Of a stretch of 64,000 nucleotides of DNA, positions 1 to 64,000 are shown piece after piece. Every line of letters begins with the position of its first letter. The stretch's first letter is position 1. Both the position numbers and the translations under genes were made by a program. Source of the DNA: Parapedobacter lycopersici (GTDB taxonomy: Bacteria > Bacteroidota > Bacteroidia > Sphingobacteriales > Sphingobacteriaceae); contig NZ_JAMSLW010000001.1 in the NCBI RefSeq assembly GCF_024643285.1, forward strand, positions 62,001-126,000. The letters are read 5' to 3'. Below the pieces are notes generated by a model. The model worked only from the letters and a program-made list of their open reading frames with translations. It was not told where the DNA came from and did not search any database.

Positions 1-30
1 GGCTTCTTTCGAACGTAGCTGAACAATGGC

Positions 31-1386
31 ATGACCAGTAAGGTATTTACGCTTTTATGCCGGTACAGCTGCATGGTGATCGGGTGCAGCCTGGCCCTCT
101 CCGCGCTGGCCCAGGAGCGCCACGGATGGCCGGGCACGTGGACAGTGCAATACCAGCCATGGCCCCATATTCCACCCATTGAAATGCAGCTGCAGATCGC
201 AAATCCGGTTGAAAACATGCTTTATCCTGCACGGCTATCCCTGGTGCACGGTCATTTCAAGGGTGAATATGAATTGCTGCTGGTGAAGAAGAATGACCAC
301 CAGCTGGGGATCGGACGGAATAAAGTACCGGTCGAAGAGCAGCCTTTCGGACTGGGGCCGTGGATGATGTACCTGAACGGGGTATTGGAGCGTGCACCGG
401 CGAACACCGGAAACCAGCTGGTATTGAAGCGGCTTTGGATCGACCGTTTCGGCATATTCATGAGTGGCGTATACGATAACGAATTTTACACCAATACTAA
501 GGTATATATCCGGGATTTCCTGTATCAGCAGCCGATCACCCTTAACCGTGTAAACGACATCCCCTGGGAACATCCCCATACCGAGCGGATTGTGCACACC
601 GACTCGCTCTATTACGGGGTATATGATCCTGTCCGGACCGATGCGCCCCTGTTATCCTTTGCCGTACAGGATGAAGAACGGTACGACCGGGATACGGTAA
701 CCGTGGTACATAACGGCCGGATGGTGGCTGACCACCTGCCGGTTGAGCAGGCGATGGCACTTGATGGACTCAGATTGGACAGCGGGGAAAACTACATCGC
801 CTTTTTTGCCGATAATTACGGCGATCTGCCACCCAATACGGCAAACTTCATTGTCGGTACCGAAGGCAGCCGCGCACAGCTTTATGCATTTGATTTCAGC
901 GACCGGTCCAATGCCTATGCCACGGTGATGGTCGCGCGCTTTCAGTACCTGCCGGCAGGAGAGGGGAAGGATAGGTCCGGTGAAGGGGAAGCGCGTAGGC
1001 CGGTTGCGGATAACCCCGCTGAAAAACCGCGGTATTCCGGAAAGACGGCTGGGCGGCGCGACCTGCGCATTGGCCAGTGGACGGTGCAGTCCGAAAAGGT
1101 ACAGCTGGAAATCTGGGACGAGCAGCTGGAAGACGGCGACATCATTTCCGTGCAGGTGAATGGAATCCCGGTTGCCGATCGGATAACCGTTACCAAGGGG
1201 GGTAACCGCTTTGGGATTGCGCTGAAGCCCGGAAACAACCGGATATTATTCCGGGCTGAAAATCTCGGCCGGATACCACCGAATACCGCAGCATTGCGCA
1301 TTATCGCCGACGGGGAAGAACGCACGTTTCAGCTGAGCACCGACTTCGAGCGGAATAATGTGCTGGATATCGTGGTAAAAGACTAA
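31..1386 (+). CDS. Secreted protein of unknown function with two similar C-terminal modules
   Basis: The 451-residue product starts with a Sec-type signal peptide (hydrophobic stretch VIGCSLALSALA, likely cut near residue 27), so it is probably periplasmic or surface-located. I recognise no named family. The first 190 residues are rich in W, P and Y and look beta-structured. After that, two stretches of about 95 residues resemble each other (about 210-305 and 355-451). Each has acidic residues, then a hydrophobic V-x-V, an NG, VAD, and later the block N-x-G-x-[LI]-PPNTA. Between them lies a low-complexity charged linker (about 305-345). The duplicated module suggests tandem beta-sandwich domains, possibly carbohydrate- or protein-binding; this is inference. 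The gene stands alone, 72 bases ahead of the endonuclease V gene in the same direction. Confidence 0.8.
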   Translation: MTSKVFTLLCRYSCMVIGCSLALSALAQERHGWPGTWTVQYQPWPHIPPIEMQLQIANPVENMLYPARLSLVHGHFKGEYELLLVKKNDHQLGIGRNKVPVEEQPFGLGPWMMYLNGVLERAPANTGNQLVLKRLWIDRFGIFMSGVYDNEFYTNTKVYIRDFLYQQPITLNRVNDIPWEHPHTERIVHTDSLYYGVYDPVRTDAPLLSFAVQDEERYDRDTVTVVHNGRMVADHLPVEQAMALDGLRLDSGENYIAFFADNYGDLPPNTANFIVGTEGSRAQLYAFDFSDRSNAYATVMVARFQYLPAGEGKDRSGEGEARRPVADNPAEKPRYSGKTAGRRDLRIGQWTVQSEKVQLEIWDEQLEDGDIISVQVNGIPVADRITVTKGGNRFGIALKPGNNRILFRAENLGRIPPNTAALRIIADGEERTFQLSTDFERNNVLDIVVKD

Positions 1387-1458
1387 AATCCGTATATTGT
1401 GTTGTCGGTTGGCTGCCGTTACGCGGTTTCCGGCCGGTTAAATTGACAGGTTTGCATT

Positions 1459-2151
1459 ATGAAACCATACGATGAACTCAGTATACCGGAAGCAACGGAG
1501 CTGCAACGCGGACTCCGGGCCAAACTGGATATTGGCGAGCGTCCGCTTCAGCTGGACCTGATCGGGGGAGCCGATATTTCACTGAACCTATACAGCACCA
1601 CGGTATATGCCGGCATTATCCTGCTTTCCTTTCCGGAACTGAAACCCGTCAGCTGGTCGCTGGTTAAGGCTGAAACCAGGTTCCCTTATGTACCGGGTTA
1701 CCTGGCCTTCCGGGAAGTGCCCGCGCTTATACAGGCCTGGAACCAGTTGCCGGTTAAACCCGGCGTACTGGTGGTCGATGGCCACGGTATCGCCCATCCG
1801 CGCCGGATGGGTATTGCCACCCATTTCGGTATTGAAACCGGACAGCCAACCATTGGCTGTGCAAAAAAGCTGCTGACCGGCATGTTTGATCCGCCGGCTC
1901 CGGAAACCGGCAGCCACCGTCCGATACTTAGCAGAGAGGAGCAGATTGGCCACGCCTTCCGCAGCAAAAGGAACGTGGCCCCCGTTTTTATATCGCCGGG
2001 TCACCTCATGGGCATGAACAATAGCCTGCAGGTTATCCGTCAGTGCCTGGGCAGGTACCGGATTCCCGAGCCCACGCGGCTGGCCCATGAGCTGGTAAAC
2101 CGGTTCAGGCGAGGAGAGCTGAAAGAAGGATATGCCTCGGCATCCGGTTGA
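1459..2151 (+). CDS. nfi: Endonuclease V
   Basis: Deoxyinosine 3'-endonuclease, which nicks DNA one phosphodiester 3' of hypoxanthine and starts repair of deaminated adenine. At 230 residues it matches the usual family length. Family motifs are visible in order: GGADIS with metal-binding Asp39, PYVPGYLAFRE with Glu86, and VVDGHGIAHPRR with Asp107 and His113. The segment FISPGHLMGMNNS near residue 180 matches the conserved C-terminal block. The start places the first motif at the expected distance. It lies upstream of, and in the same direction as, a sugar epimerase gene with its own promoter, so it is probably a single-gene unit. Confidence 0.95.
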   Translation: MKPYDELSIPEATELQRGLRAKLDIGERPLQLDLIGGADISLNLYSTTVYAGIILLSFPELKPVSWSLVKAETRFPYVPGYLAFREVPALIQAWNQLPVKPGVLVVDGHGIAHPRRMGIATHFGIETGQPTIGCAKKLLTGMFDPPAPETGSHRPILSREEQIGHAFRSKRNVAPVFISPGHLMGMNNSLQVIRQCLGRYRIPEPTRLAHELVNRFRRGELKEGYASASG

Positions 2152-2203
2152 GCCAGCGGAAAAGGAGCACGGCCGACTAACGGAGGCTTGCCTATTATAG
2201 GCG

Positions 2204-2233
2204 TTGCATATCACTGGAATTTAGCTAAGTTTG
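2204..2233 (+). promoter_or_regulatory. Bacteroidota-type promoter for the aldose epimerase gene
   Basis: TTG at 2204-2206 and TAAGTTTG at 2226-2233 are separated by 19 bases, matching the sigma-ABfr-type consensus (TTG, 19-21 bases, TAnnTTTG) exactly. The ATG at 2251 would have a leader of about 13 bases. Confidence 0.6.
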
Positions 2234-2250
2234 CGGAAAAGGCATAAATT

Positions 2251-3117
2251 ATGGTCCTGGAAAATGACTACCTGCATGTGGCATTGGCCGCCAAAGGCGC
2301 CGAACTGCAAAGCCTGCGTCGACGGAGTGATCAATTGGAATACCTTTGGAATGCTGATCCGGCATACTGGGCCAAAACCAGTCCGATCCTGTTTCCAATC
2401 GTCGGTGCACTGAAGGATGATACATACCTGTACCAGGGCCAACCATACCGGTTACCGCGTCACGGGTTTGCGCGTGACCTCGTTTTTCACGAAAAGCAGG
2501 TTTCTGCAACGGCCGGTGAGTTTACCCTGACTGATACTGAAGAAACCAGAAACGTATACCCGTTTGCTTTTCAGCTGAAACTCCGCTATGCGCTTGCCGG
2601 GGCAAAACTTATCTGCACATACGAAGTGTCAAATCCGGATCAGCGGCAACCGTTGCTGTTTTCCATCGGGGGGCACCCGGCGTTTGCGACGCCCACAGCC
2701 GGCGATGCCGGCTACGGCGACTATTACTTGGAGTTTCCGGATGACGAGATATTGTATTGCCACCGTGTAGTGGAGAATCTGGTAGGTGATTCCATCAGCG
2801 CTATCCCCCTGGAGAATCACCGCCTGCCGCTTTCACATACGCTCTTTTATGCCGATGCACTTGTCCTGAAAACCCTGAACAGCCAGCGGGTTTCGCTCCG
2901 CAATATATTGAATGACAGCGGTCTCCGATTTAACCATGAATACTTCCCTTATTTCGGTATATGGGCGGCCCGGGACGCTGATTTCGTTTGCCTTGAACCC
3001 TGGTACGGTATCGCTGACGGCGTGGCGCACAACCAGCGGCTTGAAGAGAAAGAAGGCATCCAGCGCCTTGCAGCCGGAGAGACATGGACGGCAACCTGGG
3101 CGGTGGAATGTTTTTAA
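2251..3117 (+). CDS. Aldose 1-epimerase family protein (LacX-like)
   Basis: A 288-residue galactose-mutarotase-fold protein, expected to be cytoplasmic because it has no signal peptide. It probably interconverts the alpha and beta anomers of an aldose or sugar phosphate. Supporting sequence: the N-terminal GAELQSLR, FPIVGALKDDTY, then LPRHGFARD (the conserved His after proline), FSIGGHPAF (second conserved His) and CLEPWYGIAD with the catalytic-type Glu near residue 250. The LEPW motif and short length fit the LacX-like subgroup rather than the longer secreted GalM type. The natural substrate cannot be read from the sequence. The NUDIX gene follows after 43 bases. Confidence 0.88.
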   Translation: MVLENDYLHVALAAKGAELQSLRRRSDQLEYLWNADPAYWAKTSPILFPIVGALKDDTYLYQGQPYRLPRHGFARDLVFHEKQVSATAGEFTLTDTEETRNVYPFAFQLKLRYALAGAKLICTYEVSNPDQRQPLLFSIGGHPAFATPTAGDAGYGDYYLEFPDDEILYCHRVVENLVGDSISAIPLENHRLPLSHTLFYADALVLKTLNSQRVSLRNILNDSGLRFNHEYFPYFGIWAARDADFVCLEPWYGIADGVAHNQRLEEKEGIQRLAAGETWTATWAVECF

Positions 3118-3160
3118 GCAGCCCCGGGGCCGATAACAACAGTAGTTAACAGCAAGAAAT

Positions 3161-3700
3161 ATGGAAAACAACTGGCAGACTACCCATACCGATACGGTTT
3201 ACGAAAACCCTTGGATCAGGGTAGAACACCACGACGTCATTACACCTGCCGGCCATCCGGGCATTTACGGGGTGGTGGGATTCAAGAATAAAGCGATCGG
3301 CATTGTTCCCCTCGACGAAAACGGATTTATTTACCTCGTGGGTCAATACCGCTATACACTCGGGGAGTACTCGTGGGAAATTCCGGAAGGGGGAGGGCCG
3401 ATCGGCGAAGATGCCCTGGCTGCGGCGCAGCGGGAGCTGCAGGAAGAAACCGGCCTGAAAGCCGGAAACTGGCAGCGGATCGGGCGGATCCATACGTCCA
3501 ATTCGGTCACCGATGAGGAGGGGTTTATTTATTTGGCGCGTGAACTCACACAGGGGCCGTCCAGTCCGGAGGAAACGGAAGAATTGCAGGTCCGTAAAAT
3601 TCCGCTGGCCGAGGCGGTAGATCTGGTAATGCGCTCGGAAATTACAGATTCCATCTCCATGTGCGCCATCCTGATGGTCGCGCGGATGATGGGTATATAA
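3161..3700 (+). CDS. NUDIX hydrolase, ADP-ribose pyrophosphatase-like
   Basis: A 179-residue cytoplasmic pyrophosphohydrolase that cleaves nucleoside diphosphates linked to another group; ADP-ribose is the likely substrate by resemblance. A complete Nudix box (G-x5-E-x7-REL-x-EE-x-GL) runs across GGGPIGEDAL and RELQEETGL near residues 86-108. The upstream GQYRYTLGEYSWEIPEGG is typical of the ADP-ribose/NudF-like group, where arginine and glutamate residues contact the substrate. The gene ends 5 bases before the SDR gene, so the two are probably co-transcribed. Confidence 0.92.
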   Translation: MENNWQTTHTDTVYENPWIRVEHHDVITPAGHPGIYGVVGFKNKAIGIVPLDENGFIYLVGQYRYTLGEYSWEIPEGGGPIGEDALAAAQRELQEETGLKAGNWQRIGRIHTSNSVTDEEGFIYLARELTQGPSSPEETEELQVRKIPLAEAVDLVMRSEITDSISMCAILMVARMMGI

Positions 3701-3705
3701 CCATT

Positions 3706-4575
3706 ATGGCAGTTAAAAACAAACGCATACTTATTACAGGGGCTACGTCGGGCATCGGCAGGGAAGCGGCTATTGCACTGGCAAAACAGGGTGCGCACGT
3801 GATCATACACGGGCGAGACGCAGCGAAAGCAGCCGCTGTAAAGCAGGAAATCGGGGTTATTGCGCCCGATGCCGCGGTGGACGTGCTCCTGGCCGACCTG
3901 TTGAAAAAATCCGATGTACTGGCCCTGGCCGAGGCATTTAACAGTCGCTTCGACAGCCTCGACGTGCTGATCAATAATGCCGGGGGCGTGATGAACACCC
4001 GGCGGGAAGAAACCGAAGACGGTTGGGAGAAAACGATTGCATTAAACGTATTGGCACCTTTTATGCTGTCTGCCCTGCTGTATCCCAAGCTGCAGCGCCA
4101 GCCGGATGCGCGGATTATCAATACGGCATCCATGGCGCATTATACCGCAAGACCCGATTTGAATGACCTGATGTATGAGCAGCGGTACCATGCGCTCCGT
4201 GCGTATGGCGACGCCAAGCTTTTCGTGATTTTAATGGGCCGCGAATTTGCCAGCCGGCAGCGGAATAACCCGCAGGACAACCAGGTGATCATGAACGCTT
4301 TTCACCCCGGCATGGTAGCCACCAATTTCGCGGGGCAGAGCGATTCACTCTACCATCTGTTTTTCCGCTTTTTCCGCCCGTTGCTAACATCGCCAAAAAA
4401 GGGGGCGGATACCATGGTGTACCTGGCAACGGACGAAAAAAAGGCAAACAACTTTAACGGCGCCTATTTTGTAAAGCGCAAACGGGCCAAAATCTACATA
4501 CCGAAACGCAATGCCGAGCTGACCGGTGCACTTTGGGCCGCCTGGGAGCGCTACACCGGCATCCCGTTTTTATGA
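3706..4575 (+). CDS. Short-chain dehydrogenase/reductase, retinol dehydrogenase-like
   Basis: A 289-residue NAD(P)-dependent oxidoreductase. I chose the ATG at 3706 because the Rossmann motif TGATSGIGR then sits at residues 11-19, as is usual; an in-frame start at 3661 would lie inside the NUDIX gene. The NNAG motif (residues about 88-91), the catalytic Ser in TAS and the YxxxK motif (YGDAK) are all present. The extended C-terminus with HPGMVATNF and a basic end resembles eukaryote-like RDH/WW-oxidoreductase relatives. The substrate is unknown. Its stop overlaps the stop of the convergent AHSA1-type gene by 6 bases. Confidence 0.9.
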   Translation: MAVKNKRILITGATSGIGREAAIALAKQGAHVIIHGRDAAKAAAVKQEIGVIAPDAAVDVLLADLLKKSDVLALAEAFNSRFDSLDVLINNAGGVMNTRREETEDGWEKTIALNVLAPFMLSALLYPKLQRQPDARIINTASMAHYTARPDLNDLMYEQRYHALRAYGDAKLFVILMGREFASRQRNNPQDNQVIMNAFHPGMVATNFAGQSDSLYHLFFRFFRPLLTSPKKGADTMVYLATDEKKANNFNGAYFVKRKRAKIYIPKRNAELTGALWAAWERYTGIPFL

Positions 4576-5061
4576 TTTCACCTCAACGGTAAGCCGCTTC
4601 GCGGTCCGGGCGTGTTTTTCAAAACACGCTAACATATAATCCCAGCCCTGTTCGGCATCCATGGCCGCGCGGTATGTTTCATGCCCTTCCCCGTGGTTTT
4701 CAAATTTGTCGTGTTCCAGTTCAATGCGGGAACGGCTGTCGCCTGCCGGGACGAACCGGATGCGTACCTCACTGGCCTTGTCCGGATCCGGTTCCGGTGA
4801 ACGGGATGCCGTGATCTGCCATTTAAATGCAATGTAACTGCCGTATTTTACCTCCGTGACAGTACCCCAGTCGCAGCGGAAATCCAGCGGGCCAATTTCG
4901 GTGCAGTGCCCGCCCGGGATGGGGTTGATGCCGATTTCGATCAATTTATCTTTTGACCAGGTATATGTTTTTGGCCACCATAACGTTAACTCCCTTACAA
5001 ACGCATTAAACGCTTCCTGATGGGGTAGACCGACTTCGACCGATTTGCTGAGTTTTTGCAT
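4570..5061 (-). CDS. SRPBCC / AHSA1-type domain protein
   Basis: A 163-residue START-like protein with a hydrophobic ligand cavity by fold. Typical features are an N-terminal beta strand followed by HQEAFNAFV, WWPKTYTW, the GTVTEVKYG turn, IAFKWQI and VRIRFVPAG...RIELEHD, and a C-terminal helix with GWDYMLACFEKHA. I use the ATG at 5061 because the family begins right at this point. The open frame extends about 75 codons upstream to 5286, but that stretch shows no domain and contains short tandem repeats. The ligand is unknown; such proteins often sit beside ArsR-type regulators, but none is present here. Confidence 0.85.
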   Translation of the reverse strand: MQKLSKSVEVGLPHQEAFNAFVRELTLWWPKTYTWSKDKLIEIGINPIPGGHCTEIGPLDFRCDWGTVTEVKYGSYIAFKWQITASRSPEPDPDKASEVRIRFVPAGDSRSRIELEHDKFENHGEGHETYRAAMDAEQGWDYMLACFEKHARTAKRLTVEVKS

Positions 5062-5391
5062 AATTAGCTGCTTTGATTCTGTATAGGTTCTGCTATGAAG
5101 TTTTGCGTAAATATACAACGTTTTTGTGATGCGGTTTGTTTTTTCGACTAAAAGACATGACCCCGTTCCCGGGTCCGGTACAGGCTGGTTCCTACCCGCT
5201 TCGGGACACCGTCGGAGTGAGTCCACGGTAAGTCCACCATGAGTCCACGTTGAGTCCACCTTTTGCCGAAGTTTTGCCGGACTCACCGTGTACCCAAACC
5301 GGACTTACCCTTGAGGTACCACGAAGCTTTTCCGTACGTGGCACGAAGTTGTCCAATGCAGCACACAGCTGGTTTATGCAGCGTAGTCGGC
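5062..5391. other. Intergenic region with short tandem repeats
   Basis: 330 bases without a convincing gene. It should hold the promoter of the AHSA1-type gene (a TATATTTA box on the minus strand near 5110-5120 is a weak candidate) and the 3' end of the MFS transcript. The middle contains four direct 11-base units, described separately. Confidence 0.5.
5219..5262. repeat. Four tandem 11-base units related to GAGTCCACSDT
   Basis: Four consecutive units without interruption start at 5219, 5230, 5241 and 5252; each carries (G/A)AGTCCAC followed by three variable bases. Two inverted relatives (GGACTCACC and GGACTTACC) follow around 5278-5305. The units do not code for a recognisable protein. Confidence 0.75.
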
Positions 5392-6648
5392 CTAGTCTTC
5401 CAATGGCTCCGTCTCCTCCACGGCCGTTTCTTTGCGGATGTCCAATTTCATCAGCTCCGGTACCATAAACGACACGATGCCGATAACGCCGACCAGGCTC
5501 CCCAGAATCATGAACGTCTGGCTGATGCCAATATAATCGGCAATAAAACCGGTACTCAGGAGGCCGATAATCGACGGCAGCAGGGCGATGCTGAAAAACA
5601 TGGAAAATACCCGTCCAAGCATTGCGGGATTTACCTTCTCCTGGATGATGGTGGTGAATGTGGCATGATAAATAGACGCTGAAAGACCTCCCAGGGTTGT
5701 CAGCACCACGAACAGCACAAAACCACTTGCCGGCAGGATGCCGGAAGCCGCCAGCGAAACACCCAGCATAATATGCATGCAGTTAATGATGATCACTTTA
5801 TTGACCGTCGGTTTGAATATACCCAATAATCCGCCGCCGGCCAGCATACCGATGCCCCAGACCACCTCGATCAGGCTCATTTCAAATTTGCCGCCGCCGA
5901 AGTGCTGCAGGGTGAGCAGCGGAAAGAGCACGGCTACGGGCATAATGCAGAAGGTTGCCAAAATGGAGAACAGGAACATATAGGCGAGCCCTTTGTTTGC
6001 CGTAACGGCATTGACGCCGATGGCGATGTCCCGCAGCACCTGCCTGACACCACCCGGAGCCTGGGCTTCATTTTCGGGATTGGGAATCTTGACCAGCAGT
6101 AACGAGCTAATGGCAACGACTGCCCCCGCAACGTCCAGCAGCAATACCTGCTGAATGTCCATCAGGCCAATGGCCAGTGCGCCCAATGCCGGGCCGGCGA
6201 TACTTGATACCGACTGGATGGCCTGGTTGATCCCCGCAATCCGGAGCAGTTCCGTTTCCGGTGCCAGCAGCGGAACCGAAGCCTGCATGGCCGGCATATG
6301 AAAGGCTGAGCCCACGGAACGCAGTCCCAGCAGCAGGTAAATGAAAATGAGTTCAAAATGCCCGAAATAAAAAAGCAGCGACATGGCCAGTGTACAGACA
6401 GCAATGAAGCCGTCGGCGGCGATCATCACTGTTTTGCGGTCCCAGCGGTCGATATACACCCCTGCAAAAGGGCCGATTAATGCCTGTGGCAAAAAGGTGG
6501 CAATGGCAGCGAAGGCCAGCACTTCCGCAGAACCGGTTTCGAGGCTGAGCCAGATAATAATGGCGAAGTTAACCGCCGAACTGCTGAGGAGCGACATGAA
6601 CTGGCCTGTCCAGATGATCGCAAATGTTCTTTTCCACGCTTGTTTCAT
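5392..6648 (-). CDS. MFS transporter, macrolide-efflux (MefA)-like
   Basis: A 418-residue inner-membrane major facilitator, probably a proton-driven drug or metabolite exporter. The start MKQAWKRTFAIIWTGQF at 6648 matches the usual N-terminus of the MefA-like family; two in-frame ATGs further upstream (6669, 6690) would only add a polar tail. About 12 hydrophobic helices are visible, with the family A-motif as GVYIDRWDRKTVM after helix 2 and GLRSVGSAFHMPAMQA, which is typical of these exporters. The C-terminus is acidic. The substrate is not predictable. It stands alone, divergent from the M13 peptidase gene. Confidence 0.88.
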   Translation of the reverse strand: MKQAWKRTFAIIWTGQFMSLLSSSAVNFAIIIWLSLETGSAEVLAFAAIATFLPQALIGPFAGVYIDRWDRKTVMIAADGFIAVCTLAMSLLFYFGHFELIFIYLLLGLRSVGSAFHMPAMQASVPLLAPETELLRIAGINQAIQSVSSIAGPALGALAIGLMDIQQVLLLDVAGAVVAISSLLLVKIPNPENEAQAPGGVRQVLRDIAIGVNAVTANKGLAYMFLFSILATFCIMPVAVLFPLLTLQHFGGGKFEMSLIEVVWGIGMLAGGGLLGIFKPTVNKVIIINCMHIMLGVSLAASGILPASGFVLFVVLTTLGGLSASIYHATFTTIIQEKVNPAMLGRVFSMFFSIALLPSIIGLLSTGFIADYIGISQTFMILGSLVGVIGIVSFMVPELMKLDIRKETAVEETEPLED

Positions 6649-6998
6649 GGTGTTGATGGTATAATGCATACTCCGGGTGTTGCCATCCACGGAAAGATAC
6701 AGGTTAAAAGCTTAAACGTAATGAATGAAGGAATCGCTTCAGGGGATACCTGAAATAATGAAAGAGCTGAGGAGGGTGTTCCCCGAACTCAGGCCCTGTC
6801 CCGGTGAGACAGGTTGTAGTTTATGTGGGTGATCTTCATGAGTGCAATGATTAGTCGCACGGCAAATATATAATTTTATATCCAAAATTGTGAAATGGCG
6901 GTCATAAAATAGACTGTGTCACCCATTTACGATCGCTCCGTTCCTATCCAACATCGTTTTTTTCTATTTTTGCCCCGGATTAATATGAATAAGGTAAT
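6649..6998. other. Divergent promoter region between the MFS and M13 peptidase genes
   Basis: 350 bases with no supported gene. TATTTTTG at 6965-6972 matches the Bacteroidota -7 box for the peptidase gene, although no TTG lies at the right distance. A small stem (CCTGTC/GACAGG) around 6792-6812 lies in the presumed MFS leader. Nothing else stands out. Confidence 0.45.
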
Positions 6999-9005
6999 AT
7001 GAAGAAGAAGTATTTGGCAATGGCCGCGCTGGCCACAATGGGCACCGCAGCCCTGGCGCAGCAACACCAGGCCATCAATCCCGGTTTTATGGATACATCG
7101 GTAAGGCCACAGGATGATTTTTACAACTACGTGAACGGAAGCTGGATGAAAACCGCTGAAATACCATCCGATAAGGCACGGTGGGGAAGTTTTGATGAAT
7201 TAATTGAAAATACGGACGAAGCGACGCTCGCTGTGTTAAAAACTTCACTGGAACGCACATACGAGTCGGGATCGGAAGGACAGAAGATTGCAGATCTATA
7301 CCGGAGTTACATTGACCTTGATGCCCGTGACCGTGCCGGCATCGAACCCCTTAAACCGTTACTGAAAAAAGTGGATGCGATCCGGGATTTTGACGGCTTG
7401 TACCGCTACTTGGTGGAAATGGCGCCGATAGGCGGTAATCCATTGTTTGGTACCTATGTGGATCCGGACATGAAGAACAGTAACATCAACGCGTTGTACC
7501 TGAGTGCAGCGGATCTGGGACTGGGACGCGCTTATTATCAACAGGAGGATGCCGCCAACATCCGGACCCTGGAAGATTATAGCAATTACATCAATCGCCT
7601 GTTTCCCCTGACGGGCCAGCGTACGCGCGACCTGAAGGGCCCTAAACTGGTTGCCTTTGAAAAAGAACTTGCCGGTCATATGCTTACCGTAGAACAGATC
7701 CGTGACGCGAGCCTGCAATACAATCCGGTGGCAGTGACCGACCTGAAAAACCTGGTTAAGCACCTGGATATCGCCCAATACCTGCAGGATGCCGGTTTTA
7801 CGGCCGACACCGTGATTATCGATGACCTCCGTTACTACAAGGAGCTGGACGGACTGCTGGTGCCGGAAAACCTGGAAGTCATTAAGGACTTACTGCGCTT
7901 CCACCTGATTGACGGTGCTGCAACGAAGCTGACGCGTGAACTGGACGAAATCAGTTTTGACTTCTGGGGCCGGACCCTGCGGGGGCAACGTGAGCAACGT
8001 GCACTGGATAAACGGGGATTGCAGTTTGTCAATGCCGTAGCCGGGGAAATGCTCGGCAAGCTTTACGTGGAGGCTTATTTTCCGGCAGAAGCGAAAGCGG
8101 CTGCACAGGAGATGGTCAGTTACCTGGTTAAATCGTTTGAACACCACATCCAGCAACTGGAGTGGATGTCGGCCGATACGAAAGCGAAAGCATTGGAAAA
8201 ACTGGGAAAATTCCATGTCAAAATCGGCTACCCCGACAAATGGAAAGATTATTCCGGACTGACGGTTGGACCGTCGCTGTTCGAAAATACACTGAACGCC
8301 CGTCGCTGGCAATTTGAGGAAGAGCGGGCGAAAGCGGGCAAACCGGTCGATAAGACCGAATGGGAAATGACACCGCAGACGGTAAATGCCTATTACAATC
8401 CGCCATATAACGAAATTGTGTTTCCTGCAGCCATCCTGCAGCCACCGTTTTATGATTACAAAGCCGATGCGGCCGTCAACTTCGGCGGAATCGGTGCGGT
8501 AATTGGCCATGAACTGTCCCACGGATTTGACGACAGCGGCTCCCAATACGATGGCGATGGCAACCTGAATAATTGGTGGACAGCAGATGACCAGGCCAGG
8601 TTTGGGCAGGCGACCGAAGCACTCGCAGCGCAATACAGTGCGTATGAACCGGTTCCGGGTGCTTTTGTCAACGGCCGTTTTACCCTCGGCGAGAATATCG
8701 GCGATCTGGGCGGTGTTTCCGTGGCGTACGACGCCCTGAACCTGTACCTGCAGGATAAGGGGAACCCGGGTAACATTGACGGATTTACACAGCAGCAACG
8801 CTTTTTCCTGTCATGGGCAACCATCTGGCGGACCAAGACAACCGACGCGTTTGTGACCAACCAGGTAAAAACAGATCCGCATTCACCCGCCCAATACCGG
8901 GCTATAGGACCGTTGGTCAATGTAGATGGCTTTTATGAGGCGTTTGATATTAAGGCGGGGGATAAGCTTTTCCTGCCGAAAGCCAATCGCATCGTCATCT
9001 GGTAG
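6999..9005 (+). CDS. M13 family zinc metallopeptidase (PepO/neprilysin-like)
   Basis: A 668-residue exported endopeptidase. The signal peptide MKKKYLAMAALATMGTAALA is followed by the mature N-terminus, so it acts in the periplasm or at the surface on peptides. The peptidase M13 N-domain covers about residues 40-415, with FYNYVNGSWMK typical of the family. The catalytic C-domain carries VIGHELSHGFDD, the HExxH zinc motif at residues 504-508, with the third zinc ligand Glu in GENIGDLGG and the substrate-binding NAYYNP upstream. The C-terminal VNVDGFYEAFDIK and the final tryptophan are also family hallmarks. The length is normal. A strong terminator follows. Confidence 0.95.
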   Translation: MKKKYLAMAALATMGTAALAQQHQAINPGFMDTSVRPQDDFYNYVNGSWMKTAEIPSDKARWGSFDELIENTDEATLAVLKTSLERTYESGSEGQKIADLYRSYIDLDARDRAGIEPLKPLLKKVDAIRDFDGLYRYLVEMAPIGGNPLFGTYVDPDMKNSNINALYLSAADLGLGRAYYQQEDAANIRTLEDYSNYINRLFPLTGQRTRDLKGPKLVAFEKELAGHMLTVEQIRDASLQYNPVAVTDLKNLVKHLDIAQYLQDAGFTADTVIIDDLRYYKELDGLLVPENLEVIKDLLRFHLIDGAATKLTRELDEISFDFWGRTLRGQREQRALDKRGLQFVNAVAGEMLGKLYVEAYFPAEAKAAAQEMVSYLVKSFEHHIQQLEWMSADTKAKALEKLGKFHVKIGYPDKWKDYSGLTVGPSLFENTLNARRWQFEEERAKAGKPVDKTEWEMTPQTVNAYYNPPYNEIVFPAAILQPPFYDYKADAAVNFGGIGAVIGHELSHGFDDSGSQYDGDGNLNNWWTADDQARFGQATEALAAQYSAYEPVPGAFVNGRFTLGENIGDLGGVSVAYDALNLYLQDKGNPGNIDGFTQQQRFFLSWATIWRTKTTDAFVTNQVKTDPHSPAQYRAIGPLVNVDGFYEAFDIKAGDKLFLPKANRIVIW

Positions 9006-9028
9006 CTAACGGTCTCCGGATAAAACAG

Positions 9029-9060
9029 GGCCACCCCTTATACGGGGTGGCCTTTTTATT
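9029..9060 (+). terminator. Rho-independent terminator after the M13 peptidase gene
   Basis: A perfect 9-base stem GGCCACCCC/GGGGTGGCC with a 6-base loop is followed by TTTTTATT. Confidence 0.9.
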
Positions 9061-9148
9061 TTAAATTTGCTGTAGCTGTCCGCGGCGGCCTAACAACGGT
9101 ATGATTATTGACCCCGGAACAGTGGCTTTTCAACTAAACGGCTTGGCT

Positions 9149-10054
9149 ATGGAATTTTTGGATTACTATAAAATTCTGGGCGTTCCCAAAGGCGCCTCGC
9201 AGGAGGAAATTAAAAAGGCATACCGCAAGCTTGCGCGCAAGCTGCACCCCGACCTGAACCCGGACGACAGAGAGGCGCAGGTAAAATTCCAGCAGATCAA
9301 TGAAGCGAATGAAGTGCTCAGTGACCCGGACAAGCGCAAAAAATACGACCAGTATGGGAAGGATTGGCAGCACGCCGATCAGTTTGAGCAGGCCCGGCGG
9401 TCGCAGCCGCAGGGCGGGGCAAGGCATACGGCCGGGCCGGAATCTTTTTCCGGTGATTTTGACGCCGGCGGTTTCTCCGACTTTTTTGAGTCGCTGTTCG
9501 GCGATGCGGGTGCCGGAAGGCGCGGACAGGCCAGGTTCCGGGGCAGCGATTACCAGGCGGCTTTGCATCTGGCGCTGCGCGATGCGTACAACACCCATAA
9601 ACAGACATTAACCGTCAACGGGAAAAATATCCGCATCACCATTCCTGCCGGCGTTGCCGATGGCCAGGTCATTAAACTGAAAGGGTACGGTGGCCCCGGC
9701 GTGAACGGCGGTCCATCCGGCGACCTGTATATTACCTTCCATATTGCGGACGATCCGTTGTTCAAACGGCTGAACGATGATTTATACGCCACGGTCCCGA
9801 TTGACCTCTATACCGCCGTGCTGGGCGGAGCGGCAACCATAGACACCCTGAACGGAAAAGTGAAGTTGAACGTCTCAGCCGGTACACAACAGGGTACGAA
9901 GGTCAGGCTAAAGGGCAAGGGCTTTCCGGTATACAGGAAGGAGGGTACATTTGGCGACCTTTATATCACCTATGAGGTGACCATACCGACGGACCTGACC
10001 GACAGACAGCGGGAGCTGTTCAGGGAGCTTGCAGACACATCACCTAACAAATGA
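9149..10054 (+). CDS. cbpA: DnaJ-type J-domain co-chaperone CbpA
   Basis: A 301-residue Hsp40 that stimulates DnaK ATPase and delivers unfolded clients. The start at 9149 gives [12 protein letters not shown], the standard J-domain opening; the upstream in-frame ATG at 9101 would add 16 unrelated residues. The J domain (1-70) has the HPD motif in [11 protein letters not shown] Gly/Phe-rich linker (about 85-145, with [15 protein letters not shown]) follows, then two beta-sandwich substrate domains without the DnaJ zinc fingers; this makes it CbpA-like rather than DnaJ. The cbpM gene begins 4 bases after its stop, so they form an operon. Confidence 0.94.
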
Positions 10055-10058
10055 AGTC

Positions 10059-10355
10059 ATGGAAAAACAGGAATTAATCGCGGTACATGAATTCTGCGTG
10101 CACCATCATGCAGAAGTTACGTTTATACAGGCACTGGGAGAGTCCGGACTGATTGAAGTCGTCACCGTGGACAACGAATATTACGTCAGTCCGGATCAGT
10201 TGCCCGACCTGGAAAGGTGGGTGCGTTTTCATTATGACCTGGATATTAACCTGGAGGGGATTGAAGCCATTCAGCACCTCCTCCAGCAGATGAAGACCAT
10301 GCAGGACGAGCTGAAGACCCTTAAAAGCAAGCTTCACCTGTATGAATTGCGGTAA
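10059..10355 (+). CDS. cbpM: Chaperone modulator CbpM
   Basis: A 98-residue MerR-HTH-like small protein. In the known system, CbpM binds the J domain of CbpA and blocks its action on DnaK. The family pattern is seen in LIAVHEFCVHHHAEVTFIQALGESGLI, followed by a tyrosine/proline turn, LERWVRFHYDLDINLEGIEAI (the helix common to all CbpMs) and a C-terminal coiled coil. The ATG at 10059 is preferred to the one at 10029, which lies inside cbpA. Gene order and spacing support the assignment. Confidence 0.9.
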   Translation: MEKQELIAVHEFCVHHHAEVTFIQALGESGLIEVVTVDNEYYVSPDQLPDLERWVRFHYDLDINLEGIEAIQHLLQQMKTMQDELKTLKSKLHLYELR

Positions 10356-10385
10356 ACCGCACCGCACTGGCCGCACGGTGCGGTT
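10355..10385. terminator. Terminator between the convergent cbpM and CocE-type genes
   Basis: Ten-base arms AACCGCACCG and CGGTGCGGTT flank an 11-base loop, followed by TTTTC on the plus strand. Being symmetric and lying between convergent genes, it may serve both. Confidence 0.8.
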
Positions 10386-10394
10386 TTCATTCGG

Positions 10395-12197
10395 TTAATC
10401 CAGTGCCGGAACCAGCGGCAGAACCAGGTGGCTGGGCCGTGCCCCGCCGTGATGGATGGTCTGCCGGGCAACGCGCAGCTCATCACTCGATCCCAGGGGG
10501 GCACCCGTGTTGGGATTGCGATCGAACTGCGGAAAATTGCTCGATGTAATGTCGATACGGATGCGGTGCCCCGGTTTAAATACATTGGCCGTACTGGTCA
10601 GCTCAATCTCGTATTCATACACTTCGTTTGGCGTCAGCAGCTTCACTTTATCCAGTCCTTCACGGAACCGTGCACGTAAAATACCTTCGGCTACCGGCAT
10701 GGCATATCCATCCGGCTGCACATCAACCAGCTTGATCATCCAGTCGGTATCGGGACCGTCCGTTGCCGCATGCAGTTTCATCTTGATTGGGCCGGCAATG
10801 GTCAGGGGTTCCGTAAGGAAATCGCTCGTATAAACGAGTACGTCTTCCCGTCGCTCCAGCGGCCGCTGGTCCACCGGTCCCGCCTGGGTGGGCGTGCCGC
10901 AGCAGTTGTTCCCGCCGGTGGTGGGGACCGGTTGTGCCGGATCATAACGGTACGTATCCGTTGCCGCTTCCGCCGGCTTGTCAAACGTCAGCCGGCCATC
11001 GCCGCGTACCGAATTGGCCGAACCGCTGCTGTTCAGGTACAACTCGCGGTATTTCGTCTGGGGTATGGGCCAGTCCGACTCGCTGCGCCACTTGTTGGCA
11101 CCCATGTAGAAGAGCTGTACCGGTTTTTCCAGATCGAGCCCGTTTTTAATTCCCTTCAGGTGGTAATCATAAAAATCCAGCTGCACGTCGAACATGTCCA
11201 TATTGGCGATGGGCGTAAAATCAATCCCGCCAAAGCTTTGGGAGGGCCCATGGCCCCAGGGGCCGATGATCATCCGGGCGCCGGCCCGTGCTTCGGGTGT
11301 TGCCCCGTGATTCCGCATGCCGACATAGCCGTTGATGGTGCCCATCAGAAAAATATCGAACCATCCGCCGTACGTGTGCACCGGCACATTGATACGGTCA
11401 AAGCTTTCTTCATCGCTGATGGCCTTCCAGTATTCATCGTAGCTTTCGTGTTCCAGCCAGTCGCGGTAATGCTGAACGGGGGACCCTGCGCTCGCCAGAT
11501 CGCCGGTATTCAATGGCAGGTGCATCAGGATGTTTTCGTATTTCAGCTCTTCCGGCGTGTAGGCAGCACTATGCCAGTATTGAGGGAGCATGATCCGGTT
11601 TGGCATGCGCACCACCCCCCAGCCGTAGTTGAAGCTTAGCCGGAAGGCACCCCCCATGGTAATCCAGTTGGCGTAAATGTTGGTAGACGCCACCCCCGGA
11701 AAGATGGCCACGAGGTGGGGCGGTGTCTTGCTGGCGGCCGCCCATTGGTTATGGCCCAGGTAACTGCCGCCCTGCAGGGCAACCTTGCCATTGGAAAATG
11801 ACTGTGCCGCTGCCCATTCAATCGTTTCGTAACCGTCCTTGCCTTCGTCGCGGAACGGTTCCCAGGTACCTTCGCTTTCATACCGGCCGCGCACGTCCTG
11901 CACCACCACGGCATATCCGTGCTGGGCAAAGCGGATCATGGCTTCATGTACCCCATCACGTTGTACGCCATAGCAGGTCCGCGTCACAATGGTCGGATAC
12001 TTGCCGGGAGCCGCTGGAAGATACAGGTCGGCATACAGCTTAACGCCGTCGCTCATGGGCACTTCCACATGCCGTACAATCCGGATTTCGTTCTGCGGTG
12101 CAGCGATGGCTGTCCGTGGGGAAAAAGAAAGGGACACGGCCATTACGGCAATGCACAGGCTTAACGGTTCATAGCGCCCGCGAATTAATCTTTTCAT
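10395..12197 (-). CDS. CocE/NonD family hydrolase (X-Pro dipeptidyl-peptidase-like)
   Basis: A 600-residue serine hydrolase with an N-terminal signal (hydrophobic LCIAVMAVSLSFS, cut near AIAA). The alpha/beta-hydrolase domain contains the nucleophile motif GGSYLG (residue about 143), the family's VVVQDVRGRYESEG and EWAAAQSFSNGKVA blocks, and a late His in GPWGHG with an Asp upstream. The C-terminal jelly-roll domain starts near residue 400 and includes GPIKMKLHAATDGPDTDW. Relatives are cocaine esterase, glutaryl-7-ACA acylases and X-prolyl peptidases; which bond it cleaves cannot be told here. It is a monocistronic gene, convergent with cbpAM. Confidence 0.92.
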   Translation of the reverse strand: MKRLIRGRYEPLSLCIAVMAVSLSFSPRTAIAAPQNEIRIVRHVEVPMSDGVKLYADLYLPAAPGKYPTIVTRTCYGVQRDGVHEAMIRFAQHGYAVVVQDVRGRYESEGTWEPFRDEGKDGYETIEWAAAQSFSNGKVALQGGSYLGHNQWAAASKTPPHLVAIFPGVASTNIYANWITMGGAFRLSFNYGWGVVRMPNRIMLPQYWHSAAYTPEELKYENILMHLPLNTGDLASAGSPVQHYRDWLEHESYDEYWKAISDEESFDRINVPVHTYGGWFDIFLMGTINGYVGMRNHGATPEARAGARMIIGPWGHGPSQSFGGIDFTPIANMDMFDVQLDFYDYHLKGIKNGLDLEKPVQLFYMGANKWRSESDWPIPQTKYRELYLNSSGSANSVRGDGRLTFDKPAEAATDTYRYDPAQPVPTTGGNNCCGTPTQAGPVDQRPLERREDVLVYTSDFLTEPLTIAGPIKMKLHAATDGPDTDWMIKLVDVQPDGYAMPVAEGILRARFREGLDKVKLLTPNEVYEYEIELTSTANVFKPGHRIRIDITSSNFPQFDRNPNTGAPLGSSDELRVARQTIHHGGARPSHLVLPLVPALD

Positions 12198-12332
12198 AGT
12201 TTATAGGTTAGTAAGCATGTTAATTCATTGCTACCCTGCAAACTAAGGTAAAATTGCGTTGATATGCAAGTTTACGGAAACGGGATATGCGCAAATGGGA
12301 GGTGGGTGCCCATTGCCAGGGCGCTGGACCGG

Positions 12333-14210
12333 CTATTCGGCCTTTCTTTTGGCCAGTATCTTTCTTCCCTTGACGAGAATCCGCATACCTGAACGTTTCA
12401 CGGAGATGTTGGTGGAAGCGAGATCCTGCTGCCGGTCTGCCCGGTAATACGTGGACAGGATATTCTGGTAAGGCATTAAGCCGATTACGGTATGGTCCCT
12501 GGACGACAGGACGGGAAGTACATCTACGTTTTCCTCAATCATCTTGGCTACGGCTTCCTTCAGGGTATCTCGTTCACGCAGAAACACCGGTTTCCGTTTA
12601 ATGAGCGCGCTGATTTGCTTTTGGTCATCCTGGTGATTGGCAAACAGGCTGGACGCACTGACGATACCGGTATATTGCTGATTGGCATCCACCACGATAT
12701 AGTAATTGTCGGGCCTGCCATTCGCCTGCAGCCAGTCGCGCACCTCTTCGACGGTATTCCGATCTTCTATGATGATACCCCCGGTTTGGATGGCCTGTTG
12801 TACGGTCAGCTGGTTTAATAAATCCGGTTGATAGGAATCAGGGGTAAATATACCGCGCCTGGTTATTTTTTCAGTCATGATGGTTGTGCCCATACTGAGG
12901 TAAGAAACCGTATAGGCACCCACACAGGAACCCAGCAACGGCAGCAGCGCATGGAACTGGCCGGTAGTTTCCATGGCAAAGATGATGGACGTCAGCAGCG
13001 CCCGGGACGCACCCGCGAACATGGCGGACATGCCTACGAGTGCGGCCAGGGGCAGGGTAACCCCACTATTTGGAAAAAGATACTGGATGCCCATGCCGAT
13101 CAGCACGCCGCTGGCGGCCCCGATGGTCAGTAAGGGAGCTAATGTTCCCCCCGAGGTACCGCTGCCCAGCGCAATTACCCAGGATATAAATTTGAGCAGG
13201 CACAGCGACAATACAATTTTTAACGGCATGCTGCCGGTCAGTAAATCAGTGATATTTTCGTAGCCCACACCCAAGGTACGGGGTGCAAAATATCCCACGA
13301 TCCCCACGGCCAGTCCACCGATTGCCGGCCACCACATCCAATGGATGGGCAGCTTTTCAAAAGCATCCTCCACCCAGTAAACGGCCTTGGTTATGGCCAC
13401 GGAAAGAACGCCGACGGCCAGTCCGAGGAAACTGTAGCATAAAATGGCCACAGTGGACGGCGTGGTGATCTCCACGGCCGTGTAAAACACCGGCTGCGTG
13501 CCGAAAAGCAGAAAATGCCCGGCAGCCCCCGTGATGCAGGCCAGCGATACGGCAATCAGCGATTTGGGTGTAAATTCAAACAATAATAATTCGATAGCCA
13601 AAAAGATGGCAGCCACCGGCGTACCGAAAATGGCCGTCATACCCGCAGTGGCACCGGCCGAGAGTAGTATTTTCCGCTCGGCATTGGAAATCTTAAATAC
13701 CTGGCCCCACGTGGAACCCAGTGCACCCCCTGTGGCAATAATGGGGCCCTCCGCTCCGAAAGGCCCTCCCGTGCCGATGGCAAGGGCTGAAGATATGGGT
13801 TTAAGAAACGTAATGGCGGGCTTGATCTTGCTCTGGTTAACAAGTATCTGTTCCATGGCCTCGGGGATTCCGTGGCCGCGGATGGCTTTTGAACCATACA
13901 ACGCAAGGATACCCACTGCAATACCGCCGATGGCAGGAATCACAATGACCCATAACCCCAGCGTATGATGTGCCGGACCGGCCTCTGCGAAGGAAAACGA
14001 TCCGTAAAAAGACAGGTTGGTGATGCCATTGATGAGCATGACGAGTAGTTTGGCAAGACTACTGATGATGGCGGCGATCAATACCGCATAAGAGGCAATT
14101 AATAGAATACGCCACTTATTAACCCGGGGTGAAGCTACTGCTCCTTCGGATTTTAAAGTGTCTTCAAGTGAAATCGAAATGGGGATATTACCGTTCTGCT
14201 TTGCAATCAT
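12333..14210 (-). CDS. ClC-family chloride channel or antiporter with CBS pair
   Basis: A 625-residue membrane protein with roughly 12 helices of the ClC fold (residues about 32-445). The selectivity-filter motifs include GTGGPFGAEGPI, where Glu154 corresponds to the gating glutamate of H+/Cl- exchangers. A second filter element is GSGTSGGTLAPLL near residue 345. The cytoplasmic C-terminus holds two CBS domains (about 465-600), usually nucleotide-sensing. Ion direction and H+ coupling are not decided by sequence alone. The gene diverges from a Crp/Fnr regulator with only 78 bases between the starts, which suggests shared control. Confidence 0.93.
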   Translation of the reverse strand: MIAKQNGNIPISISLEDTLKSEGAVASPRVNKWRILLIASYAVLIAAIISSLAKLLVMLINGITNLSFYGSFSFAEAGPAHHTLGLWVIVIPAIGGIAVGILALYGSKAIRGHGIPEAMEQILVNQSKIKPAITFLKPISSALAIGTGGPFGAEGPIIATGGALGSTWGQVFKISNAERKILLSAGATAGMTAIFGTPVAAIFLAIELLLFEFTPKSLIAVSLACITGAAGHFLLFGTQPVFYTAVEITTPSTVAILCYSFLGLAVGVLSVAITKAVYWVEDAFEKLPIHWMWWPAIGGLAVGIVGYFAPRTLGVGYENITDLLTGSMPLKIVLSLCLLKFISWVIALGSGTSGGTLAPLLTIGAASGVLIGMGIQYLFPNSGVTLPLAALVGMSAMFAGASRALLTSIIFAMETTGQFHALLPLLGSCVGAYTVSYLSMGTTIMTEKITRRGIFTPDSYQPDLLNQLTVQQAIQTGGIIIEDRNTVEEVRDWLQANGRPDNYYIVVDANQQYTGIVSASSLFANHQDDQKQISALIKRKPVFLRERDTLKEAVAKMIEENVDVLPVLSSRDHTVIGLMPYQNILSTYYRADRQQDLASTNISVKRSGMRILVKGRKILAKRKAE

Positions 14211-14225
14211 ATGTGCTGCAAAAAT

Positions 14226-14239
14226 ATGATTTAAATCAT
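14226..14239. promoter_or_regulatory. Candidate FNR/CRP-type operator
   Basis: ATGATTTAAATCAT is a perfect 14-base palindrome. Its core TGAT-TTAA-ATCA matches the half-sites and 4-base spacing of the FNR box (TTGAT-N4-ATCAA). It lies between the divergent ClC and Crp/Fnr genes, 16 bases before the ClC start codon and 50 bases before the regulator start, so it could control either gene or both. Confidence 0.55.
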
Positions 14240-14288
14240 GTTTTTTAAAAAATATTGTTTGTCCGCGTTAATTTGTTTATCATAGCTG

Positions 14289-14990
14289 ATGATTTTACCG
14301 GACCAGCGGGAGGGATGTGATCTGAAAAACTGTTTTTTCTGTAAACACAGCGCAGCATCATCCATTGCTTCCATTGCAACGAACAGCCAGCAATATACCT
14401 TTAAAAAACGGGAGGTTATTTTCCGTGAGGGGGAACCCACATCGGGTATTTTTTTCCTGACCGGCGGTCAGGTCAAGATTCACCGGCAGTGGGGCCGGAA
14501 CAAGGAGCTGATCATCCATTTCTGCAGGGAAGGGGACATACTGGGGTACCGTGGTATGGGTGCGGGTCGCTTTTTTACGGTAACCGCCACGGCACTTGAA
14601 CCCTGTACCGCATGTTACATATCCCTGGAGTTATTTGAGCATGCGCTGAAAACAGATCATCAGCTGACCTACAATTTCCTGCATTTTTACCTGGATGAAC
14701 TGCGGATTACCGAAAAGCGGATGGCCGACCTGGCGCACCTGGATGTCAGGGGAAGGGTGGCCAATACCCTGCTGATGCTCGCGGAAAAATTCGGGGTTGA
14801 CGGAGCCGGCGCGCTCAACGTCCAGCTGAAAAGACAGGACATGGCGGCCTATGCGGGAACTACATACGAAACATTTTTCCGGGTGATGGATCAGTTGACC
14901 AAAGAAAACCTGATCCGGGTAACAGGGAAATCGATTCAGTTACTTGATACCGACGTTATCAGGCAATATGGATTAAATTCTTATGCGTGA
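14289..14990 (+). CDS. Crp/Fnr family transcriptional regulator
   Basis: A 233-residue DNA-binding regulator. The cNMP-type beta-barrel sensor domain (about 35-125) includes FREGEPTSGIFFLTGGQVKIH. It is joined by a dimerisation helix to a C-terminal winged helix (about 150-220) with LKRQDMAAYAGTTYETFFRVMDQL, the recognition helix. The N-terminus has Cys10, Cys15 and Cys18, with further cysteines at 79, 106 and 109. This is reminiscent of iron-sulfur or redox-sensing Fnr proteins, but the spacing differs from E. coli FNR. The start at 14289 keeps the three N-terminal cysteines. A matching palindrome lies just upstream, so autoregulation is plausible. Confidence 0.9.
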   Translation: MILPDQREGCDLKNCFFCKHSAASSIASIATNSQQYTFKKREVIFREGEPTSGIFFLTGGQVKIHRQWGRNKELIIHFCREGDILGYRGMGAGRFFTVTATALEPCTACYISLELFEHALKTDHQLTYNFLHFYLDELRITEKRMADLAHLDVRGRVANTLLMLAEKFGVDGAGALNVQLKRQDMAAYAGTTYETFFRVMDQLTKENLIRVTGKSIQLLDTDVIRQYGLNSYA

Positions 14991-15020
14991 AATTTAAATC
15001 TGAACCGATAATTTAAATTT
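14990..15020. terminator. AT-only inverted repeat between two convergent genes
   Basis: Ten-base arms AAATTTAAAT and ATTTAAATTT are separated by 11 bases and span the stop codons of the Crp/Fnr and tag genes. The position suggests a bidirectional terminator, although a stem with only A-T pairs is weak. Confidence 0.4.
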
Positions 15021-15567
15021 AGGTAACCGACCACATTGGTTTGTTTTTCAATATCTTATTATAGATTTCACAGTCGGCAATATGTGCCCCGGGCAAAAAG
15101 CCGATGCTCATGAGGAATTCATTGACAATTTCGCCCCCGGTAAACTTGAATGTCTTTTTAAAAAGCTTAATCCATTCCGGAAGTGTCTTTGGGTGATGGT
15201 GTTCCAGCCACTTTTCAAATGCCCCATATTCCTGCTGCAACTGAAGGATTACCCGGGCATTTTCAATAGCGGCATTGATTTTAAGTCTGTTGCGGATAAT
15301 GCCCGCGTCGGCCAATAGCCGTTCGCGGTCCGATTCCGTATAGGCGGCAACTTTAGCAATGCTGAAATGATCGTAGGCATTGCGGAATGCAGCTTCCTTT
15401 TTCAGGATGGTTTCCCAGCTCAGGCCAGCCTGGTTGATTTCCATCACCAGCCTGCCGAACAACTCGTCGTCATCGTGAAGTGGAAACCCATAGTGGTGGT
15501 CATGGTATTCCTGATGCAGTGTTTTACGGTCGCCGCTCAGGGCTTTGATTGCTTGGCAATAAGACAT
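15019..15567 (-). CDS. tag: DNA-3-methyladenine glycosylase I
   Basis: A 182-residue base-excision glycosylase that removes N3-methyladenine. Characteristic segments are YHDHHYGFPLHDDDELF, INQAGLSWETILKKE, ERLLADAGIIRNRLKI and TFKFTGGEI. The zinc ligands of Tag are all present: Cys4, the His in YHDHH, and the C-terminal His-x3-Cys in HIADCE. I use the ATG at 15567 because it places Cys4 correctly; the frame is open up to 15621. The C-terminus is slightly shorter than in E. coli Tag. The gene is convergent with the Crp/Fnr gene. Confidence 0.94.
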   Translation of the reverse strand: MSYCQAIKALSGDRKTLHQEYHDHHYGFPLHDDDELFGRLVMEINQAGLSWETILKKEAAFRNAYDHFSIAKVAAYTESDRERLLADAGIIRNRLKINAAIENARVILQLQQEYGAFEKWLEHHHPKTLPEWIKLFKKTFKFTGGEIVNEFLMSIGFLPGAHIADCEIYNKILKNKPMWSVT

Positions 15568-15783
15568 AATCACGAATTGAGGAATCAAGGACTCACGCGC
15601 CGGATCGGCAACGTACTGCAAACATACATAAACCGCTTTATTTTTGAAGAAGAAGTTTCCGGATCAGCGTACTGCATGCCTATGCACCGGGCAGGACTGT
15701 CCGGATTTATTGCCGGATTTTGCGGATATGTCGGGACAATAACGGAACTTTGCCGGATAAACTGACGTTGAAACCAAGAAAAC

Positions 15784-16779
15784 ATGAAATACCACAAACT
15801 GGGAAATACGGGCGTAGCAGTTTCGGCTATCGGGCTGGGCTGCATGGGCATGAACCATGGATACGGTGTTCCGGATAATGCCGAATCCATTGCCACGCTG
15901 CACCGTGCGCTGGACCTGGGCATTAATTTCTGGGACACCGCGGACGCTTATGCCGCGGGAAAAAATGAGGAACTCATCGCTAAGGTACTCGTACCGAATC
16001 GCCGCAAGGTATTTATCGCCACCAAATTCGGTTTTACCAATATTACGCTGACAGCAAATGGCATGCAGTCTACACTGGATTGCTCTCCGGCACATATGCG
16101 GCGGGCGGTGGACGCCAGTTTACGCCGGCTTGGAATTGACGAGATTGATCTCTATTATGCACATCGCCTTGATCCGAACGTACCGCTCGAAGAGCTGATC
16201 GGCGCCATGGGCGAACTGGTGAAAGCCGGCAAGGTCCGTTATCTTGGTCTTTCGGAAGCATCAGCCGCCTCGATCCGCAGGGCGCATGCCATCCATCCCA
16301 TTGCTGCGCTGCAAAGCGAGTACTCGTTGCTGACCCGCGGGGTGGAGGCTGAAATACTGCCCACTATCCGTGAGCTGGGGATTGCACTGGTTCCCTTCAG
16401 TCCGCTTTCAAGGGGACTGATTACCAACGATGGCTTCGATGTGGGCGCGATTCCCGACAGCGATTTCAGAAAAACCGTTCCCCGCTACCAGGGGGCGCAT
16501 TTGCAGAATAACCTGTCGCTTGCCGACGCGTTTAGGGAGTTTGCCGCCGACCGTGGATATACCACCGCACAGCTGGCACTGGCCTGGGTATTGGCGCAGG
16601 GCGATGACATTACCCCGATACCGGGAACAAAGAAGCGGAAATACCTGGAGGAAAACGCCCGCGCGGTGGACATTACACTTTCCCCGGCCGATCTGGAAGC
16701 CATGGAGCAGATCCTGTCCAGGTACCCCAACATCGGACCACGGTATAACGAAGCACAAAACAAGCTGGCCAACCGGTAA
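15784..16779 (+). CDS. Aldo/keto reductase
   Basis: A 331-residue NADPH-dependent reductase of the (beta/alpha)8-barrel AKR superfamily, close to the AKR13/YajO-like group. Seen in sequence: GLGCMGMNHGYG, catalytic Asp and Tyr in FWDTADAYAAGKNEE, Lys in ATKFGF, His in YYAHRLDP, and the cofactor loop PIPGTKKRKYLEENARA. The physiological substrate is unknown; in this group aldehydes and quinones are common. It is a monocistronic gene, apparently cytoplasmic. Confidence 0.93.
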   Translation: MKYHKLGNTGVAVSAIGLGCMGMNHGYGVPDNAESIATLHRALDLGINFWDTADAYAAGKNEELIAKVLVPNRRKVFIATKFGFTNITLTANGMQSTLDCSPAHMRRAVDASLRRLGIDEIDLYYAHRLDPNVPLEELIGAMGELVKAGKVRYLGLSEASAASIRRAHAIHPIAALQSEYSLLTRGVEAEILPTIRELGIALVPFSPLSRGLITNDGFDVGAIPDSDFRKTVPRYQGAHLQNNLSLADAFREFAADRGYTTAQLALAWVLAQGDDITPIPGTKKRKYLEENARAVDITLSPADLEAMEQILSRYPNIGPRYNEAQNKLANR

Positions 16780-16870
16780 TCCCGGTATTATCGAACCCGG
16801 CCGGATACACCTGCCATAGGGTTGTCACTAATCCGTATATATTTGCGGCATGGAATATAAACAGGGGAAC

Positions 16871-17284
16871 ATGAAAATACACACCACCAACTACCAGGAC
16901 GCGTTCATTGCAGTAGCAGATGATTGTCCGGCGGAAAGAGGGGAAATCCCTCCGGTAAAAGGGGATAAGAAAAGCGTAGCCGGCCTGGCATTTGAGCTGA
17001 TCAGTAAAAACCCCTACCGGTTTACTTCAGACGATGTGCTGTTCCGGGTGTACGCCGAGCGGCAGGAACTGACCGCTGATGAGCTCGAAACCGCAAGGCA
17101 ATTGTTTTTCTCCAAGGGGCAGGCCTGTTTCAGGGCATCCCCGCTGACCAAACGGTATGGATGGGGCGTCCATAGCGATGCGGCCGGTAAAATTGCGCTC
17201 TATGGCCGCGAAACGCAGGAATATGAAGCCTTTCTCCGTGACGGCCGCATTAAGGTCGTAAAGGCGATGAAATCAAGCCGGTAG
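16871..17284 (+). CDS. DUF6157-like conserved hypothetical protein
   Basis: A 137-residue cytoplasmic protein that begins MKIHTTNYQDAFIAVADDCP and contains GEIPPVKGDKKSVA, NPYRFTSDDVLFRVYAER and KRYGWGVHSDAAGKIALYG. I recognise this as the DUF6157 pattern from memory; no function is known. The start at 16871 is preferred to the ATG at 16850 because a TATATTTG promoter box at 16838-16845 would put transcription initiation on top of 16850, and because the family motif starts right after 16871. The gene is alone between an aldo/keto reductase and the histidine kinase. Confidence 0.75.
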   Translation: MKIHTTNYQDAFIAVADDCPAERGEIPPVKGDKKSVAGLAFELISKNPYRFTSDDVLFRVYAERQELTADELETARQLFFSKGQACFRASPLTKRYGWGVHSDAAGKIALYGRETQEYEAFLRDGRIKVVKAMKSSR

Positions 17285-17335
17285 TTTCCGGCCGCTTCCG
17301 CAATCGCTCCCGAATCAAATCCTCATTTTCGTGGA

Positions 17336-17366
17336 TTGCCGGATTTGGCGGTAATCTGTATTTTTA
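17336..17366 (+). promoter_or_regulatory. Likely promoter of the histidine kinase/response regulator operon
   Basis: TTG at 17336-17338 and TATTTTTA at 17359-17366 are separated by 20 bases; the second box matches TAnnTTTG in 7 of 8 positions. The start codon is 38 bases further on. Confidence 0.45.
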
Positions 17367-17403
17367 CCCATTGTTACCAATTTGTGCATCACGTATTGTA
17401 GCC

Positions 17404-19389
17404 ATGAAGCATTGCCTGTGTATTTTGATTGTTTTCTGTTGTTTTCACGGGGTAAGGGCACAGGTATCCGCTGAACAGGCTGCCGACAGCCTGTACCGGT
17501 TGGCACAGGAAGCGCCGGACGATAGTGTAAAGATTGAACGGTTGCTGGATCTGAGTTTTTTCTGGTGTGACCGCGATACAGCAAAAGCTTTTCATTACAT
17601 TGATGAAGCCCGGAAGGTAATGGGTAACAAACCAACCGATTATCAGCGGGGCCTTCTGCATCACTTCACCGCAAATATCATTTATAACCACGACATCGAA
17701 CGGGCGAAATCGGAATACATGCTGGCCGAAAAGTACCTGGCCCGGTATCGGTTTCCGCGGGCTTATTTCTACCGGTCAAAAGTGTGGAACAATTATGGAA
17801 CGCTGCTGCAGCGGCAGGATAGCGCCAATCTTTTCATGGGTATTATTGTCGACCGCGCACTTCCGTATGCCCGCCTCGCAGGCGATAGCACCGCTGTGGG
17901 CAACCACCTGCAGAATATTGCATTATTACTTTCGAATGTACAGGATTACGAAAAGGCGGAATCCTATTTTAAACAGGCCCTGAACACGCTGTCAACCGGA
18001 GCGGCCACCAGTGAGGACCGGCTTACCGTTTTTGTCAATGCCGCCAAGAATGCCATACTTGGCGAAAACCTCGGACGGGCAAGGGGATACCTGGACAGCG
18101 CTGCGGTGGTATTCAATGCCATACCGTATACCACCTATGCTCCCTTCTATTTCCGTACCGAAGGCCAGTATTACCGCCACATCCGGGAAAAGGAGAAAGC
18201 CCTGGAAATGTTCAGTAAAGGGATAACCCGGGCCGAATCGCTGCATGATGCCTATTCACTGCGGGATATTTATTTTGAGATGTATGCGATGTACCGTGAT
18301 TTCGGCGAATACGGCAATGCGAAAAAATACCTATTGATTTCCGATCGGTACGATCCGGTTCAGTCGACACATAACCGATTGCTCCATCTGCGGGAAATGG
18401 CCAATGTGGAATTCAAGCTGGGTAATTTCCGGACGGCCTATGAACAGATGGAAGCCTATGCACTGGGAAAGGATACCTTCCAGCAAAACAATATGGCGCT
18501 GAAGATCATCGACCTGGAAAAGCAATACGAATCCATTGGAAAGGAAAATGAGATATTGAAACTGAAGGACATCAACCAGCAGCAGCAAATGAATATCGAC
18601 CGGAGCCGGTTCTGGCTGGTGCTGCTTGGTGCGGGTCTTTCCATCGCACTTATTATCGCTTTTTTTTCATGGAAACTGGCGAAAAGTAATCACAATACCC
18701 TTGTTCAGAATGAGTTGCTCCACCAGGAAGAGCTCAAAACACTGCGGCAGCAGGAGCAGCTTCACCGGTACCAGTCGATTTTGCAGGGGCAGGAGGAAGA
18801 GCGGAACCGGATTGCGCGCGACCTGCATGATGGCCTCGGTGGCTTATTGGCGGGAGTAAAGCTCCGCCTGTCGGCCATAGCCACGAGGGACCGCGAAAAA
18901 AACAGCACCGTAAGCACCGAGGTGAATGCTGTTATCGGCGAATTGGATCATGCGGTGGATGAGTTGCGCCGGGTATCGCGCAATATGATGCCGGAGGCAC
19001 TGCTTTACATGGGGTTGGAGTCGGCACTGGCCGACCTCTGCAACTACATGGATACCCCGGCGACGGCCGTTAAATTTCAAGGGATCGGTCTCCGTGCGTC
19101 TTACGCCAAACCGGTGCTTATCGGTGTTTACCGCATGGTGCAGGAACTGCTGAATAACGCCATTAAACATGCCCACGCCACCCAGATTATTGTGCAATGC
19201 AGCGACAGCGACGGCTGCCTGTTCCTCACCGTGGAGGATGATGGCGTCGGGTTCAATATCCAGTTGCTGGTTGCCAAAGGGCTTGGCCTGAAAAATATTG
19301 AAGATCGGGTAGCCCTGCTGCAGGGCCGCATGGAGATTGACTCCAGGCCTGGCGAGGGGACTACCGTAAACATTGAAATACCTGTCTGA
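17404..19389 (+). CDS. TPR-containing sensor histidine kinase (NarL/HisKA_3 type)
   Basis: A 661-residue kinase. A signal peptide (MKHCLCILIVFCCFHGVRAQ) exports the sensor part, which consists of tetratricopeptide-like helices (about 30-380, for example the 'DYEKAESYFKQAL' unit). One membrane helix (about 405-425, FWLVLLGAGLSIALIIAFF) and a coiled coil follow. The cytoplasmic part has the dimerisation box RIARDLHDGLGG with phosphoacceptor His475, then a HATPase domain with NNAIKHAHA, DDGVGF and GLGLKNI. The start at 17404 is where the signal peptide begins. Its signal is unknown. The response regulator gene begins 1 base after its stop. Confidence 0.93.
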   Translation: MKHCLCILIVFCCFHGVRAQVSAEQAADSLYRLAQEAPDDSVKIERLLDLSFFWCDRDTAKAFHYIDEARKVMGNKPTDYQRGLLHHFTANIIYNHDIERAKSEYMLAEKYLARYRFPRAYFYRSKVWNNYGTLLQRQDSANLFMGIIVDRALPYARLAGDSTAVGNHLQNIALLLSNVQDYEKAESYFKQALNTLSTGAATSEDRLTVFVNAAKNAILGENLGRARGYLDSAAVVFNAIPYTTYAPFYFRTEGQYYRHIREKEKALEMFSKGITRAESLHDAYSLRDIYFEMYAMYRDFGEYGNAKKYLLISDRYDPVQSTHNRLLHLREMANVEFKLGNFRTAYEQMEAYALGKDTFQQNNMALKIIDLEKQYESIGKENEILKLKDINQQQQMNIDRSRFWLVLLGAGLSIALIIAFFSWKLAKSNHNTLVQNELLHQEELKTLRQQEQLHRYQSILQGQEEERNRIARDLHDGLGGLLAGVKLRLSAIATRDREKNSTVSTEVNAVIGELDHAVDELRRVSRNMMPEALLYMGLESALADLCNYMDTPATAVKFQGIGLRASYAKPVLIGVYRMVQELLNNAIKHAHATQIIVQCSDSDGCLFLTVEDDGVGFNIQLLVAKGLGLKNIEDRVALLQGRMEIDSRPGEGTTVNIEIPV

Positions 19390-19390
19390 T

Positions 19391-20011
19391 ATGGAAATGA
19401 TAACCCTTATTATTATTGATGATCATCCGGTGGTGCTGCAGGGGTTCGCCTATATGCTGCAGGATGCCGACAACATCAGGCTAATCGGCCAGTTTACTGA
19501 TGCGGCATCAGGCATCCGCTTTATTGCCGGAGAACAGGTAGATGTAGTGCTGCTGGATATCAACCTGCCTGATAAGAACGGCATCGACGCCTGTGCGGAG
19601 ATCAAGCAGCTGTGTCCGGATACGAAAGTGGTGGCCATCAGCAACATTAACGAATACAGCATCATCCAGCGCATGCTCGACAGCGGGGCCTCCGGCTACC
19701 TGCTCAAAAACTCCGCAACCGAGGAAGTAATGGAATGCATCCGCCAGGTGATGCGGGGCGAAACCGGTATCAGTGAAGGGGTGAGGGCCATTCTTTCCAG
19801 CCACCAGTCGGGTGAACTCCCCGTAGTTACGCGGCGCGAAAAGGAAGTGCTGGCGCTATTGGCCGACGGACTGAATTCGCATGAAATCGGCGATAAAATT
19901 TTTATCAGCCCGCTGACGGTGGAAAGCCACCGCAGAAATTTATTGCAGAAGTTTAAAGTGACCAATGTAGCCGCGCTGATCCGAAGGGCTACGGAGATGA
20001 AATACATCTAA
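19391..20011 (+). CDS. NarL/LuxR-type response regulator
   Basis: A 206-residue DNA-binding regulator. The receiver domain (1-120) has the acidic pair DDHP, phosphoacceptor Asp in VVLLDINLPDKNG (residue about 57), and Lys in YLLKNSA. The C-terminal LuxR helix-turn-helix (about 140-205) starts with VTRREKEVLALLADGLNSHEI and ends with VESHRRNLLQKF. The ATG at 19391 is preferred (19397 is possible) because the frame above it lies within the kinase gene. With its adjacent kinase it forms a complete two-component system; targets are unknown. Confidence 0.94.
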   Translation: MEMITLIIIDDHPVVLQGFAYMLQDADNIRLIGQFTDAASGIRFIAGEQVDVVLLDINLPDKNGIDACAEIKQLCPDTKVVAISNINEYSIIQRMLDSGASGYLLKNSATEEVMECIRQVMRGETGISEGVRAILSSHQSGELPVVTRREKEVLALLADGLNSHEIGDKIFISPLTVESHRRNLLQKFKVTNVAALIRRATEMKYI

Positions 20012-20086
20012 CTTCCGGTAACGGATTGTCGCAATTCCCCCCTGTAATTGGCGCACTGTGCCAATGTCTTTGCCGCGCTAACGGGT

Positions 20087-20094
20087 TATCTTTG
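20087..20094 (+). promoter_or_regulatory. TATCTTTG promoter box upstream of an SRPBCC gene
   Basis: Exact match to TAnnTTTG 44 bases before the ATG; ATG rather than TTG occupies the -33 position at 20064-20066 (20-base spacing). Confidence 0.4.
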
Positions 20095-20138
20095 TACTGA
20101 ACAGTATTGAATATTCACCCTAAAAGAAAGGTTACGCG

Positions 20139-20603
20139 ATGAAAAAGATGCAATTCAAAACGGACATCAACGCGCCGGTGGCAAATGTATTCAGCATCAT
20201 GCTGGATAAGGAAACGTTCAGGAAATGGACGGCGGTATTTAACCCCGATTCGGATTTTGAAACCCCCTCCAGTGTGGAAGGAAATTGGAATAAAGGTTCA
20301 AAAATCCTGTTTATCGGAGCCAGTAAAACAGGAAAGCGCGAAGGTATGGTAGGCTGGATCCGGGAAAATATCCCGAATAAATTTGTGTCCATCGAATATG
20401 CCGGCATCGTGGATGGCGATGATGAAATTACGACCGGACCGGTGGCTGAGGCATGGCAGGGTTTTGAAAACTATTCGTTTACTGAAAAAAATGGAACAAC
20501 TACGGTAACTGTTGATATTGACGTGAATGACGAGATGGTTGACTATTTCGCGGTGACGTATCCGAAAGCGCTCGAAAAGCTGAAAGAGATCTGTGAGGCG
20601 TAG
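20139..20603 (+). CDS. SRPBCC / AHSA1-type domain protein
   Basis: A 154-residue START-like protein: DINAPVANVFSIMLDKETFRKW at the N-terminus, GNWNKGSKILFIG, FVSIEYAGIVDGD, the strand with TTVTVDIDV, and a C-terminal helix FAVTYPKALEKLKEICE. No catalytic residue is expected; the fold binds a hydrophobic ligand or a protein partner. It is not clearly related in sequence to the other two SRPBCC proteins in the window (at 4570 and 50365). It is a single gene with its own promoter. Confidence 0.86.
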   Translation: MKKMQFKTDINAPVANVFSIMLDKETFRKWTAVFNPDSDFETPSSVEGNWNKGSKILFIGASKTGKREGMVGWIRENIPNKFVSIEYAGIVDGDDEITTGPVAEAWQGFENYSFTEKNGTTTVTVDIDVNDEMVDYFAVTYPKALEKLKEICEA

Positions 20604-20773
20604 CTGCGGTAAGCCATACCGGCATTTCTCGTGTCCGGCTAGCCGGACGATTCCATAGTAATCCGCTGTCTTAATGGAAAATTAAGTATATTCGTATGGT
20701 AATACGTGATGCCGGGCTGTCCATAGTGTCCCCATACCGGCATAATACCGATTGGAAATCATATCACTAAAAA

Positions 20774-21439
20774 ATGGACCATACGTTAAAAGTTTTGTCG
20801 ACTGCGGGCGTAACACATGACGTTTGCCGCATCCGGCTGGAAAAGCCGGAAGGTTTTGAATTTGTCCCCGGACAGGCTGCCGATGTGGCACTCAACCGAT
20901 CGGGATGGACGGAGGAAAAGCGTCCGTTTACATTTACCTGTTTAAATGGCGATCCATACCTTGAATTTACAATTAAGTGTTACATGGACCACGACGGCGT
21001 TACCCGGCAGATCGCGTCGCTCGTGGCCGGCGACGAACTGATCATCAGCGATCCATGGGGCGCGATCAGCTACCAGGGCACGGGTTATTTCATTGCCGGC
21101 GGCGCCGGGATCACGCCGTTTATGGCTATTCTCCGGCAGCTTCATCAGGAAGGCCGGTTAAAGGGCAATAAACTATTCTTTTCCAATAAGACGGCGCAGG
21201 ATATTATTTACGAGGGAGAACTGGAAGCAATGCTCGGTGATGACGCCGTGTTTATTGTGACACAGGAAAAAGACGGCCCGTATCCACATGATTTTATTGA
21301 TGACAGGTTCCTGGATACGCACATTACTGATTTTAAAAAACCCATTTATATCTGCGGACCGGATCCGATGGTTGAACACTTGTCTTCCGTGACCATCAAA
21401 AAGGGAGCGGACCCGCACGCAGTCGTTTTCGAAAAATAG
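20774..21439 (+). CDS. Flavodoxin/ferredoxin reductase-like FAD-binding oxidoreductase
   Basis: A 221-residue FNR-superfamily protein without an iron-sulfur domain. The FAD-binding beta-barrel (1-100) carries FVPGQAADVAL and the RPFTFT motif in place of RxYS. The NAD(P)-binding domain has GGAGITPFMAILRQL (about 115-130), LFFSNKT and the C-terminal CGPDPMVEHL. It should move electrons from NAD(P)H to flavin and then to an unknown acceptor. It stands alone between a START-like gene and a convergent DNA glycosylase gene. Confidence 0.88.
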   Translation: MDHTLKVLSTAGVTHDVCRIRLEKPEGFEFVPGQAADVALNRSGWTEEKRPFTFTCLNGDPYLEFTIKCYMDHDGVTRQIASLVAGDELIISDPWGAISYQGTGYFIAGGAGITPFMAILRQLHQEGRLKGNKLFFSNKTAQDIIYEGELEAMLGDDAVFIVTQEKDGPYPHDFIDDRFLDTHITDFKKPIYICGPDPMVEHLSSVTIKKGADPHAVVFEK

Positions 21440-21506
21440 CCGCTGGGGCTGGTGTTCGCCGGCCGCGGGCCACGCTGCTACGCTTCACAGCAGCGCCCGT
21501 TACCGG

Positions 21507-22115
21507 TCAGCTTGGTTGGTTCCCGATGATTTCGCTTACTTTCCGCTGCAGAACGGGAATGACCGTATCGCCGAACCATGGGTTGCGCTTGTGCCAGATT
21601 TTATTGCGGGGTGAGGGGTGTACAAGTGGAAAAAATGCAGGCAGGTAATTCTCAAAACGGAGTACTGTATCGGTCAGTGACCTGGTTTTTGCTTTTCCGA
21701 GGTAATACTCCTGTGCATATTTTCCAATGAGCAGCGTCAATTTAATTCCCGGCATGCCGTCGAAGAGTTTCCGATGCCATAGCGGCGCGCATTCGGGTCT
21801 GGGTGGCAGGTCGCCTGATTTTCCCGTTCCCGGATAGCAGAAACCCATGGGGACAAGTGCAAATAAGTGCGGGTCGTAGAACTGAAAGGCGTCGACACCA
21901 AGCCATCGCCTTAATTCCTTCCCACTCTGATCATCCCATGGGATACCGCTTTTCTGGACTTTTTGACCCGGGGCCTGACCGATTATCGCAATTTTTGAAT
22001 CGGCTGCGGCTTGTATAACCGGATTCGGGGCGTGCGGTAACTGCGCTTTGCAATATGTGCAGCTCCTGATGTCAGCCAAAAGTTTGTCTATGTTTGCGTA
22101 TTCAGCCAAGGTCAT
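21507..22115 (-). CDS. Uracil-DNA glycosylase family protein
   Basis: A 202-residue member of the UDG superfamily. The catalytic-type motif I is IIGQAPGQKVQKSGIPWDD, and the C-terminal motif is HPSPRN, which inserts into DNA in this superfamily. N-terminal CTYCKAQLPH resembles the cysteines of iron-sulfur family-4-like enzymes, although a full set of four metal cysteines is not obvious (Cys19, Cys22 and others further on). It probably removes uracil or related damage, but substrate choice is not certain. It is monocistronic. Confidence 0.85.
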   Translation of the reverse strand: MTLAEYANIDKLLADIRSCTYCKAQLPHAPNPVIQAAADSKIAIIGQAPGQKVQKSGIPWDDQSGKELRRWLGVDAFQFYDPHLFALVPMGFCYPGTGKSGDLPPRPECAPLWHRKLFDGMPGIKLTLLIGKYAQEYYLGKAKTRSLTDTVLRFENYLPAFFPLVHPSPRNKIWHKRNPWFGDTVIPVLQRKVSEIIGNQPS

Positions 22116-22204
22116 TCAAAATTACGTTTTTTAGGGCGGTTCAACGATTTCGGGCGTAATAAAATAACATCATCAGGCAGCTATCCGGATTTCCTGTGAT
22201 ATGT

Positions 22205-23254
22205 TCACCGCACCGCGAGCTTCTTTTTTAAATAGGCCCTGAGCGGCATATCCAGGAACTTCATGACGACATGCGCGAAGCCGATCAGGAACAGCGTACC
22301 GGCCGGGATGATGTATATCAATTGACCGGGCGTATAATCCGGGTGGCTCAGATACGCACCAAAGAACCAGATTGCCCAATAGTGGGTCATGTATAGGGGA
22401 TAGGAGATGTTTCCCAGCCAATTAGCGAGTTGTGAAAAAGCCGGTTCTACGGAAGTTCCTGCCCCCAGGGAAACGATGAACGGAAAAAGAAACAATACAA
22501 TCAGTCCATCAATCAGCCAATTCGGCGAAAAGAAGGGCATGAGCAAACACATCAGCAGGAATGCGGCACTCAGCATAAACCCACCGCGGTTTTGGATGAT
22601 CCACCGGTTGCGGTAAATGAACAGTCCGGCACCGAATGAATAACAAACCCTTGCTGCCCCTGCTTCCCAGTTGTCTTTTGACCATCCACCCAGTAAATTG
22701 CCGTAATGGTAGCTCGTGTAGATCAGCCAGACGGCGGCGATGCACAGGAACACCGTGAGTGTTTTCCGATGTATTTTGCTCAGCCAGATGGCATAGCCGA
22801 TGTTGACGATATATTCCCAGAACAGCGACCAGGAAGGTGCGTTTAGGCTGAACAAGTTGAATGCCCTGCTTTCTAAAACCGGATAAGGAATCAAAAAAAG
22901 CGAACTAAGGAAGAGGATAAGGACACTGGAAAAAGAGTAATGTTCTGCGGCTCCAAAAAGGGGAAAAAGAAACCCCAGCAGTCCGAGAACAGAGCCGATA
23001 ACGACCAGCGGATGCAGTCGGACCAGCCGGGCCTTAGCGAAGTTCCAGAACCCTATTGCCCTGACTTTTTCATCATAAGCATAACCGATAACAAAACCCG
23101 ATAAGCAGAAAAAGAAATCCACTGCCAGGTAACCATGACCGATAAAATTGTCGCTGAAATCCGGGATGACCCATTCCATGAAATGAAAGATCACCACGGC
23201 AATGGCCGCAATACCCCTTAGTCCGTCGAGGACAACAAAGTGATTTCGTGTCAT
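22205..23254 (-). CDS. Acyltransferase 3 family membrane protein
   Basis: A 349-residue integral membrane protein with about ten helices. The family opening is DGLRGIAAIAVVIFHF, with the conserved active-site His in the first helix; then AVDFFFCLSGFVIGYAYDEKV and LVRLHPLVVIG with the typical Arg. Such proteins transfer acyl groups from the cytoplasm to sugars in surface polysaccharides or lipids. The acceptor is unknown and no glycan genes adjoin. The C-terminus is basic. Confidence 0.92.
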   Translation of the reverse strand: MTRNHFVVLDGLRGIAAIAVVIFHFMEWVIPDFSDNFIGHGYLAVDFFFCLSGFVIGYAYDEKVRAIGFWNFAKARLVRLHPLVVIGSVLGLLGFLFPLFGAAEHYSFSSVLILFLSSLFLIPYPVLESRAFNLFSLNAPSWSLFWEYIVNIGYAIWLSKIHRKTLTVFLCIAAVWLIYTSYHYGNLLGGWSKDNWEAGAARVCYSFGAGLFIYRNRWIIQNRGGFMLSAAFLLMCLLMPFFSPNWLIDGLIVLFLFPFIVSLGAGTSVEPAFSQLANWLGNISYPLYMTHYWAIWFFGAYLSHPDYTPGQLIYIIPAGTLFLIGFAHVVMKFLDMPLRAYLKKKLAVR

Positions 23255-23310
23255 CTGGCAAAAATAGAAATGATAATAGCTTTTGGCTATTGAAATATAG
23301 AATTAATTGA

Positions 23311-25664
<2,354 letters not shown>

Positions 25665-25697
25665 GGCCTGACGTAAAAGCTTAGGTTCTGTTTTTTG

Positions 25698-25730
25698 CCA
25701 ACGCGCAGGGTTCCCTGCGCGTTGGTTGTT
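25698..25730 (+). terminator. Terminator after katG
   Basis: A 13-base perfect stem (CCAACGCGCAGGG and its complement) with a very tight loop is followed by TTGTTT. The T tract is weak, but the position right after katG fits. Confidence 0.75.
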
Positions 25731-25776
25731 TCCGGACTACCCGGCCTCACCGGAAATGAAGATGCAGATTGTGTGA

Positions 25777-26676
25777 TTAAGTTCCGCGGGAGATGTTTCT
25801 GATGGACAGTAGGAATACGGTCGTAATGATGAGCAGGGCCCCCAGCCAGTCCATCGCCTCGAAGGAAACACCGAGCCACAATACTGAAATCAGGGTTGCT
25901 GACAGCGGTTCTGCTGAAGTCAGCAGGCTGGCTTTCTGGCCACCGATGAGCTGTACTGCCTTGAGGTACATATAAAATGGAATCAGGGTCCCGAAAAGTA
26001 CGACAAACGCAGTATTGGCATATGTGTAGCTGTCCCAGATGCCATCTGAATGCCACGGAGGATTAACAAATGAAATAGCCAGGCCGCCGATGAACAGGCC
26101 CCAGCCAATGACACTCATTGCATTGTATTTTTTCAGCAGCATGCCCGGTAGCAGGGTGTAAATGGCCAGGCTGACTGCCGACGCGATGCCCAGCGCAAAT
26201 GCTGCCGGGGATATATTCAGCGTTTGGATATTTCCGTGCGTCACCAGCAGGAATGTGCCCAACAATGCCAGCAGTATGGCAGCATAACCAAATAGGCTGA
26301 GCCGTTGGCCATAGCGTACGGCAAGATAAATGGCAATCAATACCGGTGCCGAAAACTGGAGGATGGTAGCCGTCGCCGCATTGGAATGCTTGATCGCCGC
26401 GAAGTACGTATATTGAACGGCCAGCATTCCCACGATACCGAATGTCAATAATTTACGGCGGCTACCCGGCTCACGCCAGATCGCCCAGACGTGGCCATCT
26501 TTTCGTAGCATTGCCGCAATGAGCAGCAGGGTGCCGGCGCCGAGCATCCGTACCGACATGAGCCACTCCACACTGACCGCCCTTTGCTGAAACAGAAATT
26601 GGCCGCAGGTACCTGAGACACCCCATAGCGTAGCCGCGACCAAGCCCATAAGTACTCCCTTTGCCTGTTTATCCAT
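25777..26676 (-). CDS. EamA/DMT family transporter
   Basis: A 299-residue inner-membrane protein with ten hydrophobic helices in two EamA repeats. The first begins GLVAATLWGVSGTCGQFLF and the second FALGIASAVSLAIYTLLP. The GTLIPFYMYLKAVQLIGGQKASLLTSAEPLSA block is a typical end-of-repeat signature. It probably exports a metabolite or amino acid. The ATG at 26676 gives the usual short N-terminus MDKQAKG; one at 26694 would add six residues. It is convergent with katG. Confidence 0.9.
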   Translation of the reverse strand: MDKQAKGVLMGLVAATLWGVSGTCGQFLFQQRAVSVEWLMSVRMLGAGTLLLIAAMLRKDGHVWAIWREPGSRRKLLTFGIVGMLAVQYTYFAAIKHSNAATATILQFSAPVLIAIYLAVRYGQRLSLFGYAAILLALLGTFLLVTHGNIQTLNISPAAFALGIASAVSLAIYTLLPGMLLKKYNAMSVIGWGLFIGGLAISFVNPPWHSDGIWDSYTYANTAFVVLFGTLIPFYMYLKAVQLIGGQKASLLTSAEPLSATLISVLWLGVSFEAMDWLGALLIITTVFLLSIRNISRGT

Positions 26677-26981
26677 GTCGATGAAATTGCACAAAAGTAA
26701 ATTAAAAGGACGGTATTATCGTTAATGGGATAACACCCCTTAGCCTATTTTTTTCAGTCTTGTTTTGGTAGCATTTCAGGCTCAGTAGATACTTTGTATA
26801 TGTTTTTGAGAGGCGTGTAGATGCTGTGTATGGGGACAGTGATGCCTTAGGCGCGCCTATCCAGCTACCTTTGTCGTTCCCGAATCCGTTCGCATACCAA
26901 GGGTTGGTTGGAAGTATGGACAACCACAGGGTATAGCAGCGCCATCAGTGTTGGCAACACGCGGTTCGTATATCTACCAAT
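26677..26981. other. Intergenic region upstream of the type IX cargo gene
   Basis: 305 bases between divergent genes. It has no consensus promoter box that I trust and no conserved gene; a 73-codon reading frame on the minus strand has no family features. Confidence 0.5.
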
Positions 26982-29900
26982 ATGCAACGTATTGTATTGA
27001 CGTTTTTTTTTGTGTGGCTGTTATCCGGTGTCCGGACACAGGCGCAGACGATCATTTATGTTTCACCCGTGGGTGTCGGTAATGGCTCTTCTTGGACAAA
27101 TGCTTCCAATATAGCGAATGCGATAGCAACGGCTCCGGATAATGCGGAATTAAGATTACACGAGGGAGCATACAATATCACAACGACCTTGTCCATAACA
27201 CAAAGATTAACTATCAATGGTGGGTATACCGGCGTGGGAGCAAATCGAAACGTAACGGCCAATCCTTCGGTGTTGAACGGCGGTGGCAACACCCAAATCA
27301 TGGCGATTGACGCCGCAGGCGTTAAAATTGATGGGTTGACTTTTTTTGAAGGCTTCGCCGCAACGGGAGTCGATATGAATGACGGCACAGGCGGTGGTGC
27401 TATTTATATAAGTAGCAATGACGTAACCATAACTAACTCCATTTTTAGGAATAACGTTTCCGCGCATCGTATAGGCTCAGGTGCGATCTACTTATGGTCG
27501 TGTGACAATATTCAGATAGCGGATTGCTTATTCGAAAATAATAGGGTGGTTGAAAATGTGAGTACCGCTGGCAACATGGGAGGAGGAGCGATTCATATCC
27601 GATTTGGAAATAATACGCAGATAATCAATACAGTTTTTAGAAATAATGATTCGAGATATACAGGCGGGGCTATACATGACTGGGGAGTGGAAACCCGCTT
27701 TGAAAATTGTGTTTTTGAGGATAATGAGAGCGAAGAAGATGGTGGCGGATTATACTTACGAAGTGATCTTACTCATATTCATAACAGCAGATTTGAAGGT
27801 AATCAAGCTGTAAACGGTGGCGGTCTGGCAACCAATTTTGGAGGATTCAAAATTAGTGCTTCAACCTTCCATGGGAACAGCAGCCAAGATAAAGGTGGGG
27901 CGATTTATAATCACCGTTTCGCGGAACCCTCAACCATAGAACGGGTACAGTTCCATGAAAACGTGGCCGATCAGGGCGGTGCTGTCTATAATTATGGTGA
28001 AGAGGGGATAAAGGTGATCAGTTCGCTGTTTGTTGCCAATGAAGCAGCGGATAAGGGGGGAGCGATCTTCAATAACCGGTTTGTTGAAATTACGAATACT
28101 TCTTTTGTACGCAATACGAATACCGCATTGATCATGTCCCCCATTGGGCAGTCGGAATCTAATCACTGTGAAACTACTATTTTCAATTCCATTTTTTACT
28201 TGAATACGGCAAAAACCGGAGGGTACCGGCCGGATATCCATTCGGAAGATTTGGACATGGATTTAAGCACACAGCATGTCCGTCGAAATATATTGCAAGC
28301 GTATACGGGCACCGGTAATCAGGTGGGTGTTAATCCCATATTCGTCAATAACACCAATGATTTCAGACTGCAAGCCGCAAGCCCTGCTATCGATGCGGGC
28401 AGGGTTTCGTTATTTAACGGGGTTTCAGAGATGAATGCCGGGATTTCGACAGATTTAGACGGGAATGGACGGAATCAAGGTGCAAATATTGACATGGGGG
28501 CGTATGAAACTGACCCATCTACGATTGGAATTCCGGCATGTGTATTCATTACTGTGCCGGAAGAGGGCGCTGAAGACATCCCTCTTGCCACAGCAATCAC
28601 GTGGTCAGCAACTGGAGAGGCTACGGGTTACCGCATAACTATTGGTACGACTTCCGGTGGGACAGACATTGTTGACAACGAGGAAGTGATGGGGACGACT
28701 TATACCCCGGCAACCGATTGGAATGAAAACACCACCTACTTTGTTACTGTGGTGCCGTTCAATGCCGCTGGGGAAGCGGAAGGCTGTGCGGAGATCAGCT
28801 TCACGACAGAGACGCTGCTGACCACCCCGGAATGTACGGTCATCACGGGTCCGGTTGCAGGGGCGGAGGATGTGGCACTTGATGCGGTGATTACCTGGGA
28901 AGCAGTTACTGATGCTGAAGGCTATCGTGTTTTTGTCGGTACTACGAGCGGGGGCGTGGACATTGTGGATGGTGAGGAAGTAATTGGCACGACTTATACG
29001 CTGGCCAGCGGCTGGGCGGAAAGTACCACTTATTACGTGACGGTTGTGCCATTCAATGCGGCCGGCGAGGCCGCAGACTGTCCAGAGGTCCGCTTCACCA
29101 CGGAAACGCTGCTGGCGGCTCCGGAATGTACTGTCGTTACCAGTCCGGCCGCAGGGGGGGAGGATGTGGCACTTTATGCGGTGATTACCTGGGCAGCTGT
29201 TACTGATGCTGAAGGCTATCGTGTTTTTGTCGGTACTACGAGCGGGGGCGTGGACATTGTGGATGGTGAGGAAGTAATTGGCACGACTTATACGCTGGCC
29301 AGCGGCTGGGCGGAAAGTACCACTTATTACGTGACGGTTGTGCCATTCAATGCGGCCGGCGAGGCCGCAGACTGTCCAGAGGTCCGCTTCACCACGGAAA
29401 CGCTGCTGGCGGCTCCAGAATGTGCTGTCGTTACCAATCCTGGCGACGGGACAGAAAACGTGGCGCTTGATGCGGTGATTACGTGGGAAGCAGTTGCCGA
29501 TGCTGAGGGCTATCGTGTTTTTGTCGGCACCACGAGCGGGGGCGTGGACGTTGCGGACGGCGAGGAAGTGGCTGGCACGGCATTCGTTCCGGTCGGTGGC
29601 TGGGTGGAAAACACTATTTATTATGTGACTGTTGTGCCGTTTAATGCGGCCGGCGAGGCCGCAGACTGTCCAGAGGTCCGCTTCACCACGGAAACGCTGC
29701 TGACGGCTCCGGAATGTACTGTCGTTACCAGTCCGGCCGCAGGGGTGGAGGATGTGGCACTTAATGCGGTGATTACCTGGGGATCGGTTACTGATGCTGA
29801 AGGCTATCGCGTTTTTGTTGGCACCACGCCCGGTGGTACTGACGTTGCGGACGGCGAGGAAGAGACTGGCACGGCATTCGTTCCGGTCGGTGGCTGGGCG

Positions 29901-31178
29901 GAAAGCACCACTTATTATGTAACTATTGTGCCGTTCAATGATGCCGGTGAGGCCGCGGGTTGCGCGGAGATCAGTTTCACCACGGAAACGCTGCTGGCGG
30001 CTCCAGAATGTGCTGTCGTTACCAATCCTGGCGACGGGACAGAAAACGTGGCGCTTGATGCGGTGATTACGTGGGAAGCAGTTGCCGATGCTGAGGGCTA
30101 TCGTGTTTTTGTCGGCACCACGAGCGGGGGCGTGGACGTTGCGGACGGCGAGGAAGTGGCTGGCACGGCATTCGTTCCGGTCGGTGGCTGGGTGGAAAAC
30201 ACTATTTATTATGTGACTGTTGTGCCGTTTAATGCGGCAGGTGAGGCCATGGGTTGCGCGGAGATCAGCTTCACCACGGAAACGCTGCTGACAGCTCCGG
30301 GGTGTACGGTCATTACCGGTCCTGGTGATGGGGCAATGGATATTGATATAGACGCCGCGATTGTCTGGGGAGCTGTAAATGGTGTCGACGGTTACCGCAT
30401 TTACATCGGTACCTCGGCTGGTGGAACCGACATTGTGGATGGTGAAGAGGTGATTGGTACCAGCTATGCTCCCGCGGCCGGCTGGAAAGACAACACCACT
30501 TACTACGTAACCATCGTGCCGTTTAATGCAGCAGGCGAGGCTACAGATTGTTCAGAAATCAGCTTTACTACAGAAATCTTATCGACGGCTCCCGGATGCA
30601 CCACGATTATCAGTCCGGTTGACGGCGCCAATAGTGTTTCTCTTGATGCGGGAATTCGCTGGACGGCAGTTGCCGATGCGGAGGGCTATCGCATTGCTAT
30701 CGGCACAACGCCCGGTGGAACAGACGTCGTTAACAATGAGATCGTGACAGGAACCACATTTAATCCCGGGATTGTTTTTGCCGAAAACACGAGGTATTAC
30801 CTCAGGGTTACTCCTTTTAATGCGGTGGGAGAAGCAAGTGGATGTGGCCAGACCTGGTTTGTTGTTGTACCTGACAAAGCGATCACTCGGACTAAATATG
30901 GTATTTCTCCCAATGGAGACGGTATCCACGATTTCTGGGAAATCGACGGTATCGGACATTACCCTGATAATACGGTATCGATCTTCAATCGATGGGGGGA
31001 TATGGTATTTCATACCCGGCGTTACGATAATCATTCAAATGTATTTACTGGTGTAGCAAATAAACTGACCGGATTAGGCGCTGGGGTATTGCCTCCGGGC
31101 ACCTATTTTTTTAGCATCCAGTATCGGGATGGTCAGGAAGTGAAAAAAGTAGAAGGATTTTTGGTGTTAAGGCGCTAG
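26982..31178 (+). CDS. Large type IX-secreted beta-helix protein with eight Ig/FN3-like repeats
   Basis: A 1398-residue surface or secreted protein. A signal peptide (to about residue 22, ending RTQAQ) is followed by a right-handed parallel beta-helix domain (about 25-510). That domain carries many NxxF/GGAIY/GGGL turns, as in polymorphic or pectate-lyase-like outer proteins. Residues about 520-1298 consist of eight 98-residue repeats. The last about 95 residues (ISPNGDGIHDFWEIDG, VSIFNRWGDMVF, PPGTYFF and a final basic LRR) form the type-B sorting domain read by the type IX system ('gliding motility-associated C-terminal domain'). The gene directly downstream encodes a PorP/SprF partner, the usual pairing for type-B cargo. 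The function is probably adhesion or surface binding; no catalytic motif is evident. Confidence 0.93.
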   Translation: MQRIVLTFFFVWLLSGVRTQAQTIIYVSPVGVGNGSSWTNASNIANAIATAPDNAELRLHEGAYNITTTLSITQRLTINGGYTGVGANRNVTANPSVLNGGGNTQIMAIDAAGVKIDGLTFFEGFAATGVDMNDGTGGGAIYISSNDVTITNSIFRNNVSAHRIGSGAIYLWSCDNIQIADCLFENNRVVENVSTAGNMGGGAIHIRFGNNTQIINTVFRNNDSRYTGGAIHDWGVETRFENCVFEDNESEEDGGGLYLRSDLTHIHNSRFEGNQAVNGGGLATNFGGFKISASTFHGNSSQDKGGAIYNHRFAEPSTIERVQFHENVADQGGAVYNYGEEGIKVISSLFVANEAADKGGAIFNNRFVEITNTSFVRNTNTALIMSPIGQSESNHCETTIFNSIFYLNTAKTGGYRPDIHSEDLDMDLSTQHVRRNILQAYTGTGNQVGVNPIFVNNTNDFRLQAASPAIDAGRVSLFNGVSEMNAGISTDLDGNGRNQGANIDMGAYETDPSTIGIPACVFITVPEEGAEDIPLATAITWSATGEATGYRITIGTTSGGTDIVDNEEVMGTTYTPATDWNENTTYFVTVVPFNAAGEAEGCAEISFTTETLLTTPECTVITGPVAGAEDVALDAVITWEAVTDAEGYRVFVGTTSGGVDIVDGEEVIGTTYTLASGWAESTTYYVTVVPFNAAGEAADCPEVRFTTETLLAAPECTVVTSPAAGGEDVALYAVITWAAVTDAEGYRVFVGTTSGGVDIVDGEEVIGTTYTLASGWAESTTYYVTVVPFNAAGEAADCPEVRFTTETLLAAPECAVVTNPGDGTENVALDAVITWEAVADAEGYRVFVGTTSGGVDVADGEEVAGTAFVPVGGWVENTIYYVTVVPFNAAGEAADCPEVRFTTETLLTAPECTVVTSPAAGVEDVALNAVITWGSVTDAEGYRVFVGTTPGGTDVADGEEETGTAFVPVGGWAESTTYYVTIVPFNDAGEAAGCAEISFTTETLLAAPECAVVTNPGDGTENVALDAVITWEAVADAEGYRVFVGTTSGGVDVADGEEVAGTAFVPVGGWVENTIYYVTVVPFNAAGEAMGCAEISFTTETLLTAPGCTVITGPGDGAMDIDIDAAIVWGAVNGVDGYRIYIGTSAGGTDIVDGEEVIGTSYAPAAGWKDNTTYYVTIVPFNAAGEATDCSEISFTTEILSTAPGCTTIISPVDGANSVSLDAGIRWTAVADAEGYRIAIGTTPGGTDVVNNEIVTGTTFNPGIVFAENTRYYLRVTPFNAVGEASGCGQTWFVVVPDKAITRTKYGISPNGDGIHDFWEIDGIGHYPDNTVSIFNRWGDMVFHTRRYDNHSNVFTGVANKLTGLGAGVLPPGTYFFSIQYRDGQEVKKVEGFLVLRR
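28539..30877 (+). repeat. Eight in-frame tandem repeats of 294 bases
   Basis: Units start at 28539, 28833, 29127, 29421, 29715, 30009, 30303 and 30597, exactly 294 bases apart; the eighth is slightly shorter. Each encodes a domain with TTSGG-x-D, an acidic turn, and YVTVVPFNAAGEA-like strands. Units 2 and 3 are nearly identical from about residue 25 onward, and units 4 and 6 over about 80 residues, while 1, 7 and 8 are diverged. This mosaic suggests recent duplication or gene conversion. Confidence 0.95.
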
Positions 31179-31188
31179 CATAAACAGG

Positions 31189-32088
31189 ATGAAACAAGTG
31201 ATAATGTGGTTTTTTGTGTTTTGGGGTTCGCCCGCAGTATTTGCTCAGCAGACACCGTTGTTTGCAGAATACGATTACAATCCGTTTATTATCAATCCCG
31301 CTTACGCCGGGATGGCTGCTGGATCAGTCGTTAGCCTGAGCCACCAACGATACACCCGCAATATAGACGGTGCGCCACGAAGTTCGGCAATGAGTATTCA
31401 TTCCCCTTTATCAAACGGCAGAATGGGACTGGGAGCGGCTATCGTTGACGATAGAATTGGAGTCACCACTGTCACGGATGCTGTTTTAGCTTATTCTTAT
31501 CAATTATTCTTTGATCTTAAACGCAACCGCCCGTATTGGGAAATGTATGACCAGCATGTGTTTTCCTTTGGGGTGACCGCTGGCATGAAGCGGCTTCATG
31601 AAAACCTGCTGGAACTGGGAGTTGATGATGACCCTGCATTTGCAGACAACCTTTCCGAAATGATTCCGGTAGTCGGGGCTGGTTTTTTATACAATAAGGT
31701 TGGGTTTTACATCGGTGTCTCCATTCCCAATCTGCTGGGAGGTAAACTGGCGTCGAGAAATAACCTGAACTTATCGACCCCTGTTTATGGTTACTTCGGA
31801 TATCGGTTTTTTACTGATCTGTATAAAGAAAATATGATTAGACCCAGTGTGCTGGTGAAATATGAAAAAGGGGCGCCGGTACAGGTAGATATGAACCTTG
31901 CAGTCACATTTAGGAATAAATTTGAGGTCGGCGCAGGGTACCGAAGTAGTTCTTCAGTAAATTTTTTGGTGGGACTATATCCGATTGAACGGCTTCGGGT
32001 GATCTATCATTACAATGTTGGTCTTAAACGTCCTGTATTGGGTAATAATCATGGTCTTGTTTTATCCTATGCGTTTGGTTATGAATAA
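31189..32088 (+). CDS. PorP/SprF family type IX secretion membrane protein
   Basis: A 299-residue outer-membrane protein with a signal peptide cut near AQQ. The hallmark N-terminus LFAEYDYNPFIINPAYAG and the QRYTRNIDGAPRS block are as in PorP/SprF proteins, which form a barrel that anchors or helps present type-B cargo. Alternating hydrophobic strands continue to a C-terminal aromatic (FGYE). It starts 11 bases after the giant cargo gene and is surely in its operon. Confidence 0.94.
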   Translation: MKQVIMWFFVFWGSPAVFAQQTPLFAEYDYNPFIINPAYAGMAAGSVVSLSHQRYTRNIDGAPRSSAMSIHSPLSNGRMGLGAAIVDDRIGVTTVTDAVLAYSYQLFFDLKRNRPYWEMYDQHVFSFGVTAGMKRLHENLLELGVDDDPAFADNLSEMIPVVGAGFLYNKVGFYIGVSIPNLLGGKLASRNNLNLSTPVYGYFGYRFFTDLYKENMIRPSVLVKYEKGAPVQVDMNLAVTFRNKFEVGAGYRSSSSVNFLVGLYPIERLRVIYHYNVGLKRPVLGNNHGLVLSYAFGYE

Positions 32089-32184
32089 TCACTGGGTTTG
32101 AATAGTTATATCGATGAAATGACCGTCCGCAGATTGAATTACTGGATTCACTCGGAAAATAAACAGACCGACGGATTCCAAGGG

Positions 32185-32215
32185 TTGATGAAATGAAGAA
32201 TGTAGGCTATCTTTG
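32185..32215 (+). promoter_or_regulatory. Bacteroidota promoter for the DinB-family gene
   Basis: TTG at 32185-32187 and TATCTTTG at 32208-32215 are separated by exactly 20 bases, a full consensus match; the ATG is at 32240. Confidence 0.65.
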
Positions 32216-32239
32216 TTATATCTGCTAATTTATCGTACT

Positions 32240-32743
32240 ATGATACTGCACTACCTGACACAAGAATTCGAGCACGAAGTGAACAACACGCGTAAGCTGT
32301 TGCAGGCGATTCCTGAAAAGGATCTTAATTATAAGCCTTCGGAAATTTCCTGGACGATGGGCGAGCTGGCACAGCATATTGCCACCATTTACCATTGGTA
32401 TGTAGGGGCACTCACTCAGGATGTTTACGACCTGGCCGCTGACCACCTCGAACGGGGAGATAAAAATGATATTGAGGCTACTTTGGCTCTTTTCGAGCGT
32501 AATGTCGAGAAAGCAAGAACTGCATTAAAATCCCTTACCGAAGAGAAATTGCAGGATAACTGGACAATGAAAGTAGGAGAGCGGGTAGTCCTTGGACCGA
32601 TGCCGAGGGGGATCGTGATGCGTGGTTTTCTGTTTAACCATATTTATCATCACCGCGGCGAAATGATTGTTTACCTGCGTGCTACAGGCAATAAGGTTCC
32701 CGGTATGTACGGACCGACCTATGAAGAAAGTAATAAAGGTTAG
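32240..32743 (+). CDS. DinB-family metal-dependent protein
   Basis: A 167-residue four-helix-bundle protein of the DinB/YfiT type. The three-histidine metal site is visible: one His in LAQHIATIYHW and two in FNHIYHHRGE. Related enzymes are bacillithiol or mycothiol transferases and maleylpyruvate isomerases; members without a known thiol partner are common in Bacteroidota. The ATG at 32240 follows a consensus promoter; an earlier in-frame ATG at 32213 overlaps the promoter. It is a single gene. Confidence 0.88.
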   Translation: MILHYLTQEFEHEVNNTRKLLQAIPEKDLNYKPSEISWTMGELAQHIATIYHWYVGALTQDVYDLAADHLERGDKNDIEATLALFERNVEKARTALKSLTEEKLQDNWTMKVGERVVLGPMPRGIVMRGFLFNHIYHHRGEMIVYLRATGNKVPGMYGPTYEESNKG

Positions 32744-32825
32744 TGCTCGATTCTTTCCTTTGCCTGTGCCGTCCATCCGGCTATCTGCCAAGTGCATTTT
32801 TCCTGCTTAGCCGGACGTTTATGTC

Positions 32826-33743
32826 TTAACCATCCACCCCCTGTTCGGCATATGTTAATGTAGGACTTCTTTTCCGCCCATACAGGTAGGCAACGTTGAA
32901 AATAATAACGGCGATAAAGATCATTCCAAAGCCAATCACCTGCGCCGCGTTGATTGGCTCTTTATAATACAAAACCGCCAACAGGAAACTAATAATGGGA
33001 TTTAAATACAGCAGCGTACCCACAATGGAGGAATCTAACCCTTTCAGGGCAAAAATATTAAGGAATAACGGGATAATGGTGTAACCCACAGCAATGATGG
33101 TAATAAAGCCGTAGAACGTCACGGTTTTGGGAACTGTAGCATCGACAACCGTTAAGATGGGGAGTAACAGGATGGTACTTATGACAATGTGGATGGTCAA
33201 CGTGAAGAACTTGTCCAGTTGAAATGTGTTCTTCTGAAGCACCAGGTAAATGGCATACGATAAGGCAATCACCATGCTGTAAACCAGGTCCATGAAATGG
33301 CCATAGGCCAGAATGATACAGCTGGTCAGGCTTAGCAATACAGCAAACCATTGGCCTTTATTCAATTTTTCATGTAAAAAAAGACTGGCCAGAACCGTGG
33401 TTAAGATCGGGCAGATCAGGTAGGCGAGGGAAGTGGCGTTGACACTGACTGCATTCATCACATAAATAAATAAGAACCAGTTCAGTCCAAGCACAACGGC
33501 ACTTAAGAGTATGTTTACCGTTAGCCTCGTCCGTTCCGTTTTGGTTATCGTTTTAAGGTAACGAATGCTGGCGAGCGTTTGTTTTCTTCTGAAAATAAAG
33601 CAGGCTAACAGGATGCTGACCGCAGCAAAGATGACACGATGAATAAGGATGTCCAATGCTGCATAAGCGCTCAGTGGTTTTAGTACGAGTGCGAAAGTAC
33701 CCCAGATAGCAAAGCCTGATATGGCCGATAGATAGTATTTCAT
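32826..33743 (-). CDS. EamA-family transporter, RarD-like
   Basis: A 305-residue membrane protein of about ten helices. The family signature NWFLFIYVMNAVSVNATSLAYLICPILT and ALKGLDSSIVGTLLYLNPIISF with FYKEP-like YYKEPI match the RarD branch of the drug/metabolite superfamily (permease of unknown substrate). The start MKYYLSAISGFAIWG is at the first helix. It is distinct from the EamA protein at 25777. It is monocistronic and convergent with the dinB-family gene. Confidence 0.9.
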   Translation of the reverse strand: MKYYLSAISGFAIWGTFALVLKPLSAYAALDILIHRVIFAAVSILLACFIFRRKQTLASIRYLKTITKTERTRLTVNILLSAVVLGLNWFLFIYVMNAVSVNATSLAYLICPILTTVLASLFLHEKLNKGQWFAVLLSLTSCIILAYGHFMDLVYSMVIALSYAIYLVLQKNTFQLDKFFTLTIHIVISTILLLPILTVVDATVPKTVTFYGFITIIAVGYTIIPLFLNIFALKGLDSSIVGTLLYLNPIISFLLAVLYYKEPINAAQVIGFGMIFIAVIIFNVAYLYGRKRSPTLTYAEQGVDG

Positions 33744-33957
33744 AAATTTTTGACGAGAGGAAGTGATTGTTTGCCGCTGACTAACGGCAATGCAACTACT
33801 TCTCTCTTCTTACGAGATTGGAATTCATTTGCAAAGGTATTTAAATAAAACATCAGATTTATTTTCATTACCATCGGCCGTTAACAATTATGGACTTTCC
33901 TTCAACCCGCCAGTGTATTTGAAAAAGTGAGGGTAGCCGGAATGGCCTGAAAAACAA
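33744..33957. other. Intergenic region between two minus-strand genes
   Basis: About 210 bases holding the presumed promoter of the RarD-like gene. I see no gene or repeat in it. Confidence 0.4.
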
Positions 33958-33988
33958 AAAACCTGCAAACGATTAATTTGCAGGTTTT
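33958..33988 (-). terminator. Terminator after the acetate symporter gene
   Basis: Twelve-base perfect arms AAAACCTGCAAA and TTTGCAGGTTTT with a 7-base loop; on the minus strand the stem is followed by a long U tract (plus-strand A-rich run at 33950-33961). Confidence 0.88.
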
Positions 33989-34042
33989 AACGTATTTCTG
34001 GTTTACAAACTGTGAACCTCCCAGTACACAGAACCGAACGCT

Positions 34043-35956
34043 TTATTGGCTAACTGAATTCCGCTTTGGGAACCATAAAGAAACGAAATAAACAGTCAAA
34101 ACAGACAGCGGGAAAGAAATAAGGGCTGGGTTTTCCAGTTGGTGTGGTGCAGCTGCACGTCCTAATCCATACAGATCCCACATGGTGGGTGATGTCAGGA
34201 TAATGATCAATGAAGCTACGATGCCCACGATGATGGAAGCCGCTATTCCAGTTGCTGAGGTTTTTTTCCAAAAAAGCAGGAAAAGGATGGCAGGTAAATT
34301 TGCTGACGCCGCGATGGCGAACGCCCAGCCTACCAAGAAAGAAACATTTATTCCCTGGAACGCCATGCCCAAAAGAATAGCAAAAACACCCACGACCAAA
34401 GCAGCAATCTTTCCGGCTTTGACTTTTTGGTCATCACTTAGATTCCGCTTGAGATAGACATCAATGAAATCGTGGGCGATCGCTCCGGAAGATGCTACAA
34501 TTAATCCGGATACTGTGCCCAATACAGTGGCAAACGCCACGGCTGATATGATCGAAAATAATGCCGCGCCGAATGCTTTCGCCAATAAGGGGGCAGCCAT
34601 GTTGCTTGATTCTACATCCAGTACACCATTAACAGCTGCTCCAAGTCCCATATACAACGTAAGAATATAAAAGCCGCCTATGGCCGCTATGGCCAAAATA
34701 GTGGACTTACGTGCATCACGAGGTGTTTTGACCGTGTAATAGCGGATCAGGATGTGTGGCAGTGCGGCCGTACCCAGGAACAGTGCCAGCATCAACGAAA
34801 TGAAATCCATTTTGCTCCACATATTTGCATCACGGCCGATTTTGTATTTAAGCCCGGGAAGCAAAAACGACTCTCCGGCGGTAGGTTGCTGATAATATAC
34901 CGAAACATTGTCGGTTCCATCCGAAAACTTTACCTGCAGGAACCGAATGATCTCACTGTCCTGCAACGTAGATAAATATTCAAATGGCCCAAGTGCTCCG
35001 GTTTTATCCACTTCTTCTCCGTTGACTACAATCTTGCTCATGTGTCCAACCTGGTAAAAGCTTCCCTTCTCCTTCGCTTCTCCGTTATATAATGCCTGGC
35101 CATCGGCTTGTTGCGTTACGGACAATGCTTCTTTTAACACTTGCTTATCGTTGTCCTGCGTCCAGTTAAACCATCTTTCAACACCATTTTGGGAAAGTTT
35201 GACAAATGTTTTACCACCGGCTGTCTGTTGCGAAACAACTTCCCAACCAGGAACACTGACCACTTTGTCATTTTCCACTTGGGGTGTCAACTCGATGAAT
35301 GTATAATGACTGCTGCTGCCTTTAAAATCCGGCGTTAGTGTCAGTCCATTTTTCAAAATGAAAAAAGTCAGTATAACAGACAGAACAATCAATAAACCGC
35401 CCTTTAAAAACTGCACATAAGTGGTAGATGCCATGCCGGCACTGGCTACAATAATAATCACAATCGCCCCGACCAATAGTACGCCTACCCAATGGGGCAG
35501 GCCAAGGAGCGGCATCACGAGATCGCCGGCACCCACCATTTGTGGAATCAGGTAAAATATCGAGACAATCAATGTGCCGATTGAGGCAGAAAGGGTAATG
35601 GCCCTTGAATTAAATTTTGCATTCAATGCATCGGTAAAAGTGAATTTCCCTAATCGCTTGAATGGTTCGGCAATGAGGAATAACGCTACGATCCAACCTG
35701 CAAGGAAACCAATGGCATATAAAAAGCCATCAAAACCCGATATAGCAATCATACCGCATATACCGAGAAACGAAGCTGCCGACAAATAATCTCCTGCAAA
35801 CGCTATACCGTTGACTCCCCAGTGAATCTGGCCACCGGCAGCATAGTAAGAAGAGGACGAACTTTTCTTTCTTCCGAAATAAAAGGAAAGTCCCAGAACC
35901 AACCCTACAAAAACAAGAAAAAATGCTAAGGCTGTATAGGAAATCTCGTAAATCAT
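34043..35956 (-). CDS. actP: Cation/acetate symporter of the SSS family (ActP-like)
   Basis: A 637-residue sodium:solute symporter, probably taking up acetate or another short organic acid. The typical core reads YYAAGGQIHWGVNGIAFAGDYLSAASFLGICGMIA near residue 40-75, FTFTDALNAKFNSR, and a second half with ALPHILIRYYTVKTPRDARKS and VLGTVSGLIVASSGAIAHD. It is longer than E. coli ActP by nearly 90 residues because of a polar insertion (about 213-375) after the sixth helix. The gene overlaps the preceding DUF485 gene by 4 bases (ATGA), which gives translational coupling. Confidence 0.92.
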   Translation of the reverse strand: MIYEISYTALAFFLVFVGLVLGLSFYFGRKKSSSSSYYAAGGQIHWGVNGIAFAGDYLSAASFLGICGMIAISGFDGFLYAIGFLAGWIVALFLIAEPFKRLGKFTFTDALNAKFNSRAITLSASIGTLIVSIFYLIPQMVGAGDLVMPLLGLPHWVGVLLVGAIVIIIVASAGMASTTYVQFLKGGLLIVLSVILTFFILKNGLTLTPDFKGSSSHYTFIELTPQVENDKVVSVPGWEVVSQQTAGGKTFVKLSQNGVERWFNWTQDNDKQVLKEALSVTQQADGQALYNGEAKEKGSFYQVGHMSKIVVNGEEVDKTGALGPFEYLSTLQDSEIIRFLQVKFSDGTDNVSVYYQQPTAGESFLLPGLKYKIGRDANMWSKMDFISLMLALFLGTAALPHILIRYYTVKTPRDARKSTILAIAAIGGFYILTLYMGLGAAVNGVLDVESSNMAAPLLAKAFGAALFSIISAVAFATVLGTVSGLIVASSGAIAHDFIDVYLKRNLSDDQKVKAGKIAALVVGVFAILLGMAFQGINVSFLVGWAFAIAASANLPAILFLLFWKKTSATGIAASIIVGIVASLIIILTSPTMWDLYGLGRAAAPHQLENPALISFPLSVLTVYFVSLWFPKRNSVSQ

Positions 35957-36249
35957 GCCCGGCCTCCTTCTTCAGTTTCCATAGCCTGTTCTTCCTCATC
36001 CTCATATCTTGTGCAATAATAGTTGTACACGATACCCAGGATGACGGCAAAGACAATCAGCCCAATTCCATAGGCTAGGGCCAGGTTAAGCCCGCCGATT
36101 ACCGGAACAGACAATAACTCATACTGAAATACTCCAATCGCAACAAAACCTGCATAGCAGATTAAATAAACAAAAAATAAACGTATGCCTAAACTGGATT
36201 TTCGTTTTGTCAGGCGTTCGCTTTCTTCGGACGTGTTGTTAACGTGCAT
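35953..36249 (-). CDS. DUF485 (YjcH-like) small membrane protein
   Basis: A 98-residue protein with two transmembrane helices (LFFVYLICYAGFVAIGVF and LALAYGIGLIVFAVILGIVYNYYC) and an acidic tail. DUF485 proteins are nearly always encoded directly upstream of actP-type symporters, as here, and are thought to assist the symporter. The 4-base overlap with actP supports this. No enzymatic role is known. Confidence 0.9.
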   Translation of the reverse strand: MHVNNTSEESERLTKRKSSLGIRLFFVYLICYAGFVAIGVFQYELLSVPVIGGLNLALAYGIGLIVFAVILGIVYNYYCTRYEDEEEQAMETEEGGRA

Positions 36250-36444
36250 GATAAGTGTTTAGAAATGGTTTGTAATAAAAAACATCGGTAACATATTAAT
36301 AATACGCAACCGATGCAGTTACAATAATAGCTAAAAACGTGAAAAGTTTATGCGTTTTTTGAAATTTTAACAAACTTGCAGGAGGTGAATTTATTGCGAT
36401 CGCCTGTCACAAAACAGGCTTCCCATCCCGGGGTGCTGGCGGAC

Positions 36445-37104
36445 TTATAAAGATTCTCCATTTAAATCGGTAGTAAGTACCTCACTCATATAATCGAAAA
36501 AAGGCCGCATTGCCAAAAATGTCGCAATGACTTCATTTTGAAAATCGGGAGCAAAAACCGCTTTATCAGTAAAGTTTCTCATCACAACATATTGTTTCTT
36601 CCTGATCGGGTCAATGGCTGGATGATTCTTGTCAAAACCCTTTGGAGCAGTCTTTACACCCGCTTCTCCGCTGAGTTCCCCAAAATAGTTAACGAAAACT
36701 TTGTCCGACGTGATTTTTTCGATTTCCGCTGTATCTGTTTCAAACTCCTTACGGATACGGAACAAATCTTCATTATTCGGGGCCCAGAAACCTCCTCCAA
36801 CAAAGCTGTTATTTGGCTCTAAGTGAAGATAATATCCTCCTCTAAGGGCAGGTTTTGTGCGGGAGAAGCTTACTCCAAAGTGTGTTTTATAAGGCGTCTT
36901 ATCTTTTGAGAAACGAACATCATTATAAATCCTGAAAATATGGGTTCCTGCTAAGTTATCGTGTTTTCGGAGCTCGGTATAAATTCGGTTGAAAAAAACT
37001 TTATTTTCCGTCACGACTGCATCGTATTCCGGTTTATTTTTTGAAAACCACGCCCGGTTATTGTTCTCTTTTATCTGTTTCAGAAATTCAAATCCGCGTT
37101 CCAT
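36445..37104 (-). CDS. DUF2461 domain protein
   Basis: A 219-residue protein matching the TIGR02453/DUF2461 pattern: GFEFLKQIKENNNRAWFSKNKPEYDAV at the start, FRIYNDVRFSKDKTPYKTHFGVSFSR, GGYYLHLEPNNSFVGGGFW and RKEFETD. Its function is unknown. The N-terminus starts a few residues later than in many homologues but includes the whole domain. It is cytoplasmic and probably monocistronic. Confidence 0.88.
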   Translation of the reverse strand: MERGFEFLKQIKENNNRAWFSKNKPEYDAVVTENKVFFNRIYTELRKHDNLAGTHIFRIYNDVRFSKDKTPYKTHFGVSFSRTKPALRGGYYLHLEPNNSFVGGGFWAPNNEDLFRIRKEFETDTAEIEKITSDKVFVNYFGELSGEAGVKTAPKGFDKNHPAIDPIRKKQYVVMRNFTDKAVFAPDFQNEVIATFLAMRPFFDYMSEVLTTDLNGESL

Positions 37105-37219
37105 TATGATCGTGTTTTCGATACTAAGTGCTGTTACTTATAAGGCTATCGAATGGACTATTAAGTTAAGCCAATTGGAAGAGGAGGCCATTACCTGCTC
37201 CCTCTTTGGTTGACTAAGT

Positions 37220-38281
37220 TTAAATACCTTGAAATTTAAAAGGCGCTGTGTCGACAAATTGGCTTGAAGTTTCACCTGCATAAATTTGGTTTCTATCTAA
37301 TGCAAGTTTTTTTACTTTTCCAGTTTCACTGAAATCCAGTTTTTTCAAATCGACCCAAATTGCATTTGGACTAAGGGCGTCTTCGAAATAATACACCAAG
37401 TTTTTCTGGTCAGAAACTGCTCTCCATCTTGTTGTGGATAGATTGGGAAAACCTTCTGTAGAAATGCCATAAGGTACGGAGCATTGCCTAATGACGCTGA
37501 AAGCTCCCGCCACGGCGATTCGGGTGTCATCTGTCTGCGGAATAGCCTTGATATAATAGGACGCACGTACAAACCGGTCTGCTGCCCTGTTGGTTCCCGG
37601 AAGGAAAATATTGCCGGGAATGCTTTTCCAGTATTCATTTATTGCCAATTGTTCTTCAAATATCGGGTCGTTGGTCATGACCGTGTAGGACGGATCGTGA
37701 TGGATGATCAGCTTTCCGTTGATGTATTCCAGAATAGCATTATCGCCGTTGGCATCCGATAAGGACAAATGTACGGTTGTGTATTTATCTGTTCCAGGGA
37801 TAAAGTCTGTCACCACCACAAACTCCTCTTTTTTAAACTCCGCCACTGCATCGGCTACTGTAGCAAAATTGTCCAATGCATATTGGGCCCAAAGCGAAAC
37901 AGCCAGCCCTTTCTTACCATCGCCTTCCTTTGAAAATTCAGGATATTCCGAACTTACCAGCCATAGCATATTGGCAACCAGCCCTTTTTCATTCATACCG
38001 TCTGACGTTGCAATATCCCAGGAACTCGTTGCCATACTGCCGTATTTTGCGGTCCACTTTACGGTATTTTCCCCTGTATTTCCCTCGCGCGCAATTCCCC
38101 TTGGAAACAACCATAAATTAGCCGGGATAGCAATTGAAAAATCCATGCTTCTGGCGGTAATGATGGTGTTATTCGGACCTTTATAGACTACTCTTGTACA
38201 AGCCCCCGTTTTATGTGCCGAAGCAAGTATTGCCGCCAGGAGAATCAAGGTACTTCCGATTCGTTTAATTAATTTTTTCAT
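37220..38281 (-). CDS. Linear amide C-N hydrolase (choloylglycine hydrolase/penicillin acylase family)
   Basis: A 353-residue exported Ntn-hydrolase. The signal peptide ends GA just before Cys28 in CTRVVYKG, so cleavage exposes the cysteine as the catalytic N-terminal nucleophile. Family blocks include ITARSMDF, WTAKYGSMA, DGMNEKGLVANMLWL, and TVMTNDPIFEEQL. Members hydrolyse bile-salt amides, penicillin V or N-acyl homoserine lactones; a periplasmic form such as this one often acts on acyl amides, but the substrate is open. It is monocistronic. Confidence 0.91.
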   Translation of the reverse strand: MKKLIKRIGSTLILLAAILASAHKTGACTRVVYKGPNNTIITARSMDFSIAIPANLWLFPRGIAREGNTGENTVKWTAKYGSMATSSWDIATSDGMNEKGLVANMLWLVSSEYPEFSKEGDGKKGLAVSLWAQYALDNFATVADAVAEFKKEEFVVVTDFIPGTDKYTTVHLSLSDANGDNAILEYINGKLIIHHDPSYTVMTNDPIFEEQLAINEYWKSIPGNIFLPGTNRAADRFVRASYYIKAIPQTDDTRIAVAGAFSVIRQCSVPYGISTEGFPNLSTTRWRAVSDQKNLVYYFEDALSPNAIWVDLKKLDFSETGKVKKLALDRNQIYAGETSSQFVDTAPFKFQGI

Positions 38282-38562
38282 ATGAATAGTTTTTAGGTAA
38301 GCTCAAGTAACGAGAGAATATGAAATGAATGGTAGCCATCGTCAGCACCCAGTGGCAATTAAATAAGGGATACTGCAGTGCTAAAGTTAATACATTCGAC
38401 GGGTCTGGCCAACGTTTTTGAAAAATTTTCGATGTTGCCTGTTATTAGCTTTCTTATGACCTGCAGCGTATGTCTGAAAAATGAACTTGTTTTAAGTTCA
38501 TATAGCAACACAAAACAAAATTAAATATTTGTACTTTAGTAGACACTCAATAACATCTGCAT
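38282..38562. other. Divergent intergenic region with an inverted repeat
   Basis: 281 bases between the amide hydrolase and the amidohydrolase genes. ATGAACTT and AAGTTCAT (38481-38488 and 38494-38501) form a perfect inverted repeat with a 5-base spacer, 61 bases before the amidohydrolase start. No gene is seen. Confidence 0.5.
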
Positions 38563-39894
38563 ATGCGATTATTTTATTTGTGCACTTTACTTTTTAGCGC
38601 AGCTTCTATTTATTCGGTCCAGGCACAGCAAAACCAGATTCTGTTAGAAAACGTTCGAATACTGGACGCAAAGACACAGTCTCTTACTCCGCCTAGTTAT
38701 GTGCTGGTAACCGGCAATACGATTGAAACAATCAGCCCATCGCCAATTACGGTAAGCGGCACAGATGTCCTAAAAATCGACGGTGCAGGGAAGACCTTAA
38801 TGCCCGGCTTAATAGATGTGCACGTACACCTGGTGTTTGGCTCGCTGACGATGCCTCAAATGATGACAAGCGATCTGTCAGAAGAGTTCGTGATTAAAAC
38901 CGCGGGCCAGTCTGCCCATGATATGCTTATGCGCGGTTTTACGAGCGTTAGGGATGTTGGAGGACCTATATTTCCGCTGAAAGCTGCGATTGATGCCGAT
39001 AAAATTCCCGGCCCCAGAGTCTGGCCTTCAGGTGCGACCATAAGCCAGACGGCTGGCCACGGCGATTTCAGGACACCGGATGAGAAGTCGCGCCGCTTTT
39101 TCGGTGAACCGTCACGCGCCGAAAAATACGGGGCGACATTCATCGCGGATGGACGTGATGAAGTATTAACGGCTGTGAGGGAAAACCTGCGTTTTGGAGC
39201 AAGCCAAATCAAGGTGATGGCAGGAGGGGGGACGTCATCGGCCTATGACCCTATTGATGTCACGCAATACACGCTGGATGAAATGAAAGCTGCCGTTGAA
39301 GCTGCGGAAGATTGGGGAACGTACGTAACTGTACACGCGTATACCTCCAAAGCGATCAGGAGAGCTATTGAGGCGGGTGTAAAGTGTATAGAACATGGAC
39401 AGTTGTTGGATGAAGAAACCTTGAAATTAATGGCTGAAAAGGATGTTTGGCTCAGCCTGCAAAATTTAGTTGATAATACACCTGATATGGACCCGCAGCG
39501 AATAGCAAAACGTAAACCAGTCATTGAAGGTCAGGAAAAATTATGGCCTCTGGCAAAAAAGTATAATGTCAAATTAGCCTGGGGTACGGATTTTCTTTTC
39601 GAACCGGAGCTCAATGAAAGACAAAACGAGTTTATCCTGCGTTTGCAGAAGTGGTTTACAAATGCCGAAATCTTAAAGATGGTAACTCAGGATAATGCGG
39701 CACTGCTGCAACTTTCCGGCTTAAGAAGTCCGTATCCCGGCAAACTCGGAATTATCGAAGAGGGTGCCCTGGCAGATGTTTTACTGGTTGATGGGGATCC
39801 CCTAAAGGAGCTGGAACTGCTTGCTAATCCCGCGAAAAATTTTGTTGTGATTATAAAGGACGGAAAGATCTATAAAAATACATTGGGAAAATAA
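38563..39894 (+). CDS. Exported amidohydrolase (imidazolonepropionase-like)
   Basis: A 443-residue metal-dependent hydrolase with a signal peptide (MRLFYLCTLLFSAASIYSVQA). Metal-site motifs: GLIDVHVHLVFG (HxH), the lysine in SQIKVMAGGG, VHAYTSKAI, CIEHGQ and the final Asp in WGTDFL. The N- and C-terminal beta-sandwich parts (ILDAKTQSLTPPS and GALADVLLVDGDPL) complete the fold. The family includes peptidases, prolidases and imidazolonepropionase-like enzymes; the substrate is uncertain. The periplasmic location suggests scavenging. Confidence 0.92.
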   Translation: MRLFYLCTLLFSAASIYSVQAQQNQILLENVRILDAKTQSLTPPSYVLVTGNTIETISPSPITVSGTDVLKIDGAGKTLMPGLIDVHVHLVFGSLTMPQMMTSDLSEEFVIKTAGQSAHDMLMRGFTSVRDVGGPIFPLKAAIDADKIPGPRVWPSGATISQTAGHGDFRTPDEKSRRFFGEPSRAEKYGATFIADGRDEVLTAVRENLRFGASQIKVMAGGGTSSAYDPIDVTQYTLDEMKAAVEAAEDWGTYVTVHAYTSKAIRRAIEAGVKCIEHGQLLDEETLKLMAEKDVWLSLQNLVDNTPDMDPQRIAKRKPVIEGQEKLWPLAKKYNVKLAWGTDFLFEPELNERQNEFILRLQKWFTNAEILKMVTQDNAALLQLSGLRSPYPGKLGIIEEGALADVLLVDGDPLKELELLANPAKNFVVIIKDGKIYKNTLGK

Positions 39895-39907
39895 AAATAA
39901 GGCTGGA

Positions 39908-40210
39908 TTATTGCCTGTCCTGATGATCCTTTCTCCTGGTATCAAAATCAGGACTTGCAAGGACCACTGATGTTTCAATCTGCCGTAGGGGGATATTCCA
40001 ATATTTCCATAACAAGCGTTCCTTTTCTATATGTGAAACTTGGCCGAATCCGTTTTTGAGATATAAACTGATCGCCCAAATTGCGTCAGCCCAGGCTCCG
40101 ATTAAAATTGGTTTTTCGGTAAGTGTTAACAGGTGGTTTAACAGCTTACTTCCAGCGCCTTTGCTGCGGGCTGCGGTCCTCACACATGCGTGTCGAATTA
40201 AAGTCACGTC
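39908..40210 (-). pseudogene. 5'-truncated GNAT acetyltransferase remnant
   Basis: The frame encodes the C-terminal half of a GNAT protein: TLIRHACVRTAARSKGAGSKLL (the acetyl-CoA-binding R-x-x-G-x-G/A motif), an ILIGAWADAIWAISLYLKNGF strand-helix, and LLWKYWNIPLRQIETSVVLA as in full-length relatives. The N-terminal ~60 residues are missing: an in-frame TAG lies 3 codons before the only possible start (GTG at 40207), and the neighbouring alpha/beta hydrolase ends 34 bases upstream. It is probably non-functional. It may be the relic of a deletion. Confidence 0.75.
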
Positions 40211-40243
40211 CTACTTACCTTTGCAGTTCTTGAATAATTGAAC

Positions 40244-41113
40244 TTAGGAACCCACACCCAGTTGTGTCCAATCGAACAACTGCGGTTCTTTGTTGAAAAA
40301 TTCGATGAGAATGAGGTTAAATAGCTCCGGTCGCTCATACAATATAAAATGAGAGGCGGCGGGAACGAAACAAAGCTGACTGTTTGCGATGGATTGGTGT
40401 AACGCCAAAGCGTGTCCGGGTATAACGATGTCATTGTCGCCTTGTACGATGAGTACACTTGACTGTACTTCCCGAAGCTTTGCATCCGGGATAATAAGCG
40501 GGGTTGCGCACATCGCACTGAAATCTCTGACAAACTTTTTCCATTGATCTTTTTGGGGAGTTCGTTGCAGATGAGGTTCCAGCCACCATTTGAAGTCTTT
40601 TTCAAACGCCTCAGGGTTCAGTTGGTCAAGACCAGCAATGGCTTCGGGATAATAGCCGGAAGTATGTGAAGCGGCCGCAAAAGCAGCTGTCTTTTTTACC
40701 TTATCCGGCCGGTCTGCTGCCAATAATAAGGCTGCATTTCCCCCGTCGCTATGACCGAAAACATAGACACTGTCCAATTTCATCTGGTCGATTATTTTGG
40801 AAAAGTAGTCGGCCAGTAACTGATAGCTCAGGGAATCCGCCTGTTCAGATCGTCCTTGTCCCGGACAATCAACAGCGATTACCCGGTATTGCTTGGATAG
40901 TTCCGCGATCACAGGGCCAAGGTCGGCAATGGTAGAGAGACCACCGTGTATGGCCAGGAGTGGGGTGCCTTGTCCATATTCCTCATAATACAATTGCGTA
41001 CCGTCAATGTCGATGTATTTTCCGTTGTTGGAACCATAAGGAACAGTGTCCTGCGGGAAACAGCACGAATACCACAGTACAGCTAAAATACTTATTATTA
41101 TTGTTTTCATCAT
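40244..41113 (-). CDS. Alpha/beta-fold hydrolase, secreted or lipid-anchored
   Basis: A 289-residue hydrolase with an N-terminal hydrophobic signal (IIISILAVLWYSCC; the cysteines at the end resemble a lipoprotein site but not exactly). The fold is clear: LLAIHGGLSTIADLGPV (oxyanion HGG), AVDCPGQGRS, nucleophile GHSDGG, the acid in GDNDIV and His in ASHF. It probably hydrolyses a small ester or amide. The ATG at 41110 is an equally good start. No operon partner. Confidence 0.9.
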   Translation of the reverse strand: MMKTIIISILAVLWYSCCFPQDTVPYGSNNGKYIDIDGTQLYYEEYGQGTPLLAIHGGLSTIADLGPVIAELSKQYRVIAVDCPGQGRSEQADSLSYQLLADYFSKIIDQMKLDSVYVFGHSDGGNAALLLAADRPDKVKKTAAFAAASHTSGYYPEAIAGLDQLNPEAFEKDFKWWLEPHLQRTPQKDQWKKFVRDFSAMCATPLIIPDAKLREVQSSVLIVQGDNDIVIPGHALALHQSIANSQLCFVPAASHFILYERPELFNLILIEFFNKEPQLFDWTQLGVGS

Positions 41114-41210
41114 TGTTTGATTTTAATGGCTACACAGCAAGCACCATTATCCGTAGTTTCCGATGTTAGGCTAACAGCGAGAAATTTGTCGTATACCCAG
41201 TTTTAATTTA

Positions 41211-41615
41211 CTAACCCGGCATCTGGCTTACGTCCACATAGGCCACTTCCCACTGGTGGCCATCCAAATCGGCAAAACTGTGTTGGTACATCCAACCCTG
41301 GTCAGCCGGATCAGTGTAGATGCTTGCCCCTAATTCTTTTGCCTTGGCAATTGTTTGTTCTACTTCTTCACGGGAAGCTGCATCCAAGGCAATCAATACT
41401 TCGGTACTTTGGGTCGCATCGCATATTGCTTTCTTAGTGAATGTCTGAAAGTATGCTTCCGTAAGCAGCATAGCAAATATGGAATCACTGATAATCATAC
41501 AGGCCGCATTTTCGTCGCTGAATTGCGGGTTGAAGCTGAATCCAAGACCTGCGAAGAACGTTTTGGACTTGTTGAGGTCCTTAACCGGTAAATTGATGAA
41601 AATTTTTGTTGCCAT
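41211..41615 (-). CDS. VOC (glyoxalase/bleomycin-resistance fold) protein
   Basis: A 134-residue protein beginning MATKIFINLPVKDLNKSKTFFAGLGFSF, with a metal-ligand-like Glu in STEVLIALDA and the closing HSFADLDGHQWEVAYVD, a common end in PhnB/YP-type VOC proteins. The chemistry is not predictable; many are dimeric metal-binding proteins. It lies downstream of the araC operon but 97 bases away, so it is probably separate. Confidence 0.9.
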   Translation of the reverse strand: MATKIFINLPVKDLNKSKTFFAGLGFSFNPQFSDENAACMIISDSIFAMLLTEAYFQTFTKKAICDATQSTEVLIALDAASREEVEQTIAKAKELGASIYTDPADQGWMYQHSFADLDGHQWEVAYVDVSQMPG

Positions 41616-41711
41616 AATCTTTTATTTTAATGATTAACACTAATGCAAAGGAAGAAGCTATACGGCACAAAATTTGGTCGATAAGTTGGGTTAGGTAGTA
41701 AATTTCACCGT

Positions 41712-42608
41712 TTATGCATTTTTAGAGAATGCTGAAGGGGTCACCCCTGATTCTTTTTTAAAGAATTTTCCAAAATTCGCCGGGTCTGAAAAACCCAACC
41801 GATAGGCAATTTCCGTTATGTTAAAGTCGGTGTATAAGAGCAGGGATTTAGCCTCTCTTACCAGCCTTTCGGAAATGTACGATAATGCGTTTTTGCCAGA
41901 GACAGCCTTGATCGTGTGCGAGAGGTGATTGGGTGTCACCGAAAGAAGATCGGCATATTCCTTTACCGTCCGCTTCTCAATATAATGGCTGTTTACCAAA
42001 TGTAGGTATTTGTTCAGGAGCCCCTGATCAGGGGAAGCGAACCGTGCGGCATCGTATTGTTCATTTACAAATTCTTTGACACGGTAAAGCAGCGCAAGCA
42101 GTTTTAGCCTGGCTTCAATATGTGCGCCCTCGCTGCTCCTCTCGTAAGCTATGAAAACCTCTTCAAAATTGGGAGTTAATTGGTGATAAGCGGCCTGATT
42201 TAGTGTAAATAGGTTTGTGTAAAGACGATTAAAGAACGGAAATTCCTGATGGAAGTTCGGTTTAAAAAATGAAAAACATTCCGGCTTAAAATAAAAGATA
42301 TACCCTTCCAGGGCATCGGCTTTGGAAAAACTATAGACTAAATCCGGTGAGTGACAGACAAGATAAGCCTCTGGGTTATTCACGGTTTTATCGTCATATT
42401 TTACTTCGATTTTTCCGGAATTTAGAAACAGGGCAAAAAAATAGAAGGCCCTTCGAAATGGGGGACGGTAAATTTCTGTTTTTGAATCTGATTTTTGTAA
42501 TTTCCTACTATAAAACAGCGGGTTGCTTGTCCTCCCGGGCAAAGGTATTGTATCTAAAAAATCATTGATTTCGGTATAGTATGGGATGGAAAAAGTTGGT
42601 TTTGTCAT
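41712..42608 (-). CDS. AraC family transcriptional regulator
   Basis: A 298-residue regulator. The N-terminal cupin-like sensor (about 40-170) is followed by two C-terminal helix-turn-helix motifs (about 195-295): KEYADLLSVTPNHLSHTIKAVSGK and TEIAYRLGFSDPANFGKFFKKESGVTPSAF. It sits at the end of an operon with DUF1772 and NmrA-like genes (gaps of 6 and 5 bases), so it probably controls that operon or a linked response to an organic or oxidant stress. Confidence 0.93.
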   Translation of the reverse strand: MTKPTFSIPYYTEINDFLDTIPLPGRTSNPLFYSRKLQKSDSKTEIYRPPFRRAFYFFALFLNSGKIEVKYDDKTVNNPEAYLVCHSPDLVYSFSKADALEGYIFYFKPECFSFFKPNFHQEFPFFNRLYTNLFTLNQAAYHQLTPNFEEVFIAYERSSEGAHIEARLKLLALLYRVKEFVNEQYDAARFASPDQGLLNKYLHLVNSHYIEKRTVKEYADLLSVTPNHLSHTIKAVSGKNALSYISERLVREAKSLLLYTDFNITEIAYRLGFSDPANFGKFFKKESGVTPSAFSKNA

Positions 42609-42614
42609 TATTTT

Positions 42615-43106
42615 TTATGTTTTTGACTTTATGGACAGCACTGCCAGTAAAAAACTGAGGACGGCTGCCACTGTACGGATCAAATTCAGTTTGTTCCAAG
42701 GGGCTTCAAATCTTTCCCTCAGCGATAAAATATCTTCCGGAGTAGCCGTATTGAGGTTAAAACGTGCTATCATATTGTTTAAAGGTACATTTCCAAACAT
42801 CGTTACGCCAAATACCCCAATCGCATACAACATTGTGGCCGACAACATTAGCCAAAACGAAAACTGAATATCCGACCGGTAGGAAAGCCACGTTGCCAGC
42901 GGCAGGAAAATTAGGCTGCCCATAAAACTGGCAAAGAACCAACCGTTCAATATCGCGGTATTGATCGACTGAAACGCCATGATATACTCGCTGTCCGGAA
43001 GCTTTGCCAATGCCCCTGTAACAGAACAGGCATAGCTGTAAAAGAGTCCCGCCACCAACCCGGTTAGCAGTACTGCTACGATTTGAACAAGCTGATAAAA
43101 TGCCAT
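42615..43106 (-). CDS. DUF1772 (anthrone oxygenase-like) membrane protein
   Basis: A 163-residue integral membrane protein with four hydrophobic helices: LVQIVAVLLTGLVAGLFYSYACSVTG, FFASFMGSLIFLPLATWL, FWLMLSATMLYAIGVFGVTMFGNVPLNN and a C-terminal helix. The VTMFGNVPLN and RFEAPWNKLNLIRT blocks are typical of DUF1772. The ATG at 43106 follows the family start; a longer frame reaches 43130. It is encoded between the nmrA-like and araC genes. Confidence 0.88.
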   Translation of the reverse strand: MAFYQLVQIVAVLLTGLVAGLFYSYACSVTGALAKLPDSEYIMAFQSINTAILNGWFFASFMGSLIFLPLATWLSYRSDIQFSFWLMLSATMLYAIGVFGVTMFGNVPLNNMIARFNLNTATPEDILSLRERFEAPWNKLNLIRTVAAVLSFLLAVLSIKSKT

Positions 43107-43111
43107 ATTGT

Positions 43112-43939
43112 TTAATTTTGTATGTTCCAAACACCGGTTTGATCGGTTTTGACCACATATTCGCGAAATGTAGTCGGTTTGCGCCCGATTACGTCTTCAA
43201 TATCCTGGGTGAGCGATTCGTTCCGTCCGTCCAGCTCTTCAGTAAACAAGTGTTTCATGAGCCAAATAATGTTTTCGGGAACTTGGTAATCCCGAAGGAT
43301 TTTGGTGTAACCATCCATGCTTACCTCTTCATACACGACCGGCCTGTTTATGGTTTCGGATATCATGCGGGTCGTATCGTTAAAAGACAGTAATTCCGGC
43401 CCCGTAAGCTCATAGATTTTCCCGTTATGCTTATCGTCGATCAATGCCTCGACTACCACGTCAGCAAGGTCGTCAAGATCGACGAAAGGTTCCAACGCCT
43501 TGTGTTCCGGGACTACGAAGTAGCCAGCCAAAATATTATCGAGAAAAAAGAATTCACTGAAATTCTGCATGAACCAACTGGACCTCACAACTGTCCAAGG
43601 CAGTCCTGAATCGATCACGATCCCTTCGGCTTCCTCGGCCTCATCCGCACCCCTCCCGGAAAGGAATACCAGTTGCTGAGTCCCGGACTTTTTTGCCGTG
43701 TCCACAAAGCGTTGGATTTTTTCCATAGCTCCCGGGGTCACAAAATCGGGGTAATAAGTGATGTAAACCTTTTGGACACCGTCTAAAACCGTATTCCAAT
43801 TTTCGGGGTGATCCCAATCGAAAGGAGGATTTCCATTTCTGGAGCCTGCCCGGACAACCATTTCCTTTTTTTGGAGTTTTTCCGCCACCCGTTTTCCTGT
43901 TTTCCCTGTTGCGCCCAATACCAAAATTTCGTTTGCCAT
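43112..43939 (-). CDS. NmrA-like NAD(P)-binding protein
   Basis: A 275-residue atypical SDR of the NmrA/HSCARG type. The Rossmann motif GATGKTGKRVAEKL is at residues 8-21; VVRAGSRNG and FVDLDDLADVVVEAL are family blocks, and the catalytic YxxxK is absent. Such proteins are NADPH sensors or quinone reductases. It is the first gene of the three-gene operon ending with araC. Confidence 0.9.
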   Translation of the reverse strand: MANEILVLGATGKTGKRVAEKLQKKEMVVRAGSRNGNPPFDWDHPENWNTVLDGVQKVYITYYPDFVTPGAMEKIQRFVDTAKKSGTQQLVFLSGRGADEAEEAEGIVIDSGLPWTVVRSSWFMQNFSEFFFLDNILAGYFVVPEHKALEPFVDLDDLADVVVEALIDDKHNGKIYELTGPELLSFNDTTRMISETINRPVVYEEVSMDGYTKILRDYQVPENIIWLMKHLFTEELDGRNESLTQDIEDVIGRKPTTFREYVVKTDQTGVWNIQN

Positions 43940-44389
43940 AATTTTTTGTATTTTTTGATTTAAAAACTAGGGCAAAAATACCGGGTCGGGATAACCGGAA
44001 ATTGAACAAATCGGACAACAAAGCGACTGTTGCGAATTTTTTAGTTGCAAGGGCTTTTTACCAGCGAATTTCTTGATGCTTCGTATGGTAAGTACAGCAC
44101 CCAGGTACCCATTGGGAAAAAAGTAAGGTTGGCATCCTGGGACGCTAAACTAATCTAAAACGATACTGAAGTGCATATTTTATTGAAACCGGTCTCTTCA
44201 TGTCGAAACAAACAGACCATCTGATTGGCTGCTGGACGTAACATCAGTTCTGTTGAGCAAGTTGTAGCAGATGGTGATAAAAACTTCATATGTCATTATT
44301 AAACTTCGCTTAAATATTGTAGCGTAACGAGGCGTTTTTATAGTTCGTCCTTTCCATTTTATATGTAAGTGTTTAAGTTGTTAACTGGA
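43940..44389. other. 450-base gap without a supported gene
   Basis: TATTTTTG on the minus strand (plus 43973-43980) is a good -7 box for the nmrA-like gene. The rest is AT-rich and has no coding frame with family features, and no repeat that I can identify; it marks the passage into the AT-rich part of the window. Confidence 0.5.
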
Positions 44390-45031
44390 TTATAAATTTC
44401 GCTTGGCGCTTTCAATGGTAATGAACGCCGGCAAATATTCTGGAGTACATCCTTTTGATACCATCTTACCTTTGTAAAGGCCTGTTTTTTCCCCAAGTGC
44501 AATACAACGATTCCGATACTTTTGGTCATAAACTCCAATCCAGCCTGCTGTCAAATTCATAGCCCATTGAACTTCTGGTTCTTCTTTTTCAATGCGTATT
44601 TCAATTTTAGAAAGTAACTCTTCGCTGTTTGGTGGTGGTGTTTGCCCAACCCAACGTAAACGAGCTTGATAATACCAAAAAACTCGTCTTTGCAGTGAGG
44701 ATCGGCTGTTTTCCCAAGTTTCCATTAATGAAATAGTCTTTTTGTCTTTGGAAAGCTGATTTGCCATTAACCAATCAATTAATTGAAGTCTTTCGCTTTC
44801 TTTGTGTTGCTTAATGTCGTTATCTAAGTTGTCAATAAGTTTTTGCGAAAGTTGTTTTTTGTCCATAAGCAAAATTGCCAATTGTCGGGATAAAAATTGC
44901 CCTGTTGACCAAAGTTCCAAAGCCAATTCGTGGTCTTTTTTAATCACACTCGCAATCTTTCGTAAATCTCCTAACTTAGTTTCTGTATTGATTTGAGCCA
45001 AGATGTTTTCAGCTTGTGAAGAGCGTTCCAT
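44390..45031 (-). CDS. DNA alkylation repair protein (AlkD-like HEAT repeats)
   Basis: A 213-residue, all-helical protein: repeating helices with LGDLRKIASVIKKDHELALELWSTG at the front, the TIGR-like block FWYYQARLRW, and the ending WAMNLTAGWIGVYDQKYRNRCIALGEKTGLYKGKMVSKGCTPEYLPAFI, which is characteristic of the AlkC/AlkD-type DNA glycosylase relatives. It may excise or bind alkylated bases. The codons are AT-rich, unlike the genes before 30 kb, which hints at transfer. Confidence 0.85.
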   Translation of the reverse strand: MERSSQAENILAQINTETKLGDLRKIASVIKKDHELALELWSTGQFLSRQLAILLMDKKQLSQKLIDNLDNDIKQHKESERLQLIDWLMANQLSKDKKTISLMETWENSRSSLQRRVFWYYQARLRWVGQTPPPNSEELLSKIEIRIEKEEPEVQWAMNLTAGWIGVYDQKYRNRCIALGEKTGLYKGKMVSKGCTPEYLPAFITIESAKRNL

Positions 45032-45300
45032 ATCAATCTTTTGTTTTTCTAGACAAATAAAATAATGCTAACCTTAAATAATCGTCCGCCTACTTTGTTA
45101 TTGTCGGTTCAGGAGAAATATTTCTTTGTATTTACTTCTATTGCATTTTTCAGCTTAACCACGTTCGTTTCCTCTTGCTTTTTAAGAGAGCTGCTCATGA
45201 ATACCAACAGTGATTTAGCAAATATTAATAGTGCCATACTATTAAACAGTGGATTATTGAAAATATTATCAACCAAACGACATATTAAAAAGTAACAAGT

Positions 45301-45475
45301 ATGAATTATATCGATAAGAAAATTTCAGATCAGTAGGCAATTGCGATATTAGCAAAAAACGAAATTCAGGTGGATGATGATGAGGCTGTTATTATATTAG
45401 CGTTCTGTATCTTGTATCAAAGAATCCCTCAAAAGTAAGGAAAGACATCGGGAGCTTAAGGAGAAATTGAACTTC
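45301..45475 (+). pseudogene. Remnant of a small mobile-element-associated gene
   Basis: From ATG at 45301 the frame reads MNYIDKKISDQ, then TAG (45334-45336), then AIAILAKNEIQVDDDEAVIILAF; a shift of one base continues as LYLVSKNPSKVRKDI. Joined together, this resembles the short family with 'ILAKNGxxVxxxEAxxILDFLYxxAK' found near conjugative or integrated elements in Bacteroidota. The identification is from memory. One stop and one frameshift show that it is dead. Confidence 0.45.
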
Positions 45476-45606
45476 AGAAAAAACTCTTAAATAGTCCATG
45501 AAGGATGTCTTTTAAAAAATCATTCAACACACTAAAAAAGTTTTTTAAAAATCGAACTATAATTGACCAGACTCTACCAGTGTGGCTCGCAGATTTCTAT
45601 TGGCAT

Positions 45607-45639
45607 AAAAAAAGGAGACAACTACTGTGTAGTGTCTCC
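45607..45639 (-). terminator. Terminator next to the tRNA-Lys 3'-end copy
   Basis: On the minus strand, GGAGAC-ACTAC pairs with GTAGT-(bulge A)-GTCTCC around a 3-base loop, followed by seven U (plus-strand A run 45607-45613). It sits 4 bases after the tRNA-like sequence, just where a tRNA terminator would be. Confidence 0.8.
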
Positions 45640-45643
45640 TTAA

Positions 45644-45656
45644 GTGATCCCGCTGG
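45644..45656 (-). repeat. Copy of the 3' end of tRNA-Lys; candidate attachment site
   Basis: GTGATCCCGCTGG (plus strand) is identical to 54666-54678, which covers the discriminator base, acceptor stem and part of the T arm of the intact tRNA-Lys, in the same orientation. After this, the next bases differ, though CTCGAACC follows at a slightly shifted distance. A displaced original 3' end is the classic mark of integration at a tRNA gene. Confidence 0.65.
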
Positions 45657-45930
45657 TACAAAACTCGAACCTTTTATTAGAAGATTTGAGGCGATTGAAC
45701 CAATTGAAAGATAGCTATTATATATATGATTTGGATAAAAATAAAGTTAGTTGCTCTAAACCGAAAAACACTTTAAATAGAGAAAAAAGGAAATTGTAAA
45801 AATTATCGCTGAAGAAATCACAAAGCAATTTAACCTTACCGATTAACTCAAGAATGATCCTAATTTATAGTATTTGGTGCAACAGGAATAGGTATTCATA
45901 AAGCTGACTGAAAGCTTTATCGTCGCCTTT

Positions 45931-46833
45931 CTACATAAAAAGTGATTTCTCAAACGTATCAAATTCAAATTGAAAGCCGGTTTGTTTTATTTTTTCATTA
46001 CTTGCCTTTGAAGCCTCCAACAACATCGCAGACATTTCCCCCAAAAATAATTTTATTATAAACGCTGGTACATTGGGCAGAAAACTCATTTTTCCAAATG
46101 ATTGGAGCAGGGTTTTAGAAAAAACATTCATAGAAATATGCTCGGAAGAAACAGCATTAAAAACTCCACTTATTTTATTGGTTTTCAGAATAAACTCGTA
46201 CAACCTTACTAAATCCCGAAGGTCGATCCAAGGCAAATATTGCTTGCCGTTTCCTAAAGATATATTGATGCCCAACTTCGCCAAAGGTGCTAATCTTTGG
46301 TATATGCCACCCTCTTTCCCGAGGACAACGCCCAGTCTTAAAATCACCGTAGTAATACCCAAACTTTCGAATTGCAATGCTGATTTTTCCCACTTTTCAC
46401 AAACATTCGCTAGAAAATCGTTCCCGTTATTGGATTCTTCTGTAAGTATCTCATCGGAAGTAAACGCCCCATAGTACCCTGTGGCAGAAGAGGAAATGAA
46501 AGTATGTATGTTAGAACCCGTTGTTTTAACATACTTAAAAAGTAAATCTATTGCCTTGATCCGGCTTTCAATTATTTCAACTTTCCTTTTTTCCGTCCAA
46601 CGTTTTTCGGTAATGTTTTCTCCGGTTAGATTGATGATTTTCGTCACCCCCTCAAAGGCTTTTTCGTCAATAAAGCCATTTTCAATATCCCATTTAAAAT
46701 ACTGGATGTTTTCCGTGGTATCGATACTGTTCCTTCGGGTTAAGACATTTACGATATAGCCACAATTTATCAGGTGTTTAATTAATGCTTTTCCAACAAA
46801 ACCTGTGCCCCCGGCGATTAATATCTTTTTCAT
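45931..46833 (-). CDS. TIGR01777 family epimerase (SDR39U1/YfcH-like)
   Basis: A 300-residue extended SDR. It begins MKKILIAGGTGFVGKALIKHL (Rossmann motif), with INLTGENITEKRW, FISSSATGYYG, WEKSALQFESLGITTVILRLGVVLGKEGG and a GNGKQYLPWI block, all hallmarks of TIGR01777. The natural substrate is unknown. It is the last gene of the carotenoid operon and overlaps idi by 4 bases; in other Bacteroidota the same family is often beside photolyase and crt genes. Confidence 0.9.
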   Translation of the reverse strand: MKKILIAGGTGFVGKALIKHLINCGYIVNVLTRRNSIDTTENIQYFKWDIENGFIDEKAFEGVTKIINLTGENITEKRWTEKRKVEIIESRIKAIDLLFKYVKTTGSNIHTFISSSATGYYGAFTSDEILTEESNNGNDFLANVCEKWEKSALQFESLGITTVILRLGVVLGKEGGIYQRLAPLAKLGINISLGNGKQYLPWIDLRDLVRLYEFILKTNKISGVFNAVSSEHISMNVFSKTLLQSFGKMSFLPNVPAFIIKLFLGEMSAMLLEASKASNEKIKQTGFQFEFDTFEKSLFM

Positions 46834-47348
46834 TGATTGATTTTTGAAAGTAACTCCGGAAAAGCCTGTTTGAACCAGACCGTGTAATGCGATGGATTAT
46901 TTTTTATATCTAGTATAATTTCATCCGCATTCATCCACTTATAGTCCTGTGCTTCATCTCGGTTTAAAACAGGACTTTGGTCAGAGTAACCAACAAAAAC
47001 ATAATCCAACTCGTGTTCTGTCAAATTATTTTCAACCTGCTCATTGTATATAAATGAATAGATCAATTTTAAATCACATTTCAGTCCCATTTCATAATTT
47101 AGCCGCTCCTCCGCACTTAAAGCAACGTCTTCTCCCCATTGCGGATGCGAACAACAGGTATTTGTCCATAAACTGGCTCCATGGTATTTGTGCCCTGCCC
47201 GCTGCTGTAAAAGCAATTCCCCTTTACCATTGAATATAAATACCGAAAATGCTCTGTGAAGCCACCCTTGTTCATGAGCAACCAGTTTTTCCATCTCAGC
47301 AATTGCATTATCGCTTTCATCCACTAGCACTACATTGTTTCTCTCCAT
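46830..47348 (-). CDS. idi: Isopentenyl-diphosphate delta-isomerase, type 1
   Basis: A 172-residue enzyme that interconverts IPP and DMAPP, supplying both C5 units for carotenoid synthesis. The NUDIX fold carries HRAFSVFIFNGKGELLLQQR, the catalytic cysteine in TNTCCSHP, and the metal/catalytic Glu in LTEHELDYVF. The gene is in the crt operon: 20 bases after the photolyase gene, with a 4-base overlap to the next gene. Confidence 0.96.
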   Translation of the reverse strand: MERNNVVLVDESDNAIAEMEKLVAHEQGWLHRAFSVFIFNGKGELLLQQRAGHKYHGASLWTNTCCSHPQWGEDVALSAEERLNYEMGLKCDLKLIYSFIYNEQVENNLTEHELDYVFVGYSDQSPVLNRDEAQDYKWMNADEIILDIKNNPSHYTVWFKQAFPELLSKINQ

Positions 47349-47368
47349 TTTTCAATTAAGGTTACTAT

Positions 47369-48670
47369 TTAGTTGTCTCTAACAGTCTCTCCATATACTT
47401 TTAAAGCTCTTTCTCGTGCGAAACTGTGTTCTAACATTTGTTCGGGATAAGCATCTGTCCCAAATTCGGGAAGCCATTTTTTAATATATTCCAGCTTTTT
47501 GTCAAATTTTTCGGTTTGTAAAGCCGGGTTAAACACCCTGAAATAGGGTGCAGCATCGCAACCCGAACCTGCTGCCCATTGCCAGTTTCCATTGTTAGCA
47601 GACAGGTCATAATCGTTCAGTTTCTGAGCAAAGTAGACTTCGCCCCAACGCCAATCGATCAGTAAATGCTTGCACAAAAAACTCGCTACGATCATCCGAA
47701 CCCGGTTGTGCATAAAACCTGTTTGGTTCAACTGTCGCATTCCTGCATCTACAATCGGATAGCCTGTTTTTCCCTCGCACCATTTTTCATATTCCCGCTC
47801 ATTGTTTCGCCATTTGATAGTATCGTATTTAGCTTTGAAGGATTGCTTAACCACTTTCGGGAAATGATACAGGATTTGCATAAAAAATTCCCGCCAGATC
47901 AATTCATTCAGCCACGTTTGATTGTGGTTCAATGCAAAAGCTACGCATTTACGGATACTGATGGTGCCAAACCGAAGAGCGACGCTCAACTGTGTCGTGC
48001 GTTGGATTGCAGGGTAATCCCTGAATTTATCGTATTCATCAATGGTTGATGCATCTAATTCCGGCTTTTCAAAAGTGAAGTCCGTTTTTTCAAAACCGAT
48101 TTCACTTAACGAATGGATTTCTGCAAACTCCTGCCTGAAAAAGTTAGCGTAATCAGGATTATGCAACTTGTAATCTTTTGCTGTCAACAACTCTTTCCAT
48201 TTTTTTGAATACGGGGTATAAACTGTGTATGATGTTCCATCATTTTTCAACACATCGTTTTTGTCAAAAATCACTTGGTCTTTGAATGCCTTAAAAGGAA
48301 CACTCCGTTCGTTGAAAAACTGGCATATCTCCGTATCCCGTTTAATGGCTTGCGGTTCATAATCACGATTGCAGAAGACACCTTGAACAGCATACTTTTC
48401 AGAAAGCATTTTAAAAACATCCAACGGATTTCCATTAAATGTATTCAGCCTTGCAGTGAATACTCTAAGTTCAGTATTTATCGTTGAGATTGCTTGATGG
48501 ATGTAGTCAACTCTTCGGTCTTTTTTATTTTCCAGTTTATTTAAAATGGTTGGATCGAAAATAAAAATGGGAAGGATAGGAATACCAGAAGATAATGCCT
48601 GATACAAACCCACATTGTCTTCCAAACGCAAATCCCTGCGAAACCAAAAGACAGAGACGTTACTTTTCAT
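47369..48670 (-). CDS. phr: Deoxyribodipyrimidine photolyase (cryptochrome/photolyase family)
   Basis: A 433-residue flavoprotein that uses blue light to split pyrimidine dimers. The alpha/beta antenna domain opens with SVFWFRRDLRLEDNVGL. The FAD domain holds NELIWREFFMQILYHFP, GYPIVDAGMRQLNQTGFMHNRVRMIVASFL, and the DYDLSANNGNWQWAAGSGCDAAPYFRVFNP block. Class I CPD photolyase is the best reading; a (6-4) or DASH type is less likely from length. The start overlaps the lipocalin gene by 11 bases. Its place in a carotenoid operon points to a shared response to light. Confidence 0.95.
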   Translation of the reverse strand: MKSNVSVFWFRRDLRLEDNVGLYQALSSGIPILPIFIFDPTILNKLENKKDRRVDYIHQAISTINTELRVFTARLNTFNGNPLDVFKMLSEKYAVQGVFCNRDYEPQAIKRDTEICQFFNERSVPFKAFKDQVIFDKNDVLKNDGTSYTVYTPYSKKWKELLTAKDYKLHNPDYANFFRQEFAEIHSLSEIGFEKTDFTFEKPELDASTIDEYDKFRDYPAIQRTTQLSVALRFGTISIRKCVAFALNHNQTWLNELIWREFFMQILYHFPKVVKQSFKAKYDTIKWRNNEREYEKWCEGKTGYPIVDAGMRQLNQTGFMHNRVRMIVASFLCKHLLIDWRWGEVYFAQKLNDYDLSANNGNWQWAAGSGCDAAPYFRVFNPALQTEKFDKKLEYIKKWLPEFGTDAYPEQMLEHSFARERALKVYGETVRDN

Positions 48671-49226
48671 TTAGAAATGGATTATCGTTCCTATCGTGCT
48701 TTACCCAGATCAATTTAGACGTGTCGTAGCCAATTTCTTCGGCAATTTTCAGGTAGTCGGCTTTAATCCCTTCAGGAACGTTTTTTGTCCTCGATAAAAT
48801 CCATAAATAATCCAGGTTCTTTCCCGCAACCAAGGCGTACTGGTAATTTTCGTCCAATGCCACGACATTATATCCCGAATAAAAAGGACCGAAAAAACTT
48901 ACTTTTAATTCGGCAAGGTCTTTATCCTTTCTGAATTTTGCCAAACCATCCGCTTTTTCCCATTCGTTTTTTCTGTAATTGTAACCACTGTTTAGCACAA
49001 TGATATTGCCTTCTTTATTCAAACTGTATTGAGCAGAAACATTGTCCAAGTCCCTTTCAAAACGAAAATCAAAACGGGCAATTTCATACCAAGTGCCTAA
49101 ATATTCATTGACATCAAAGTTTGCGACCGCTTTTGCCTTTTTGGGAATCGAGGCACATGAATTTATCAGAACAATTAATCCTATGGAAAGGGCTAGTGTT
49201 AAAATTTTATTTTTTGCGCTCATCAT
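48660..49226 (-). CDS. Lipocalin family lipoprotein (Blc-like)
   Basis: An outer-membrane lipoprotein of about 188 residues. The signal ends LINSCAS, a lipobox with the cysteine as lipid anchor. The lipocalin GxW motif is in YLGTWYEIARFDFRFERDL, followed by SAQYSL, GYNYRKNEWEKADGLAKF and the C-terminal TKLIWVKH-like strand. Its start (49226, or 49223) lies within the last codons of the cyclase gene. It probably carries a hydrophobic molecule; being in this operon, a carotenoid or damaged lipid is an attractive guess but unproven. Confidence 0.9.
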   Translation of the reverse strand: MMSAKNKILTLALSIGLIVLINSCASIPKKAKAVANFDVNEYLGTWYEIARFDFRFERDLDNVSAQYSLNKEGNIIVLNSGYNYRKNEWEKADGLAKFRKDKDLAELKVSFFGPFYSGYNVVALDENYQYALVAGKNLDYLWILSRTKNVPEGIKADYLKIAEEIGYDTSKLIWVKHDRNDNPFLNEK

Positions 49227-49908
49227 GCATATGTTTAAATCGTTTAAAAAAATAAAGCACCAAAAGAAATTGCGTATATCCATAAACGGCATCCTCAATT
49301 GGTATCGTTAGTATTCGCACACCCAGAAAGTCCCGGGGGTTGTAATTCACTATGGGTGTTTCCAATCCGGTGCCGGTCAGAAGGCCGTTTACCGGAAAGA
49401 AACCCAACATCAGTACCGTAAACACCAGCGATGCTCTGCCAATCCAATCCGCCCGGGCAATAAAATGCAGGTAGATTAAGGTTGTTGTGGTAGCGATAGC
49501 GGTGACCAGCGTATAAATTTTGTCATAGTGCAGCAAAGCCATAACCGAACAGATAATCACACTGACAAAAACGATCAGGTTATTAAAGGCGGATAGCCAT
49601 TCCAACCTGAAAAACTTATCGAAACAGAAATAGGTAAATATACATGAAAACGGAATACAGATAAAAAATAGCCATTCTTCAATCGGTAACCCGGCCAAGA
49701 CTATTCCGAGCGTATAATCTGTATTGAACCACCAAACACCTTTTGCCGTAAACCATATATCCCAAGAAATAAATGGTATAGCAACGAAAATCGCAGATTT
49801 TATAAACGCTCCAAAATAACGATTAAAGAGAATTCGCCTATCGTAAGATGCGATGAAACATATGATAACCGTAAAAAGCAACACTAATGAGTAAGTATAT
49901 GCTATCAT
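49207..49908 (-). CDS. crtY: Lycopene cyclase (CrtY-type, CrtYcd fused form)
   Basis: A 233-residue integral membrane protein with about seven helices, in the two-repeat (carotenoid cyclase c/d) layout. Each half has the acidic motif: LPIEEWLFF near residue 74 and IPIEDAVYGY near 208, the catalytic PxE(E/D) signature. It should close beta-rings on lycopene to give beta-carotene. It overlaps crtZ by 4 bases (ATGA) and the lipocalin start at its 3' end. Confidence 0.93.
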   Translation of the reverse strand: MIAYTYSLVLLFTVIICFIASYDRRILFNRYFGAFIKSAIFVAIPFISWDIWFTAKGVWWFNTDYTLGIVLAGLPIEEWLFFICIPFSCIFTYFCFDKFFRLEWLSAFNNLIVFVSVIICSVMALLHYDKIYTLVTAIATTTTLIYLHFIARADWIGRASLVFTVLMLGFFPVNGLLTGTGLETPIVNYNPRDFLGVRILTIPIEDAVYGYTQFLLVLYFFKRFKHMHDERKK

Positions 49909-50363
49909 TTTTTCTCGGAGTTAAAATACATTTTAAAATACCTGAAAGGCACATATAGAAAACCAAAACACTCGCCATCTTCTTTGCCGATATGCTTGTG
50001 ATGTTGTTTGTGTGCTCTGCGCAGTGCCAAAAAATAGGGGCTCTGGGTTCGGGACAGAAATTTAATCCGTTGGTGGATAAAAATATCATGTACAAAAAAA
50101 TAAGCCATTCCATAAAGCATAACGCCCAATCCGATAAAAAACAGATAATTGAAATTTTCTAACGAACCAAAATACATCAAAGCAATAGTCGGTATAGCAA
50201 ATATGACAAAGAAATAGTCGTTCTTTTCAAGAACGCCCTCATTGCTGTGGTCGTGATGGTCTTTGTGCAAAACCCAAAGAAATCCATGCATAACATATTT
50301 GTGGATAATCCAGGTTGCCCCTTCCATTAATGTAAACGTGATCAATACGATTAAAAAAGCCAT
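49905..50363 (-). CDS. crtZ: Beta-carotene hydroxylase CrtZ
   Basis: A 152-residue di-iron membrane oxygenase of the fatty-acid-hydroxylase fold that adds 3-hydroxyl groups to beta-carotene, giving zeaxanthin. All four histidine boxes are present: HKYVMH (21-26), HKDHH (33-37), HDIFIHQR and HKQHH. It overlaps the cyclase gene by 4 bases and follows the SRPBCC gene by one base. Confidence 0.96.
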   Translation of the reverse strand: MAFLIVLITFTLMEGATWIIHKYVMHGFLWVLHKDHHDHSNEGVLEKNDYFFVIFAIPTIALMYFGSLENFNYLFFIGLGVMLYGMAYFFVHDIFIHQRIKFLSRTQSPYFLALRRAHKQHHKHIGKEDGECFGFLYVPFRYFKMYFNSEKK

Positions 50364-50364
50364 A

Positions 50365-50832
50365 TCAGTTCTTTATTGCGTTAAAAAGTTTTTCTAAAAC
50401 GTCGTATCGGAAATCAAAGATGTCCTCCAATTTCTTTTTCACAAAAAGTAGATGTGCCATCTTCCCAAAAAAGCCGAAAGGTAACTCATAATCTACCGTA
50501 TCTTTCATCAGCACTCCGCCTTTATTGGGGATAAATTCGTGAAAATGGCTCCAGTATTTATAAGGCCCTTTCTCCTGAAAATCAGTAAAGCTTTTATTGG
50601 GTTCCACATGGGTAATTCTCGTTCTCCACTTCAAAGGAACTTTCAGCAACGGCGAAACGATATAATCGATCACCATGCCTTCAGCAATCTGTTCGCTGTT
50701 ATAATCCGACAGCAGCGTAAAACCCATATCTTTGGGTGTTATCTTCGAAAGGTTCTTAGGAGAAGAGAAAAAATCCCAAGCTGTTTCGATATCGCAATAC
50801 AATTGTTGCTCCCTGTGCAATTGATGTTTCAT
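50365..50832 (-). CDS. SRPBCC family protein in the carotenoid operon
   Basis: A 155-residue START-like protein: HREQQLYCDIETAWDFFSSPKNLSKITP, GFTLLSD, VPLKWRTRITHVEPNKSFTDFQEKGPYKYWSHFHEF and the amphipathic C-terminal helix are typical of the 'cell division inhibitor / SRPBCC' group. No enzyme is expected; it could bind a carotenoid or act in membrane association. It is tightly packed between the 152-residue unknown gene and crtZ, so it probably works in this pathway. Confidence 0.85.
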   Translation of the reverse strand: MKHQLHREQQLYCDIETAWDFFSSPKNLSKITPKDMGFTLLSDYNSEQIAEGMVIDYIVSPLLKVPLKWRTRITHVEPNKSFTDFQEKGPYKYWSHFHEFIPNKGGVLMKDTVDYELPFGFFGKMAHLLFVKKKLEDIFDFRYDVLEKLFNAIKN

Positions 50833-50835
50833 TGC

Positions 50836-51294
50836 TTAGCCTTTTAAAAGCGTTTCTATCATTTTCTGAAAAATCTCCGACCTGATTTGGTGGCGGTTTT
50901 CCTTAATAAAAACGGTATCCTCATTTATGTTTGATTTATATCCTAAAAAAGAGGGAGCATTTTTTTGAACCGAAAGCCTAATAAACCTCAATTCCACATT
51001 AGTAGGTTCTTTTTTGATTGCCTGCTCGATGTTTTTCTTCCCTTCTTTAAATGTATTGAGTTTACCTATCGGACTGAAAACGTGATTTGCCCAAATGGTT
51101 TTTGAACCACCCAAATAAGCCAAATGTGTAGCTGAATTATTCTTTGTTTTCGTCAATTCTGCAATCATTCTTTTGCACAACGCTTTGTTTGATATCAGTG
51201 TGTTGTAATTAGCCCTTACTTCATCCAAATCGGTTGAATTAAAACTCATAAAAAAGAATATTGTCGATATTAGTAAGTCAGTTAATTTGATCAT
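50836..51294 (-). CDS. Unknown 152-residue protein conserved in carotenoid operons
   Basis: It begins with a hydrophobic stretch (LTDLLISTIFFFMSFN), possibly a signal peptide or anchor. The rest is charged and helical (ANYNTLISNKALCKRMIAELTKTKN, AYLGGSKTIWANHVFSPIGKLNTFKEGK) and ends with the segment KENRHQIRSEIFQKMIETLLKG. It resembles no family that I can name. Its start overlaps the end of crtB by 4 bases (ATGA), so it is translated together with the phytoene synthase. Conservation in other Bacteroidota crt operons is recalled, not checked. Confidence 0.75.
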   Translation of the reverse strand: MIKLTDLLISTIFFFMSFNSTDLDEVRANYNTLISNKALCKRMIAELTKTKNNSATHLAYLGGSKTIWANHVFSPIGKLNTFKEGKKNIEQAIKKEPTNVELRFIRLSVQKNAPSFLGYKSNINEDTVFIKENRHQIRSEIFQKMIETLLKG

Positions 51295-52127
51295 AAAAAA
51301 GCAGTTTTATATCTTACATAACTTTTGAATGCCACAAATGCCTTTTCAGAATTAGGAACCCGAATCCTATTATTCAATATCTCTTTGGAGGATCTTCTTT
51401 TTATTTTTTGAAACAAAGACAAATAGTATTTGTAAGCTAAATATACCCCAAACATTGCAGAATTGGGCAGCTTCTTAATCCCAATTAAAGCCTCTTTAAA
51501 CTCTTCTTCTATTTCCTTTTCAATTTGACATTTCACACAATTATCAAATATGCACATATCAATATTCGGAAAATAAGTCCTACCCAAAATCTGATAATCA
51601 TCTTTCAGATCCCTTAAAAAATTAACTTTTTGAAAAGCTGATCCAAGTTTCATGGCATAAGGTTTTAATTCTCTATATTTTTCCATATTCCCATCTGTAA
51701 AAACTTGCAGACACATCAGCCCGACTACTTCCGCTGAACCAAAAATATATTCTTCGTATAGTTCTGAATCATAATCTATTTTCTGCAAATCCATTTCCAT
51801 ACTATGTAAAAACTGTCCAATCAGACTTTCGTCAATTTTATACTGATTTACTGTTTCCTGAAACGATTGCAGAATAGGGTTGAGCGAAATTCCTTCATGC
51901 AGTGCATCGTAGGTTTCTGCTTTTAATCGATTCAATAGCTTCTCTTTATCGTACCCGTGAAAACTATCCACAATTTCATCTGCTAATCTTACGTACCCGT
52001 ATATCGCATATATTGCAGAACGAATAGACGGTTTCAGCGCTAAAATCCCAAAAGAAAAACTCGTGCTATATTTTTGGGTTGTTATCTTGCTTACCGAGTA
52101 AGATAGTTCATCAAACAACTGTTTCAT
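51291..52127 (-). CDS. crtB: Phytoene synthase CrtB
   Basis: A 278-residue prenyl-transferase-like enzyme that condenses two GGPP into phytoene. The two aspartate-rich motifs are visible: DEIVDSF (residues about 50-56) and the later NFLRDLKDDYQILGRTYFP, with the squalene/phytoene synthase helix FMLCQVF-like GLMCLQVF between. The N-terminal KYSTSFSFGILALKPSIR is the usual opening. The start is 5 bases after crtI. It sits in the operon, so GGPP must come from an enzyme encoded outside the window. Confidence 0.96.
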   Translation of the reverse strand: MKQLFDELSYSVSKITTQKYSTSFSFGILALKPSIRSAIYAIYGYVRLADEIVDSFHGYDKEKLLNRLKAETYDALHEGISLNPILQSFQETVNQYKIDESLIGQFLHSMEMDLQKIDYDSELYEEYIFGSAEVVGLMCLQVFTDGNMEKYRELKPYAMKLGSAFQKVNFLRDLKDDYQILGRTYFPNIDMCIFDNCVKCQIEKEIEEEFKEALIGIKKLPNSAMFGVYLAYKYYLSLFQKIKRRSSKEILNNRIRVPNSEKAFVAFKSYVRYKTAFL

Positions 52128-52132
52128 AGTTC

Positions 52133-53605
52133 TTATTGTTTAAGTTTGATTATTTCATTCGCTATAATTTTACCAGATATAATGGACGGTGGAACTCCGG
52201 GGCCGGGAACGGTCAATTGACCAGTATAGAATAAGTTTTTCAACCTTTTATTTCTAATTTTAGGTTTCAAAACCGCAGTTTGACCGAGCGTATTTGCCAA
52301 TCCGTAAGCATTGCCACCATAAGCATTATAATCTGAAATAAAATCGCTGGCACAATAACTTCTTTTGTATTCTATCTTTGATCGTAAATCGGTTATGCCT
52401 GTATGTTTTTCAATTCTTAAAAGCATTTCCGTTAAATATTTTTCCCGAATAAGCTCTTCATCGTTTATCCCGATGGCTAAAGGCATCAACAAAAACACAT
52501 TTTCTTTACCTTTAGGAGCAACGGCATTATCTGTTTTTGACGGACAACAAGCATAAAACAGTGGTTTCTCGGGCCATTTCTTCTCTCCATAGATAGAATC
52601 AATATGTTCGTCCAAATCATTTTCAAAGAAAAGTGTATGATGGTTTAGGTTGGGAATAGATTGCTTGATACCTAAATAATAGATTAAGCTTGATGGGGCG
52701 AATGTTCTGTTTTGCCAATATGTTTCTGAATAATTTCTACACTCTTTATCTAGAAGTGTTTCTGTATGATGATAATCCGAGGAAGCAATTACCGCATCAA
52801 ATTCCAGGGATTCGCCATTGATAGTTAAAGATACGACTTTGCCATTCTCTGTATTTATACTTTCAACGGTTTTGTTAAAATGAAAAACTGCACCTTGGTT
52901 TTCGGCTACATTTTTCATCGCTAATACGAATTGATAAAAGCCACCTTTCGGATAATGCGTTCCTAAAGCATAACCTCCGTAATTCATCAAACTATACAAC
53001 GCCGGAATATTCTTTGGAGACGCACCCAAAAAAATTACCGGGAACTCCATCAACGTTCTTAGTTTTTCATTTTGAAAGTATTTGGCAACATAGGTTCTGA
53101 AGTTTGTCAACAAATCCAATTTTAAAGCACTTTTAGCTATTTTTAGAGAAATGAATTCCGCCCAATTGTGGCAGGGCTTATTCACGAAATCCTGCATTCC
53201 GACTTCATACTTGAATTTGGCCGATTGCATGAATTTTTCCAATTGTAATCCTGCACCCTTTTCAATTTGTTCGAACAAGAATTTAAGTTCTTCTAGATTC
53301 TTGGGAACACTGATTTTGTCTTCTGAAAAAACCACTTCAAACTGCGGGTTTAACGAAATCAACTCGAAGAAATCAGAAGTTTTGTAACCGAAATCGGCAA
53401 AAAAGCTTTCAATAATATCAGGCATCCAGTACCAACTTGGTCCCATATCAAAGACGTAACCTTGTTCGGTAGAAAATTGCCTTGCTCTTCCTCCCGGCTG
53501 GTCGTGTTTTTCAAATACGTGAACTTCACTCCCTGCTTTCGCCAGATAAGCGGCAGCAGACAATCCCGAAAAACCTGAACCAATAACGGCTATTTTCTTC
53601 TTCAT
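52133..53605 (-). CDS. crtI: Phytoene desaturase CrtI
   Basis: A 490-residue FAD-dependent desaturase that converts phytoene into lycopene. It begins MKKKIAVIGSGFSGLSAAAYL with the dinucleotide motif (GxGxxG) and GGRARQF; GPSWYWMPD near residue 56 and the C-terminal LFYTGQLTVPGPGVPPSIISGKI are CrtI hallmarks. Its length is normal. It overlaps the marR gene by 4 bases (ATGA). Confidence 0.97.
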   Translation of the reverse strand: MKKKIAVIGSGFSGLSAAAYLAKAGSEVHVFEKHDQPGGRARQFSTEQGYVFDMGPSWYWMPDIIESFFADFGYKTSDFFELISLNPQFEVVFSEDKISVPKNLEELKFLFEQIEKGAGLQLEKFMQSAKFKYEVGMQDFVNKPCHNWAEFISLKIAKSALKLDLLTNFRTYVAKYFQNEKLRTLMEFPVIFLGASPKNIPALYSLMNYGGYALGTHYPKGGFYQFVLAMKNVAENQGAVFHFNKTVESINTENGKVVSLTINGESLEFDAVIASSDYHHTETLLDKECRNYSETYWQNRTFAPSSLIYYLGIKQSIPNLNHHTLFFENDLDEHIDSIYGEKKWPEKPLFYACCPSKTDNAVAPKGKENVFLLMPLAIGINDEELIREKYLTEMLLRIEKHTGITDLRSKIEYKRSYCASDFISDYNAYGGNAYGLANTLGQTAVLKPKIRNKRLKNLFYTGQLTVPGPGVPPSIISGKIIANEIIKLKQ

Positions 53606-54264
53606 CGCCTTTTATCTTTTAAAACTTCATTCAATAAATATTCTGGTTCAATATTTTTATCGTAGATCTGTTGATGAAAATAATTGAGTTTATTGAGCAA
53701 CCTGATCAATTCCATTTTTTCGTTATGGGTTAAATCTCCTGTAACGATTTCAGTTGCTTTTCTGATTTTGTCCATTTGCTTTTCTAAAACCTCAAGCCCT
53801 TTATTGCTTATTTTTAAAACTTTACTTCTTTTGTCGGTCTCAGAATCGGTTTGATTTACCCAACCTTGCGCAATCAACCGATTGATAACTTGCATTCCCG
53901 CAGGTTTTTCGTGAACGTTCCTTTTTATCAAGTCCATTTTGGTCATTTCCCCGAAAGCTTTTAAGTTAATGAGGTAGATAAAATCTTCCTGTGTAGAAAA
54001 ATCCGATCCGAATATGGCGGACTTGGAATAACTCTTGGCATATCTGTTCATATGGACAATTAAAGTATTAATGACACTTTCTGCACTACGTCCCTTTTCT
54101 TTTCCATCCCAATTAGGTTCATTATTTTTTTCTTCACCTTTATAATTGGCAACTATCCATCTTTTAAAACCTTCTATATCATTAGGGTATGTTCTTCCTT
54201 GAAGAATATCTTCTTCAAATTCCTCAAGCAGATTGACAACATTTTTTAAAATATCATATTTCAT
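53602..54264 (-). CDS. MarR family regulator of the carotenoid operon
   Basis: A 220-residue winged-helix regulator, longer than usual because of an N-terminal helical part (about 1-75). The DNA-binding section has MTKMDLIKRNVHEKPAGMQVINRLIAQGWVNQTDSETDKRSKVLKISNKG (wing with basic residues). As the first gene of the operon, it is probably autoregulated; light- or oxidant-linked regulators of this kind precede crt genes in other Bacteroidota. A perfect palindrome lies in its promoter. Confidence 0.9.
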   Translation of the reverse strand: MKYDILKNVVNLLEEFEEDILQGRTYPNDIEGFKRWIVANYKGEEKNNEPNWDGKEKGRSAESVINTLIVHMNRYAKSYSKSAIFGSDFSTQEDFIYLINLKAFGEMTKMDLIKRNVHEKPAGMQVINRLIAQGWVNQTDSETDKRSKVLKISNKGLEVLEKQMDKIRKATEIVTGDLTHNEKMELIRLLNKLNYFHQQIYDKNIEPEYLLNEVLKDKRR

Positions 54265-54281
54265 ATAATTATATTAGTTCA

Positions 54282-54323
54282 CAAATATACTATATTCAAC
54301 TTATTAAATGTATAAATTTATAC
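54282..54323 (-). promoter_or_regulatory. Promoter and candidate MarR operator of the carotenoid operon
   Basis: On the minus strand, TATATTTG (plus 54282-54289) matches TAnnTTTG exactly, about 17 bases before the marR start codon. The 14-base perfect palindrome GTATAAATTTATAC (54310-54323) covers the place where the -33 element belongs; a protein bound there would block RNA polymerase. Confidence 0.55.
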
Positions 54324-54609
54324 TAAATTCTTTGCGGGTTTATTTTTAGCAATACAAGACTCTTGGTAAGGTCGGTAGTATATATATATTATGAGGATGT
54401 AATTAGTGGATGAAACGGCAATAATGTATCATTCAATTTATTACCGAAAATTAGCTAATAATAAATATTGGAGGTGAATCTTATAGAAAGAAAAGAAATA
54501 AAAGCTTACCCAAAAACCATATGGACTGTTTAACAAATCAGGTAGAAATAAAACAATGGTTGGTTGTTGACAAAAGCGACTGGGTAACCACAAGTGAAGA
54601 TACTCATAC
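54324..54609. other. AT-rich gap between the carotenoid operon and tRNA-Lys
   Basis: 286 bases with no supported gene. A run of TA repeats near 54380-54391 is low complexity. The region is the probable right edge of the inserted segment. Confidence 0.45.
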
Positions 54610-54661
54610 CAAAAAAAGCCAAAAGGTACCCTTTGGATTCAAATGGCGCCTTTTGGCTTTT
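54610..54661 (-). terminator. Terminator of tRNA-Lys
   Basis: Thirteen-base arms AAAAGCCAAAAGG and CCTTTTGGCTTTT (54614-54626 and 54649-54661), extended inward by partly pairing bases, with a U run on the minus strand (plus A run 54611-54617). Confidence 0.85.
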
Positions 54662-54666
54662 GTTTG

Positions 54667-54739
54667 TGATCCCGCTGGGATTCGAACCCAGGACCCATAC
54701 ATTAAAAGTGTATTGCTCTACCAGCTGAGCTACGGAATC
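54667..54739 (-). tRNA. tRNA-Lys (anticodon TTT)
   Basis: A 73-base cloverleaf on the minus strand. The acceptor stem GATTCCG pairs with CGGGATC (one G-U), discriminator A. The D arm contains GCTCAGCTGGTAGAGC. The anticodon stem ATACA/TGTAT encloses CTTTTAA with anticodon TTT. The T arm is CTGGG-TTCGAAT-CCCAG. The CCA end is not encoded. Its last 13 bases reappear at 45644, suggesting that it was the target of integration. Confidence 0.95.
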
Positions 54740-54929
54740 ATCCGTTTATACGGGTACTTTCCTGTTTTGGAAAGTGGTGCAAAGATAGAATTATCGGACG
54801 TATAGTCCAAAATAAATTTCAGATAATTTTCAGTTCGACATTAACAGGTTTTATTTCAGTGTGTAGCGTTTTGATAAGCCGTAGGGGGCTGTCTTTTCAG
54901 TAGGCTACCGGCCTTCCGGCACCGCCATA

Positions 54930-56576
54930 TCAGTTCCTTTGATACGCGGTTTCGCCATTAATGGCCGTGCGTAGCACGTCGATGTCCCGTAACGATTCTT
55001 CCGGTGCAGTCATAATGTCTGCTGCTAACATGACGAAATCCGCTTTTTTCCCCACTTCGATGCTACCACGTTTATCTTCTTCAAATTTGGCGTAAGCTGC
55101 CCAACAGGTCATCCCGCGCAAAGCAGCTTCGCGACTGATGGCATTTTCCGGTTGGAAACCGCTATTTGGATACCCGTTTTGGTCTACCCGGGCGATCGCG
55201 GCATGGAAGCCGTATAGCGGATTAATATGTTCCACCGGGAAATCGCTTCCCAGCGCAAGTAATCCGGTTTCACTGAGCAACTGCCGATAAGCGTAAGCCC
55301 CTTTAACACGTTCCGGACCCAGTCGGTCCATTGCCCAGTACATATCGGAAGTCGCGTGGGTAGGCTGCACCGAGGGAATGATACTATACGCTTCGAATTT
55401 TTCAAAATCCTGGGGAGCGATAACCTGTGCATGTTCTATACTCCAGCGTCGATCATTTTTGCCCTGCAGGTATTTGCCATATATATTCAGAATCACCCGG
55501 TTGGCAGAGTCACCGATGGCATGGGTAGCCAACTGGAAATCACTCGCCGCTATCCGGGCTATGGCCGAATCAATAGCTGCAATACTGGATAATAGGAACC
55601 CCGAGGTAGGAGCATCGGCATAGGGTTCAAGTAAACAGGCCCCGCGTGAGCCGAGCGCCCCATCGGCAAACAGCTTAAACGTCCGGACCGTAAACCGTTC
55701 GCTCACATACGGCCCTTTCGCTAGGTAATGCCGGAGATTTTTTTCAGAAAACCCGGCCATGGCATGGTTACGGATACGCAGTGCCCCGGTAAGGTAAAGG
55801 CTGTCAAGCAGCTTGATATTCCGTTGATTAAGTCCTGCATCGCTCACCGTGGTCAATCCCACAGCGAAACATTCGGTCTCTGCCTGATGGAGCATTTTCG
55901 TGAGATCCGCAGTCGTATACTCGGGGATTTTCGAAGCTACCAGCCCCATGGCATTATCAATAAGCATTCCGGTAAGCCGGTTGTTTTTCACTTCAATAAC
56001 GCCTCCGGTGACGGTCATCGGCGATTGGATGCCTGCCAGCTTAAGCGCGCGTCCATTGGCTATTGCCGCATGCCCATCAATCCGCACCAGGTACACCGGG
56101 ATCTCCGGAAAAACTTCATCCAGCTTTTCCCTATCGGGAAAGGTCTGGTTTTCCCAAAGATTCTGATCCCATCCCCGGCCCCTTAACCAGGTCGTATTGG
56201 GATATTCGGTGCGGAACGCCTTAAGGCGATCAATGACCTCTTCAAACGATTTGGCTCCTGTTAGGTCTGCCTGACCGAATGTCTGGGCGAAACCCGTAAA
56301 ATGCGCATGCGCATCATAGAAACCAGGGTAAACAGGCTTGCCGTGTGCATCTATTGTTTCTGCTGCTTTATAATTCGTCCGGATTTCGTCGGAAGTGCCA
56401 ATAGCGATAAAGCGACCGTCCTGTACGGCAAATGCTTCGGCGGTTGAGAATGCGCTGTCAACGGTATACACCAGGGCATTATACACAATCAGGTCGGCCT
56501 GTTTCGGCCGGCCACACGATGTCATTGCTATTGCCGCTGCAAGTAACAGGCGGCCCATACAGGATCTTGTCATCAT
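54930..56576 (-). CDS. Amidohydrolase family lipoprotein (YtcJ-like)
   Basis: About 548 residues, an exported metal-dependent hydrolase. A lipoprotein signal (LLLAAAIAMTSCG) starts shortly after the ATG at 56576 or 56573; an earlier frame to 56621 would overlap prmC. The metal motif is DAHAHFTGFA; further blocks are WLRGRGWDQNLWENQ, FADGALGSRGACL, ATHAIGDSANRVIL and SDFPVEHINPLYGFHAAI. This is the YtcJ/NfdA subfamily, members of which hydrolyse N-substituted formamides and similar compounds. The gene starts 7 bases downstream of prmC, so they may be co-transcribed. Confidence 0.92.
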   Translation of the reverse strand: MMTRSCMGRLLLAAAIAMTSCGRPKQADLIVYNALVYTVDSAFSTAEAFAVQDGRFIAIGTSDEIRTNYKAAETIDAHGKPVYPGFYDAHAHFTGFAQTFGQADLTGAKSFEEVIDRLKAFRTEYPNTTWLRGRGWDQNLWENQTFPDREKLDEVFPEIPVYLVRIDGHAAIANGRALKLAGIQSPMTVTGGVIEVKNNRLTGMLIDNAMGLVASKIPEYTTADLTKMLHQAETECFAVGLTTVSDAGLNQRNIKLLDSLYLTGALRIRNHAMAGFSEKNLRHYLAKGPYVSERFTVRTFKLFADGALGSRGACLLEPYADAPTSGFLLSSIAAIDSAIARIAASDFQLATHAIGDSANRVILNIYGKYLQGKNDRRWSIEHAQVIAPQDFEKFEAYSIIPSVQPTHATSDMYWAMDRLGPERVKGAYAYRQLLSETGLLALGSDFPVEHINPLYGFHAAIARVDQNGYPNSGFQPENAISREAALRGMTCWAAYAKFEEDKRGSIEVGKKADFVMLAADIMTAPEESLRDIDVLRTAINGETAYQRN

Positions 56577-56583
56577 TTCGGAT

Positions 56584-57453
56584 TTATGGTTTATTTGCCG
56601 CCCGTACAATACGGTCCGCACCGTGAATATCCGAATATAGTGTTACACCCGCAAATCCTTTTTTTTCGAGTAACTCACATACTTCTTCGCCATAGCGACG
56701 GTTGATCTCAAAATACAGGTGCCCGGCAGTTGCCAGGTGCTTCAGGGCAAATGCCGCAATATGCTCATAAAATAACAACGGTGTACTGTCTTCAACAAAA
56801 AGCGCCAGTCCCGGTTCGTGGGCGGCTACGTTCCGGTGCATTTCCTCCCGTTCAGTCATCGTGATGTATGGTGGGTTACTCACCACGACGTCAAATAACT
56901 GCGTTGCTTCAAAAACGGTGTCCCATTCCAGTATATCAGCATTTATAAACGAAATGTCTGCCGATTGCCGGGCGGCATTCTGCCGGGCAACAAGTAGTGC
57001 GTCGGTGGAAACATCCAACGCGTAAACTACTGCCTCGGGAAATGCCAGCTTTAGGGCGATGGCGATGCAACCGCTTCCCGTGCCGATATCAATGATGCGG
57101 TGCGGTAGGCGGCCGGTCACCTGACAGGTCTGGATAATCCGTTCAACCAGCTCCTCGGTCTCCGGGCGCGGTATCAATACAGATTCGTTAACCAGCAGTT
57201 CCATTCCCCTGAACCAGGCATGTCCCAGCACATATTGGATAGGTTTTGCAGTAAGCAGCGTCTGCAGCTTGTTGCTTAACCAGGTAAAGGTTGCTTCATC
57301 CGGTACATCCGATTTCCTGCGCAGGTATTCGGATCTGGACCAGCCAAATCGCGCTTCCAGGAGCATGAAATAGATTTGCCTGATTTCATCAGCGTCATAT
57401 AAATCCTTCAGTTCATTTATAAATTGCTGTTCAATGGTTGCTATACGATCCAT
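56584..57453 (-). CDS. prmC: Peptide chain release factor N5-glutamine methyltransferase
   Basis: A 289-residue SAM-dependent enzyme that methylates the glutamine of the GGQ loop in RF1 and RF2. The substrate-recognition N-domain contains QYVLGHAWFRGMELLVNESVLIPRPETEELV. The SAM motif is IIDIGTGSGCIAIALKL, and the catalytic VSNPPYIT is near the middle. I use the ATG at 57453 (MDRIATIEQQF); the frame extends upstream to 57492, but the extension overlaps the promoter. It diverges from ribD. Confidence 0.93.
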   Translation of the reverse strand: MDRIATIEQQFINELKDLYDADEIRQIYFMLLEARFGWSRSEYLRRKSDVPDEATFTWLSNKLQTLLTAKPIQYVLGHAWFRGMELLVNESVLIPRPETEELVERIIQTCQVTGRLPHRIIDIGTGSGCIAIALKLAFPEAVVYALDVSTDALLVARQNAARQSADISFINADILEWDTVFEATQLFDVVVSNPPYITMTEREEMHRNVAAHEPGLALFVEDSTPLLFYEHIAAFALKHLATAGHLYFEINRRYGEEVCELLEKKGFAGVTLYSDIHGADRIVRAANKP

Positions 57454-57521
57454 GTATGCAAACATACACATGTGCCCGTAAATGAGGTACAATTCATCGC
57501 AATTTTAGCTAAGTTTGTACC
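57453..57521. promoter_or_regulatory. Back-to-back promoters of prmC and ribD
   Basis: TATGTTTG on the minus strand (plus 57459-57466) and TAAGTTTG on the plus strand (57510-57517) both match TAnnTTTG. Each ends only 4-5 bases before its start codon, which suggests near-leaderless mRNAs. A 6-base inverted repeat TGTATG-CAAA-CATACA (57453-57468) overlaps the prmC box. No clear TTG elements at 19-21 bases are seen. Confidence 0.45.
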
Positions 57522-58571
57522 ATGCAGGAGCACGAATTATATATGCGGCGTTGCCTGGATCTGGCCCGGCGGGGTGCAGGTTCAGTAAGCCCCAACCCGA
57601 TGGTCGGGGCATTACTGGTACACGACGGAAAAATTATTGCCGAAAACTACCATCGCATATACGGCGGCCCACACGCTGAAGCATTGGTAATTGAAGACGT
57701 TAAGAAGAAGTACGGTGATGCCGCTGCAGACATCTTTCCGGAGTCAACAATGTATGTCAGTCTGGAACCATGTGCACATTACGGCAAGACACCCCCATGT
57801 GCCGGGCTGCTGGTGCAGCAGCAGGTTGGACGGGTTGTCATTGGCTGCCGCGACCCTTTTGCAGCGGTAAATGGAAAAGGAATCCAGATCTTACAGGAGG
57901 CGGGTATTGAAGTTGTGGAAGGGGTGCTTGCCGATGAAGCGCTTTGGCTCAACAGGCGGTTTATTACCCGTATCAGGGAGCAACGTCCTTATGTCATTCT
58001 TAAATGGGCACAAACGGCCGACGGTTACCTGGCACCGGCAGATGGCTCGCAGCGATGGATTACCGGCATGGAAGCACGCCAGCTGGTTCATCGCTGGCGC
58101 AGTGAAGAGGATGCGGTGCTGGTAGGCACCAGAACGGTACATGCCGACGACCCACAATTGACCGTAAGGGAATGGGAGGGAAGAAACCCCAAACGCGTTA
58201 TCCTGGACAGACAGCTTACCATACCAGCTACTGCCCGGGCAATGGACGGTGCTGCGGAAACCATTGTGTTCAATGATTCAAAAACCGATTGGGTGGAAAA
58301 CATCAAATACATTGCCGTAGAAGATATGGACTGGTACCTGCCACAGAAAATGCTATACCAGCTTTACCTGATGGATGTGCAGTCGCTGATTGTGGAAGGA
58401 GGGCGTAAGACGCTTGACCTTTTTATTGCGGCCGGATTATGGGATGAAGCCCGGGTATTCAGCGGGGTCGATAGCTGGGGTGAGGGAATGGAGGCACCGG
58501 TACTGCACCGCAAACCTGGAACCGCACAGTCCGTCGGGAGCGACCGGCTGGAAATTTTTTATAACAAATGA
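57522..58571 (+). CDS. ribD: Bifunctional riboflavin biosynthesis protein RibD
   Basis: A 349-residue two-domain enzyme: the N-terminal deaminase (1-145) and C-terminal reductase (about 147-349) carry out the second and third steps of riboflavin synthesis. The zinc site is GGPHAEALVIEDV with EPCAHYGKTPPC, and the pocket is PNPMVGALL. The reductase part shows ILKWAQTADGYLAP, the DAVLVGTRTVHADDPQLTVR block and VEGGRKTLDLFI. The start aligns with E. coli RibD. It is divergent from prmC; the next gene (transport) starts 19 bases later. Confidence 0.95.
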   Translation: MQEHELYMRRCLDLARRGAGSVSPNPMVGALLVHDGKIIAENYHRIYGGPHAEALVIEDVKKKYGDAAADIFPESTMYVSLEPCAHYGKTPPCAGLLVQQQVGRVVIGCRDPFAAVNGKGIQILQEAGIEVVEGVLADEALWLNRRFITRIREQRPYVILKWAQTADGYLAPADGSQRWITGMEARQLVHRWRSEEDAVLVGTRTVHADDPQLTVREWEGRNPKRVILDRQLTIPATARAMDGAAETIVFNDSKTDWVENIKYIAVEDMDWYLPQKMLYQLYLMDVQSLIVEGGRKTLDLFIAAGLWDEARVFSGVDSWGEGMEAPVLHRKPGTAQSVGSDRLEIFYNK

Positions 58572-58590
58572 TAATCCATATGATTGTATA

Positions 58591-59472
58591 ATGGATTTTT
58601 ATATTGCAGCCATTATTCAAGCACTGTGCTTTGGCCCGTTAGTGATGGGATTATTTCTTTCGATGAAGATTTTCAATATTCCTGATATCACGACCGACGG
58701 AAGTTATACGCTTGGTGCCGTAATTACAGCGGTTTGCTTATCCAGGGGATACGGATTGCCCGCCATATTGATACTTTCCATGCTCGGTGGCGCACTTGCG
58801 GGTTGCTGTACTGCGTTTATCCATACCCGGCTGCGGATCAATGCGTTGCTGGCCGGTATACTGGTGATGACTGCCCTGTATTCCGTTAACCTAACCCTGC
58901 TGGGACGATCAAACATGCCGCTGTTGTCCCATTCAACCATATTCAGTTGGTTTTCCGTGTTCGCTGTCACCGACCAGAATACGCTGGCCGTCTTAATTGC
59001 TTTGTCGGCTGTCTTGTTTTTTGCGATGAGCTTCATGCTTCAAAGTGATTTTGGCATTGCCATGCGGGCTACGGGCGATAGTGAGAGCATGGTCCGTGCG
59101 CAGGGAGTTAATACCGCCCGGATGAAAGTTTATGGGTTGGCAATATCCAATGCCCTGGTGGCACTCAGCGGTTGTTTAATCGCACAGTTTCAGGGATTTA
59201 CTGATATTAATATGGGGATAGGTATCGTAATCAGCGGATTGGGTGCAGTGATCATCGGAGATACGCTGATCAACCTGCTGAAAATACGCGCGATTCCCCT
59301 GATGCTCGGCTGTGTGTTACTGGGTGTTATCCTATTCCAATTGATGCTGGCCGTTGCACTTGGTGCAGGCGTGGATGCCAGCATGTTAAAACTGACCACC
59401 TCATTGCTGGTCCTGCTGATCGTGGCATTGCCCCGCGTTGGAAGTACGGTCATTCAGTTAAGTAAACGTTAA
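58591..59472 (+). CDS. ABC transporter permease (TrpXYZ-like permease)
   Basis: A 293-residue membrane protein of the branched-chain/LivH-like permease type with about eight to nine helices. It begins MDFYIAAIIQALCFGPLVMGLF, then SMKIFNIPDITTDGSYTLGA, a marked signature of the ABC permease group associated with DUF534 binding proteins; ALLAGILVMTALYSVNLTLLGRSNMPLL and GVNTARMKVYGLAISNALVALSG follow. The ATG at 58591 gives the family start; the longer frame overlaps ribD. The ATPase gene follows after 10 bases. The cargo is unknown. Confidence 0.9.
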   Translation: MDFYIAAIIQALCFGPLVMGLFLSMKIFNIPDITTDGSYTLGAVITAVCLSRGYGLPAILILSMLGGALAGCCTAFIHTRLRINALLAGILVMTALYSVNLTLLGRSNMPLLSHSTIFSWFSVFAVTDQNTLAVLIALSAVLFFAMSFMLQSDFGIAMRATGDSESMVRAQGVNTARMKVYGLAISNALVALSGCLIAQFQGFTDINMGIGIVISGLGAVIIGDTLINLLKIRAIPLMLGCVLLGVILFQLMLAVALGAGVDASMLKLTTSLLVLLIVALPRVGSTVIQLSKR

Positions 59473-59482
59473 TTGCCGGGCG

Positions 59483-60238
59483 ATGTTAGAGCTTCATCAC
59501 ATATGCAAGACATTTGACAAGGGTAAAGCCACGGAGGTAATGGCCGTAGATGGCGTAACGCTTCAGCTTGAAGCAGGCAGTTACACGGTCATTGTCGGTG
59601 CTAACGGATCGGGCAAGAGTACACTCCTGAACCTGATAGCGGGTAGTATTTATCCGGACAGCGGAAAGATTTTGCTGAAAGGGGAGGAGATACAGCGTCT
59701 CCCGGATTACAGACGGAGCCCGTGGGTCGCACGCGTTTTCCAGAATCCGCTGACAGGAACTGCCGCCTCCCTGAGTATTCTGGATAATTTCCGCATGGCG
59801 GCCCTGCGAAAATCCCCCAAGTGGATGAAGCGCGGAGTGGATCGCCGCTTTAAAACCACGGTTGCCGAGAAGCTTACCACACTGGGTATGGGCCTGGAAG
59901 ATAAACTGACACAGGTCATGGGCACCCTGAGCGGTGGCCAACGCCAGGCAATTACATTATTGATGACGGTGATGACCGGCGTGGATGTGCTGTTGCTTGA
60001 CGAGCCGACGGCCGCACTGGACCCCCGTTCCGCAAGAGAAGTAATGGAAATTGCCGACCGTATTATCCGGGAAAACAACCTGACGGCATTGCTGGTAACC
60101 CACAACATCAACGAAGCGCTCCATTACGGCACACGCCTGATTCAGATGGAGAACGGTAAAGTGGTGCGCGATTTTGATAATCAAACGAAGTCCGGACTTC
60201 AGCACGGCGAAGTCGTCACTTGGTTCGATTATTATTAG
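59483..60238 (+). CDS. ABC transporter ATP-binding protein
   Basis: A 251-residue ATPase that powers the permease encoded just upstream. Walker A GANGSGKST is at residues 39-47; the Q-loop is in RVFQNPLTG, the ABC signature TLSGGQRQ, and Walker B LLLDEPTAALD, with the H-loop in LLVTHNINEAL. The length and the FQNPLTGTAASLSILDN stretch match ATPases of the TrpYZ/LivG-like group. No binding protein gene is next to it. Confidence 0.95.
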   Translation: MLELHHICKTFDKGKATEVMAVDGVTLQLEAGSYTVIVGANGSGKSTLLNLIAGSIYPDSGKILLKGEEIQRLPDYRRSPWVARVFQNPLTGTAASLSILDNFRMAALRKSPKWMKRGVDRRFKTTVAEKLTTLGMGLEDKLTQVMGTLSGGQRQAITLLMTVMTGVDVLLLDEPTAALDPRSAREVMEIADRIIRENNLTALLVTHNINEALHYGTRLIQMENGKVVRDFDNQTKSGLQHGEVVTWFDYY

Positions 60239-60281
60239 CCTGATTTTTTGTGTGATAACATAATAATAGGTAACTTTAGGC

Positions 60282-61577
60282 GTGACCTTGCCTGAAAACC
60301 TGTTGCATTTTATATGGAAATACCGGCTATACCACGCTCAGCGTATGGTTTCGGTGTCGGGAAATAACCTGGACGTGCTGGATACCGGTACACACAATAC
60401 TGACGCCGGTGCGGATTTTCAATCGGCCAGAATCCGGATAGGTACTACGGAATGGTCGGGGAACGTGGAGATCCACTGGCGTGCTTCCGAATGGGAATTA
60501 CACCGGCACCATCGGGATACGGCGTATAATAATGTGATTTTGCATGTGGTATACGAGTATGACAGAACGGTTGCCCGTGCCGACGGAACAATTCCGGAAA
60601 CACTGGAGCTGAAACCACTGATCCCAGCCCATATTCTTCCGAAATACTGCGAAATGATGGAGCATATGCACTGGATTCCCTGTGAGAAACATATTCACCG
60701 CGTTTCTCCCTTCCAGCTTACTTCCTGGTTATCGAGGCTACTCATAGCGCGTTTTGAGCATCGGGTTGCTGCGGTATATCAATTGCTGGGCCAGCAGCGC
60801 GGGAGTTGGGAGGACACGTGTTACCTATGGATGGCGCGGAGTTTCGGCTTTAAGGTAAATGCGCCGGCATTTGAACAGCTTGCGTATGCTGTGCCGTTCA
60901 GTATGGTCACCAAGTACCGTCATCGCCCCACGGTCATTGAAGCGCTGTTTTTTGGTCAGGCCGGCCTGCTGGATACGATTGGTTTTACGGATGATTACCC
61001 AAAGGCATTGCAGGCCGAATATGCATACTTGCGCAAGTTACACGGACTTTTACCGATGGATGCAAGTGCGTGGAAATCCATGCGCACACGGCCGGGTAAT
61101 TTTCCTTCCATGCGCATCGCCCAATTTGCCGCGTTTTGCCAACGACTGCCGCAGTTGCTACCGGCTATATTGGAAACCCCTACCAATGAAATGCCCGACA
61201 CATTGTTTAACGCATTACCTGTAAACGACTACTGGAATAACCATTACCGATTTGATGTGCCAGCAGCGGTGCACAGCAATCAGTTGGGCGAACGGTCCAT
61301 GACAACCTTGCTGATCAATGCCGTGTCGGTTATTTTATTTGCGTATGGTAAATATATTGGCAAAGAAATGTATATTTACCGGGCGATTGCGTTATTGGAA
61401 CGGCTAAAAGCCGAAGATAATGCAATAATAAGGCGTTTTTCAACGTTAGGTGTTCAGGCAGCGCATGCTGCGGAGTCGCAGGCGCTGTTACAATTGAAAG
61501 CCTGTTATTGCGATAATAAAAAATGCCTGGATTGCAGCATTGGGCTTTCCGTTATTAAATATAAGAAGGATGATTAG
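60282..61577 (+). CDS. DUF2851 family protein
   Basis: A 431-residue protein of unknown function, found in nearly all Bacteroidota. It starts with GTG at 60282 (TLPENLLHFIWKYRLYHAQRM), and contains HNTDAGADFQSARIRIGTTEWSGNVEIHWRASEW and YNNVILHVVYEYD, as well as a Cys-rich end (CYCDNKKCLDCSIG) where four cysteines could hold a metal. Its 3' end overlaps the PspC-like gene by 8 bases. Confidence 0.9.
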   Translation: MTLPENLLHFIWKYRLYHAQRMVSVSGNNLDVLDTGTHNTDAGADFQSARIRIGTTEWSGNVEIHWRASEWELHRHHRDTAYNNVILHVVYEYDRTVARADGTIPETLELKPLIPAHILPKYCEMMEHMHWIPCEKHIHRVSPFQLTSWLSRLLIARFEHRVAAVYQLLGQQRGSWEDTCYLWMARSFGFKVNAPAFEQLAYAVPFSMVTKYRHRPTVIEALFFGQAGLLDTIGFTDDYPKALQAEYAYLRKLHGLLPMDASAWKSMRTRPGNFPSMRIAQFAAFCQRLPQLLPAILETPTNEMPDTLFNALPVNDYWNNHYRFDVPAAVHSNQLGERSMTTLLINAVSVILFAYGKYIGKEMYIYRAIALLERLKAEDNAIIRRFSTLGVQAAHAAESQALLQLKACYCDNKKCLDCSIGLSVIKYKKDD

Positions 61578-61791
61578 GCGAGTGCTCTTGTTTTTTGAAC
61601 AGCGATCATTTGGTGTGTGCACCTATATCGGGGAACGCTTCGGCATATCCATATCCAAACTCCGTTTGTTTTTTATCTACACTTCATTTCTGGCTGTCGG
61701 ATTTCCGATTATCTTTTATTTCCTGGCAGGGGTGGTATTGGATTTCCGCAATTACGTCAAGCGTATGCGCCACCGGCTTTGGGACGTTTAG
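61570..61791 (+). CDS. PspC-domain small membrane protein
   Basis: A 73-residue protein with one membrane segment (LFFIYTSFLAVGFPIIFYFLAGVVLDF). The segment FGVCTYIGERFGISISKLRLFFIYTSF resembles the PspC domain of phage-shock-type envelope proteins. The ATG at 61570 lies inside the last codons of the DUF2851 gene (8-base overlap), so they are translationally coupled. The basic C-terminus (VKRMRHRLWDV) should be cytoplasmic. Confidence 0.8.
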   Translation: MIRRVLLFFEQRSFGVCTYIGERFGISISKLRLFFIYTSFLAVGFPIIFYFLAGVVLDFRNYVKRMRHRLWDV

Positions 61792-61807
61792 TCCCTATAA
61801 GCGCCCG

Positions 61808-62458
61808 CTAGGCTTTCAGAATTTCCGCAATATCCTGATACCCTTTTTCGGCAGCTAAATCGGAAGCTGTTTTACCCATATCATTTTTGACCTCAACAAG
61901 TGCCCCGTGTTCCAGAAGTAAGATAATCAGTTCAATATTGCCGATCTGGGAAGCCAGGTGCAACGGCGTTGTACGCGATGATTGCAACACATTAACCTCA
62001 GCGCCTGCTTCGATCAGCATTTTGGCAATGTTTTCAAACCCCGAACCAATGGCCGTATGAAGGGGATACACCTGATAGCCATTCTGCGAGTAGGTATTGG
62101 TGTCAGCTCCTTTTGTCAATAAAAACCGCACCATATCCTCATTCCCGAAATGAGTGGCAATGCCCAGCGGTGTAAATCCATGATCCGAAACCCGGTCCAG
62201 TAAATCAGGCATATCTTCAATCATGGCCTGCACCTGTTCCAGCTCATTCGCGGCGGCAGCTTCATGGATGGTCAGCTCATCCATATGGCGGAGCAATACT
62301 TTGATGATTTGAGGTTTATTATAATAACAGGCCAGCAGCAGGGGAGATATATCATGGCTGGTTCGTTGTTTGCACAAACTTGGATTTTCATTCAGTAGAT
62401 TGTCAATCGCCAGACTATTGCCCGCTTCAATATATTCTTCTAATAAACTAAGACTCAT
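61808..62458 (-). CDS. Ankyrin-repeat protein
   Basis: A 216-residue protein of about six ankyrin repeats, for example GFTPLGIATHFGNEDMVRFLLTKGADTN, and TTPLHLASQIGNIELIILLLEHGALVEV. Ankyrin repeats mediate protein-protein contacts; no partner can be named. I use the ATG at 62458 (MSLSLLEEYIEAGN); an upstream extension to 62566 would add a lysine-rich hydrophobic segment that overlaps the UbiX promoter. It is convergent with the PspC-like gene and divergent from the UbiX gene. Confidence 0.88.
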   Translation of the reverse strand: MSLSLLEEYIEAGNSLAIDNLLNENPSLCKQRTSHDISPLLLACYYNKPQIIKVLLRHMDELTIHEAAAANELEQVQAMIEDMPDLLDRVSDHGFTPLGIATHFGNEDMVRFLLTKGADTNTYSQNGYQVYPLHTAIGSGFENIAKMLIEAGAEVNVLQSSRTTPLHLASQIGNIELIILLLEHGALVEVKNDMGKTASDLAAEKGYQDIAEILKA

Positions 62459-62565
62459 GTGGTTTTTCGGATACTGTTTTAAGTTATACAACACGAAATA
62501 ACTAAAAAAATATGAAATGACGCTTACAATTACTTTTTTTATGCCAACCCCCCGGGGCTTTTTCA

Positions 62566-62573
62566 TAGCTTTG
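62566..62573 (+). promoter_or_regulatory. TAGCTTTG promoter box before the UbiX-type gene
   Basis: Exact TAnnTTTG match 20 bases before the ATG at 62593; no clear TTG at the -33 position. Confidence 0.4.
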
Positions 62574-62592
62574 ATGGGAAAATTCCGATATC

Positions 62593-63159
62593 ATGTCAAG
62601 AAAAATCATCGTTTCCATCACCGGCGCAAGCGGTGCCATCTATGCCAAGGTATTGTTGGATAAGCTATTGACGATCCGTGACCAATGGGATGCTGTCGGT
62701 GTCGTCATGTCGGATAATGCAAAAGACGTATGGCAGTATGAGTTGAAAAACGACGACTACCGCCATTACCCGTTTACCTTTTACGAAAAAAATGACTTCT
62801 ATGCGCCGTTTGCATCGGGATCAGCGAAGTTTGACACCATGATTGTATGTCCATGCTCCATGGGGACACTCGCACGGATTGCGCAGGGAATCTCGTCCGA
62901 TTTAACCTCGCGGGCGGCCGACGTGATCCTGAAGGAAAAGCGGAAACTGATTCTCGTGCCCCGGGAAACACCACTAAGCCTGATCCACCTCCGCAACTTG
63001 CAGACCATTGCCGAAGCCGGCGCCATTATCTGTCCCGCAAGCCCTTCGTTTTATAGCCTGCCACCTGATTTTGAAGCGCTGGCCGCTACGGTGGTCGACC
63101 GGGTTCTGGGGCTGGCCGGACTTGAGGTAGATGGCTACGAGTGGGGGAAACCCGCATAG
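62593..63159 (+). CDS. ubiX: UbiX family flavin prenyltransferase
   Basis: A 188-residue flavoprotein; family members attach a dimethylallyl group to FMN to make the prenyl-FMN cofactor of UbiD-type decarboxylases. The FMN-binding opening is IIVSITGASGAIYAKVLLDKL; VCPCSMGTLARIAQGISSDLTSRAADVILKE and LILVPRETPLSLIHLRNL are typical. No ubiD is in the window, so the decarboxylase partner is elsewhere. It is a single gene ahead of the dihydroorotase-like gene. Confidence 0.94.
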   Translation: MSRKIIVSITGASGAIYAKVLLDKLLTIRDQWDAVGVVMSDNAKDVWQYELKNDDYRHYPFTFYEKNDFYAPFASGSAKFDTMIVCPCSMGTLARIAQGISSDLTSRAADVILKEKRKLILVPRETPLSLIHLRNLQTIAEAGAIICPASPSFYSLPPDFEALAATVVDRVLGLAGLEVDGYEWGKPA

Positions 63160-63202
63160 TATGGGTAGTATTGGGCACCGGTCGTTAAATGTTAAAATAA
63201 GG

Positions 63203-63232
63203 TTTGCCATTGCGATGGATTTTGTACTTTTG
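63203..63232 (+). promoter_or_regulatory. Likely promoter of the dihydroorotase-like gene
   Basis: TTTG at 63203-63206 and TACTTTTG at 63225-63232 are separated by 18 bases, one short of the consensus range; the ATG is at 63368, leaving a leader of about 130 bases. Confidence 0.4.
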
Positions 63233-63367
63233 TTCTTTAATGAACGCACTTATAGCAATAAATCCGTTAAAAGTCAGCTTTCCGGTCTTTTTCAGCACGT
63301 TATTTTATTTGCTTATCTGGTCTGTTTCATTGCCTAATCGAAAATCTGCAACCCCATTATTACATTC

Positions 63368-64000
63368 ATGAATACGCTACTTATCAAGTCAGTCAATGTC
63401 GCCTTTCCCGGTCACCCTTTTCATAACAGGAAAGCAGACATTTTGATAGCGAAAGGTAAAATTGCCCGTATAGCATCCGAAATAACGACTGAGGTTGATG
63501 GAGTAAAGGTTATCGATGCCGGAGATCAGTTTATTGCCCCCGGTTTTTTTGACTTAAATGCCAACTTCGGGGAACCGGGCCTCGAAACCAAAGAGGACAT
63601 CATCACCGGCAGTGCAGCCGCCCTGGCAGGAGGTTTTACCGGCGTCGCGGTGCACCCGAATACCCAGCCTCCGGTCGACAGCCATGCCGAGGTAGCACTC
63701 ATTGTCAATCGTGCAAAAACACTTCCTGTCGATGTGTATCCGATAGGTACCATCAGCAAAAAAAGGGCCGGGGAAGAACTGGCAGAACTTTATGATATGA
63801 AGCTGGCAGGTGCCATTGCTTTTGGCGATGGCAATAAGCCCGTGCAGCAAGCCGGCTTAATGAGCAGGGCGCTGCTTTACAGCAAGGGTTTTGACGGACT
63901 GATTTTTTCGTATGCAGACGATACTTCGGTATCTGGCGGGGCAAAGATGAATGAGGGGATTACCAGCACGTACCTGGGCATGAAAGGAAACCCGAACCTG
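63368..64000 (+). CDS. Dihydroorotase-like protein lacking the metal site (partial)
   Basis: The first 211 residues of an amidohydrolase-fold protein that continues past the window edge. Similarity to class-I dihydroorotases is clear: an N-terminal beta part MNTLLIKSVNVAFPG, IAPGFFDLNANFGEPGLETKED, then TAALAGGFTGVAVHPNTQPPVDS and a later GGAKMNEGIT block. But the usual DxHxHxR is DLNANFG, so both histidines are missing, and the expected HAED-type motif reads SYADD. It is probably a non-catalytic PyrC-like companion or a changed enzyme. Confidence 0.8.
   Translation, partial: MNTLLIKSVNVAFPGHPFHNRKADILIAKGKIARIASEITTEVDGVKVIDAGDQFIAPGFFDLNANFGEPGLETKEDIITGSAAALAGGFTGVAVHPNTQPPVDSHAEVALIVNRAKTLPVDVYPIGTISKKRAGEELAELYDMKLAGAIAFGDGNKPVQQAGLMSRALLYSKGFDGLIFSYADDTSVSGGAKMNEGITSTYLGMKGNPNL

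Follow-up and report, generated by a model that had tools for sequence, protein, structure and literature searches.

The coding sequence at 26982-31178 of the window (the 64,000-nt stretch of Parapedobacter lycopersici DNA analysed, from genome G000; all features given here lie on the + strand) probably encodes a surface adhesin of the type IX secretion system (T9SS), with a head on a stalk of fibronectin type III (FN3) units under concerted evolution, from which the last unit is mostly exempt (probability about two in three). The domain order, the differing unit number between species, the homogenisation of units within species and the grouping of the last unit by position in three of four species were observed directly.

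Domain Layout and Secretion

The adhesin was delimited by its open reading frame (1398 aa) and its Pfam and NCBIfam matches. The earlier note had called it a giant in its title; a length of 1398 aa is moderate and rules this out, and open frames with domains from the same family reach 2,000-3,800 aa. A probable Sec signal peptide (aa 1-21; 26982-27044) was read by eye from a charged start, a hydrophobic core and a small end residue. The head (27045-28538) is probably a right-handed β-helix, with Chlam_PMP (PF02415) and choice_anch_Q (NF041518) both matching above cut-offs. A β-helix-type head, as proposed earlier, agreed with these family matches (PMP, choice-of-anchor Q). The fold model, built from the single sequence, was too poor to show a β-helix (pLDDT only 48.6), and little is therefore made of the weak Foldseek hits of this model to β-helix enzymes and tailspikes. 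The head would probably bind a target.

The CHU_C/type B T9SS sorting domain (aa 1307-1398; 30900-31175) was matched by PF13585 (E 1.1e-21, 77.1 bits; cut-off 27) and TIGR04131 (E 1e-11, 44.8 bits; cut-off 35). A gene for a PorP/SprF family outer-membrane protein (31189-32088; PF11751 E 1.7e-51, TIGR03519 E 3.4e-56) starts 10 nt downstream of the adhesin frame, and a PorP/SprF gene lies directly 3' of the adhesin in G000, G002, G006 and G014. SprA was found on contig C12 of G000 (TIGR04189, 2713.5 bits; cut-off 200) and in 0 of 14 control genomes. These sequence matches make the adhesin a type B CTD substrate of type IX secretion, and the earlier attribution to type IX secretion, which the sorting domain, the adjoining PorP/SprF gene and SprA bear on, held. 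Tested type B substrates require and bind a cognate PorP/SprF shuttle, the gene for which is frequently directly downstream of that for the substrate, according to the parts consulted of PMC12618676 and PMC9143113. The protein encoded at 31189-32088 is the probable dedicated shuttle and anchor of the adhesin: it would handle the C-terminal type B signal, and surface anchoring would be by PorP.

Repeat Array and Unit Fold

Eight consecutive units, each of exactly 98 aa (294 nt) and without indels, occupy 28539 to 30890, bearing out the exact 294-base spacing reported earlier. Tandem Repeats Finder returned 28725-30322 (5.4 copies, period 294, 0% indels, score 1957), a span that covers only the more alike part of the array. 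DNA identity exceeded 90% in just 2 of the 28 unit pairs, at 95.9% between units 2 (28833-29126) and 3 (29127-29420) and 94.9% between units 4 (29421-29714) and 6 (30009-30302). The eight remaining pairs within units 2-6 were 77-83% identical; unit 5 (29715-30008), which separates the alike units 4 and 6, differed from both. Identity was 62-65% between unit 1 (28539-28832) and units 2-7, 64-68% between unit 7 (30303-30596) and units 2-6, and 54-58% between the membrane-proximal unit 8 (30597-30890) and all others. The divergence of units 1, 7 and 8 (54-68% in pairs with them) and the near-identity over long stretches of units 2/3 and 4/6 were thus as the earlier note had described, the latter with exact runs of 218 bp (28905-29122, repeated at 29199-29416) and 263 bp (29388-29650, repeated two units off at 29976-30238). 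An exact 60-bp tract at 29643-29702 recurred at both 29055-29114 and 29349-29408. In the mosaic map, the first 42 nt of unit 3 were nearest to unit 5 (one mismatch) and the rest to unit 2, and the last 84 nt of unit 4 were nearest to units 2/3.

The AF2 model of units 4-6 had a pLDDT of 89.8 and a pTM of 0.51; two of five unit models were poor (pLDDT 42). Its best Foldseek match was to human fibronectin FN3 10-12 (E 2.1e-11), with low TM-scores over three domains (about 0.3). Aligned with the titin FnIII tandem 8bnq_A (VIA-align), the unit model gave Z 12.5 (267 aligned, rmsd 4.5), and the unit profile matched Dscam FN3 among PDB sequences (E 3.5e-5). By prediction, the stalk units have the FN3 fold, and a stalk of such domains would set the reach of the head. 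Cysteines C1 and C83 were invariant in all 24 aligned units of three species. Big_5 (PF13205; gathering cut-off 23.6) scored 48.6 bits on the whole window protein and 14.7-23.1 bits on five single units. The full-length proteins of G002, G014 and G198 passed Pfam fn3 (PF00041; gathering cut-off 25 bits), which was not among the matches for the whole window protein; against fn3, unit 1 of the window scored 19.8 bits, and no match was listed for units 4 and 8.

Probable Copying Between Units

The exact runs were longer than expected by chance. The run in units 2/3 spanned 143 polymorphic sites vs. a mean of 47.1 in column-shuffled data (global P 0.0006; 5000 shuffles), and that in units 4/6 spanned 152 vs. 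40.2 (global P 0.0002; 5000 shuffles); both exceeded the length predicted from the number of mismatches in each pair. Unit 1 of G002 (297 nt) and G006 were kept out of the conversion test. Together with the mosaic map, this test supported the mosaic nature of the units.

Pairwise dN/dS, suggested earlier as a check alongside conversion tests, was below 1 (0.24-0.38 across the ten pairs that units 2-6 of G000 form), as expected if the units were kept alike by purifying selection acting on the protein and nothing else. Identity at silent sites contradicts such selection as the sole cause and makes it a very improbable one: the 263-bp tract contained no silent difference, the share of silent sites at which unit 5 differed was 31% relative to unit 4 and 29% relative to unit 6, and inner units grouped mostly by species.

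The earlier note had offered gene conversion or a two-unit duplication, rather than stepwise doubling, as the origin of the likeness between units 4 and 6; the results favoured the former and spoke against the latter. A two-unit tandem duplication (3-4 to 5-6, or 4-5 to 6-7), with the companion unit then overwritten or diverged, would place alike units two apart, as they are in the three uninterrupted complete arrays among the four genomes examined in this respect (G000, G002, G014 and G006). A plain two-unit duplication, however, needs companions that are also alike, and these were lacking from all three arrays (in one, weakly so). Companion units were clearly less alike than the pair in G000 (82.3% for 3/5 and 65.6% for 5/7 vs. 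94.9%) and in G002 (76.5% for 6/8 and 58.5% for 8/10 vs. 99.3%), and less alike by a small contrast in G014 (84.4% for 2/4 and 66.3% for 4/6 vs. 89.8%). In G006, units 2, 3 and 4 were all 94-97% alike, with no alternation. Plain two-unit duplication was accordingly rejected for G000 and G002, and weakly for G014. Because not a single silent change occurs in 263 bp of the G000 pair, the duplication account must assume overwriting of the companion, and we consider it unlikely.

On the sequence evidence, copying of patches between units fits better than plain two-unit duplication. Units of a single array would copy DNA from one another; the copied patches may fall short of a full unit in length and can pass over an intervening one, and gene conversion is the putative process. 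Gain and loss of whole units would occur as well, and each such change, being a multiple of 294 nt, would preserve the reading frame.

A collapsed assembly, which would produce an identical footprint and which the earlier note had not weighed, is a somewhat stronger contender than two-unit duplication, though still improbable. It supposes that the true array holds at least two full 588-bp two-unit blocks made by tandem duplication, folded in the assembly to one and a half copies, so that the 263-bp identity stems solely from a final, incomplete copy that overhangs. Identity left by a recent duplication has to extend over one full period or more (588 or 294 bp), and the runs seen were 263 and 218 bp. 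The G000 assembly has 22 contigs and, among the 20 scored out of 66 candidates, a single 16S match, which lies 473 bases from where its contig begins; the assembly therefore looks short-read, its array may be collapsed and its count of eight units is uncertain. The equivalent array in G006 is itself broken, with a run of 10 N inside. In G014, on the other hand, three 16S matches lie on a single contig, so that this genome is probably long-read and its array probably complete; it bears a like footprint (an exact run of 203 bp between adjacent units, less than the 294 of one period, and 211 bp at lag 2 with two mismatches). Collapse also leaves unexplained the shorter patches in G000, which join the start of unit 3 with unit 5 and the end of unit 4 with units 2/3.

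Unit Number and Grouping in Relatives

Eight genomes had a head match, among which G139 was left out of the comparison; G208, also fetched, had no unit match, and a scan of genome contigs for further relatives yielded a single weak locus, from Desulfoluna, which was not useful. With one genome per species, unit number was 8 in G000, 10 in G002, 6 in G014 and at least 7 in G006, in whose broken array, apart from the last unit, only four units at the leading end were whole. The pattern that the earlier note had named as evidence against it, constant repeat number and order with clock-like divergence, was not seen between species: numbers differed and inner units were mostly grouped by species.

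Unit trees were built without the partial units of G006, and the units of G198 and G210 entered the protein tree only. Supports are bootstrap/SH-aLRT for the protein and then the DNA tree. Units 2-6 of G000 formed one clade (99/99; 100/99), as did all six units of G014 (99/98; 100/99), and units 2-4 of G006 clustered (98/91; 100/97). Units 4-9 of G002 formed no clade of their own in either tree, and in the protein tree they stood in an open fork with units 1-4 of G006 (88/85). The last units of G000, G002 and G006 grouped together (100/98; 100/99), and that of G014 grouped with its own species and not with the other last units; the last unit was thus grouped by position in three of four species. 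Judged from these trees, the stalk appears to be under concerted evolution, with inner units homogenised within species and the last unit mostly locked.

The membrane-proximal unit would then escape copying in most species, plausibly because it is kept fixed as part of an extended secretion and targeting signal: the part consulted of PMC12618676 reports type B signals as long as 235 aa, and unit 8 through the C-terminus of the adhesin measures 193 aa. The GC content at third codon positions (GC3) was higher in inner units than in the last unit in G000 and G006 and not clearly so in G002 and G014; given this inconsistency, GC-biased gene conversion is not claimed.

Divergence of the Head

Silent divergence between G000 and G006 was 0.53 in the head vs. 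0.64-0.85 in eight comparison genes, and was clearly lower than in seven of them. The comparison started from 14 window genes including the head and used DNA-matched stretches; G006 matched the head and eight others, and none was found for five. The baseline is narrow, and some of the eight may be paralogues, e.g., a histidine kinase with 51% aa identity. The divergence suggests that the head was exchanged between the species of G000 and G006. The six-row head tree was poorly resolved, and a single clade of the three genus members was not rejected by the AU test (p 0.111); the suggestion therefore comes from silent sites alone. In change-point scans, divergence between G000 and G006 rose at 28292 when a single point was allowed (a signal equalled in 0 of 500 shuffles) and at 28527-28680 when two were, and the second half of unit 1 showed a divergence as low as that of the head (pS 0.52); the border of any exchange is consequently not fixed. 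Three layers evolving separately, namely an exchanged head, a stalk of self-overwriting units that vary in number and are copied even across a unit, and a fixed base (last FN3 unit, type B signal and PorP), with the last unit as part of the secretion and targeting signal, are a tentative reading that we hold to be less probable than not.

Comparison With Known Systems

In the parts consulted of PMC9143113 and PMC12618676, SprB/SprF of Flavobacterium johnsoniae and further type B CTD adhesin/PorP-like pairs show a like arrangement, the gene for the type B CTD substrate being followed directly by a PorP/SprF gene, and are likewise repetitive predicted adhesins. SprB, however, is a 669-kDa gliding adhesin, whereas the protein described here has 1398 aa, a PMP-type head and FN3-like units.

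The adhesin is also in keeping with length-variable adhesins already known, among which the Periscope Proteins (e.g., Sgo_0707 with SHIRT repeats) come close. As described in the parts consulted of PMC8201768 and PMC9704523, in these a rod of like domains in tandem, each of >50 residues, bears the functional domain, their repeat number differs between relatives, and length variation of the surface rod is attributed to recombination between near-identical repeats. Their repeats are highly identical and strain variation was established by long reads, whereas here 2 of 28 pairs exceeded 90% and only species were compared. The adhesin shares tandem repeats of this size (eight units of 98 aa). Its unit identities were about 95% (2/3 and 4/6), 77-83% (other inner pairs) and 54-68% (pairs with units 1, 7 or 8), and its predicted FN3 chain, from the model with a pTM of 0.51, may form a rod-like stalk.

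Neither "Bacteroid-" nor "gene conversion" occurred in the main text of PMC8201768 and PMC9704523. In open-licence literature, none was found linking tandem repeats of type IX adhesins with homologous recombination, on FN3 repeats and gene conversion in Bacteroidetes, or on type IX FN3 repeats with a gliding motility-associated C-terminal domain, and titles and abstract openings in the wider open-licence literature held nothing on point; absence from print is not claimed. The adhesin described here is a type IX adhesin with signs of copying between units, also across a unit, and with a mostly fixed membrane-proximal unit. In predicted fold its units resemble the fn3 and Big_5 domains of bacterial surface proteins, the latter passed by the whole window protein, and they differ from both in having two invariant cysteines each and in that the single units tested scored below both cut-offs.

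Adhesin gene and predicted fold

The adhesin was encoded by an uninterrupted ORF (26982-31178) of 1398 aa, an ordinary size for a protein that an earlier note had called a giant. Searches against Pfam and NCBIfam identified a CHU_C type B sorting domain at its C terminus, and PMP repeats with a choice-of-anchor Q stretch in its head (27045-28538). A PorP/SprF gene (31189-32088; Pfam, NCBIfam) began 10 nt past the adhesin stop codon, and the genome encoded SprA and held seven PorP-family places, in agreement with the type IX secretion claimed earlier. The protein was judged a type IX adhesin, known in kind and unexceptional in size, whose units bear clear marks of concerted evolution. A 14-base stretch at 26785-26798, about 185 bases upstream of the start codon, also preceded the gene of relative G002, with similar stretches before those of relatives G006 and G014; it may be a promoter element.

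Stalk units were fibronectin type III (FN3) domains in the structure prediction, made from six overlapping three-unit rows all taken from the window itself (best of five models: pLDDT 89.8, pTM 0.51; other models: pLDDT 88.5, 78.1, 42.4 and 41.9). The unit model matched fibronectin and titin FN3 tandems, Foldseek TM-scores across three domains being low (about 0.3) because inter-domain angles differ or are poorly predicted, and the unit sequence profile matched Dscam FN3 (E 3.5e-5). Single units (window units 1, 4 and 8, one of G002 and one of G014) missed both the fn3 and Big_5 cut-offs; the whole window protein passed Big_5, and the whole proteins of G002, G014 and relative G198 passed both. 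Each of the 24 aligned units from three species had a cysteine at position 1 and another at position 83, and the two may be joined by a disulfide. The head structure model was poor, and the head is therefore called a putative β-helix from family matches.

Repeat units and probable patch copying

The stalk contained eight consecutive, indel-free units of 294 nt (28539-30890), a period also returned by tandem-repeat search. DNA identity was 95.9% between units 2 and 3 (218-bp exact run), 94.9% between units 4 and 6 (263-bp exact run) and 77-83% for remaining pairs within units 2-6, and units 1, 7 and 8 were diverged; the earlier note had described the spacing, the two alike pairs and the three diverged units. 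A conversion test between units, a purpose-written column shuffle of the GENECONV kind, placed both long runs beyond chance (global P 0.0006 for 2/3 and 0.0002 for 4/6) and detected shorter patches that unit 4 shares with each of units 2 and 3 (global P 0.0014 and 0.0016). Pairwise dN/dS among inner units (2-6) was 0.24-0.38 in the window's own genome (G000), a sign of constraint. Elsewhere in the window, a short tandem repeat of two 22-base copies occupied 5218-5260.

Alike units two apart were present in all three uninterrupted complete arrays: 4/6 in G000, 7/9 in G002 (99.3% alike, 307 bp exact) and 3/5 in G014 (89.8%). G006 lacked two-apart alternation in its first four units (all whole), of which units 2-4 were all 94-97% alike. 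The earlier note had proposed gene conversion or a two-unit duplication. A plain two-unit duplication makes such pairs and predicts that in-between units are alike too; these were clearly not alike in either G000 or G002, whereas the contrast was small in G014 (84.4% and 66.3% alike vs. 89.8% for the pair). Patch copying fitted, and DNA patches copied from unit to unit within the array would explain the data with the fewest extra steps.

A fresh tandem duplication leaves identity across at least one full period. Identity in the window spanned 263 of 588 and 218 of 294 nt, which could result either from patch copying or from short-read assembly having folded a longer array. The G000 assembly looks short-read, since it was in 22 contigs and scoring of 20 of the 66 16S candidates gave a single match, which lay 473 bases into contig 3. 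G014, with one contig and three 16S matches, is probably a complete long-read genome, and its adjacent exact run was 203 bp, likewise under one period. This supports real sub-unit patches; the count of eight units in the window is that of the assembly and may be too low.

In trees, inner units mostly clustered by species, except that G002 units 4-9 formed no clade of their own, and last units of G000, G002 and G006 clustered by position, except that of G014, which clustered with its own species.

Head, base and secretion

Silent divergence between G000 and G006 was 0.53 in the head (about 195 of 370 sites) vs. 0.64-0.85 in eight other window genes, clearly so for seven of the eight (Fisher P 1.7e-7 to 5e-18; eighth P = 0.052), in a baseline that set 14 window genes, head included, only against stretches fetched for matching DNA, with five of the 14 lacking a match and some matches possibly paralogues. 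Divergence was 0.48-0.58 across all six head segments, 0.71 and 0.52 in the halves of unit 1, 0.76 in the last unit, 0.88 in the sorting domain and 0.80 in PorP. These values suggest that lineages exchanged the head, although the head tree gave no resolved grouping and the change-point scan gave no single border. The EamA gene that lies beside the adhesin in the window has a homologue in G002, where it shares the adhesin's contig, keeps its orientation relative to the adhesin and precedes it by about 17 kb. This suggests that the base (last unit, type B signal and PorP partner) kept its genomic place. A bolder and less probable version of the verdict would have three layers evolving separately, with heads exchanged between species, stalk units overwriting one another and a fixed base.

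According to published reports, tested type B substrates need and bind a PorP/SprF shuttle (PMC9143113; PMC12618676), and type B signals reach up to 235 aa (PMC12618676). Unit 8 plus the tail measured 193 aa. The last unit may therefore be part of the secretion signal, which would account for its conservation by position. How far the head reaches would depend on the stalk, an idea put forward for Periscope Proteins (PMC8201768, PMC9704523).

Distribution in relatives

All nine genomes of the genus matched, mostly through the sorting domain, and G002 and G006 matched across head and stalk. In the family, the unit profile was found in 6 of 399 genomes (E 1e-12), the head in 8 of 399 (E 1e-20) and a long query taken from the stalk in 4 of 151 (E 1e-15); in the class, 36 of 395 (E 1e-12) had the unit-family domain, which is thus itself common (own genome included in all counts). 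Units numbered 8 in G000, 10 in G002, 6 in G014 and four in relative G210; G198 had two plus two, flanking other domains. G006 had at least seven (four whole, the last one, and pieces at contig ends), a minimum because its assembly was broken inside the array, with a run of 10 N (fetched stretches L048 1-230 and L049 1-60). The G198 protein (L062 4111-8757) carried the same head and unit families on a different base, with Ig_7 stretches, MBG domains and another CHU_C tail.

A PorP gene was directly downstream of the adhesin in G000, G002, G006 and G014; no PorP match was found on the adhesin contig of G198, and the nearest in G210 was about 90 kb off. Elsewhere in G000, a PorP/SprF-family gene (C16:423679-424545; L002 1851-2717) next to the frame of a further type B adhesin contained three in-frame TAA stops and thus appears to be a shuttle gene in decay. 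Contigs C4, C5, C6 and C7 of G006 gave seven partial PorP-family matches below cut-off, one at a contig start (C6:24-299), which suggests decayed or broken copies of other adhesins' partners.
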